Source: Salminus brasiliensis (lineage: Eukaryota; Chordata; Actinopteri; Characiformes; Bryconidae). Taken from it: a DNA stretch of 64,000 nucleotides. The stretch is from the NCBI RefSeq assembly GCF_030463535.1, contig NC_132881.1, positions 3,199,526 through 3,263,525 of the forward strand, read 5' to 3'. A program made the translations under genes and the position numbers. A model generated the notes under the pieces. That model made no database searches and had not been told where the DNA came from. It saw only the letters and a list, made by a program, of their open reading frames with translations. Positions 1 through 64,000 of the stretch are shown in pieces. Every line of letters begins with the position of its first letter. Position 1 is the stretch's first letter.

Positions 1-835
1 AAATCATGGTGTCCAAGACTGTTCTCCCCAATTCACAGTGTTCTAGAATATCTTTCCTCCAGTGCACACTGTTTGACATTGTTCTGCCCCATTCACAGTG
101 TTCTAGATTATTATTCCAGATTCAGTGTTCTAGATTATTATTCCCCATTCACAGTGTTTTAGATTGTTATTCCCCATTTGCAGTGTTCTAGATCGTCCTT
201 CACCATTCAGTGTTCTAGATTATTATTCCATATTTCACAGTGTTCTAGATTGTCCTTCCCCATTTGCAGTGTTCTTGACTGTTATTCTCTATTCACAGTG
301 TTCTAGATTATTATTCCCCATTTGCAGTGTTCTAGATTGTCCCTCCCCATTCACAGTGTTCTAGACTGTTATTCCCTATTCGCAGTGTTCTAGATGGTCC
401 TTCCCCATTCACAGTGTTCTAGACTGTTATTCCCCATTCACAGTGTTCTAGATTGTCCTTCCCCATTTGCAGTGTTCTAGACTGTTATTCCCCATTTGCA
501 GTGTTCTAGACTTATATTCCCTATTCGCAGTGTTCTAGATTGTCCTTTCCCCTTTCACAGTGTTCTAGATTACTCCCCTTATTCACATTGTTCTAGATAG
601 TTACTCCCCATTTACAGTGTTCTAGATTGTTATTCCATCCACCGTGTTCTAGATTGTTAATCCCCTAGATTGTTCTAGAATGGGAACACTGTTCTAGAAT
701 GTTCTCTCCAGCGTTGAGATGGTGTGCCATACCTGTGTGTGATTGTTGGGCATTTCTTCCCTATTCACAGGGTTCTAGATTATTATTCTCTCTTTATAGT
801 GTTCTAGATTGTCCTTCCCCATTCACTGCTAAAAT
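1..835. repeat. 29-bp minisatellite array
   Basis: About 28 tandem copies of a 29-bp unit built around CAGTGTTCTAGATT followed by GTTATTCCCCATT. Copies vary by single substitutions and small indels, and the array decays after about position 680. It runs off the left edge of the window, so its full length is unknown. Open frames here are simple translations of the repeat, not genes. Confidence 0.9.
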
Positions 836-1439
836 AGTTCAACTGAGACTTCTAGGCCTACTGCAACTGACTGCTGGACGGAAATGCAGCGAACGCTGGA
901 GACTAGAACCTTCCACGGCAGCAGCAGCAACGCAAGTCCTTCAACCAGCTGTTGGTGAGAAACAGAGGCATGAAAAATGTCGGCTTCTGCAGCTTCTGGA
1001 GAGGATGTTTACAAAGCTTGAGGTAAGTTTAGGAAGGCAGGAAGGCATGGTGTGGTTAGTGCAGCTAAATACAGTATGCATTCAAATACTGCACACAAAA
1101 CACGCACCGATTCGTGCACAGTGTTTGGCAGGAAGTTGCACCACGCAGCTTTAAAACCCCTCAATCAAGCGAGGCGAGCTGCTGCAAGGGAAGTGAAACT
1201 GAAAGGAGTTTTAAAGACGAGCAGGTTTCCTGAAAGACACAGCGAAAGAGAAGAAAGAGAAAAATAGCCCACGGCAGCTGTACACCTAAAATATGGCTAT
1301 CTGCAGTAGCGGTCAAACTCAGAAGCAACGACTACTGTTGGGGGTATCAGGTTTCAGAGTAATCACAGAACAACAAAACAAATGCTGAATTTCCTCAGAC
1401 ATTTCATGTGGCAGGCGGCACGTAGTGCGCAAGGGGGTG
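836..1439. other. Intergenic, no gene recognised
   Basis: Mixed-composition sequence between two tandem arrays. I see no splice-flanked coding block and no repeat family I can name. Confidence 0.4.
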
Positions 1440-1930
1440 GCACCTTGCAATGGACTCTCCAGGCCATATTCCTGCCTTGCACCCAATGATTCCAGGTAGG
1501 CTCCAGACCTGCTGCGACCCATTGCAGGGTGTGGTACCCTGCGATGGACTGGCGATCTGTCCAGGCCATATTCCTGCCTTGCATCCAGCGATTCTGGCTA
1601 GGCTCCGGACCTGCCAAGACCCTACGATGGACTGGTGATCTGTCCAGGCCATATTCTTGCCTTGCACCCAATGTTTCGGGTAAGCTCAAGACCTGCTGCG
1701 ACCCACTGCAGGGTACCACACTGGCAATCTGCCCAGGGCATATTCCTGTCTTGCACTCAAAGTTTCTGGGTAGGCTCTGGACCTGCCAAGACCTATTGCA
1801 GGGTGTGGTACCCTACGGTAGACTGGTGCCCTGTATAGGGGTATTTTTGCTTTGTACCCAAGAATTCTGGGTAGGACCTGTCGCGACCCATTGAAGGGTG
1901 TGGTACCCTTCCATGGACACAGCAATGCTC
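1440..1930. repeat. ~100-bp tandem array resembling a LINE 3' tail
   Basis: About five tandem copies of a roughly 100-bp unit marked by GATGGACTGG, CCAGGCCATATTCCTGCCTT and GACCTGCTGCGACCCATTG. The core GGACTGGCGATCTGTCCAGG followed by a purine-rich tail and GCGACCC resembles the conserved 3' end of fish L2/CR1-clade LINEs. If so, a LINE tail was secondarily amplified in tandem. The tandem structure is visible directly; the LINE origin is inference. Confidence 0.7.
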
Positions 1931-2065
1931 TTCCAAAATCTAGCAAAACGCATGCTGTGTAAGGCCTTCAGTCCATTTCCTAAAAGGTCTAGGTCTAGTC
2001 CAGTATGAGAGGGGAGGGGAGGCAAAGAACCAGTGACGCAGAATTGCAAATTGCGTTCAAAAATG

Positions 2066-2071
2066 TTTATT
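2066..2071 (-). terminator. lbh: Candidate poly(A) signal for lbh
   Basis: TTTATT on the plus strand reads AATAAA on the minus strand. It is followed on that strand by about 15-20 nt of unique sequence before the repeat arrays. It lies about 2.8 kb downstream of the lbh stop. Confidence 0.35.
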
Positions 2072-2964
2072 TACAGCCTCTGTTCGTCACAGAGAAAAGT
2101 GGTGATGAGAAAAATCAAGACCAAATGGAAAGAAACTGAGGAAAAAAAAAAAAGTGGCAGCTATTCTCCCTGAGCTGTACACAAATACAGAGCGAACAAA
2201 TCTACAGGTGGTTCAACACAGAAGAGGGGGTCCTCGACCTTGAAACAGTGCCCCCCCCCAATCACTCACACACATGAAAGCATCTATACAAGTTATGAAA
2301 AAAAAAAATCGAAACAACAAAAAAAAACCCTCTTAAATAAAGGCTATCTGTCCCACCTCTACAGGTCAACATACAAGGTGCTCCCAGTGTCCAGGTGACT
2401 TTTCAGGACCTTTCCACTGAGGGAAAAGGATGGCTTCAGGGACAAAATGTCAGTCAGGTTTCTTAATGTGCATAAAAACAGTCCCCTCCTGACACCCCAG
2501 TGGAAGCAGGAAGACTTACAGGTCAGGTCAGGTAAAGCCTCCCATGATGAAGTGACCGTGGATAAATGGAAGCATTTTGATGCAAGAAAGGCTCTGAAAT
2601 GGAATTTACTGGACCCCCCCACCCCACCCCCCCCTTTACATCAAAACACACGTCCAACTGAATGCCACTGAACTGCTATCGGACAAGAGAACTGGTATGT
2701 ACAAAAAGACACACAACAGGTGCTGGATATTCACAGTGAAGTAGATTATGTCTGCATACAAACACTATTTACATACAGGAGCTGTGGAAGCTCATTCCCA
2801 ACTGGGGTTTCTGGCAGACATTTGTCAGTATTATGACTTAAGAAAAATTTGAAATAGCATCTCAAAATAATGACATTAAAAATTTTTCTTACATTTGGAA
2901 ATATCGTTTTAGAATAATTGGTCAAATCTTTCCCGTTTTCTTCCAAATTGGTGCAGTCAATTAA

Positions 2965-3190
2965 CCCACCCAGTCATAACTCCACCTAGCACTAGCAACG
3001 CTCCAGACACTGGTAGGGATTCCGATGCCTGTGCCGGCCAACGCTGCTTTTAGAGTGAACACAGTCTACTCACACGGAAAGAGCCACCCGGTTGATTGTG
3101 CTCTCCCAGACCTCAGCTACCGATGGCAAAGTGGTATGGCCATAGTGGATGTGCGCAAGATCGCTGAACCACTCTGAGGCCCCCCCCAAG
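2965..3190 (-). mobile_element. Degenerate tRNA-derived SINE copy
   Basis: This copy shares blocks with those at 15055-15280, 17705-17930, 18465-18785, 24095-24365 and 44915-45185: AACCCACCC, CACTAGCAACGCTCC, TGTGCCGGCCAACG and TTGTGCTCTC. Orientation is minus relative to the 44.9-kb copy, which ends GGGTGGGTTAATTGGC. Confidence 0.6.
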
Positions 3191-4882
3191 ATTAGTATTT
3201 TTTTTATTTGATTTAAGGAATATTGAAGAAATTTTGAGTCAAAAATTGAAGTGAAAATCTGTCAAATATTCAAGAAAATAAGATTATTAAAAGTGAAAAT
3301 GAGAATTTGAGGAATTCTTTTGGGATCAGTCCTTATTTCACTGTAAGAACTACAAAATTTGAGATACCAAAATCAAATCAAGATACTACATTAAAATACT
3401 TCTTACATTTTGACCATAGTACACGTTTTGGGATAACAAGTCACTACACTGAGATACTAAATCAAAATAAGTCAGTAATTGTCAAAATTTGGAAGTCTTG
3501 CTCCAAGAAACCCGGAAAATATCCATGGGTATGATTTTTCTCTTGTTCTTATCGGGAATGAGCTTCCAGAAGCATAAAGGTGGTGAATGGAATTGTTCCA
3601 ACAACAGAACAAGCCAGGCTATGTGAACCCTGTGTTCGTAAAACGACTGACCCTTCAAAAAGCTTCCATGCTAAGCATGCCTACGCAAACATCCCCATTT
3701 TATTAACACACCTGTTTGGCTTTCTTCAAGACAACAAAGCTCCCAACAGTGCTCTTCAACAATACTTCAATACTCCAATCTAATTTCCACAACTTTCCCC
3801 TCACTCCAGATGATGGTAGTCAATGGGCCAAGATTGAGTTGACGTCCAGATTTTCCTTCAGCAGTTACTCGCACTGGAGCTGCGAAGCTAAAAACTACAA
3901 ACATACACTAGAAGTCAACGGCCCCCAGATTTAGTTCTGGCGTGCCAACTTCATCATTTACATCTCACAGTAAGGCCGTGAGGCTGTGAGAAAGTCTACA
4001 CCATGTTCCTGAAGACCTGGAAGTGATTTAAGTGGGCTGAGAGAACCGTACAAATTTACGTAATTACCACAAAGATTTGGGTGACTATTGACTTCTAGCA
4101 TTCGTTCGGTACTTTAGCTTGTGCTTCTTCAGGTTAGTGGACACCAAACGTGTCCTGGCTAGCCAGCTCCATGTGGGGTAAATGCAAGACTGCGTACATT
4201 TGGTTATCAGTCACACCATTCTTTCAACTTTCCACCACTTGCCTTTGCTGGTCTAAAAAAACAAAAACAGAACACCACATTCTAAAAGGTCACCGTCAAC
4301 CAATAATGAACGACCCAACGGCAACCTAATTAATCCAACGACATCAGTTCAACCAATAAGGAAGAAAGAAAGACAAAACAGCTCTGTATCAAGTCCTAGT
4401 CATAGACTTCTCCAGACGTGGACCAGACATGGCTTTCTTGAAGTTTTCAGCTCCTCCACTTGTGAGGGAAATTCCTCAGTGGCCGAGAAACGACAGGATC
4501 GGACAGAAAGGTCTACGTGAAGTCCAAGAGACCCAAGGCCACCCCACTCACCAGCACTAATATGGCAGTGTGTGGAGATATTTAGGTGGGACTGAAGGTT
4601 TGTCAGTATGTAAACTTTGGGGGGACCTACGATGTGGGGACCTACAGGGGAAACGTGCAGTGTGGGTTTCTTCATGGTGAGTGAGCAAATGGGCCATATT
4701 CACAAATCATCTCAAAGCTCTGGGCGCTCCTTTGTCCTTCAGGTTAGCACCAGGTGGAAGATCGGGGTGGATGGAGAGAAATTCCGAGACTTAAAAACGA
4801 TTTTTTTGAGATTTCAGATTAATACAAACCAATATGTGAGTGTGTGTGTGTGTGTAAGTGAAAAATAGTCATTTAGTCCATT

Positions 4883-5104
4883 CTAGTGCTGAGAATTCTG
4901 CACTTGTCCCGTCGGCGCCTTCCCATTGCTCTCCTCCTCTTCATCGTCGTCGTCTTCCTCCTCTTCCTCGCTGACGATGAATTCCTTTGGAGGCCAGCGC
5001 AGCTCTCCGCTCTCCACCTCGCCGTCCGTAGGCTCCACCACGATTGATGGAAGGCGGTCCTTCACTTTGCAGCAGCGCTCGAAATCCGAAGGGTCTGGAA
5101 AGAT
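4883..5104 (-). CDS. lbh: lbh coding exon 3 (terminal)
   Basis: The acceptor is CTCTGCAG|ATCTTTCC. It encodes residues 45-117 and a TAG stop. It contains the most conserved LBH block (KDRLPSIVVEPT, GELRWPP) and an acidic run of five Glu, four Asp and four Glu encoded by a GAG/GAC-rich stretch. Confidence 0.95.
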   Translation of the reverse strand: MFPDPSDFERCCKVKDRLPSIVVEPTDGEVESGELRWPPKEFIVSEEEEEDDDDEEEESNGKAPTGQVQNSQH

Positions 5105-8100
5105 CTGCAGAGGAAGCGAAGAAGATCGAAGGTTAACATGGGATCATCTTCAAGGATCAGCCAACAAGCAAAAGTAAAAGCGCACATTCCACCAATTAGC
5201 CATTAGCTGCCTCAAACCATTGGAGTCGTGGGGTAATCTCAAATAGACAAATGCTCATGTGGTTTCTGACTCCCTGAAGTGGCACAAACTGAATCCTGGA
5301 ACCCTGTCCTAGTCTGTTTAGCACTCCTGTAAGTGCTTGTGGTTTCACTAACATGTGCGAGTGGGATTGTTTTTTTGTTTTTTCAGGCCTGGTCGGGTCA
5401 AGTCTCGAAGTCAGGGGCTTTGGCTTAATTCCTATGCATAACTGTTGACACCATGCCCTTCATCGGGACATCGCAGGTTTAATCCTTGGTAATGCCACAG
5501 CCGACTATGGCTGGGAGTCTAAGTGAGCATGAATGTCCCCCAAAAGACATAATTCTTCACTTGACACCCATTACACAGTCTGCTAGCTAGCGAAAATTGG
5601 CAAGAAAATTGGCTGGTGGCTGGTAGCTTTGCATAATTGGGTGACTAACAGGGTATTGACCCAGACAGCATTCCATCAATGACCAAAGGAGAAAAAGGAC
5701 AGCGAAAGAGAGAAGGACAGATGAAGACACAAGGAGACAGAGGAAACGCAGAAGGGACATGGACATAGAGACACAAGATACACCATATTACTCTAAGAGA
5801 GATAACTACAGAGACAGAAAGACCAAAAGACCGCAATAGAGACAGAGGGACAGAAAGAGACTTCTAGGAAAAGAGAGAGGGAAAGACTGAAACAGAAGAG
5901 GAGACAGAAGAAGAGACAGACGATAAAGACAATGGGACATGTGGAGACCAAAGAAATGAGGTTGACCGAGGTTAACAGAGAGGGAGACAAAGACATGGAG
6001 ACTGAGGAACAGAAAGAGACAGAAGATAAGAAAGGGACAGGCAGACATGTAGACATAAATGAGGAGAGAGGCAGACAGATAGGGACGAAAAGAGATCGGG
6101 AAATGTAGGGACAGAAGAAAAAGGGGTGGAGAGAGGAACAGGGAATGAGAGCAGGACATACAGAGACAAAGGAACAGAGAAAGGGACATATAGAGACAGG
6201 AAGACAGAGAAGGTGCGATGTGGTACAAAAAAAGGTTCAGCAGGAAGCAGTGTGTGTGTGTGTGTGTCCCGTGTCTGTCTGGCGCAGCAAGCAGTAAAAG
6301 CTGATAAATCCCCCCCCCTCCCTCCCCAACCCGACTCGACTCGACTCAACAGAGGCAGTGGCACAGCTGTGGTGTTGGCGGCGGCAACAACAACAAAAAA
6401 AAAAGCTGCAAGGAGGCCTGGGACTGACAACACTCTGCATCTCTCCTGCACACACACATACAGGACTGAAAGGAAGACTGCAGGGGCTCGTCCAAAATAG
6501 AGCCCACCAAGGACGCTGCTTTGTACGAGATAGGACACATAATTAATCAAACAAAGAGCCAGAGACCAATAAGGAGAAACGAACACTAGTCCTATCCAGC
6601 GTACAGGGGTGTAGTCTGTGGTGCCGAGCAGGTAGACATGTCAATGCCTCCTTCTGTGTCCGTTTATCCCGCTGTCTCCAGCTGTCCCCCTCTCTTCTCC
6701 TTTGTTCATGTGTCTCTTTCTGTCCCCAGTCAAATCCAGTATACAGTGACGCAGTTGATTAGCGCTAGGCCTAATCAAAACCCTGTCCAAATCCCACCCC
6801 TATGACCATGCTAATTTCTGCTTGACCCCTCTGCCCTCCCTGTGGGCTGGTAGTATTCTTTTAGTATGAGCATCGACCCCCCTCTGCGTGGTTGTCCTAT
6901 GGCATTGGTCAAAGAGCTCCTTTATTCAGGCCCAGGAGCAAGAGCTGACTATCCCTTTATACATCCCAGATGATGTCAGCGCTAACCCTTACCTGGGATA
7001 TACTGGGGGTTAAGACCCTGGAAGGAGGTGGTACGTCATGGTACGTTTACGTGAGGTACCCTTAAACTTTCTTCTCATCATGGGTTTGGATCTTCTGGAT
7101 TTGGGAAACCCACCCCCCCCTCTCCAACTTCTCTTAAAAAAGCTGAACTGCTTCTCAATACGGTCCAGGCTGGCCAGGTTCAGGGTCCAGGTCACCACAA
7201 TTCACTGGGTTTAGAAAGCCCTTGGTGATTTGTAGATTGTGACGCGGTGCAAGCTGACATTATGGGACGAAAGGTTTATACTGTCCAACTTTTAGAGCCT
7301 TCATGGTTGAGGCTAGCTCTGGTGCACATGGGTGTGTTTGGAAGGTCTGGATTAAACAGATTAGCAGCTTGGGTGATACCTTAAGACAGAGCTCCTGCCA
7401 GTTTTCACCCCTTCAACAACAAGACTGAATACGAGTGAAGATCTAGCCAGGTTCCGGTCAGTGGCTGGATTTCCATTCGGGAGAGCCAAAAAAAAAAAAA
7501 TAGTCCTGTGCCGTTTCCTGTGGCCCTACCGGCAGCTGGCGTGGTACTGAACACTAGCGCCGCGATAGCTGCAACACTGGATGTGTAGAACGCTAACACC
7601 GTGGAACGCTAACATCACTACACTTTTTAAACTTTCTGGACCCGAAGATGGTTCTGTACTAAAATGGTTGAAGTGGTTGTATTTATCAATAAAATCTATT
7701 TAAAAAGATTCCCTTGAAAGATACATTATAAGGACAAAAGTATTGGGACACCTGCTCATTCATTATTATTTTTTGCAAAATCGAGGGCATTTATCCTGCT
7801 TTTGCTGGAGTAATTCTCAAAAGAGAGGCTTTCTGCTAGATTTTGGAGGAGGGTTACTGTGAGGGTTTGATTGCATTCAGCAGAAAGAGCTAGTGTTTGT
7901 GAGGTCAGGATTTTGGAAGATCACCACTCGTGGACGGATACTCATTGAAGAACTTGCTTTTTTTTCTTAATTAAATGTTCAGACCTCTTTTTATCTTTTA
8001 CTTGGACCCAAGATGAATCAGTCTCCAAGAAACAAAGTCCTAAACTTTGCCCAAACTTTTCCTTTCCCTCCGATTCCTCCTCTCGGGCCCGTTGATTAAT

Positions 8101-9270
8101 CTCAGGTCAACGTCAAGAGAAAAGACAGAACACACACAGTCTGCATCTTTAAATAGCTCTCCCCCGAGAGCCTGAAATATTCTTGTTTGCGTATCTCAGT
8201 CCAGCAGAACTTATTGCGGAGGGGTTAGCAAAACAAACCCCAGATCTGAAAGGAATGAAGGAGTCGAGGGGTAAAGAGGGGAGGCGGGGGGGGGGGGGGG
8301 CGAGATCTCAGAGGAGCCCAGCTGGACGTTCAGGCCACCCAGCCTCTGTGTAGAAAAGCGCCCGTGAGATAAGCTAAAGTAGAGTCTGGCTAACATGCTA
8401 ATGGTCACTTACAGAAAAAGCATCTTGGCGAGCAAATCAGCTCTACTAGTCTCTAATAGTCATGGTTCTACTGTATACAGAACCACTGCATTTACTCACT
8501 ACAGAACCCTTAAAAAAACCTAGGAACAGAACTGGCTATTGGAATTGGCGTTGGCTAATAATTGGGTTCTATACAACACTGAAAAAAGGTTCTGTCCCTT
8601 AACAATGGTGAAACCCAATTTGGTGGTGAGGCAGAACCCTTTCAGAGATTCTCTAAAAGAACCACACAAGTGTTTTTTTCACCCAACATGATTCCTCAAG
8701 GGTGAACCATCTGAAAAGCTGGTTAAATGGTTCCTCACATACAAGGAAACAGTCTTTCCTTGGTTCTACATAGCACCAAACACAGTTCCACTATTGTCAA
8801 AGAACCATTAAGGCATTTAGTTTTAGTTCTATATAGAACCCTTAAAGAACCCCCCACCCCACATTTTTAAAGGCTCACTTGCTTAGCTTGAACACACAAG
8901 CCTGTAGGTCAAATAAATGGTCCCCTAAAGAAACGCAGAGTTGCATTCACTTACTGAAGGGATTGGTTCTAGATAAGCGAGACGAGGTCCAATCTGACCA
9001 ACACCTAGACCTGTGCGAAGGGTTTCAAGAGGCTGCAGACAGCTCGCTTATCAACAGCTCCCTCACTGCATTCCTATGGGTTCTTTATGGAACCGTGACA
9101 ATTCTGATAACCATGGGAAAGCTGAAGGTGACTAGACTGACTTAAAAAAAAAAAAAAAAAAATCAATACAGTAAGTTTAAGTGGTTCTATTTAGCATAGT
9201 CCTTATAAATTATAAGGACAAAAGTATTGAGACACCTGCGCATTCATTATTATTTCTTTAAAAAATCTTC

Positions 9271-9301
<31 letters not shown>

Positions 9302-11077
9302 TTTATCCTCCTTTTGCTGGAGTAGCCCTCAAAAGAGAGGCTTTCTACTATATATTGCAGGAGCACTGATGTGAGGGTTTGATTGCATTCAACAGCAAGA
9401 GCTGGTGTCCATGAGGTCAGAAAGGGTATTGGGACACCTGCTCATTCATTATTATTTCCTTCTGAAATCAAGAGTATTTATCCTGCTTTTGTTGGAGTAA
9501 CTGCCTCTACGATCCTGGAAAGGCCTTCTACTGGATTTGAGAGAGTTTGATTGCACTCAGTGGCAAGAGAGCTAGTGTAGTAAGTGAGGTCAGGATTTCG
9601 GACGATCACCACCCCACCTCATCATCCTCATCTCATTCTAAAAGTACTGGATGGAGCACCATCAATCAGTCCAGATAACAGTTCTTCCACTGCTCCACAG
9701 CTCAATGCTGGGGGGCTTTATACCCCTCTAGCCCACGCCTGACATTAGGCAGCATGGTGCCAATAGGTTCATGTTTATCTGCTCCAGAGATATCTGGGGT
9801 CCCTTCAGTGAGTGAATACAGCACTACATAGGAGCATAAACCTGGCCTACCCTCACTGCAGTCCAAATATTATTATAGTATTAGCTTGTCTTAATATGCA
9901 AATAAGGGACACTCAGTTCTAGGTTAATTAGTACTTACTGCATCAGCCCAGCAATCCTAATTCCACTAACAGCCATTATTAGTAGTATTATTTCTGCTAC
10001 TGCTACTTTAGCATGCAAAGGGGAGGCATAATGACCAACTTCCCTAATTTGCACCCACACACCAATAAAATCACCCCTGCAGATCACACTAGAGCTGCAG
10101 TTTCCTTCAACTCTGTTATTCTGACCTTATTTTGGAAAGCTAAAGGCAAGTCTCAGTTCTGAAAGGAGGCCCACAGTGGAAAAGACGACCTGGGGCTTTT
10201 CGAAATGACTGGGTCATGACAGAAGTGAGCTGTTTTTCTGAAATCCTGAAAGCTCTGACCTGCTGTTTTTAGTTGTGTTTTTGGGTTGTTTCTCTCTTTT
10301 GAGGTTTGCTTTTGTCATTTCTGTGCTGGTGGGTGTGTGCGTGTGTATGTGTACGGTGGCAATGTGATGTATAGTAGAAGGCAGGCCGTACCTGGAAGGC
10401 GAGGCTCTCTTTGCCGGGGCTGAGCCGCATGTCCTCCATCGGGGTAGCGCTGATCATCACTTCGGTCATTTCACGGCACGGCACAAACGCAGGGCTGCAA
10501 ACACACGGACAGAGAACGCCAAGGTTAAAGATCAGGCGTCTGGTTGGGACTAGGAGCGTCAGGCCATCCACCTACCATCAAACGGCCACAATTAAGACAA
10601 TTGTGTTGATTAATAATCATCGATTGATTGTAGCATAAAAGGCGTATTAATTATTCTGATTAAACAACAGCACTATAAGAATGTATCCTTAAAACACTAA
10701 ACTTCAAGCAAGAACTTCTTCTAGAAGTCAACACAGGTCTTTCACCACCCATTTCTGAAAGAACACTCCGTAAGGCACTACATTTTTATTCACAATGCCT
10801 GTCCATCACAATTCTGAAGAGAATCTCCTGTAGACTGGGGTTTCTGCCACTGCTGGTAGACCTGTATGACCGTATGCTTCCATACACCTGCAGATTCAGC
10901 TACTTCCTTCCCTCTATGATCTTTGGCCACGCCCAAATGCTAAAAATCACTCCTTTTAGCCAAATATTAATATCTGTTCTGCGACCAAGTTTCCAACGAG
11001 ACACTCGCATTGCACTGCATTAACTATTCTCAAAGTATGAGTCCTATGGCACAACATTCAGGTATTTATAGCCCAAT

Positions 11078-11135
<58 letters not shown>

Positions 11136-12224
11136 GAGATTTGAAGCTGAGGTGTGTTTTAACTGGACTGAACTGGACAGATGCTGGGCCACTGCACTAT
11201 AATATCCATGTTTTTATTGCAAATCTAGTCCTAATTTCTAAATATTAGAGAAATGTATGGGCTTTGGTCCATAGATATGTATGTAAAAGTACTGCAAATT
11301 ACTGCATCCCTACAATCATACCATTCCATATCAGCCAATCCATTAGGTTCAGATCATACTAAATCTTCAATGCTTTTGCTTTTTATTCATAACAACAATA
11401 TATCGATGAGGTGTAGGCAACGGCTGGAGTCCAGCACAGTTCCCTGCTCTAGTACCTCCAGGACCGAAATTGCCCTCCACTGATATTGGGTTTCGGTTGG
11501 GAAAGTCCAGCACCAAACCGCTGATTCTTGACAGACCTCCAGAGGTCTCTGGAGTTTGGCTTCAGTACTGTTTTCTAAATTGCTTTAAGTCCTGCCCAAC
11601 TCTGAAGACCCAAAATTCCAACCTGCGAAACCTTACAAAAGCAAAACACTGATGCACTTTATTGCCAGAAGTTTGTGGACACATGTTCATCACATTTTTC
11701 TTCCAAAATCTAGAACATTAAGGGCCTAAAACGCTCAACATAATTGGCTTTTGGCAAGATTTTGGTACTTTACTTCGAGACTCCAACTCCTCCATACCCA
11801 AAAAAGGGTACGGATGGAGCTCCATCACTCCAGAGAACACGGGTGGACTGCCCCACAGCCTTGAGCTTGGGGACTTTAGACCTGTGTGCCACTAATAAGA
11901 ACATTAGTGAACATATATTGTGCATAAAATGCATCGCGACACCGTCCATGTATTTTTGACATGCCTACCCCTAGTTAGCAGCCCCTTACAAGGTCCTCAT
12001 GCTCGTGTATTGATCGTTCTGTCTTAATTATATACATCGTTTGTAATGTCTATTGCCATTAAAGGGCGTGCTGTTTAGTCTGCACCAAGTCAAACATTAA
12101 ATGCACACAGAGGTCGCTAGCAGTCAGCAGGACGCACCGCAACTGGGCCAGTGGTTAGCGCTGCACTGACTCCTCTCAGAGAGCTGCTCTCTGCTGTGTG
12201 GAGATATATAAATATATATCTAGC

Positions 12225-12317
<93 letters not shown>

Positions 12318-12505
12318 ATTTGTGTGTGTGTGTGTACATGTTACAGTCATTATGAAAGTAAGTTGTGGGTGTGCAGGGGACCGTCTGTCAGCCTGTACTC
12401 TAAAGCCGAGTGCGCTTATCTGCTTCAGTGAGATTGGTATAGGCCATGTAACACACTTGCAAGCAAGATATTAAAAAAAATAATAATAATAAAATAAAAT
12501 AAAAT

Positions 12506-12562
<57 letters not shown>

Positions 12563-15500
12563 CCTTTTTTTTGTGTGTGTGTGTTTTTTTTTTTGGGGGG
12601 GGGGGGGGGGGTGTAATTTAATAAGATTTTTAGTGCACTTCCAAGAACTCTACTTGAAAGTGGATGACCGAATGGCACCACAGGAGGAGATGAGGACGGT
12701 CAATTTCACCATCCCTCAGATTCCACTCAAAAAGGTTAATGACTGGAGAATCAAGGGACCCAAGAAAAGAGGTTCTGAACCCATCCCGTTGAAGTGGCCC
12801 TTAATCCTTTTTTACGTCATGGCGACGGCAAGAAAGGGCATCTATTCCTGTACGAGCTGAGAACGTAGGCTCGACTGTGGCTCCTTTCTCACGCCAGTTA
12901 TTTAAAGTCCGGTGGTGCGTTGGTCAGTACACACATACACTCGCAGAGCAACAGATCAAGGGACAAGCTAAACAAACTCGGGAGCAGGAGCGCTTGCGTA
13001 AGCGCCGGACAAGAAAAGCTTGACCAGACAGACAAAAAAAAAATGTCGCTGAATTCTCACAGAAAGGGAAAAAAAAAGCCAGCTTCCTATAGGGCTGCAA
13101 ACAACCGCACAATGTAGCAAGGTACACATGCAAAATTATTATTAGGTCATTATTATTACTACGCTATTGGAAACCAAACACATGCTTGATCGTGTCCTGA
13201 ACCAAAGCTCAAGCCCAAAACATCCTAATGCATCACTGCACCGCCACATCCCTACACGCCTGCGACAGCCAGCGCTGTAATCCAACGCCGCGATCATGAT
13301 GCCGCCTCATGAGTTAGCTTTAAGCCCTGGATTGCCATCCGTAACCCCAGTCAGTCAATCCCTGTACCACCAGCCAAGCCCATGTATTTAGCATTTTAAA
13401 CAAAGGGGTTACTCGTTCATGAAGCCCTAAGTGACTAGGTACCTTCTCAAGCTGCTGTTACAGCCTGGTACATACATTAGAGATGGAAACTAGCCTGCTG
13501 GAGGTAGTCAGGGCTAATATTTGCTCGGAGCGAGCAATGTTTGCCTCCAGACACCCTGATGGAAGCAGACTGTGGCTACACTGGAGAGTTAGACTTCGGC
13601 ACAAGGTGGTGGTGAAGGTCCTTCACGATCACAGCTCCTTTAGAACAAAAGGTTCTTCTAGGGCATCGTTCAAAGAACCCTGTAGCGCCTTTATTTTTAA
13701 GAGTAGCAACGAGCTTGACACTGGCCTATGAAGCAAAGAATGGACCAGCTCCTCCGTATCAAAACCTGATCGGCGCAAAGAGCCCTTCTACAGCTCGGCT
13801 TGACCCGCCATCCTTTAAGATCCTTTAAGATCCTTTAAGATTCCCGTGGGAGACGCAAGCTGTATTGTGGGAACTGTAGTGGTTTAGGATGAGTACCGCT
13901 TGCTATAGCAACCGTAGTCTTGTCTGTTGTCCATAAGACTGACATGGGCTTTCTCCTTGCTCAGCGTAAACCTACTGTTCCATTTCGGACCATTGTTTCG
14001 TGTGGTCAGTCACTCGTACACAAGACCGAATGACCGATTCTCAGGCCTCAAAAAAACGATCTGTGTCAGTTCTGGGACTCTGGTTCGTCGTTGTTGCTGC
14101 TTCTGTGCTGCAACGTTCAAAAGGAGGCCTCTGCAATATGCAAATGAGCCCTGCTGAGCAGCTTCAGATGTTCCACATGAGTTTCTGTGGGTGTTCTGGT
14201 GAATCAGATCGCTCAAGTGATCCAAGCAATGTAAATGTTTTTGGTCGAAACAGAGCAGGCCTGTGTTTAAACATGCCAATAGCACAACAGCTACTGGGGC
14301 TCGGTGATGGCAGTGGCAGTACTCAGGGTATTTGCAAAGAGTCGGCCTTGCAGAGCAGCGCTGGAGTCGCGTGACTCGAAGAGATTTGTTTGGTTTGAAA
14401 GTCACGAGTGTCGACCCTGCAGAGAAAAAGAGGCAGTACCAAAAACATGGCGTCCCACCACATGGATTAAGACTTGGAATATGAATAGTGTCCAGTGTGT
14501 CCAATGGCACTTTACTCATTTAGTCAGGGCTGGGCGATATGGTACAAAAATGTTATATCACAATATTTATAACCATGATTTTTATATTATTTTTATATTA
14601 AAAATAAATAATTATAATAAAAAAATCTACCCCATCCAATTAAAACAAGGGCAACAGACCATGCAGTTGGTCGGTGTTCTTGAAGTACTGGTGATATACT
14701 AATAAAAGCATATTGTGTATTAGGGCTGCACAATATTTTGAAAAACTGACATTGCAATACATCTTCTGTGGAATACATATCAAAATATTAAAAACTAAAT
14801 AAATAAAAAGACAAGAACGTACCAAATTTCACCAGAACTCCTTAAACAAACATGTCATAATATTAATAATAAACTCTGTATATCCAATTTTAGAGTAAAA
14901 TATGTGACATTGGGACGATCGGTCATTGGAAATGAGAGCGGTGTGAATTTACCTTCTAAGTAATCAAACTGGACACTGCACAAGAAGTTGCAGGTCCCGA
15001 GGACTGCTGTGCACCACAACAAAATGTGTCATGATTCGCTAAAATATCGTTATATTGCTCACTAGGGGTGGCGAGCTACGCAGCTTTGCCATCAGCAGCT
15101 GGAGTCCCAGAGAGCACAATTGGCCATGCTCTCTTCCGGCACAGTGGAGCTGGGGATCCGGCGCTTTCTCAGACCGTGTCCAGGCTCTTGCATGTATCTG
15201 CATGCATCTCCCAGCGTCGGGAGCATTGCTATTGCTAGGGAGCGCTACGGACGGGTTGGTTAAAGAATATTGGGAATAATTTGTAAAATTAAATCATAAA
15301 CGTTGTGCTCTATTACAGAAATCATATCCAAATGGCCCTGATCGGACAGAATCCCAAAGGGTGACGTCATGAAAGAGCTACTTTTAGTCCCATTAAGAAG
15401 GTTCTGAACACCCTGGCCTCATCTTCTAAGGAATCCCTCGAAGACATATTCGTAGCACCGTTCATTTAAAAGTGTACGACAATGAGACGAGGGATGTGCG

Positions 15501-17290
15501 CTGAATTGCCTAGACCTGTGCAGAAGAAGCCTGAAAGGTAAACACGCGAGCGTTGCTGGCGATATTTCAACTCCGAGGCCACATAAACATCCTGCTCGGC
15601 TAAGAATAACAGAACATCACCCTAATAAAACACAAAGGGGCACAGAAGGAGAGGAAGAGAGAGGAAGAGAGAGAGAGAGCGCGAGAGAGACAGAGAGAAA
15701 GAATGTAACAATTCAGCTCTGGAGAAACACACCTCCCTTAATAGATCACTGGTACAGGAGTCCGGGGCCGCTGTTGCACAACACTGCCCTGCTTTTTCCT
15801 TCTTCTGCATGGAACTGGAAATTTCTCCGAGCCCCGGCTAAAATTCAAAAGTGCTCTTCGCTAAAACAAACAAGAAGCCAAAAGGGTGGCAACCAGCCAA
15901 GCCGAATAAAAAAAAATTGAGCTGGGAAGGGCTATTCTTAGCGGGAAAAAGAATCAAAAGTGAGCAACATTTTCCAGCGCTCGGGTCGGATATTAATAGC
16001 GCTTTGTTGACATTCGCAGGGAATTCATTCAATCGCGCTAATTCACTGGAATTAGGAGTGCTGCGGGGGGATAAGGGCGCTCTCTAATACCAGATATCGG
16101 CCCACGATTGCTGCACAGCGGCATCTGCGTGAATGAGGCAGGCACGTCAAGCCTGGACATTTGTCCATTGAGATTTGCAGGGCTACAAAGAGGATTCCGT
16201 GGCTTTATCTCCCCCGGGCTGTTCGGCGTGACGTACACGCAGAGCTTTAGAGCTCTCTGGACGAGCACCTGCTCACCTGAACACGAGGCGAACGTGCCAC
16301 GTGCCAAGAGGGCTAATGCCTCATCAGCCGCCAAGGCAGGAGGACAGGGCGGCAGACGGGAGCTCTGGTGGCTTGGCGGCGGCTGGGGCAGGGGAAAAAG
16401 TCGTCCGATTTCTAAGGCCCGCTGGTTCTACTTGCAACCTGTCCAGGGGTGTTGTCTACATCCCCAGTGTAGTTCTTTAAGGAGACTTGCTGAAGCAGGG
16501 AAAACAGGCAAGTGTAAAAATCTAAGATGTGGATCTTTACGAGAACCAAAACGGTGAGGTCTAGACCACAGGGTCAGAACATCTTCGAGACATCAGGCAG
16601 GTCTTATAGAGTGTACCCAGTATGCAGTGGTTAGCACCTGCCAAAAGTGCACCAAGGAAGAACAAGGCTCACTGATGCTCATGGAGGTGCCACCTCACAA
16701 CTAACAGGACTAACACCGGTCCAACACCACAGGACACCTTCAGAGGTCTCGTGGAGTCCATGCCTCAACAGGTCAGAGCTGTTCTGGCATGGTTTCTGAG
16801 ACATGAGCAACAAACCCACACCCCAGAAACCCGGGTGGACCAGGTTTGGCAGATTCCAGCAGGTTCTAAGCCCAGAGCTCTGGGCAACTGGCTTGCGCTC
16901 TCTGAACTGCACTGAGCACAAACATCTTCTTAAGCTCTAGGCAGGTCATGCTGTGTTACCAGCCTAGCAGTCGAATCTCTTCATCCACTTTAACAAGAAA
17001 CACAGGGCATGCAGTCGAGAGCACAAGTGGATTACTCATCCCTGAGCGGCTTGGGGGAATAAGGCTTTGTTCTCCAGTGAGTCACCGGTAATGTCCTCCA
17101 CGTTACACCTATGGGAGGCTGGACGAGCTAGCCAGAGTACGAGCTGAGACAGCAGCCTTTCTACCAGCTTGCAGAAGGGTTCCTCTGGGGTTCTTTAACG
17201 TGTGAAGCATTGCTCATGACCTCGGGGGTACCGAGACCAAGCTGAAGCTCGATGGCCTCTTGATTGAGGTCCAGAATAGCATAAAGTTTC

Positions 17291-17358
<68 letters not shown>

Positions 17359-20300
17359 CACCCTAGAGCTGGGCAATTTGACTATATTTTATCGTAGCGT
17401 GATACAGAATTCGCTTTTCTGGGCATATTGAGGATATTGTTTAGTAATGAAATCTGCAGCTGATCAGTGTTGATTAAGCACTGGCAGTGTAATTAGACTG
17501 GTTTAATTACATGAAGTGGAGCAGATGTTGAATAAAAATGACTGTACTCAGTATGTGAGAATACCTGAATAGTAGTTTAATATAACCTGTCGATACTTAG
17601 TGTTACAGTGATACAGTACTTTTACCGTATCGCCCAGCCTTAGAGCTACTCCAATCTAAATCTCAACTACCAGGTAGCTACAGATACTAAAGACATACCA
17701 GCATTGCTCCCAAACACTAGGAGGGTAAGGACTTAACACCTGCCTTCACCGATCCATGCAAAGCCACCTGCCACCTCTCTTGGAACTGCCACTGATGCAG
17801 CACTGTCGGGCAGCCGGCATGTGGAGCACCATCTACCCACCTGGAGAGAACATAGTCAATTGTGCTGATGGGATTGGGATTCAAACTCTCGGTACCCCGC
17901 GCTTCGTCATGAAATTCTGACACAGTGATAAATAGTCACAAAAAAACAAACAAAAACAAAACAAAAACAACCCCACGTACCACTGGGACACCATGGTACA
18001 CTTGAGAGTGTAGTGGGTAAGACCGAGATGGCGTCAGAGACAGATAAACGTCTCATTTGGTTCCCATGCCCTTGACTTACAGTTTGTCCTCTAATTATAT
18101 GTAGAGCCGGTCTGAAGATTTCACAAGAATTTTTTCTTGGCAGCAGCTCACACTGAAAAAGACATTATGACAGAAACAGGTAAAGAGAAAGAGAGAAATG
18201 TCACAGTCACATCAATCCATTATTATTTTATTTATTTATTTATTTTTAAACTGAACCCAACGCCGTTCCCACAGTTAACGTCTCATCACAAACGGACCAA
18301 TGCAAGTATATGGTCATGGCCAAGTAAGAACCTTAAACCTGCTTCTTTCAATGGAAAATATTTTACTCCCAATCATTTTGGAGCATTTCTATTGGTCCAT
18401 TCACCCCATTTTTTTAAACCTGTTTTATCAAATTTTACCACATTTCTCAGAATTTGGTACCTACAGTTAACCCACCCGTTCATAGCTTCCCCTAACACTA
18501 GCAATGCTCCCGACACTGGGAGAAAAAGGACTAGCAGCCACCACCTCTTTTCAAACTCCCGCCAATGCAGCACTTTAAGGCATGTTTAGAGAAAAGCGCC
18601 GGACCCCCAGCTCCGCCACGGCAGCTGACAGACTGTGGCTGTGCCGGCCAACATCTCTTAAGAGCGACAGGGGAAGGAGAGTCACCCGGAGAGAGCCCAG
18701 ACAGTTGTGCTCTCTGGGATTCGGGCTGCTGATGGCAAAGCGGGCTGGCTTGGGATTCAAACCTTTGACCTTTTTGCACAAAGTGACGGATATTACATTT
18801 TTAAAAATCAATATTTTGATGCTATAATTATTTACGCGATGCTGATATGCAAAACTGTACCCGGATCAAAACAGTAGTTTTTTTACTGAGCGCATCAGAT
18901 ATCTGATCAAGCATTTCCTACGGATATCGGCCCCGATACTTTTGATACCTAGTATCAAATCGGAGCATCTTTGACTATGACTGATATTCCGTTTGGGGTT
19001 CAGTCAGCCGAATGAAACGGACTGCAGATGATTCGTCATGACTCCCACCTCCCCCTCCCGCCCTGCACTGAATCCCTCAGTACTGACGTAAACACACACT
19101 CCCTGAACTCATCCTCGCAGCACACGCTGAGGTATTAGGTCGTGCATAACTCTCATTGTTTCCCATCTGCTCTGACCGTAAATCTGAGCAGTCAGTGCGA
19201 CAGCCAGAGGGACGGAAGCTGGCGCCGGGCACCCGCGCTGGCCAGAGCTGAGCTGAGCGGATGGAACCCGCACCGCTGACGCAGGCGCCGCGGCGGAGCC
19301 AGGAATCCGGCGAGAGGGGTGAAGGGGAGGACGGAGGGAAGTCATTGCTCATAGCATGGTCAGCGGAGCACACCGGGGTAGTGGACGCAAGGGAATTCAA
19401 GGAGGCCTGAGACGAGCTCAGAACCCGTTCGGATTATGCTTCGGTACATCCGTATAAAGAGGGCTAATGAGCTGCTCGGAAAGGCCCATTACTCGCCATA
19501 CACCGTCAGATCAGCCACTTCTACTACACAGTATCCATTAACATGGCTAGAGCATGCTACTGTTTTTAGCATTCAGGGTACTTCAGTACTCAAAAGGGCC
19601 CATTATTATTATTGTTATCCTTCTACGTCACAACAGCAATAAAATACCGACATATTGCCCACCTCTTCCTGCTACCGTGGAAACATGGACCGTTCATGGC
19701 TAAAACATGGACCGTTTATGGCTTTTAGGAAACTTTGGCCAACATGGCTGTATCGTAGTGTATCGTAAAGTGTCAGGAACTACTTAAGCAAGTCTATTCC
19801 AGATAAGTCAAGCAAATGAAAGCAAATGTTGGATGATATCGGCACCTAGCTTGTATGATGCTAATTGACTGGGGGCCAAGCATGCATCCTACTTAGCCAA
19901 ATTAGCCTTGTGACTCCAGAATCCCCCATCCAGAACCTACATCAGAAATAAGTAAGAACTATCGCTTAAGGGGCCTGGACACCAGGCGTGAGTTCACGGA
20001 GCAGGAAATGGACCTTCCAGATTCTCCAATGAGAATTCACTTCGGTCAGACCCGCCCTTCCATTCCATTCATAAGTAAAAGGGGGACGTTTTACATGCCA
20101 GTGTCTTGTTAAAGGGTGATTGCTTAATTTTTCTGCATCGTGCAACGGGTGCAATGTAAACAAAGCCATTCTGAGAGGTTCTGGTGGGAAACGCTCCATC
20201 CAAACCCCTGTTGTTTATAGTGACAGTCCTTAAACCCTTAAAAACGTCGTCTTCTAGAACGCACCTCAAGGCAATGTTGCAGAAATGTGATCACCGCCAT

Positions 20301-22927
20301 GAAAATGCAGCCCGACGCCCGAAACTTCGCTTCACAGACCAGCGTTCTCTACACTGAACCACTGAATTATGCAGATATTTGTGACGAATCTGAGGAATTC
20401 CCCCTCAAGCAAGAAGCTTGAAGAACTTTACTGTGGTTCTTTCTTGAAAGTGGTGAAGAAATGCTGAAAAGGGGAAAATTACCCAGGGGTTTAACTTTAG
20501 TCAGACACCTACAGATTCACCTAGGCTTCCTTCAACATGAGCGACGGGCTGAGAGAACTTTCTGTTTAGAGAGGCAACATGAGGGGTTTGAGAGACCGAG
20601 AGAGAAGACAGATCAAGGGCCTCTGCAAGCAAAACCACCAGCTATCGCAGGGAAACAGTTAACTGCAGAGATGGAGAGAAAGACGGAGAGAGATCTGAAG
20701 GTTCACTTAAGGAGGTTAGGTTCATACTTCCTGCCCAAAACACAGCTCATAGTGGTTGAAGTGATTATGTAAAAACAAAGCAACACTGACGTTGCTACTG
20801 CAGGGTCACCAGTGCCGAACTGCTGCACGTCTCAGAAATGCTTAGTAGGCCAGTCAGAGACTGCAAACCAGCACGAGGCCCGCATACTCCCCCATTTTCC
20901 TCCGAGGTGGGCCGAATATTTCCTTGAGTCGCTCAAAAGCCGAAAAATTCACAACCCCTACTTTTTCACCGGGGTTTTCCACCGCTTTACTTTCAGCAGA
21001 AGCTCAATTGAGACATTACCCCAGGGAACTGTGCCGCGCCGGTAGAGAAACCTGGTCTCCCACTAAGCCGACCTGATAACAAGGTCATGGGGCCAAACGT
21101 GAGGCTTGTGCAGACTATGCTAAGAAGGGAGGGAGGAAGGCAGGCAGTCTAGCCAGGCCTGCTCTTCAAAATAAATGTAATTACCCTGACTGCCATTACT
21201 ATCAGCATCTCCAAGGTCCAATCTATGAACATCAACACAAGTTCAACTTCTACTGTATTTCTTTGGTTTGTGCAGAGATTGGAACCCTCTTTTTACTGTG
21301 GAACATGACCTTTTTTGCAGGCTAGGAAGGCATTAGTGTTGTCGACCGCAGCACTGAATTGGAGTGGAAACTTTTGCCTCAAATACATATGCATATTCCA
21401 CCGTGAGTCACACACTTCTCCTAACATATGGATTGGGCTGCTATGTATTCAATCAGATCCCCAAACATCTGTAGGATTTTCTGGCGAATTCCGCCGATTA
21501 AATTGGCAGTAAAATCAAAACCTGGAGGGGGGGTGGGTGGTGGGGTGATATGTGATGTTTCATTCAACCAAATGCAAAAAAAAAAGAAAGATGTCCAATT
21601 CTAAAAAGATGGGCAGACGTAAATGTGCAAATAACGTAAAAAACAACGTAAAATCTGTAAAATAAACCCCCAGTTTGGAATTCTATTTAAATAAATAAAA
21701 AAACCCATTAGAAACAATGCACACAAATTCAAATCTGTGAAATCAGCTGATAATAAATACATAAATCATCATTCAATACAAACAAATATTGAACGCAAGT
21801 TTTAGAAATGCTTATCTGGCGCAAACATAGCTACACAAACTTGTTGGTCAATTTAAAACAAAACAAGGCTGCAAATAAGTGCATATAAACAAAACAAACA
21901 CACAAATTTATTAAACAAACAAAAAAAACAACAACGCAGAAATAACGTAACCAAACGCAGATATGACCTAAACAAACAGGCCATAGTAAACACAAGATTT
22001 AACAAACGTGTAAAGGCTGTCAATTCACATAAAAGTGCAGTCCTGGTGGATTCATACTATTGTAAAAATACGTACAACTAACCTTTGATTCAAACTGTAG
22101 TGAACTCTAAAAAACGATGCGAGATCAATTCTAAAATATTTTCAATTCAAACAAACAAAAACGTAAACACACGGTTTAGAAATGTGTAAATAACGTAACC
22201 AAATGTACAAAAGACATAAAGAAACCCGTAAAAAACGTAAAAACCTAATTGGCCATAGTAAACGCAAGGTTTAACAAACGCATCAAGGCTGTCAACAAAC
22301 GTAAAACTGACGTCCTGCTGGATTTACGCAAACGCAAAAAATACATACAATTAACCTTAGGGTCAAACAGTAGTCTAACAACGTCAAGATCAATTCCAAA
22401 CGATGTTTAACTTAAATAAACGCAGAGAAAAACGTAAACACGAGGTATCTTAAGACGTAAAAAACGTAAACAAACGCGTAAATTACGCAAACTAGGGATT
22501 TATACGACGTTCAGTGCAAATAAACGAAGGGTTAGTTAGTTGTTTTTACAGATTCGTGTACGTTAGTTAGCTACATGGCGTACAGAAAGTCAAACTACCG
22601 TAAAAACGCGTTACATTTAACGTTAGACAAGCGCGAGTAAACGCAAGCTTCTTTTACAAACGAGAAATAGGGAAAACGCTCAAACGCAAGGTTCAAGCGA
22701 AGGTAAACGTAACTAAAAAACAAACAAACAAACAAGAAACGTCTAAACGACGATTCAGCCCGGCTGTCGGGGTCGCGCTGATGAGCGCAGGCGGTGAACG
22801 GCGCGTAACGGACTCCGGACGACCACCGCTGCAAGCCAAGTTTGTCGGGCTGCTTGTTGCGCCCCCGACCCCCGACCCCCGCTAGAGGCAGGTCTTACCA
22901 GTAGACTTGAGGGCAGAATACAGACAT
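4883..22927 (-). CDS. lbh: LBH-family transcription cofactor (limb-bud-and-heart), three coding exons
   Basis: LBH proteins are small, acidic, intrinsically disordered nuclear transcription cofactors involved in heart, limb and epithelial development. Join 22927..22899, 10494..10392 and 5104..4883 on the minus strand: 354 nt, 117 residues plus stop. Phases agree (29 nt, then 103 nt, then 222 nt), and every boundary is GT-AG. The protein starts MSVFCPQVYCP, continues with MTEVM (residues 19-23), and carries the family core FPDPSDF (46-52), KDRLPSIVVEPT (59-70) and VESGELRWPP (74-83). It ends in a Glu/Asp run at 90-102 and a short polar tail. The usual vertebrate length is about 105 residues. 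The N-terminal third is divergent from what I know of LBH (cysteine-rich, C5, C10 and C16), so this may be the fish paralogue lbhl rather than lbh itself. Intron 1 is about 12.4 kb and intron 2 about 5.3 kb. Confidence 0.9.
5400..5570 (+). mobile_element. tRNA-SINE-like fragment
   Basis: The sequence has a B-box-like CAGGTTTAATCC, followed by a downstream block with GGCTGGGAGTCTAAGTG and an AT-containing tail. This organisation is typical of fish tRNA-derived SINEs. The 5' end is poorly defined. Confidence 0.4.
5645..6230. repeat. Polypurine GGGACA/GAGACAGA tract
   Basis: About 590 bp are almost entirely A and G on the plus strand with regularly placed C (GACAGA, GGGACA, GAGACA). It is a degenerate short-unit tandem array inside lbh intron 2. 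Open frames on either strand are products of the bias, not genes. Confidence 0.85.
7725..7985 (+). mobile_element. Non-autonomous DNA transposon fragment, copy A
   Basis: Begins ATAAGGACAAAAGTATTGGG ACACCTGCTCATTCATT and continues with AGAGGCTTTCTGCTAG, GGGTTTGATTGCATTCAGC and GTGAGGTCAGGATTTTGG. The same order of blocks recurs at 9205-9420 and 9421-9835. The transposon class is not determined here. Confidence 0.65.
8470..8870. mobile_element. AGAACC-palindrome MITE-like repeat
   Basis: Dense AGAACC and GGTTCT motifs include the palindrome GTTCTATATAGAACCC near 8825. Related fragments occur near 13640-13710, 48480-48560 and 52600-52850. The structure fits a short inverted-repeat element family of fish; no coding capacity is seen. 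Confidence 0.45.
9205..9420 (+). mobile_element. Non-autonomous DNA transposon fragment, copy B
   Basis: Repeats the copy A blocks (AAGTATTGAGACACCTGC, AGAGGCTTTCTACTA, GTGAGGGTTTGATTGCATTC). It is interrupted by a 29-base poly(A) run at 9271-9299 that is absent from copy A. Confidence 0.65.
9421..9835 (+). mobile_element. Non-autonomous DNA transposon fragment, copy C
   Basis: This is the longest copy in the window and directly abuts copy B. It continues past the shared head into ACTGGATGGAGCACCATCA, CTGCTCCACAGCTCAATGC and GGCTTTATACCCCTCTAGCC, a block widely dispersed in fish genomes. No open frame is present. Confidence 0.65.
10392..10494 (-). CDS. lbh: lbh coding exon 2
   Basis: The acceptor is TTTGCAG|CCCTGCG and the donor is TTCCAG|GTACGG. 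It encodes residues 10-44, including MTEVM, MEDM and LSPGKESLAFQ, which align with LBH MTEVM...LSPRKDGLSYQ. The 103-nt length restores frame with exons 1 and 3. Confidence 0.9.
11083..11131. repeat. (TA)n microsatellite
   Basis: About 49 bp of uninterrupted TA dinucleotide in lbh intron 1. Confidence 0.95.
11655..11915 (+). mobile_element. Degenerate DNA transposon fragment, copy D
   Basis: A diverged relative of copies A-C. It has TGCCAGAAGTTTGTGGACAC at the head and GATGGAGCTCCATCACTCC followed by CTGCCCCACAGCCTTGAG in the body, in the same order as copy C. Confidence 0.5.
12230..12313. repeat. (AT)n microsatellite
   Basis: About 84 bp of uninterrupted AT. Apparent alternating Ile-Tyr reading frames on both strands are repeat translations. 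Confidence 0.95.
12476..12612. repeat. (AAT)n-(AC)n-poly(G) compound microsatellite
   Basis: A TAA/AAAAT run passes into about 50 bp of AC, then TG and homopolymers of T and G ending near 12612. Confidence 0.9.
14525..14790. mobile_element. MITE-like GGGCTGGGCGATAT element
   Basis: A head AGGGCTGGGCGATATGG is followed by very AT-rich sequence. A related head AGGGCTGCACAATATTTTG lies near 14720. It shares the head with the element at 17364-17650. Confidence 0.5.
15055..15280 (+). mobile_element. tRNA-derived SINE copy
   Basis: Contains GCCATCAGCAGCTGGAGTCC, AGAGAGCACAATTGGCC and GGGAGCATTGCTATTGCTAG, in the order seen in the 44.9-kb copy. Confidence 0.6.
15640..15700. repeat. (GA)n low-complexity tract
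   Basis: GAGGAAGAGA and GA repeats of about 60 bp in lbh intron 1. Confidence 0.85.
15840..16330. promoter_or_regulatory. Possible conserved non-coding element in lbh intron 1
   Basis: About 490 bp of balanced-composition, non-repetitive sequence with homeobox-type ATTA/TAAT cores (GATATTAATAGCGC, GCGCTAATTCACTGG). It lacks splice-flanked coding blocks and matches no dispersed family in the window. This is inference from composition; conservation was not tested. Confidence 0.25.
16560..16960 (+). mobile_element. Degenerate Tc1-like transposase fragment
   Basis: CACCTTCAGAGGTCTCGTGG and GTCCATGCCTCAACAGGTCA encode TFRGLVESMP, which I recognise from the C-terminal part of a dispersed fish Tc1-like transposase. 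The upstream GTGGTTAGCACCTGCCAAA block belongs to the same element. Stops and indels break the frame. Confidence 0.6.
17297..17355. repeat. (AT)n microsatellite
   Basis: About 59 bp of uninterrupted AT dinucleotide. Confidence 0.95.
17364..17650. mobile_element. MITE with inverted termini
   Basis: The left end is TAGAGCTGGGCAATTTGAC and the right end is CCGTATCGCCCAGCCTTAGA. The termini are imperfect inverted repeats (GCTGGGC with GCCCAGC), and TAGAGC flanks both ends. The roughly 285-bp body has no coding capacity, which suggests a non-autonomous DNA element. Confidence 0.6.
17705..17930 (-). mobile_element. tRNA-derived SINE copy
   Basis: Minus orientation. Contains GGAACTGCCACTGATGCAGCA, CATCTACCCACCTGGAGAGA and TGGGATTCAAACTC, the last being a B-box complement. 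Confidence 0.55.
18465..18785 (-). mobile_element. tRNA-derived SINE copy, longest
   Basis: Reading on the minus strand it starts with a B-box-like GGTTTGAATCCCAAGCC and ends with the shared GGAGCATTGCTAGTGTT and GGGTGGGTTAA blocks. At about 320 bp it is the fullest copy of the family in the window. Confidence 0.65.
21560..22745. repeat. AACGTAAA-rich tract with a 272-bp tandem duplication
   Basis: About 1.2 kb dominated by A runs punctuated with ACGTAA and AACGCAA, with at least a dozen ACGTAA occurrences. The block beginning GGCCATAGTAAAC at 21979 restarts at 22251 with the same order of landmarks: AAGG/AAGATTTAACAAACG, AAGGCTGTCAA, CCTG(C/G)TGGATT and AAAAACGTAAACAC. This gives a 272-bp period; an older partial copy precedes it. 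It lies inside lbh intron 1, adjacent to exon 1. Confidence 0.8.
22899..22927 (-). CDS. lbh: lbh coding exon 1
   Basis: Encodes residues 1-9 and two bases of codon 10. The start ATG lies in GACCTACATGTCTGT on the minus strand. The donor reads TG|GTAAGACC. The match of MSVFCPQVYCP to the conserved LBH N-terminus after splicing to exon 2 decides the start. Confidence 0.85.
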
Positions 22928-23330
22928 GTAGGTCTTCACGTCTCCGCGCTTTAGGGGCTGAGCTGATTCGGGAGAGCTCCTCTTCTTCAGCCTCCGGTCT
23001 GTACGCGCTGCACGGGCTGACTGCCACAACAAGCCCTCGCTGCATCCACCGACTCACACGATCAATCTCCCGCAGCTGAAGCGCAAGTTTTATCAAAGGA
23101 GGCGTGTCTTCCGCCGTGACCACGCCCACTCCAGAATCTTCTGAATGGCAGCATAAGAATGAAAGAGCTGGCGTAGCTGCAGCAGCAGCCAATCAGCGAG
23201 CTGCATCGACGGCGCTGGATGACGACAATGGGGCAGGGCTGCTGTGATTGGACGCTGGGGGGAAACAATGCAACACACGCAGACAGACGGAGCATGAACC
23301 AGTGCTCCCAGTTTGATTGGCGTTGTAAAT
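22928..23330 (-). promoter_or_regulatory. lbh: lbh promoter and 5' UTR region, CpG-rich
   Basis: The stretch upstream of the lbh ATG on the minus strand is markedly richer in CpG than its surroundings. It holds minus-strand CCAAT boxes (plus-strand ATTGG near 23246 and 23315), a TATA-like GATAAAAC and a TCF/LEF-type CTTTGAT at 23092-23098. The exact transcription start is not visible in sequence. Confidence 0.5.
23092..23098 (-). promoter_or_regulatory. TCF/LEF-type site upstream of lbh
   Basis: CTTTGAT on the minus strand, about 165 bp upstream of the lbh start codon and overlapping a TATA-like GATAAAAC. LBH has been reported as a Wnt/beta-catenin target in mammals, which makes the site plausible. 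A 7-bp match alone is weak. Confidence 0.3.
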
Positions 23331-23459
23331 CCCATTGATTGCAGCCAGCGTTTCCAGCGCGTGTCTACGGAGGGTCTTTTTTTTGGATGTAGGAGGTCCT
23401 TTTGGGTGTGAGGTCCCTGGTGCCCTGGTCCAGCCTTCATCCTTTGAGATTCTCAATGA

Positions 23460-26300
23460 CTCACTGAAACGAGAGGGCAGTAGATGCAGATGTTGGCAGG
23501 ACTGCTAATAGGAGGGAACACTATGAGGATGTGTCTTTAATATTAAATATGAAATTAAATACATTATTATTTTTTAAAATTGAACAAGAATAATAATTCA
23601 ATTATATATTTATCAGAATAGGATCAATATTTTTGAGAAATATTAAAAAATAAATATTGTTTAAGGATATTATAGAGGCACTCAAATATATGCAGAAATA
23701 TCCTGAATATATAATCTATAAAAAATATTTGAAAAGGCCATTATAATAATAGCTCATATAGTTTATATATAGAATATAAGCTATTTTTTAAATTGCCCCT
23801 TTTGTGATGTCACAAAACCAACCAACCAAATTAACCAAACAAACAAATAAACATAAAAAAGCAAACAAACGTTAAATCACCCACAAGGATGTTCAATTAA
23901 AATAAACTGAGAAATATAAATGCAAAGTTTATAAATATGAATTTATAAAATCAACGTACTACAAAAACATTCAAACCTACAAAAAAAAAAAACAATAACC
24001 CATAATCCTTTTGTCATTCAAATGGACATATGATCCGTAAAGCAGCTGTTCAAATCCATCTAAAAGTACAGAAATACATTAAAGCGAAGTTTACCCAAGG
24101 ATCATTGGTTCAAATGCTGGGTCATGCTGCCAGCCATCGGCAGCCGGAGCCTGAGAGAGCACAACTGGCCTTGTTGTGGCCTGGCTGGGTGGGTAGATGG
24201 CGTCTTTGTCTTATTCCCAGCATCACTACAGTGGAGGCGTCTGCTTTTCTCAGAGCACGTTGGTTGCCCGGTGATGTTGCATCGGCAGCAGTTCGAAAAG
24301 AGGCGGTGGGTGGTTGCACATGTGTCGCAGTCCTCATCCTGAGTACTAACGAGTAGGTTGGGTGATTGGCTATCTAAACTGGGTAAGGAAATGTAATGGG
24401 TAAAAGCAATGGACTAGCCATTCAGCCCCACCTACTCATAGTGAAGCTATAAGGAGTGTTTCAGCCTTCCTAGATCAGTCTTAAAGTGTGGGATATCCAA
24501 ATGGATGAGCTATGTCATATTCTGGTGGCTCCCACCAGAAATTATTCCATCCACCTAATGCCAGAGTAGCGTAAAGAGTAGCCCCCAGCGTTGGGCTGTA
24601 AAGCAGTAGAGCTGGATCTCCATCTACTACCAGCCCTCACAGCAGTGTTCTAGCCTTTCTAGAAGTGCAGAAGCTGTTACTGCAGCAAACGAGGAAAGGG
24701 TGGATGAACGTGGACCCGTGTCACTGATGTAGGAGGCCTAGACTACATATTGAGCATCTGAAGACTGTAAACCCTCCCAGATGGGATACAGCCTCCTGGA
24801 CCTACGTCTACTGCTACTCCACCCTAAGACAGTCTCAGTCTCTTCCTTCTTGGACTGTGTAGGGACATGGCAGATCCTTGGTCCTACCTGGAGCCTTGGT
24901 CACTATCGGACACTATTGGGGTTGAAAAAACAATGAGAGCACCAGCAATGTGTGTGATGTCACTGACCTCTTTAAACTGGTTTGCCATTGTTTGTTGTCC
25001 TCCACCAGTTTTTAGCACGGAGGCATATTCATGCAACCCCAGCCCTCTCTCTAAATCTCTCTAAATCTGCAGCAACAGCATGTGTAGCTCCGCCTCGTTC
25101 TTTGTGATGCCACAGCGCCATCTGCCGGGCTTCTGATGTGTTCTGGTTAAATCGACTGCCCTCTAGTGGACGTGCGTTGGTATTACAGGTTGCTCCTCGG
25201 CTGACTTCAGAGGAATTCCACCAATTTTCAGAGTTCACAGCCATTCAGAAGAGGAATGGTGTGAGAGATCAATGATCAATCATGATCATGGTGGAGGGAT
25301 ACATGCAGGGCGCTGTACAGCAAAATAGTCCCTAGATTAAAGCCTCATTTGCCACTATTTAACCACCGTCCATCATCAGCATCGCACATGAAACTCTGCA
25401 CTGGTGGGTTGGGATGGTAAATAAAGTGGTTATAGGGGCGTTGTCATGACGACCCCTGCTTCCAATCACCACCTCTGTAAAGAAATTGAGATTCCTTATA
25501 ATGAACCATTTCACACGCGTCCCTCACTGAACTGCTCAGAGCTGAAGAGAGTGCTGGACATGGTTTCACTATGCCAAATACTCTGTACGGACAAAAGTAT
25601 TGGGACAAACCTCTTAGGCATTGAATTCAGGTGTTTTATTCAGGCCCTTAGCCCTGTAGTCTGCCTTTCTTACACACATTAGAGAAATTTCCTCCCCCTA
25701 GATCTTCCCCCATCAGCTGTGAGTGGTATTATTATTATTACTGAACAGTGGAAGCGTTTAGAGGAACCACAGAGAGCAGCTCAGCCACGTAAAGTTACAG
25801 AGCGGGGTCAGGGCCGAGTGCTGAGGTCAGAGCAGAGTGCAGAAAAGCCTAAAGAAAACTAAATCCGGTATTTAACAGGAAGCCAGTGAAGATCTAGGAG
25901 AATGGGTGTAAAGTGATCATGTGTAAGGGGGTGTAGATTAGTAGCCGAGCAGCAGCAGGAGTTTTGTAAAAGCTCCTGTAGGCGTCCCAATAATTTTGTC
26001 ACACAACACCCATGCTTGTCCAGGTGGCTGTACAAATTCCCAGCACATTTGTCTCAGTGCTCTCAGCACTCATAAGCTGTTTGGGTACTAACAGCACCTC
26101 CTTGTGGACAATCTTGGACTTCAGGACTGGTCTACATCTCTGCCCAACAGGGCAGTTCAGAGACCAGAGACAGGTGGAGGCTGCTGGTCAGCGCAGGTGT
26201 GCAGAAAAGTCCCCCCCCCCCGCGCTAAACCACACAAACACACACACACATACAAACACACACACACACATACACCAGAGATTCAGAGAGGAACTGAAAC
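23460..26300. other. Intergenic between lbh and light-chain cassette 1
   Basis: AT-rich sequence to about 24.0 kb, then a SINE (24095-24365) and unassigned sequence. A transposon head fragment near 25585 (GGACAAAAGTATTGGGACA) follows. No gene was recognised. Confidence 0.5.
24095..24365 (+). mobile_element. tRNA-derived SINE copy
   Basis: Contains GGTTCAAATGCTGGGTCATG (B-box-like), GAGAGAGCACAACTGGCC, GGGTGGGTAGATGGCG and TTGGGTGATTGGC at the end. Confidence 0.6.
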
Positions 26301-26328
26301 ACACATGCAAATGTACACAGATGCAGGT

Positions 26329-26384
<56 letters not shown>
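26227..26384. repeat. (CA)n microsatellites upstream of light-chain V1
   Basis: Two CA runs (about 26227-26275 and 26330-26384) flank a short unique stretch that contains an octamer. Further CA and poly(C) tracts continue to about 26520. Confidence 0.9.
26305..26312 (+). promoter_or_regulatory. Immunoglobulin octamer ATGCAAAT upstream of V1
   Basis: A perfect ATGCAAAT lies about 315 bp upstream of the V1 start codon. Octamers are the defining element of Ig V promoters but usually lie closer to the TATA box. It may therefore act as a distal element, or a chance match in the CA-rich stretch. Confidence 0.35.
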
Positions 26385-26386
<2 letters not shown>

Positions 26387-26566
26387 ATCCACACCCAGTT
26401 AATTGTAATACTCTCTCACACACAAATACACAGACACACACACACACACACCATTAATACACACTTACAGTCTCTTGTAATAAATGCAATGCCCCCCCCC
26501 CCCACACACACACACCACCTCCCTCTCCTCCCACCCACCTAAGCCTGACGTCTGTCCTGTTGTTGT

Positions 26567-26572
26567 TATAAA
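26567..26572 (+). promoter_or_regulatory. TATA box of light-chain V1
   Basis: TATAAA lies 55 bp upstream of the V1 ATG, as expected for a short Ig V 5' UTR. Confidence 0.55.
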
Positions 26573-26626
26573 CCAATGTCTCTCTCTCTCTCTCCCCCCA
26601 TCTCTCTCTATCTCCACTCGGACACC

Positions 26627-26672
26627 ATGATGGCCTTCAGCTCTGCCGCTGGACTCCTGCTCACGCTGACCG
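26627..26672 (+). CDS. V1 leader exon
   Basis: Encodes MMAFSSAAGLLLTLT and one base of a split glycine: a short hydrophobic signal peptide. The donor is CCG|GTAAGACC. A second ATG immediately follows the first, so initiation could be at either. Confidence 0.85.
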
Positions 26673-29076
26673 GTAAGACCACCTCATTATAGACTTTACA
26701 ACACAATACACTCTGACCCCACTGAGATACCCCACCAGAAACGTCCCACCATTGATCCAAGTGCTATCTAGAACCTTTTTTATTACATCATTAATAACAC
26801 TCATGTCCATCAGGTCTGTCGGCATACTCCCTGGACCAGGAGAAGTCCAAATCAGTGACCCTGAAGAGCACGGTGAAGATTCTCTGCACTGCAGAAGATG
26901 ATAACTATTACATTTCATGGTACCAGCAGAAGGCTGGTGGTGCTCCTCAGTTTCTGCTGCGAAACGACGTTAGAGCCGATGGACTGCCCAGCAGATTTAC
27001 CTACACTGACTCAGGCAACCAGGACTATCTGAACATCAATGGAATCGAGGCTGAGGACGAAGCCGTCTACTACTGTGCTACTAAGCCGTCTACAGTCCAC
27101 AGTGCTGCAGTCCAGTGAGGCCCTCGTACAAAAACCTTCTAGGTTGACTGGAGCTTCTACAAATCTATATGATCACCGGCTTCTGCCAAGCAGGGTCTCA
27201 GAACCAATGACCGATGGCCTCGACATCAAGATCACCTGGAATCTGCTCATTTTCTCCTGTTCAGCTGGTAGGAATTCTGCATTCCAGAGTCACGGGGCCT
27301 CCAGATTCAGCAGCAGATTCAGCCTTCAGCACTAAGGTTTATGTACGGCCTTCTAACACTGTGAGGAGAAAGCACATTTGGTCAAGGCACCACAGTTGGT
27401 AAGTAAAACCTTTGATAGGACTTATCTATTAGCTAATCACTGTGTTTTACTGAATATCTGGTAAAGAGCAAAAGCAAAAATAATAATTAATAATGTATTT
27501 ATAAATTATTTATGTCATCCACCTTCTCAGAAATAATGGAAATTCTCTCAAACTCCCCATAAGTTACTATCCTATTTAACCTTTCTTAGATATGCTCACT
27601 CTGTTGACTTGTGATCTTTCCAAATGTTTGTATAAATCCACGGTTCGATATTACGAACACAAGCATTAAGCCTCTTACATCTCAGTGCACCTAAAGATGC
27701 AGTGTGTATACTTTAATAATCTTTGGACACAAATTCAAAGGTTTTTAATGATTAAAGTTATTAATAATTAGTGCTGTTTTAAACAGACTGATAACTAATG
27801 AAGTGTAGATACTCTTATATGTTATTTAGTTACACTATTTAGATTTTATTTTAATTATATTTCTAACATTAAATACTTTAAATTCTGTCTATTTACAACA
27901 ATCTTTGGCATGTTCTTTGCATTAAGATTTAATTTAAGCTTTTAAAAACTTCATTCACTTCATCTATAACTATACATTACATTTGAATTTTAGTAAACCT
28001 AATTCAAAATTTTAGTTTTACCGTAGCTTCATTCTGGATTTTAATTGTATAACTTCAGTTTTTACTACTATTAGATTTAGATTACTATTTTCTAACTTTC
28101 TAACTAATTTTTACTTTTATTCTAACTTCATTTTGGATTTAAAATTTAGTGAAGCTCTTTTCTAATTTTTAGTTTTACTGTAGCTTCATTGTGTAATTTT
28201 GCTAATTGCTTGCTAGTTTTAACATAATTAAATTTCATTCTGAATTTTTATTCCAGTAAATCTCTACTATAATTTTAGCTTAAATATAAGTTCAGTCTAG
28301 TTTAAGTTTTATTATATAACTTATTTTTTTAATATAATGTCATTCTGGATTTGAATTTTAGTAAATCTTATTCTAGATTGTAGTTTTACTGTAGCTTCAC
28401 TGTGTAATTTTGCTATTACTTCAGTCTGGATTAAACTCTTTCCTTAAACCTTAATTTTTTTTATTTTAATTTTAAAACTACATTCAGAGGTTTACTATAA
28501 CATCATTTTGGATTTGAATTTTACTATAACTTAATCCTACATTTTACTATAACTTGAATCTATTAATATCAAATTTTACTCATTAAAGCTTAATTGTGGA
28601 TGTATACATTTTATAGTAATAAAATTCTCAAAATCTCATTATAACAAGCTGCATGTCTCCATGGTGGCGTGAATAATTTACTGTTTTCTGACCCTTCAGT
28701 GAACTTCTGTTCTTCTGGTCATTTTTCTCTTTATCCAGTGATCTCTAATCATCCAGCAACTCCTCCATCACTGGCCCTGCTGGCCCCCTCCCAGTCCGTC
28801 TCCTCTGGAGATGAGGTCAGTGTGGTCTGTTTGGCACGGGGCTTCCACCCTGACAGCGCTACCCTGTCCTGGGCTGAGGATGGCAGCACTGTGGCGGGTC
28901 CCGAGGTACAAACCGGGCCGTCCCAGCGCCAGGCCGATGGCACCCTCTCCCAGAGCAGCGTCCTGAAGCTGAGTGCCGGACGCTGGAGCTCTGGCCACAC
29001 ATTCGCCTGCCGTGTGACCCATCCTGCACTGAGCAGCCCCCTGACCGAGAGCGTCAGTGCGGGACAGTGCAGCTAG
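26627..29076 (+). CDS. Immunoglobulin light-chain lambda-type cassette 1 (V-J-C, germline)
   Basis: A complete germline light-chain unit. It has leader 26627-26672, V 26814-27097, a 23-RSS, a 12-RSS, J 27364-27398 and C 28739-29076, all on the plus strand and all in compatible phase (1-2). After V-J joining and splicing it would give one light chain that pairs with heavy chain on B cells and in secreted antibody. The V-23/J-12 spacer pattern is that of lambda loci; kappa and sigma use 12 on V and 23 on J. V and J lie only about 200 bp apart. Every diagnostic residue and signal is intact, so the cassette looks functional. No additional V was found near it. Confidence 0.9.
26814..27097 (+). CDS. 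V1 light-chain variable exon (V-lambda)
   Basis: The acceptor is CCATCAG|GTCTG. It encodes the end of the leader and the V domain: first cysteine in KILC, ISWYQQK with the core Trp, FLLRNDVRADGLPSRFTYTD in framework 3, and AEDEAVYYC with the second cysteine, then germline CDR3 residues ATKPST. The segment stops directly at a heptamer. Length and motifs are those of an intact functional V-lambda. It shares QEKS, SWYQQK, GLPSRFTYTD, YLNING and AEDEAVYYC with V2. Confidence 0.93.
27098..27136 (+). other. V1 recombination signal, 23-bp spacer
   Basis: Heptamer CACAGTG (27098-27104), a 23-bp spacer, then nonamer ACAAAAACC (27128-27136). Both motifs are consensus. The spacer length places V1 in the lambda class. 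Confidence 0.95.
27336..27363 (+). other. J1 recombination signal, 12-bp spacer
   Basis: Nonamer complement GGTTTATGT (27336-27344, one mismatch to GGTTTTTGT), a 12-bp spacer, then heptamer complement CACTGTG (27357-27363). It forms a legal 12/23 pair with the V1 signal only 199 bp away. Confidence 0.92.
27364..27398 (+). CDS. J1 joining segment
   Basis: Encodes GESTFGQGTTV and one base of the next codon, with the canonical FGXGT beta-bulge motif. The donor is GTTG|GTAAGT. The phase-1 end matches the two leading bases of the C1 exon. Confidence 0.93.
27399..28738 (+). other. J1-C1 intron with degenerate AT-rich repeats
   Basis: A 1.34-kb intron. From about 27.85 to 28.63 kb it contains many diverged copies of a motif series resembling TTCATTCTGGATTT, AATTTTAGTAAATCT and TTTTACTGTAGCTTCA. 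The same series reappears at about 29.82-30.05 kb, on the far side of C1. Confidence 0.6.
28739..29076 (+). CDS. C1 light-chain constant exon (C-lambda)
   Basis: The acceptor is TTTATCCAG|TGATC and the stop is TAG at 29074-29076; 111 residues. It is a C1-set Ig domain with the first cysteine in VSVVC, tryptophan in LSWAEDG, and the second cysteine in FACRVTHP. A penultimate cysteine in GQCS is the inter-chain disulfide to heavy chain. A second in-phase acceptor, CATCCAG|CAACT at 28756/28757, would shorten the exon by six codons and align its start with the homologous part of C2. Confidence 0.95.
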
Positions 29077-29218
29077 AGTGGTCACGTGCTCATATCCATT
29101 AAACATACCATGCTAATGCTAACACAGCTAGCTATATAGTGATATATATATATATATTCAATGAGCTAAGCTAAGCTAAGCTAAGTGTACTACTATTGTT
29201 CTGCTTTTTGTTTTGCTG

Positions 29219-29224
29219 AATAAA
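29219..29224 (+). terminator. Poly(A) signal of cassette 1
   Basis: AATAAA 143 bp downstream of the C1 stop, in GCTGAATAAAATTTC. Confidence 0.6.
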
Positions 29225-31277
29225 ATTTCTGTTGTCACACTTGAGTCCTGTATTTTAAATGGTTTCCTTGTGTAGAATGGGTGTTTTGAGGCTTTCAGGT
29301 GGTCAGGTATTTATATTCAACCCACAGTCACTCTGGTCACTCCGGTCATCCGCACTACAGCACACTGTCCAAGTAATGTGAGGCTCAATGAGGACATTTA
29401 CTTCATTTTTTATGCTAAATAAACCATCCCTGCTAGAGATGTTTAGTTATCAGAAAGTTACGTGAACATTCTGAACGTAATGACTTTCGTTTGTAGAATG
29501 TTTCCTACAATTGTTCTCACAATTGAATTTGGGCTTTTTACATTTAATAGGCAAATTTTAAAAGATAATGGAAATTTAGCCCTTCAGCTTTTTTATTATC
29601 AGTGCAAATTCAAAAAATGTTTAATTCTATGTTAAATAAATGTTAGAATTCTTAAGTTTGGATAATATTTTATGACACATTCACCAAATATAATTTATCA
29701 GTGTGGGTTATCAGTTTTAGCATTAATGTATTTCTAGTGTTGGGAAAATTACTTCAGATGTTTTTAGATTTAGATGTGTCTAGATTACTACTTTTACTTG
29801 AACCTTTTTCATTTTTAATTTTATCACAACTTCATTTTGTATTTAAATATAAGGAAATCTTATTCTAGATTTTAGTTTGACTAAACCTTCAGTAAAGATT
29901 AAAATTTGTACTCTAACTTAATTTCTAGTTTTATTCTAACTTCACTTTGGATTTTAATTTTAGTTCATTCTTTCTAATTTTTAGTTTTACTGTGTAATTT
30001 TGCTAGTTGCTTTGCTAGTTTACATAATTTAATTTTAACTATTCTTCTACTGCACATAAAAGTGGTTCATTGGAAAAAACAGTTATGCTTGAAGCAGTTG
30101 AAGGTCAAAGGGAAAGATGATGGACGTCTGCCTGAGGTGGAGGTACATGTATCTTAGTGTAATTTGGTAGAACAATGTGTGAAAGTGTGCAGTAAGAAAA
30201 TGTAACTGTACACATTTCACTATACACATTAGAAAAAATGTCCAAGTGAATACATTTCTGGTCAACAGCAGTGCTGTGGTCAGATTCTGACCAATGATAA
30301 ATGGTGTGGGGAGGCAGGGATTGATAAATTAAGCATTATGCTAATTAAACATGTGATCTACATTCAGTAATTGAATGGTTCAACTGCAAACGCCATTTTC
30401 ATAAATATTATTCAATTCATGACTTTTTTCATGTTTACTTCCTCTGAAAGTTTTCCCTTTTCCTGTATTGTTGTCATTTTAGATATACAATGTTTTTAAG
30501 GGCAGCACAATAAGTGGTTTTATTACATTTTATAAGTCACCAACAACCAGAACGAGTGTAAATGAACAGATTAAACAGAAGTTTAGGGAACAAAACTGTG
30601 TAACGGAGCAAAAAGTGGAGCTTCTGGAAGTACTGGAAGTGAATGGTAGAACAAAGCAAGAGTTTCTAATGGGTAAAATGGGTAATTAACCACTATCCAA
30701 TAAAATAAATCCAGTTAGGCTGCAAATAAATGTCTAAAATGATTCACAGCTTTTAAATAATTATTAAACTAAATAAATTAAATGAAATAGCTTAAATAAA
30801 TGTCATATAAATATAATATGACTCTAAAAGACATTTTAATGAATATCCAAAATTACCTTTGATTGAGTCTTAAACGATTAAATAAGTAAATAGGACAATG
30901 TGTTAAATTGTTGCTGGTTACTAAGTTTGTTTAAAATTTTACAGTAGAAGTTAAAAATGTCCTTAACTTTTAATGTAAGTTAAAAAAACAACAACATTAA
31001 TTTCAAGTAATTTTGGAGCATGTATATTGGTATATCTGTAAATAACAGATGTATTTTAATAATGTAGAAAAGTAAAACAACAACAACAACAAAAACAATG
31101 GTAATTAATTGGATCATTATTGTACATATTCTCATAAGAAATATTACTATGTCAAATAATTACAAACTTTTGAACAGTGCTTCACTGGCAGCAGTGCAGT
31201 TGATTCACATCTGGCTGATATGAATTCAGAACTGAGTGCTATTAAAATGAGTTTCATTTAGAGCCCCGAGACGTCAG

Positions 31278-31285
31278 ATTTGCAT
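31278..31285 (-). promoter_or_regulatory. Octamer complement ATTTGCAT upstream of V2
   Basis: A perfect ATTTGCAT about 950 bp upstream of the V2 start codon. This is too far for a classical V promoter octamer; it could belong to an enhancer or be a chance match. Confidence 0.25.
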
Positions 31286-32021
31286 GCGTTTTCTGTTCCT
31301 GTTCTGGTTTCCTCTAACGGATGACTCGTCATGGTTGACTTTTCATTGTAGTTGCTGAGTTTCAAAAAAGAAGAGCATATCTAGATCTAGATATATACAC
31401 ATGCTCCATACCTACTTATATGTATAAGTGTTGTATAAATCTTGAAATATCTACAGATTCCCCACAGTTGTAAATAGTGGAAGAAATGGTAAACTAATCA
31501 TCAGTGTAAGTTCTTATGTACGCAACCTTTAATCGTCAAGAGCATACTCTGATGTAGAACGAATATTTATTAGAATTGCATTTAATGCATTGCAGAATTA
31601 ACTTAAAAACTATATACTTAAAACCATTTGAATCTGTCAGAATTTCATGATAAATTGACCAATAAAACACATAGGTCCCATTCACTTTTTTGAAATTAAA
31701 TTGTTGAAAGTTAATAAGTTTTTTTTATTATTATTATTTATTTATTTTATTTTTTAGAGATATGAGTTTGGAGATAACTTCACTTATGCTTTACTTTACT
31801 TTCTTCATAAAAGTCCATCAACACATTTTACTACATAAGAAAATTTCTCTCAGTTTCACTAATTTTATTACTCATATACATGTATATACATTTATATATA
31901 AATTTATAATATAAATTTCACTCAGAAGAGACATCAATACAAATTTTACTACATAATAATTAATATAAGTTAATATTCCACATAATAACTTGCAAAACTC
32001 AATAGTTTTTTGCATGACAGT

Positions 32022-32022
<1 letters not shown>

Positions 32023-32059
<37 letters not shown>
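32023..32059. repeat. (AT)n microsatellite
   Basis: About 37 bp of AT, 170 bp upstream of V2. Confidence 0.95.
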
Positions 32060-32064
<5 letters not shown>

Positions 32065-32161
32065 AAGAGAGATATAAATATTTTACAAATTCAGTTGACT
32101 GTAGATTGCACTCGCCTGTGGGTTTGTAGGTGGAGTCATGTGACTGAATGTCTTGGTTCTC

Positions 32162-32169
32162 TTTATAAG
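32162..32169 (+). promoter_or_regulatory. TATA-like box of light-chain V2
   Basis: TTTATAAG about 62 bp upstream of the V2 ATG. No perfect octamer lies immediately upstream. Confidence 0.4.
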
Positions 32170-32230
32170 AAGCATCTGAAAGCACGTCTCTCATTTCTGA
32201 TCCTCTGCTGGTCCTACAGTTCTCAAAACT

Positions 32231-32285
32231 ATGATCCTCAAACCGACATCTCTTGCTGGACTCCTGCTCCTGCTCACTCTCTCTG
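32231..32285 (+). CDS. V2 leader exon
   Basis: Encodes MILKPTSLAGLLLLLTLS and one base of a split glycine, a strongly hydrophobic signal peptide. The donor is TCTG|GTAAGAAG. Confidence 0.88.
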
Positions 32286-34219
32286 GTAAGAAGAATATCT
32301 ATAGAATAAGTCTATAAACTCAGATTCTGTGAATTACACCCCATAAGCAGCTCATTACCGCACTGACTGCACTGAATTCTCTGCTGAAGGATGAACTCTG
32401 TTAATGTAACACTATATTCTCTTGTGTGTTTTACAGGTTTGGAGGCCATAGTGCATCTGACCCAGGAGAAATCCATTGAGTTCACTGTGGGCCAGAACGT
32501 CCAAATTCTCTGTAAAAGAGATGATAGCGGTAGCTGGAAAATATCATGGTACCAGCAAAAGCCTGAAGATGCTCCTAAATTCCTGCTTGCTGATAGCAAC
32601 AGGGCCAGTGGGCTTCCCAGCAGATTCACATACACAGACAATGGAGTGAATGAATATCTGAACATCAACGGAGCTCAGGCTGAAGATGAGGCCGTGTACT
32701 ACTGTGGCTGCATCATCTGTCAGTCTCATCACAGTGCTCCAGCTCAATGAGACACCTGTACAAAAACCTCCAGAGTGTCATGACAGGACCAGGGCCTCTC
32801 TGATTAAGCCCAATAGCCTAATTTCTAGTGAGCATGAGCTAGATCATGAGTTCCCCATGATTTTCCTTATTCCTTATGATCATTTCCTCCTGATTAGTCT
32901 GTGTTAAAGCCAGCATCATGAGCACCCAGGCGACCAGGGTAAGCAGAAGTCGGGGGCTGCATGGCTGAGGTTTTTGTAAAGCACTGTGACACCGTGGCAT
33001 GGCAGCATTGGAGCAGGAACCGAGTTAAGGCTCGGTAAGTGCTTTTTGTTATTGCTATAACTGAAATTCATAATTTTGAACCAAACCTAAATTTTACTTC
33101 TTCAAAATCAACCTAAACTAATTAAGGATCTGTAGAGTGGTCAGTTTTATTTCATGGAAATGTGTAATTTAGCGTATGAATATACAGTTCAGAAACATTT
33201 TTTAAGGTGAAATAAAATAAAAATTCCTTTCATTTATTTATATATTTAAATTTTGCCCCAATTTGTTTTTGTATCTGTTGAACCTGGAAATCATAAGTTT
33301 AGTGTGTTGAAGTCGAGTGGCCAGAATAGAAATATAAAAACTGACATATTTAAAAATAATGTTTTTTTCCCCTAATTAATAAAGGAATCAAGCAATTTAT
33401 AAGTAAAATTTAAGTAGTCAGTGACACAAAATAATGTATCTCCGAAATGGGAAAACCTTCTTCACTTAATTTATTCTATTTTATAAAACGTGAAACAAAT
33501 AAGATTTTTAACAATATTCAAACAGGTATTTGTATTAATAACATTATTATTTAAAAAAAAAATTTAAAACACCCCTTTTTTAGGCTAGTGATCAATTTTT
33601 AGTTTTTCATATATTTTTAATAAAGAATTTTTATGTTTTTTAAATAAAAGAAGCATGTTTAATGAAAGCTCTTATTGTCATTCATAGGCTTAGAAAGCAA
33701 GATAAAACTATATATTGATGTTTATCTTCTCTCAATATTGTTAAAATTGTAGATCAAATGTCCATACATTCATATAAGAAAATACATTTCAAGGGGTGTC
33801 CTAATATTTCCCACAGAACTGTATATAGTTAAATGATTTTACTGAACTTCAATAATATTAAAGACCAAAAAAATCTTTCCCTTACTGTAGCTCGCCCGGC
33901 AACTCCTCCATCACTGGCCCTGCTGGCCCCCTCCCAGTCTGTGCCCTCTGGAGATGAGGTCAGTGTGGTCTGTGTGGCACGGGGCTTCCACCCTGATAGT
34001 GCCACCCTGTCCTGGGCTGAGGACGGCAGCTCTGTGGCGGGTCCTGAGGTCCAGACAGGACCATCCCAGCGCCAGGCCGACGGCACCGTCTCCCAAAGCA
34101 GCGTCCTGAAGCTGAATGCCGGACGCTGGAGCTCCGGCCACACGTTCGCCTGCCGTGTGACCCATCCTGCACTGAGCAGCCCCCTGACCGAGAGCGTCAG
34201 TGCAGGACAGTGCAGCTAA
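32231..34219 (+). CDS. Immunoglobulin light-chain lambda-type cassette 2 (V-J-C, germline)
   Basis: A second complete unit: leader 32231-32285, V 32437-32729, 23-RSS, 12-RSS, J 32998-33035 and C 33891-34219, in the same orientation and the same compatible phases as cassette 1. It shows three departures from the norm. The germline CDR3 carries two additional cysteines (YYCGCIICQSH). The J motif reads IGAG instead of FGXG. The J heptamer is CACCGTG. No frameshift or stop interrupts it, so expression is possible, but rearrangement efficiency and folding may be altered. Confidence 0.88.
32437..32729 (+). CDS. V2 light-chain variable exon (V-lambda)
   Basis: The acceptor is TTTTACAG|GTTTG. It encodes a V domain with the first cysteine in QILC, ISWYQQKPEDAPKFLL, GLPSRFTYTDNG and AEDEAVYYC, then germline CDR3 GCIICQSH ending at the heptamer. 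All framework landmarks are intact. It differs from V1 mainly in CDR1, CDR2, the framework 1 start and CDR3. Confidence 0.93.
32730..32768 (+). other. V2 recombination signal, 23-bp spacer
   Basis: Heptamer CACAGTG (32730-32736), a 23-bp spacer, then nonamer ACAAAAACC (32760-32768). Fully consensus. Confidence 0.95.
32970..32997 (+). other. J2 recombination signal, 12-bp spacer, variant heptamer
   Basis: Perfect nonamer complement GGTTTTTGT (32970-32978), a 12-bp spacer, then CACCGTG (32991-32997), which differs from CACTGTG at one position. The spacer itself contains a consensus CACTGTG at 32983-32989, only four bases from the nonamer. Confidence 0.82.
32998..33035 (+). CDS. J2 joining segment with Ile for Phe
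   Basis: In the frame that splices correctly to C2 it encodes HGSIGAGTELRL plus one base. The GXGT part is intact, but phenylalanine of FGXG is isoleucine (ATT for TTT). The donor is CTCG|GTAAGT. Confidence 0.82.
33891..34219 (+). CDS. C2 light-chain constant exon (C-lambda)
   Basis: The acceptor is TTACTGTAG|CTCGCC and the stop is TAA at 34217-34219; 108 residues. It is a C1-set Ig domain with cysteines in VSVVC and FACRVTHP, tryptophan in LSWAEDG and the inter-chain cysteine in GQCS. It differs from C1 at only about six residues over the roughly 100 shared positions, including V for L after VVC and N for S in LKLNAG. Confidence 0.95.
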
Positions 34220-34242
34220 ACGCTCATATGATGCTCAGGTTC

Positions 34243-34248
34243 AATAAA
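34243..34248 (+). terminator. Poly(A) signal of cassette 2
   Basis: AATAAA in TTCAATAAAGAGC, 24 bp downstream of the C2 stop. Confidence 0.65.
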
Positions 34249-34279
34249 GAGCAAATGCTGATGCTAACACAGCTTTCTG

Positions 34280-35500
34280 CTTATCTTTCCACCAACCTTC
34301 TGAAATACATTATTTGAGAATTAGATTTTTGATTTAAGAAAGGCATTTAATTAACTCATTTGTATTACTGAGAGGAATGCGTTCTTCTGAAGTTTGCAAA
34401 GTTTAATACATTTCTGAAGATGAATAAATTCTTCTTTGCAGAGTAAGATTTATATTACTGAATAATACTTGTATTGATGTTTTGGTGTATTTTTTTCCAG
34501 TTTTCCTGAATAAAATTTCTATCGAGTTTTGCGCAGTTAAAGTTATATTATGTAGTAATATGCAGTGAAATTTATATTAATGAGTAAAAAAAAAGTACAC
34601 ATTTTATTGCAGAGTTTATAAAACTGTAAATATATATATATATATATATATATAAATATATAGTTACTGAATAGAGAAATTCTATTTTACAATTTGTGTT
34701 TATGGACTGTTATGAAGAAAATTCATACAATAAGTTTCTGCTGAATAAATACATAATATCATTAATGTAGTAAAATGTGCATTGATACATTTGTACAAGT
34801 AAATATATATATATATATATTAATGAGTAAAATCTAGCTTAGTCTATTTTAATAGCTGGGTTTTGCTGAATATATTTATCCTTACTGAGTAACACAATAT
34901 TATTTCTGCCTTTTGAGTAATATTTATATTGCAATATTGCAAAAATGATATTAATGATTCAAATCTTTTTTATTAGTAGTTTTGCTGAATAAAGTTTTAC
35001 CAACTTTTTTTTTGCATAATTAATGTTACATTGAAAATACATCCAATATACTGCATATCTAAAAACAAACAACTGTAGACTTCATACGAAAATGAAGCAT
35101 CCATAACATGAATCTCTCAACGTAGAGAACTTCAGATGTTGATGAAGATATAATCTGTAATAGTAATAATTTGTATAGACCCACATCCTGCAGAAATCCT
35201 GCCTGTCTTCTATATCTAAAACAAAGCTGTTAAGAAATTCCTTGTGTGAGGTCACCAAGATCAAAGCACTTACATATATCTGCACATTCAGCATGCAGCA
35301 ATTTAGCTCCGCCCATTTAGACGGATGTTATAAAGGGTGTTATTAGAATGTCTTCTTTCTTAATATCAGTCTTAAAAAAAATTAAATAAATGATGGTAAT
35401 GTAAAAACACAAGTGAAGCTCAGAAGAAAATCTAAGGCCAGGCAAATGAAGGACATCACATTTCTGGTATAAGGGCGCTCTCTGGTGGTCTTTGAGGCAC
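34280..35500. other. AT-rich sequence downstream of C2 with degenerate repeats
   Basis: Many diverged copies of TTTTGCTGAATAAA and TTTATATTAATGAGTAAAAT-like units, plus short (AT)n runs near 34629 and 34804. No gene was recognised. Confidence 0.6.
34714..34761 (+). repeat. 48-bp direct repeat, copy 1
   Basis: Begins GAAGAAAATTCATACAATAA and ends ACATAATATCA. It is identical to 35859-35906. Confidence 0.9.
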
Positions 35501-35570
35501 ACTGCATCTAAACTAGCTCTATTGCCACCCAGCATGGGGCTGAAATTCTGAAGCTGTGTACACCCTCTGA

Positions 35571-35690
35571 CAGCTGTCAGCTTCACAACAACACCTTTTA
35601 AGATCCACAGAGAAGTACTGCAGCTCCATTTCTAGTGTTTCTGATTTGCATGTGTTGCTCATTAGTGCTCGGGTGAGCTCAGGTGCCTGC
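35571..35690. promoter_or_regulatory. Candidate light-chain 3' enhancer (octamer plus E-boxes)
   Basis: CAGCTG E-box at 35571-35576, a perfect octamer complement ATTTGCAT at 35644-35651 and a CAGGTG E-box at 35680-35685. They lie in a non-repetitive stretch about 1.4 kb downstream of C2. Teleost Ig enhancers are known to work through octamer and E-protein sites. This is inference from motif clustering. Confidence 0.35.
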
Positions 35691-35858
35691 AGCAGAACAA
35701 AATACAGGCCAAGTTGACAGAGAGAACACAGGCAATGAATAGTGAACACGGATGGCCTTTGATGCTACTTTTGAGGGTGGAGAAATAATGAGGTTGAGTG
35801 TATCGTTTGAGAGAGTGAGAACCACAAGACGAACGATGTATGTGTTTGTGTTGATGAA

Positions 35859-35906
35859 GAAGAAAATTCATACAATAAGTTTCTGCTGAATAAATACATA
35901 ATATCA
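35859..35906 (+). repeat. 48-bp direct repeat, copy 2
   Basis: Identical to 34714-34761, 1145 bp away in direct orientation. The flanks do not match. Confidence 0.9.
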
Positions 35907-35974
35907 AAGCTTATATTAGAATCAAGTTTGTATTGAGTTTTGCTGAACATGAGTCTTGGGTGCTCTTGACCTTG

Positions 35975-36175
35975 TGGCCAGTTCACTGGTTGTCCTTCCT
36001 TGGAGCACGTTTGGTAGGTGCTGACCACTGCATACCAGGAACACCCCACAAGACCTGCTTGCTGATGTTTTGTAGATGTTCTGACTCCATGACTGCCACT
36101 GGAAGCAGATGATCAGTGTTATTCACTGTACTTGGCAGTGGTTTATGCTCATGGCTGATCGGTATACATGCCACA
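35975..36175. mobile_element. Terminal fragment of a Tc1-like or related DNA element
   Basis: GATGATCAGTGTTATTCACT and CATGGCTGATCGGTATA match the right end of a dispersed fish DNA element as I recall it. The adjacent GGTAGGTGCTGACCACTGCAT is the reverse of the block at about 16630. Confidence 0.55.
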
Positions 36176-37144
36176 AAGCATGGTTGGATACTTGCTCAAT
36201 TGTATCCTTGCCAGGTTTGGAGCAAGAACAGGAAGATCTACACCATCCTGGAAGCTATCTTTTCATTTTTGTTGATTGACAAGACACAGATTCTGACCCA
36301 AACCAGTGTTTCAGGATGCTGGGAATGTCCTTGTGAAGCTGAAACTAAGGAAACCTGACACCCAAGGCTTGACAGCCTGCCCACATCCCTCACAACTACA
36401 GCAACCTACTTTCCGAGCAGGACAATCTCTCAAGCTTCTCAAGCTTCTTTCCAAAACCTGATCCTAATTAAGGGTGTGCTTTGCGGGCCTCTTCTGTTCG
36501 AATATGGGCTATGGACAAGTATTGCGCTTCTGAAATACAAAGAACACAAATGTTGGCCATCTGTGTTTGGTATGGAGGAGTACTCTTGTGCCGAGGACTA
36601 GCAGATTGGGTTTCTCTTTGTGGAAATGGAAACAGAAAGGCAATCTCCCGCATGGAAAAAGCTGTCAGGCCTATAGAAACAAACCTGACAGCAGTTTTGG
36701 AGAAGCTACTTCTTGCTGCCAGGAGGAACCAGCTCTAGTATTTGTTTAAATCAGACCTTTCCCCATCCACATTCCACCCGTATGCCTCTAAAATAATTTA
36801 AAACATTAACCTATTAACACTCCAAGGATTCAGTAACTACAGGGATGTCTGTATAAAGTGGCTGGCCAATTCTTTGACAACAGAAGTTTGTAATAAACAC
36901 CTTTGACCCACCGGTGGACCATAGGCTGTTAAGGGTGTTAAAGAACCCCTTAAAGTTTCCCTTAAAAAATGCATTTTTATTAATTACATTTGACAAATGA
37001 TGTCTAAAAGACTTTTAGACTACAGCTGTGTTTGAAAATCAAATGTCTAGATGTTTAAATATAACTTGGGGTGTTATAACTTTCTCACAGGACTGTATAA
37101 CCCCTGCTCGCCCATCAAGCAGTTAACTCCTTATAAAAACACAC

Positions 37145-37542
37145 TTCTTTGTGTAGAAAGTCTTTAATGCATGTTACACGTCTCAAAGATCTTCTTCCAT
37201 TAACAAGAATTGCAAGGCCAAGTCTTCTTGAGAAGCATTATCGAAGGTCCACACATGTCGGGATGCTCTTTGTATGCCGAGCCAACTCATTTCATTCCAT
37301 TAGCAGAAAAAGTGACCATGTGACCGGGGACCATCCTGGTACATCAACATCAAAGTCTATGATTCCACATATATTTATCTCCACAGAGTGCCTCCACTGC
37401 CGTCCACAAGTTCCGTATCTCCAGACTTGTTGCTCTGTAGCGCCCATTGAAACAAAATAGCTTATATTGGTTGAAACACAAACTGCTTTAACTGTTAACG
37501 TCACTAGTGTAGTAGATGCGCTGCCCAGTGGAAGGTCCACCG
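37145..37542 (-). other. sh2d4b: Probable sh2d4b 3' UTR
   Basis: Non-repetitive sequence downstream of the stop on the minus strand. An ATTAAA variant poly(A) signal lies at 37163-37168, about 375 nt past the stop. An AATAAA occurs further on at 36976-36981 but in repetitive surroundings. Confidence 0.4.
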
Positions 37543-48985
<11,443 letters not shown>

Positions 48986-49309
48986 CCTGACCTCGGCCTT
49001 GAGGACCAGGTTGGGAAGAGCTGACGGTTGCTTTTTGGGGCAAAAACGTTTCAGTGGGTCGATCCAAGGTTTTAACCAAGACCGTAGGTAGGTAACCTTG
49101 CAGATGTCTGAGATAAAGATTATGGTCCACTTACTTTTAAAACCTTAAACTGTAAGGGTCCATGGGTCCACATTTCAGGTTCTGACCATTTTAACGATAT
49201 ACCTTACATGCTAAGTTAAGTGCCTGTACTGTCATTATACATATAGACTAGGACCAACTTAGAATAGCAGGGTCAGCAATGGTATGGTGCCCCTGGAGCA
49301 AAGAAGCCA

Positions 49310-49415
49310 TGCTGCAAGGGCCTAGTTGCAGCTTAGCAGACTTTGATATCGAACCCACAACCCTGTGAGCAATAATCTAGGGTTCTAACCACTGAGCCAC
49401 CGTTGGCCCATGTGG
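49310..49415 (-). mobile_element. tRNA-derived SINE fragment
   Basis: On the minus strand: GGTGGCTCAGTGGTTAGAAC (A-box region), then TTGTGGGTTCGATATC (B-box). Upstream of sh2d4b. Confidence 0.6.
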
Positions 49416-49419
49416 GATT

Positions 49420-50585
49420 CGTAGTACTGCACAAGCAAGGTTAACCCCTTTAAGACTTAAACTTGAACATACCTCAGATACTATCCGATTTAACCTTGAA
49501 TCTTCATGTCGTAGGTTCTACAGATGCCTCAGTGACAAGCTAGCATCAAACCTCTGGCCGTGGCACTGAAGCCTGGACTGAAACCAGGAGGATCTTGATG
49601 AACATGGTGTCTTAAAGCCATGGTCCAAAAACCGAACGAAGAGTGTGCTCAGTATGACTGTGGCGTTGCTGTGATGACCCTCGTCTCAGCTTCCCTGGGC
49701 TTTTAGGCGACCGCCATGCACCACTGAAGGACAGGAGGAGGCTGCTGTCAACCTACACTGCCCAAGCAAAACACGCCAGTGCAACCGGATCTGTATGTGT
49801 GAGCGAGTGAGGGAGAGAGAGAGACGCCCTACTTGGAAAAGAAACGAGCCATTACCTCCTACCGCCTTGCTCGGAACGTCCACCCTTTCATTATGCACCA
49901 GCAATAATTCCTGCAGAAAGCGTGATGAGAGCGGCACGTCTTTCCCGGTAATAGCCTGAAATCCTTTTTTTAAACCGGAAAATAATTCATTAATTCAACT
50001 CTCTACGAACGTATATTAAGACATCAGCGATAAAAGTCAGCAGTTTTTTCTTCCCTGCGAGTACAGTCCCAGTGAGCAGGTAAATTATGCATGGCAGTGA
50101 CATGTGTTCTCCGCTCGCTCTGAACCCATGAAACCCGAAGTTGTACAACTCATGCTAAATGGCAGCCAGCCGAATTCTGAAAGTTGCCACGGCTGACATT
50201 CATTGCTCTTAAATTGTGCCCTCAAGAGATACTCATAAATGATAAAAGGATTGAATAGCAAAGTCAATTTTTGATGTTGGTAAATAGCAGCGAGCAGGGA
50301 GAGACCTAGCTGAAGATGAAGGCCTGATGCTCTTTGCAGCCTGTGCTGTTTACACCGTTCAGACAATTCCCTTCAGACCAGTGTTGGGCGATTTTTTTCA
50401 ACAAACACGACCTCAACCTTGTCTTTGCCTGGCTAACAAAGACTTTTTTTCCAGCAATATTTTACTGTAATTGCTTTTTTCCTTTAATCACTCATCGTTT
50501 ATTATTATATTATCTAACACTACATTGCTAATGTCTATAAGCCAGTGCACTCCAATGGTTTGATACTAGTGGTTACAATCTACTT
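49420..50585. other. Intergenic upstream of sh2d4b, no gene recognised
   Basis: Mostly non-repetitive sequence. No splice-flanked coding block or known family was seen. Confidence 0.4.
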
Positions 50586-50590
50586 TCTAC

Positions 50591-51003
50591 TGTCATGGCA
50601 CGAAACACACCTGAGACTGGGGGTTTAGCTGAGAGACCAGCTACGAGGCAAGAACGGCTAGGCCGACCAAACCTGGCACTGCTGCATGAGCGTGGGCTGC
50701 CTAGCCGGGTGGCCTGCTCGCGGACGAGGACGTAGATCAGAAGCTGGCCTTAACACACCGTAGGCAGTAACGGGAACCTCGGGCTACCTCAAGGTTCCAA
50801 GCATGCAATTCTCGGCCTCAAACTAAGTGTCGAGGCTCCTTAAATATCCCCAGCCTCAGGTGAAACGCATGAACATGAAACAAGACACTGAATTGACACA
50901 ATGGACCAAACATAAACACAAACGAGGAGGAAGTCCTTATTTGGGCCTGTGGGCGGTGGCTCGGAATCGCACCGGGAGAGGGCGCGATACAGAGGGGCTG
51001 ACA
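50591..51003. mobile_element. Solo LTR with 5-bp target duplication
   Basis: A 413-bp block starts TGTCATGGCACG and ends GGGGCTGACA (TG...CA termini). It is flanked on both sides by TCTAC (50586-50590 and 51004-51008), a perfect 5-bp target-site duplication. An internal TTAAATAT could be the LTR promoter. No gag, pol or primer-binding site adjoins it, so the internal part was lost by LTR-LTR recombination. Confidence 0.75.
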
Positions 51004-51009
51004 TCTACA

Positions 51010-53095
51010 ATCTGCTGATGTCATCCAAAAGCCTCCAAAATTTCCAAAATGACAACTGTTGACTTTAACTTCCAATGGACATCAATGGGAAAAGATTTGA
51101 TGTCTAAGTCATTTTGGAGCATTTCTATTGCTTAATTATAGAATATTCAATATATTCATTATATATAGACATACACGGTTGTTTTGAGCACACTGAGTAA
51201 ACATCCATGGTGCAGGCTAGAAAAAGCAAGTGATCCCCTCGACCAGCAAATTGAATCCCATGTTGCTTTTATCTGTAGCACTTTCAACAACTGGTTAAGT
51301 CTATTAAAACTAATGAGATCATCTAGGGTGAGACCAAAAGGGTGTCAAGTAACAAAGTACAAATACATCTTTATCTTACTTAAGTAGAAATGTTAGTTAT
51401 CTAAACTTTACTGGAGTAATCATTTATTTATCAGACTTTTTACTCCTACTTCTCACATTTTCACCCAATTAGTTGAACTTTCTACGCCTTACATTTTAAA
51501 AACAGCCTCGTTACTCCTGTTACATTTTCGTTTGTTTTCATTACGGCCTGTCATTGCGCCATCTACTGGCTCGTTATTTTTTTCAGTTTCTTTAGGGTTT
51601 CCTGAGGTTCTGATATCTGGAACCAAGCTACCAGCCCATATATTGATTCAAGCTCGAGCCACGAGTTCGGCATCTGTGCCACAGTGGCCGGCTACACACT
51701 ACGCCAGTAGTGCAGGGTACAGGTGGGTGGACGGTGGGCAGCAGCTAAGTTGCTGCTTCGGGACCAACCATTCCATATGGAGAGGAGGGCAATACTGGGT
51801 GAAATACAGCAGACATTTATTAGACTTTGGGAAGATCTCTATAACACATACTGTGTGCATTTACACTTCATTAGAAGTTCATTAGGAGCTTTAAAGCTTA
51901 ACATGGGCTTCACAAAGGCATTATGCTGCCTGATACTGAAGAATTAAGATTTTCACATTTTAAACATTTGCTTAATGTTTAAATGGTTGTTATGCTCTGC
52001 AAAATGCACAGTGGCATTTAGCATATTCATCTACACTCTGTTTTGCAATATGAAGCTTTAGTAATGGTGACGTAACTGAATTCATTATCTCAATTAATTC
52101 ACTGTTGGGAGCAAAGTCAATGCGATTGGCAGAATGAAGAGAAACATCCATAGGTGTTGCTGCGTGACTAATGGCGTTTTGCGCTAATCAAGCAGTGTTT
52201 ACCTCCTTTAGCCATTTCTAATTTCCACACCAGATGCCTCGATGCCCCAGATGCATCTTGCGATACAGATCAGGACAGCTTCCAGACCGCACAGATGCTG
52301 TCAAGTAGGCAGGCTGAAAATGTGGGCCTGCTTCCCTTATTATTCCATAAAAACAAACAATTCTGAAGGTCTGAACAAAGAGATCATGCTTCTGAGGTTG
52401 CATTGAGGTGTTGTTGGTTTAGTGAGCTACCTGAAGTGTGTGCTACTGGGTGTAGAAGCATCTATAGAGCTAGAGGCATTGTATTGTATGATCTCCATAG
52501 GAAGGCAATGCCAAAAGAACAGGGCACTTTGGAGCTGCCCTCTATGAACCTAGGTCAAGCCAAGCCCAATGCTAAGTGTACCAAGACGAAAGTGTAAGAA
52601 GAAAGGCCAAAAGGGAGGAGAACCTCTTTAAGAACATGAAAAGTAGAACAGGGAACCCTCAAGGTTTTTTTTTTCACAGGTTTAACAAAATACAGCCGCC
52701 AAAAGCAGTTCTGTAAAAAAAATAAATGCTATGAAGAACCACTTCCTAGTTCCCCAAAGAAACCTTTTCAGCACATGACTTAAATTTAAAGATCCTGGAC
52801 AGGACAATTACCATTTAGGAACCTTAGAGTCTTAGAACATTTGAGAACAGGAGTCTATGTCCATGCTGGAAGACAGGGGGCAGTGTTGAACTGGCATTGA
52901 ACGTTTGGCAGCCAGAAGAAAGGAGCTTCTTCCAAACCGGCACCAATCAACAGCAAGGCTCCCAAACATTAAGGGCCAATCAGAAGCAAGGCTACCATGG
53001 CCAGCTTGGCACTACCCGTCAGTCACAGTCTAGTGCCAGGCTTTGAGTAATGGTGTCTGCTACTCCTTCTCTCGTGGTCCCTGGGAGCATCTCTG
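51010..53095. other. Intergenic, no gene recognised
   Basis: Non-repetitive sequence with an AGAACC-type fragment near 52600-52850. No convincing exon. Confidence 0.4.
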
Positions 53096-53097
53096 TG

Positions 53098-53098
<1 letters not shown>

Positions 53099-53145
<47 letters not shown>
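53099..53145. repeat. (CT)n microsatellite
   Basis: About 47 bp of CT in a longer pyrimidine-rich stretch extending to about 53240. Confidence 0.95.
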
Positions 53146-53148
<3 letters not shown>

Positions 53149-53686
53149 GTTCTCCATCTCTGTCTCTGTCTTTTGTCTCCCTGGGTTTCCTCTCCTTCAT
53201 CATTCTTTCTTCTCTTCTCCTTCTTTCGCCTCCTTTGTCTGACTCTTTGGACTCCACCCTCAGTTCACCCTCAGGCAAAATGAAAAAAAAAGCTTGGTAG
53301 AGAACACTATCTTACACTATTTGGAGGTTCTTTAGATGTTCATCACTCTGAAAAACATCTAATGCACAAAAACAGATCATTTTTTAAACCTGGTCCTCAG
53401 ATCGAATTCTAGATGATCCACATGTTTGTTCTGTCCGATGTGCTTTTAGGTTGGAGAAAGTGAGGGTCGCTGAGGCCTGGTTCTTCAGGAGACACTTCAC
53501 TGTGGAGGATCTCAGAAACGTCACACCACAACATTGAAAAAAAGGAAGTTTAGTATGAATATGATGAACAATTGTTAATTATGTTAACTATGTCTTCATC
53601 TAAGAGGATGTAGGAGATAGGAGTCTGGTCTTCCAGCTCTCCCTGCTGAGAGATAGAGGGAATTAGAAAAAAGGGAGAGGGAGGGC

Positions 53687-53689
<3 letters not shown>

Positions 53690-53754
<65 letters not shown>
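53690..53754. repeat. (AG)n microsatellite
   Basis: About 65 bp of uninterrupted AG, 550 bp from the CT tract at 53099 and complementary to it. Confidence 0.95.
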
Positions 53755-53758
<4 letters not shown>

Positions 53759-53919
53759 ACAGCTGGTGGGCGAACTGTAGTAGAAGCATATCCTCATCAG
53801 ACACTGTCACTGTTCCAACACTTCATTTGGCCAAAGGCAGACCGTTCGGCCAGGCAGACACTGCCTGAAACTAAAGACAGCAGGACAGAACTCTTTAACT
53901 CTAAGAAGCCCAGAATATA

Positions 53920-55180
53920 AAAACCGCAATTATTCAGCATCTACTATGAACTGTACTTTAATATCTACTAATAATTAAACAGTAAATATTATTAACAGTT
54001 CAGTAGCTACATTATTCAGTAATTGCTTTGATTTATTTAGTAACTTCTACAAAGTATCTACTATTAATTTTTCAGCATTGAGTATAAATGATTCAGTTGG
54101 TATGAATTATTCCGATTTAGTAACCGCTATGGATTTTCCAGTATCCACAAGGAATTTCACAGTAACTACTTCATTATTTCAGCTATGAAATATTCTGTAT
54201 TTACTATGAATTATCAAATCAAATTTGTTTGTCACATCAAAAGTCAAACACAGTGCCACTAGCAATGAAATGCTTTGACAACTGCTTGTGCACAAGGAAA
54301 AGGAATAAAGAATTTATAAGTCAAATTATTCAGCATTCACTATGAAGTATTTAGTAAAAACTATGAATTATTCAGTATCTCCAATGAAATATTCAGTATC
54401 TACAATTAATTATTCAGAACCCGCTAGGAAATATTCAGCTTTACATAATTCAGTAACAGCTATGAACTTTTCAGTATCCACAATGAATTATTCACCAACA
54501 GTTATAAATAATTCAGTTTATATTGTGAATCATTCAGTAACAGCAATTAACAATTCAGTGTCAAGTATGAATTATTCAGTATATACTATGAATTACTCAG
54601 TATCCACTATAAATTATTCAGTATATACTATGAATTATTCAGTATCCACTGTAAATGATTCAGGATATACTATGAATTATTCAGTGTATACTATGAATTA
54701 TTCAGTATCCACTTTAAATTATTCAGTATATACTATGAATTACTCAGTATCCACTGTAAATGATTCAGGATATACTATGAATTATTCAGTGTATACTATG
54801 AATTATTCAGTATCCACTTTAAATTATTCAGTATATACTATGAATTATTCAGTATGCACTATGAAGTATTCAGTATGCACTATGAAGTATTCAGTATATA
54901 CTATGAATTATTCAGTATATACTATGAATTGTTCCATATGCACTATGAATTGTTCCGTATGCACTATAAATTATTCCGTATGCACTATGAATTATTCAGT
55001 ATATACTATGAATTATTCAGTATCCACTTTAAATTATTCAGTATATGCTATGAATTATTCAGTATATGCTATGAATTGTTCAGTATGCACTATGAATTAT
55101 TCAGTATCCACTATGAATTCTTCAGTATATACTGTGAATTATTCATTAACAGCTATAATTAATTGAGTATCTACTATGCA
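53920..55180. repeat. 21-bp minisatellite array (TATGAATTATTCAGTATMYAC)
   Basis: Some 45-50 copies of a 21-bp unit near TATGAATTATTCAGTATATAC. They are sharp from about 54340 to 55165 and degenerate before that. A unique insertion with ATTTGTTTGTCACATCAAAA occupies about 54210-54330. Because 21 is a multiple of three, a 274-codon frame stays open on the plus strand; it is a by-product. Confidence 0.93.
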
Positions 55181-55539
55181 ATAGTTTAATACAATGGCCC
55201 TCTCTGCAGTCTTGATTTACTCAAAATCCACTCCTGCGACTCTGCTCGTTCCAATGAGCTGCAAGTGGGAAATAATTCAGTAAAAGGTGTCGTGTATTTC
55301 ACTGGGAGATGTAGGAGGGATAATAGAGCAGTTGGTGGTCTATCACTGGCCACTGATTGCATGTGCAACACACTGTGTGAGGACGTGTTGGCAGTGACTA
55401 CAAAGAGCACCAAACTGGGCAGAGCTTTAGCAGATGAGGGATATAGCCAGTCCATTTACTGAAACTCCGAGAGGCTCTTCTCTAGATTGGCTGAAGGTGG
55501 GATATAGCTGTGCCTGGGGGGGTCATTGCATTGTTATAT

Positions 55540-56320
55540 AGGCTTAAATGAAGGGACATGGGATGTGTGAATCATATCTCCCTCTATTACAGCCTTGTCC
55601 TGCCCAGATTTGTGGAACCTGTTAAAAGACATATGGCTAGTACTGGGCACATGTACTCGTATATTGTGCCATGCTGCAGTTACATAGCATTAATGGCAAA
55701 CCGCACACTGGAACCGTTAATAGTATATAGATGAATAGTGCCCCGGCATTGGAAGTGCACTCGTAAATGCAGTGAGTGAAGTGTCCGCCATTTTTCAGAT
55801 CTGAAGAAGACTGAGGAAAAAAGGTTCACAAAAGGCTGCAGTCGCTCTACATGGAAAGTTCTCAAGGAGCTCAGAGAGACAGGATCTCTTGATGGATACC
55901 AGAAATGTCCAGATCCATAGATTACAGAGATACCATGAAAGACGATCATATATAACATGGCCAAAGTGTTGGCCCCACATATGGATGCCCACTAGGGTCA
56001 GTGAAGGAACCAGGAAGGGTTTAAGCATGGCTCCATCTGTGTTGTACACGGCACATGTGGCCTGGATGGATCCCACTTGTTAATAAAGTGGGCTGTAATA
56101 ATGAATGTTCCCATTTGGAAAGCCCATGCCCACCTGGAACCCACTGAGTCCATGTCCCAACCATGTGAACCCTACATTAGCTGGGATATGGAGCCATTCT
56201 GGAGATCAAGGGTGTGCAGTCTTCTCCACAAAGGTCCAGAGTGGGTACAGATTATTATTCCCAAACACCTCAACTCAGAGATCAACTGATCAATCAAGTA
56301 GAGTCAGGTAAGCTCCAGTT
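55540..56320. other. Unassigned, possibly a repeat-derived block
   Basis: Contains long open stretches on both strands and an internal AATAAAGTGGGCTGTAATAA that echoes the fish AATAAAGTGGCC repeat end. I do not recognise a protein family, and no splice structure is evident. Confidence 0.3.
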
Positions 56321-56449
56321 TGTATGGCATTAAAAAAACATAAAAAAGCCACTCTGGACCCTTGTGAGGACAATTGGGAATGATGAACCACAGAATAACC
56401 TTTCAGATGTTGTTTAGATGTTTTTAGAGAGCTTTGTAAAAATTACACA

Positions 56450-56760
56450 GCCTTTCCCCTACGTTCCTTACGCTGTGTGTCCAAGCGAATTATGTTCTAG
56501 TTGTAGCTGGAATATTAGCAATTGCCTACAGTTTTCTCAGCATAATGATGTTGCGTTGAGCAGAAATGCATCTGTGAGAGACAACCGGGCATGAAAAAGA
56601 ATCTGCAATTACTGTGAATCATTTGGAATCAAATCACATGAATAAATTGAATAAATTGTGTCATTTTGTCAACACGAACAAGCGCTGTTTGTTTTGCTCT
56701 CTGAGATAATCAGCATGGCTTTGAACCACTCCATCAGTACATTTTATTTTGGAGTTTGTC
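56450..56760. promoter_or_regulatory. Possible conserved non-coding block
   Basis: Non-repetitive AT-balanced sequence with GGAATATTAGCAATTGCC, TTACTGTGAATCATTTGG and TGTCATTTTGTCAAC, lying in a gene desert. Low-confidence inference. Confidence 0.2.
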
Positions 56761-57504
56761 ACTCCGTGTGCCCCAGACAAACGGTCTAAAACCACTGCTG
56801 TTATAATGATCACAGCTCTGAAGAAGGCAGAGCACTGGTAATTGCTCTTTCTCCAAGCACAGCCTCCTTATTCACTTTACAGCAAAGGGATGAACATATG
56901 AGGAGAGCAAAAACAGCTATAGAACTGAAATGACATGCAGTTCATTGCTCAATGGCTGGCATATTACCTCTTCTGCTGAACGTGGTCTGCGTCTTTCTTG
57001 TAAGTAATAATGCTTATCGTTGTGTTTAACGATGCTCAAATACTTAATGACGAGGACAGAAATAGGATGCTGATGTTTTCTAACGATCAGAAGCTGGGAT
57101 GGTAATAAATGAAAGGCATCGGCAGGAAGACACGTGCGCAGAATGGGTTTGTTGAGACTAGCAGGGATAATCCAATTAGTGTTTTGTCATAACAAGACCT
57201 CAAATCCCTTGAAATGGAAAGCAAGGTGGAGAGGGCAGCTGATGGCCCAGACTAAAGGTCAAGACACATCAAGCTGAAGAAAAACCAGCACCAACTAAAG
57301 GCCGATTGATGATGACCTTATATCCAGCCTGGTCTCAAGAGGAATTTCCATGTATGCAGCTACAAGTCCAGTTCACGGATCATACAATGGGGACTAAATA
57401 TAGGTCGACCCTCATATGTATGCAGGAAGCACTGATGCAACCCAGACAAGCAGAAAGCAAATGGTGTGAACAGAGAATGCTAAAAAGCATCCAGTGAAAT
57501 TTTA

Positions 57505-58870
57505 TTACCTCAACCTCAACTTAACCTACTACACCTAAACCTAATTCTATGCTTCACCTAACCTACACCTTAACCTAAACATAATCGACTACACCTAAAC
57601 CTAAATCTACTAAACCTACTACACCTAAACCTAATTCTATCCTTCACCTAACCTACACCTCAACCTTAACTTAACCTACTACACCTAAACCTAATTCTAA
57701 CCTTCACCTAACCTACACCTCAACCTCAACTTAACCTACTACACCTAAACCTAATTCTAACCTTCACCTAACCTACACCTCAACCTCAACTTAACCTACT
57801 ACACCTAAACCTAATTCTAACCTTCACCTAACCTACACCTCAACCTTAACTTAACCTACTACACCTAAACCACACCTCAACCTAAACATAATCGACTACA
57901 CCTAAACCTAATTCTACTAAATCTATTAAACCTACTACACCTAAACCTAATTATATCCTTCACCTAACCCACACCTTAACCTAAACATAATCGACTACAC
58001 CTAAACCTAATTCTACTAAACCTACTAAACCTACTACACCTAAACCTAATTCTATCCTTCACCTAACCTACACCTCAACCTAAACATAATCGACTACACC
58101 TAAACCTAATTCTACTAAATCTACTAAACCTACTACACTTAAACCTAATTCTATTCTTCATCTAACCTACACCTCAACCTAATCCTACCCTATTACACCT
58201 AAACCTAATTCTAACCTTCCTTTAATCTAACTTTAACCTAATGTACACCTAAACCTAAACTTATCCTACTAAACCCAAACCCAACTTAACTTAACCTAGA
58301 CTTAACCTAACCTACACCCCAACCTAAACTTAAACTACTACACCTAAACCTAGTTCTACATTTTACCTAAACCTAAACATAGCCTATACTACACCTCAAT
58401 CTAACCCTAAACATAATCTACTACACCTAAACCTAATTTTATCCTTAACCTAACCCAAACTTAATGTAACCTACACCTCAAACTAACCCTACACCTAATC
58501 TACTAAACCTAAACCTAATTAGAACCTTAACTTAACCAAACCTACACCTCAAACTAACCCTAAACCTAATTAGAACCTAAACTTAACCTAACCTACACCT
58601 CAAACTAACCCTAAACTACACCTAAACCTAATTCTGACTTTAAACTAACCTAAACTTAACCTAACCTACACCTCAATTTAGTCCTAACATTAACCTGACT
58701 TTACCCCACCTACACCTCAACCTAAATCTAACCTAAACCTAACCTACTTCTAATGTTAACCCAACCTTAACTCATCAGCACCTCAACCCGAACATAAACT
58801 TAACCTAACCCTTACCTTAATCCAGGCAGTGTTATTGCCTAAACCTACACCTCAACCAAACCCAAACTTA
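57505..58870. repeat. 60-bp minisatellite of CCTAAAC/ACCTAA hexamers
   Basis: About 1.35 kb of hexamer-like CCTAAM, ACACCT and CAACCT units on the plus strand. From about 57660 to 57850 a 60-bp period is exact (AATTCTAACCTTCACCTAAC then CTACACCTCAACCT, CAACTTAACCTACTAC and ACCTAAACCT). Elsewhere it is degenerate with variant units such as AACATAATCGACTACACC. The composition resembles a mutated interstitial telomeric repeat. Confidence 0.92.
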
Positions 58871-60164
58871 ACCACAGTGGAATGTGTAGAAAGTTCTTAC
58901 AGGTTTTGCAGGAAGTCCATCAGCTCTTCTTTTAGAAGCTCCATAACAGAGCAGTATGCATGTATCTGTAGCAACACCAAAGTCTGTGGCACAACTCAAA
59001 ACAGCACCTCCAGTGGCTGGGAGGTGTAGTGTGAGTGGTAAAATATGTATGGATCTTACTGGATTTGGGTACAATGTTACAATTGTCTTAGGGTGTACAT
59101 TTAGTCTTATATGTACATATTTTATGAGATGTTCTGTCAGCTCATTTACACCATATCAGAACTGAACCCCTCGTTCCTATTATTGACCATCAAATATGAG
59201 GCTTTGGTGAGCAACCAGAGCTACAGGCCTACAGGATGCAACCTATAGCAGATATGAGCAGGGCTCTCCAGACCTACAAACCAACCAAAAACTCTTCCCA
59301 AACTCTCAGTTTTCGCAGAGCCGCTCAGAGCTCACTCAATCAAACTTTAAATCTGTTTTCTAAAAAGTTAGAATGTGAAAAAAACATGAAATGAGATTAA
59401 AATTATATTCATTTCGGCGTGATCATCTAGTCAACTGGAAATTTAATGGACCTCGGAGATGTCCTCTGGGCAGAACTATGTATTAGCTGTGATCTAGGCC
59501 ATCAGTAATGAGCATTTTATGTCCTTCTTTGAGGATAGGGCTTGTGACCAGCCTGAGTTTGATCCCTCTTTCAAGAGGCAGCAATCCAGCATTTAAATCA
59601 AAGTGTGCGACGCGAATGCCAGCATTGATTTTCATGTTTTTGCTAATGCCATGCTGTAGAACACTATCAGTGTTTGTCAGTGGCGGTAATAACAGATTGT
59701 AAAACTGCAGAGCTGCGGGGAAGGGTGTTATGAAGGATCTGCGACTGAACAGCAGTACCATATGGGAGTTTTTTTTTTTCACAAAAAGCAATTTAATCGA
59801 CTTTAAAATGCAATTTCACTGAACAAAAAAAACCTCACATAGCAACAAAAATGCAAGGTAAAAAAAACACTCTTGCTTTTCATACAGGTTAGTTTACCCT
59901 AGGCTGTCAGAGAAATAACACCACTCCACAATGGTGGTATTGGACACTGCTGTATTTCTTGAGGAGAGTGACCTCACCTCCCAGTTCTTTTCAGCTGTAA
60001 GCCTTTGGTCAGCTGCTTTCTTGCCAGATGCTTTACAGCTTAGATTCAAACTGATCTGAACATATACAGCTAAGGCACACAGTCCATTTATTAAAAAAAG
60101 TTGCTTATTTACACTTAATATTTTTATAAAGCTTTAATGACCATCAGTATACAATCAATATAAC

Positions 60165-60165
<1 letters not shown>
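58871..60165. other. Intergenic, no gene recognised
   Basis: Non-repetitive sequence between two minisatellites. Short open frames have no recognisable family. Confidence 0.4.

Positions 60166-60169
<4 letters not shown>

Positions 60170-60243
<74 letters not shown>
60170..60243. repeat. (TA)n microsatellite
   Basis: About 74 bp of uninterrupted TA. Confidence 0.95.
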
Positions 60244-60245
<2 letters not shown>

Positions 60246-60319
60246 CATATATCTCATAACCTCAATATATGACCTAATAACCTCAGAAATTTGTAAATTT
60301 CCCCACTGCGGGACTAATA

Positions 60320-61790
60320 AAGGATTATCTTATCTTAGGATTATCTTAGTATATTGTCCCATGGCCCTCAATATATTATCCCATTATTTTGTGGCCTCAA
60401 CATACTATCTCATGACCTCAGTACATTATCTCATGACCTCAATATTTTATCTAATAACATCATTAATATATTATCCCATGGCCTCATTATAGTACATAGT
60501 AGTCTCAATATATTGTCTTGTGGTTGGGGTTTTAATACTTTATCTCATAGTTGTGATCTCAGTGTATTATCTTGTGGCCTCAATATATTATTTCATAATC
60601 GCAATATATTACTAAATTAACCTCAGTATATTGTCTCATGCCCCTTGATATATTGTTCCATTATTTTGTGGCTGTTATATATTATCTCATGGCCTCAATA
60701 TATTATCTCATGGCCGTCAACATATTATCCCATTATTTTGTGGCCTCAACATACTATCTTATGACCTCAGTATATTATCTCATGACCTCAATATACTATC
60801 TCATGACCTCCATATTTTATCCAATAACATCATTATTATATTATCCCATGGCCTCATTATAATACCTTGTAGTCTCAATATATTATCTTGTGGTTGGGGC
60901 TTTAATACTTTATCTCATGGTTGTGATCTTAGTATATTATCTTGTGGCCTCAATATATCATCTCATGATCTCAATATATTACCTAATTAACCTCAGTATA
61001 TTGTCCCATGCCCCTTAATATGATGTTCCATTATTTTGTGGCTGTTATGTATTATCTCATGGCCTCAATATATTATCTCATGGCCGTCAACATATTATTC
61101 CATTATTTTGTGGCCATTAAATCTTACAGTTGTGGCCTCAACATACTATCTCGTGACCTCAATATTTTATCTAATAACATCATCATATTATCCCATGGCT
61201 TCATTATAGTACCTTGTGGTCTCAATATATTATCTTGTGGTTGTGGCTTTAATACATTATCTCATTTTTGTAGCCTCAATAGATTATTTATTGGCTTTAT
61301 TAGATTATCTTGTGGTCATAAAAAAGTTTAATTTGTTGCCTTAATATTGAACTCATGAACTCAATATATTATCTTATGGCAATATATTATTTTTTGACCT
61401 TAACATATTATCTTGTGACCCCAATACAGTATTTCATAATCTCTAAATATTATTTTGTTACCATAATATAGTATATCATAACCACATTATTATTTTGTGA
61501 CCATGATCTGTAATATAACATTCTCTGTATATTATCTTATGAATTCAATATATTGTCCTGTAGCCTCAATGCAGTGCCTTGACGCCTCAATATATTGCCC
61601 TGTAGTTGTCTCTTCAATATATCTTGTACATATCTTGTAGTTGTGGCTTTTAGATATTATATTATGGTTAGTTACATCAACATATTATCTTATGGCATCA
61701 ACAGATTATTTCTTGGCCTGAATAGATTATCTTGTGGCTGCTAGCAGCTTAATTTGTGGCCTCAATATGTGATATTGTGGTCACACCTTA
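60320..61790. repeat. 21-bp minisatellite with ~360-bp higher-order period
   Basis: The basic unit is close to CTCAATATATTATCTCATGGC. Variant units recur in the same order about every 360 bp: TATTATCCCATTATTTTGTGG at 60372, 60727 and 61094, and GTTGTGATCT at about 60550 and 60920. The pattern fades after about 61330. Confidence 0.9.
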
Positions 61791-61799
61791 TTAAAAAAA

Positions 61800-62630
61800 T
61801 GTCATCTCAGAGGCTCTGTAAAAAGGGCATTAAAAGCGATAGCTCATTTGACCAGTTAAGAATAATCGTTTTGCTCCTCAGTAGATAATAAGCTGTGCCC
61901 ATCTTTCACTGGGGTGGTACCCTGAATGGTACGTCTTCAGAACCTTTAATGAGGGAACATAATCATACCATATTCCAGACTTTATGGACATTTAGAGAGC
62001 GTCACTATTTCCTGTTCAGTCTGCTATTCTGGTGGACTTTTAGGATCGAACCACCTCCGCACTGATGGTGACTGGTTTCACAGCCCCCTGACATGCCAGA
62101 AATCCAGCACTAGTTCTTTTCCTCACTGATGCTGCAGGAGATTTTCCCTGCTGTGCTCTGACTCATCTTCATCGTGAATGTATTGAACGTCATCAGAAAG
62201 CAGTAGCACTTATTGAATTATCTCAATGTGTAATCCACCTCATGCAGAGTCTTCTGTTTTTTTTTGCTGCACCAGGGCCGGTGATCGCAAGAGCCGATTT
62301 CGAAACAGTGGGGCAATCTATAGCTGCTCTGTAATGTCGGAAGGCTAGCATCACTGACCTGTGTAGTGGTACTGAAGCGCACTAATGATACACTCCAGTG
62401 CCCTTCAGTGGCTACCATTTCCCATTTGCCGAGTGCTAGTTATGGCTTCAGAGTGCTTGCTTTAAAGTTGGAGTTTTAGACTGTTTCTTTTATCTAGCAC
62501 TGTAGCTTCAACATCGTTTTTTATTATTATTTGTGCTTAAAAATGGACAAAATTTCTGACAAGGTTATTAAATGTTGTATTATATTTAGCAGTTCATTTG
62601 GTGCATGGTATGGATTGCCTTGCTTACATT
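61800..62630. other. Intergenic, no gene recognised
   Basis: Mixed sequence without an identifiable family or exon. Confidence 0.35.
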
Positions 62631-62990
62631 TACATTTACATTTAAGGCGTTTAGCAGACGCTCTTCTCCAGAGCGACTTACAAAAGTGCTTTGCAATTTA
62701 CCCAAGAAAAACCTCAGCTAGTTTGAATAGACTAATAATTCAAAGATACCTCCAAGTTTAGACTCTACTAAACCCAAGTCAATAAGGCCCAAGTACTCTC
62801 AGAAGAGGAGGGTCTTCAGTCTGGGTTTGAAGACAGCGAGCGTTGGACTCTGCTGTTCGGACACCCAGGGGAAGCTTGTTCCACCACTTTGATGCCAGGA
62901 CAGAAAAAAGTCTGGACGCTCGTCTTCTGTGGATTTTGAGGGATGACGGGGATTTGACCATTGCCATCAAGTACAGAGGGCACTTGAGTT
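62630..62990. mobile_element. Fish dispersed repeat with TTTACATTTA head
   Basis: Begins TTACATTTACATTTACATTT AAGGCGTTTAGCAGACGCTC and CCAGAGCGACTTACA, a head found throughout teleost genomes. It is followed by AGAGGAGGGTCTTCAGTCTG and TTCCACCACTTTGATGCCAG. On the minus strand the second part reads SVLASKWWNKLPLGVRTAES, resembling the C-terminal peptide of LINE reverse-transcriptase frames. Fragmentary. Confidence 0.65.
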
Positions 62991-63900
62991 ATTAGTAGCC
63001 AGTTTAAGAGAGCGCATGGCTTACGTATTTTTAGTTCTGGCCCATAACTCTAAACACAAATTCTGGGTACCTTGAAACTCACTTAAGCCTGGAGCTTTGT
63101 GGGGAAAAAAGCCTTGAACTCAGGAGGTGTATTTATCAGGAAAGGTAACACAGGTTGTCATGCTAAACTGATTGGCATCTAAATACGGCAAGTGCAAATG
63201 ACACAGACAACCTACCCGTTTTATTCAAATTAGCCGTGAGGGAAAATTTCCAGTGAACTATGACAGAGTGATGAACTCTCATACAGAACCATGATGTCCA
63301 GACCATGGGGTAAACCCAACCATGGCTTCAGTGTACTGTTAAACCTTCCTGTCATCTGTCATGTTTACTAAATCCTGAAAAAGGCTCATCATGGCAAACC
63401 GACATTTTCCTCAAGCTTGGAAAATCAGCAGCAGCTATCTCAATACATTCTCAATACATGAAGGAAACCATGACCATTTAACTGGGTTAAAAATATAAGA
63501 TTACACACAATTTTGCATACTTTATATCAATGACACACAGTACAGGTACTGAGACAGCTAATGCAATTTGATACTTGAAATAACATAACACAAAATGAAA
63601 CAACACCACTAGTTTTTTTTTCATAGGGCACTACAGACCTAGGGGCAAGCATGGAGAAAAATATTTAAATGTCACAATCTCTATTAGAGACTACAAGAGC
63701 ACAACTGTTTAAAATGCTGTCCAATGAAAAACATGTATCTTCATGCAGATTCTCTGTACACAAGACTCTTTACAATAGAAATGCTTTGAATTACTTGGAA
63801 TAAACTTTTAATTTACATTAAATTAACTTAGTTAAGGACTTCTTTTCCCTCTCCTGTAAAGTCACTATTTTGGAGATGTTTTTTTTTTTCATGGGACAGC
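62991..63900. other. Intergenic, no gene recognised
   Basis: AT-rich, apparently non-repetitive. No exon seen. Confidence 0.35.
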
Positions 63901-63903
63901 AAT

Positions 63904-63904
63904 G

Positions 63905-63950
<46 letters not shown>

Positions 63951-63951
63951 C
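63904..63951. repeat. (AT)n(GT)n microsatellite
   Basis: About 23 bp of AT followed by about 24 bp of GT. Confidence 0.93.
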
Positions 63952-64000
63952 TGTATATATATGGCAGTTTTGGCCACTTAACAATGGCTCTTTTGCATGT

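Follow-up and report, generated by a model that had tools for sequence, protein, structure and literature searches.

Two germline V-J-C light-chain clusters, very probably of the lambda-2 isotype, and a third unit on one chromosome of Salminus brasiliensis

Introduction

Two immunoglobulin light-chain units in a characiform fish raise the question of which light-chain class they belong to, and whether they are peculiar to their lineage. The window that we analysed is a stretch of 64,000 nucleotides of Salminus brasiliensis (contig NC_132881.1, called C4 below; C4:3199526-3263525 in a 1.066-Gb assembly). The initial annotation of this window proposed two lambda-type cassettes that could form a lineage-specific lambda locus. 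Lambda has been lost from most teleost lineages according to a review (PMC5192425). The isotype called 'lambda' in the teleosts catfish, cod and trout, which consists of one or two VJC clusters with lambda-like signals, has been renamed lambda-2; lambda-2 is also present in gar, and a CDR1 of 5-7 and a CDR2 of 2-3 residues are its mark (PMC5985310). As argued below, the two cassettes are very probably germline V-J-C clusters of this ray-finned-fish isotype, within a set of three on C4.

Results

Anatomy of the two cassettes

Positions 26627-34219 hold two complete leader-V-J-C units, both on the plus strand. These coordinates, taken from the initial annotation, are exact, with the leader ATG of cassette 1 at 26627 and the stop codon of the second C exon ending at 34219. 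The claim of two complete units in the same orientation also holds; the V frames match V-set and the C frames match C1-set, both above the Pfam cut-off. Splice donors and acceptors were located in the sequence; exon ends were read partly, and splice phases wholly, by eye. The features are as follows.

26566-26571, plus strand: TATA-like box 61 bp upstream of the cassette 1 ATG
26627-26672, plus strand: leader exon 1, MMAFSSAAGLLLTLT..., donor G/GTAAG (exon ends after the first G)
26814-27097, plus strand: V1 exon, V-set, open frame, CDR1 of 5 aa and CDR2 of 3 aa
27098-27136, plus strand: V1 recombination signal, CACAGTG-23-ACAAAAACC, 16/16
27336-27363, minus strand: J1 recombination signal, CACAGTG-12-ACATAAACC, 15/16
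27364-27398, plus strand: J1, GESTFGQGTTV, donor G/GTAAGT (exon ends after the first G)
28739-29076, plus strand: C1 exon, C1-set, ends QCS
32231-32285, plus strand: leader exon 2, read by eye as MILKPTSLAGLLLLLTLS..., with donor G/GTAAGA (exon ends after the first G)
32437-32729, plus strand: V2 exon, V-set, CDR1 of 6 aa and CDR2 of 3 aa
32730-32768, plus strand: V2 recombination signal, CACAGTG-23-ACAAAAACC, 16/16
32969-32996, minus strand: J2 recombination signal, CACGGTG-12-ACAAAAACC, 15/16
32997-33034, plus strand: J2, HGSIGAGTELRL, Ile in place of the J-Phe
33891-34219, plus strand: C2 exon, C1-set

Another in-phase acceptor follows 18 bp into the C1 exon; if it were used, the exon would start at 28757. 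The recombination signals had been described as perfect or near-perfect, which is a fair description of scores of 16, 16, 15 and 15 of 16; cassette 2 is not flawless, as the J2 heptamer carries one mismatch (CACGGTG) and the J2 motif reads IGAG, not FGxG. In 200 dinucleotide-shuffled windows, sites scoring 15-16 of 16 occur 0.01 times on average (maximum 1), and a chance origin of the four signals is rejected on this basis.

We then compared the signal layout with that of other light-chain genes in the genome, picking V segments by a regular expression over the window and 20 fetched stretches (light-chain and other C1-set arrays). Only three of the 22 picked segments carry 23-signals, and these are exactly the C4 units, including the third unit described below; the remaining 19 carry 12-signals. 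The pick missed 12-signal V segments in five stretches (L016, L017, L020, L022 and L030), and two weak V-flagged sites (L011:7112 and L026:6378), whose flanks have no V motif, are left uncounted. The J segments in the sampled stretches, tallied by hand, include 3 with 12-signals and 17 with 23-signals. A genome-wide scan found perfect 12-signals at 99 sites, versus 1 for the reversed pattern. Such a signal accompanies 74 of 113 V-like matches and is absent from the three C4 units and 36 others, among them matches in the C12:7.5 Mb, C9 and C10 regions, which are left unclassed.

A third unit, copy number and neighbouring genes

Using the V2 protein as query, we obtained at least 113 matches in the genome (150 of 362 candidates scored). 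The best after V2 itself is at C4:6057991 (63% identity, E 2.7e-31), followed by V1 of the window (61%, 5.8e-26), and the next match past the C4 units falls to E 2.4e-12 at 43% identity. On C4, a C1-set family search (150 of 260 candidates scored) found the window's two exons and one at C4:6059800, so that the count of three units is a lower bound. The initial annotation had set these cassettes apart from any large light-chain array, and both searches agree with a small set of at least three units on C4, which is in line with the low gene number expected of lambda-2 (one or two, four in cod).

The third unit, at about C4:6.058 Mb, has a leader, V, J and C, with signals of 16/16 on both sides and a J of the canonical FGGG type that reads YTVVFGGGTEVTT. 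A distance of 2.82 Mb separates its leader ATG from the end of cassette 2. The ATG is on the 3' side of an exon with a Pfam ZFYVE21_C match, at about 4.5 kb, and another ZFYVE21_C match and a FYVE match are found upstream. The name zfyve21 is taken from the Pfam family ZFYVE21_C; the PDB matches of the peptide are other FYVE proteins only.

The two cassettes of the window lie between the following exons.

4883-5143, minus strand: Lbh-domain exon, left neighbour (Pfam Lbh, 75 bits)
38774-39076, minus strand: SH2-domain exon, right neighbour (Pfam SH2, 52 bits)

The cassettes had been placed between minus-strand genes lbh and sh2d4b. Pfam finds the Lbh and SH2 exons on that strand, while the name sh2d4b is provisional for the SH2 exon: the top PDB match of this exon is HSH2D, a different SH2 protein, and the minus-strand frames 46941-47267 and 48725-49144, taken for sh2d4b exons, matched no Pfam family. 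A full-text literature search for 'immunoglobulin light chain' with sh2d4b found nothing, a full-text search for light chain with zfyve21 gave, among the matches listed, only human plasma-cell neoplasms (unrelated by title), and literature searches for light-chain genes at such a location gave nothing useful among the matches listed.

Further to the right, the window contains long, imperfect tandem arrays at 54324-55178 and 60406-61265 (21- and 105-base units; a 370-base unit with a 21-base substructure), which also yield long repetitive open frames. About 1.2 kb of ACCTAA-like repeats at 57556-58746 somewhat resemble interstitial telomere-type sequence.

Assignment to the lambda-2 isotype

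The term 'lambda-type' used in the initial annotation is justified by the V23/J12 signal layout, and within this type the units most likely belong to lambda-2, the 'lambda' of teleosts. This call rests on the signal layout, the CDR lengths, the copy number and the exclusion of other classes. In cod, lambda-2 has V23/J12, and kappa and sigma are reversed (PMC11223323); all three C4 units have V23/J12. Their CDR1 lengths (5, 6 and 6 aa in V1, V2 and the third unit) and CDR2 lengths (3, 3 and 3 aa) are inside the lambda-2 range, which is not exclusive, as they are also compatible with lambda, and 6/3 also with kappa.

In the V tree the three C4 units form one clade (99/100), within which the V1-V2 pairing is weak (95/62); the deep forks are weak as well (44/98), with a long-branch warning. 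In the C tree the three C4 exons again form one clade (100/99, long-branch warning), and C1 is weakly paired with the C exon of the third unit, not with C2 (89/56), while identities in the alignment used are 93% between C1 and C2 and 76% between C1 and the third-unit C. Within this genome, the V and C clades thus stand apart from kappa and sigma. Both trees use human anchors. The V tree was built without three V segments of C5, which have no core Trp, and the C tree without the C1-set matches on C15 and at C2:51 Mb and one exon of contig C2 that crosses the end of its stretch.

Teleost kappa and sigma likewise occur as small V-J-C clusters (PMC3014032, PMC11223323), and one might suspect that sigma (L2) or kappa clusters have been misread here as lambda. 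We find this hardly credible. Sigma would show V-12/J-23 with a CDR2 of 9-10 aa and kappa (L1/L3, F/G) would show V-12/J-23, but the C4 units have the reverse layout and a CDR2 of 3 aa, and both the V tree and the C tree separate them; both classes were rejected. The array at C12:26.1 Mb, by comparison, has V segments with a visibly long CDR2 and 12-signals, and fits sigma (cf. PMC5192425), although in the C tree the C exons of this array group with human lambda C (85/87). Sampled arrays on C1, C2 and C3 look kappa-like. PDB matches do not separate the isotypes, either for the V2 and C2 exons (best 60 of 6885 and best 60 of 10433 distinct sequences, respectively) or for the C exon of C5.

The C5 exon just mentioned belongs to a small cluster of light-chain genes that makes up a separate class (C5:21327222-21335128, L022) and has at least four V-like matches. 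Three of its V segments have 12-signals and no core Trp (MELYQ, MELYQ and MELFQ), and its J has a 23-signal. Identity between its C exon and the lambda-2 C exons is 32-36%, and the tree joins them (93/90, with a long-branch warning).

Another reading is that the units are orthologues of true lambda (that of tetrapods, shark and sturgeon) kept in this teleost. True lambda has an identical V23/J12 layout, its wide range of CDR lengths also includes those seen here, and by path the human lambda V segments are the nearest V rows outside the clade. We nevertheless consider this reading quite improbable. The C exons share 29-30% identity with human lambda C, which does not exceed the 29-35% that they share with human kappa C, and true lambda is held to be lost in teleosts (PMC5985310). 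True lambda is also linked to IFT81 in sterlet, as is its pseudogene in gar (PMC5985310), but the IFT81 domain in this genome is at C6:8.02 Mb and not on C4, which disfavours true lambda, although a loss of this linkage in teleosts may have had nothing to do with isotype.

Exon evolution, promoters and the state of the cassettes

Between the two cassettes, the V exons have diverged far more than the C exons. C1 and C2 are 95% identical in protein over 106 aa and 93% identical in DNA (dS 0.24, dN 0.022), and the likeness extends about 50 bases beyond the stop codons and is lost at the upstream intron. Identity between V1 and V2 is 64%, with dS 1.6 (near saturation) and dN 0.35. Compared with the third unit, dS is 0.74 and 0.77 for the C exons and 3.4 for V1, and is not computable for V2. 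This pattern fits a C exon that was recently homogenised, through gene conversion or unequal exchange, next to V exons that form an older pair. GC-rich C exons may also change more slowly, which would add to the C1-C2 likeness.

Around the promoter of cassette 2 we found the following features.

31278-31285, plus strand: octamer ATTTGCAT, with surroundings that by eye resemble those of the third-unit octamer (L011:7646)
31334-32100, no strand: AT-rich stretch of 760 bp, 24% GC, with two GTTGACT copies at its ends
32162-32169, plus strand: TATA box of cassette 2, TTTATAAG

TATA and octamer are conserved within isotypes in cod (PMC11223323). In cassette 2 the octamer and the TATA box are 884 bp apart, and the AT-rich stretch lies between them; in the third unit the octamer is 177 bp upstream of the ATG. 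By comparison with the third unit, 31334-32100 is a possible insertion that separated the octamer of cassette 2 from its TATA box. Among the five octamers in the window, none clearly resembling that of the third unit was found for cassette 1; the one 322 bp before V1, within a CA-rich stretch, may be due to chance. Since J2 has no J-Phe and a heptamer mismatch, the octamer of cassette 2 is distant and cassette 1 has none clearly like that of the third unit, expression of the cassettes may be weak.

These same features are what would be seen if the cassettes were decaying or unused, with intact exons and little or no rearrangement or expression, and if the third unit, with its flawless signals and canonical J, were the working copy. 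We regard this as unlikely, though worth keeping in mind. No stop or frameshift was seen in V or C of either cassette, TATA-like boxes, splice sites and polyA signals are retained, and the dN and dS values of both the C1-C2 and V1-V2 pairs fit purifying selection.

Proposed rearrangement and use

If the cassettes are lambda-2 genes in use, RAG in a developing B cell would cleave next to a V at its 23-signal and next to a downstream J at its 12-signal, and joining would be by deletion. The possible deletional joins are V1-J1, V2-J2 and perhaps V1-J2, the last of which would remove C1 and V2. Splicing of the J to C1 or C2 would then yield a light chain that would pair with a heavy chain through its penultimate Cys. 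Rearrangement, expression and heavy-chain pairing are here predicted from the anatomy of the sequence. Permitted V-J joins are governed by the 12/23 rule, and because the layout of the C4 units is reversed, the rule keeps their V segments from joining the sampled kappa-like and sigma-like J segments. This would make lambda-2 a closed compartment that yields few, near-invariant light chains. The cod lambda-2 repertoire reportedly has fewer than 10 CDR3s (PMC11223323), and we likewise expect a small, nearly fixed light-chain set here.

Discussion

The lineage-specific reading put forward in the initial annotation is not supported as regards isotype, given that lambda-2 has been reported in catfish, cod, trout and gar and that a third unit lies elsewhere on C4. 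The C4 units add to a known isotype, a minor teleost light chain with few genes, at its usual low copy number, and the picture of light-chain isotypes is unchanged. Because lambda is reported lost from most teleost lineages and lambda-2 is already known from these four fishes, the presence of the units is informative but not new in kind. Less routine are the near-identical C exons beside diverged V exons, the 760-bp AT-rich stretch in the promoter of cassette 2 and the change of Phe to Ile in J2. The pair of clusters with its neighbours and the third unit by zfyve21 are markers for tracing the retention, movement and loss of lambda-2 across fish lineages, and offer a natural test of promoter spacing.

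As a tentative scenario, which we consider less likely than not, the lambda-2 locus may have split in this lineage, with one copy staying by zfyve21 and a duplicate pair now between lbh and sh2d4b. Old differences between the V exons would have persisted as the C exons became homogenised, and the units would have become unequal through promoter change. From two sites on the chromosome, the closed V23/J12 compartment would then supply a handful of light chains that are almost innate-like.

Comparison with known systems

Zebrafish IgL genes have the same V-J-C cluster style, but the zebrafish VL and JL identified carry kappa-like signals (PMC3014032), and the available text of PMC5985310 lists no lambda-2 for zebrafish or carp. 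Sterlet IgL3 (true lambda) is likewise of this kind, a single V23/J12 VJC cluster described as without junctional variability; it differs in being linked to IFT81, which the C4 units are not (PMC5985310). The lambda-2 of spotted gar, on linkage group 1, is alike in being a VJC cluster with lambda-like signals, and differs in that one cluster is reported (PMC5985310). For cod, a newer assembly shows lambda-2 with four V, J and C genes, on chromosome 5 and within about 15 kb (PMC11223323), whereas the units of Salminus brasiliensis, at least three, share a chromosome but occupy two sites with 2.82 Mb between them. The closest likeness is to teleost Ig lambda or lambda-2 (IGIC4, Ig-iota-4), which shares V23/J12, few V-J-C clusters, short CDR1 and CDR2, and a position apart from kappa and sigma (PMC5985310, PMC11223323), and from which the present locus differs in that the promoter of cassette 2 looks interrupted.
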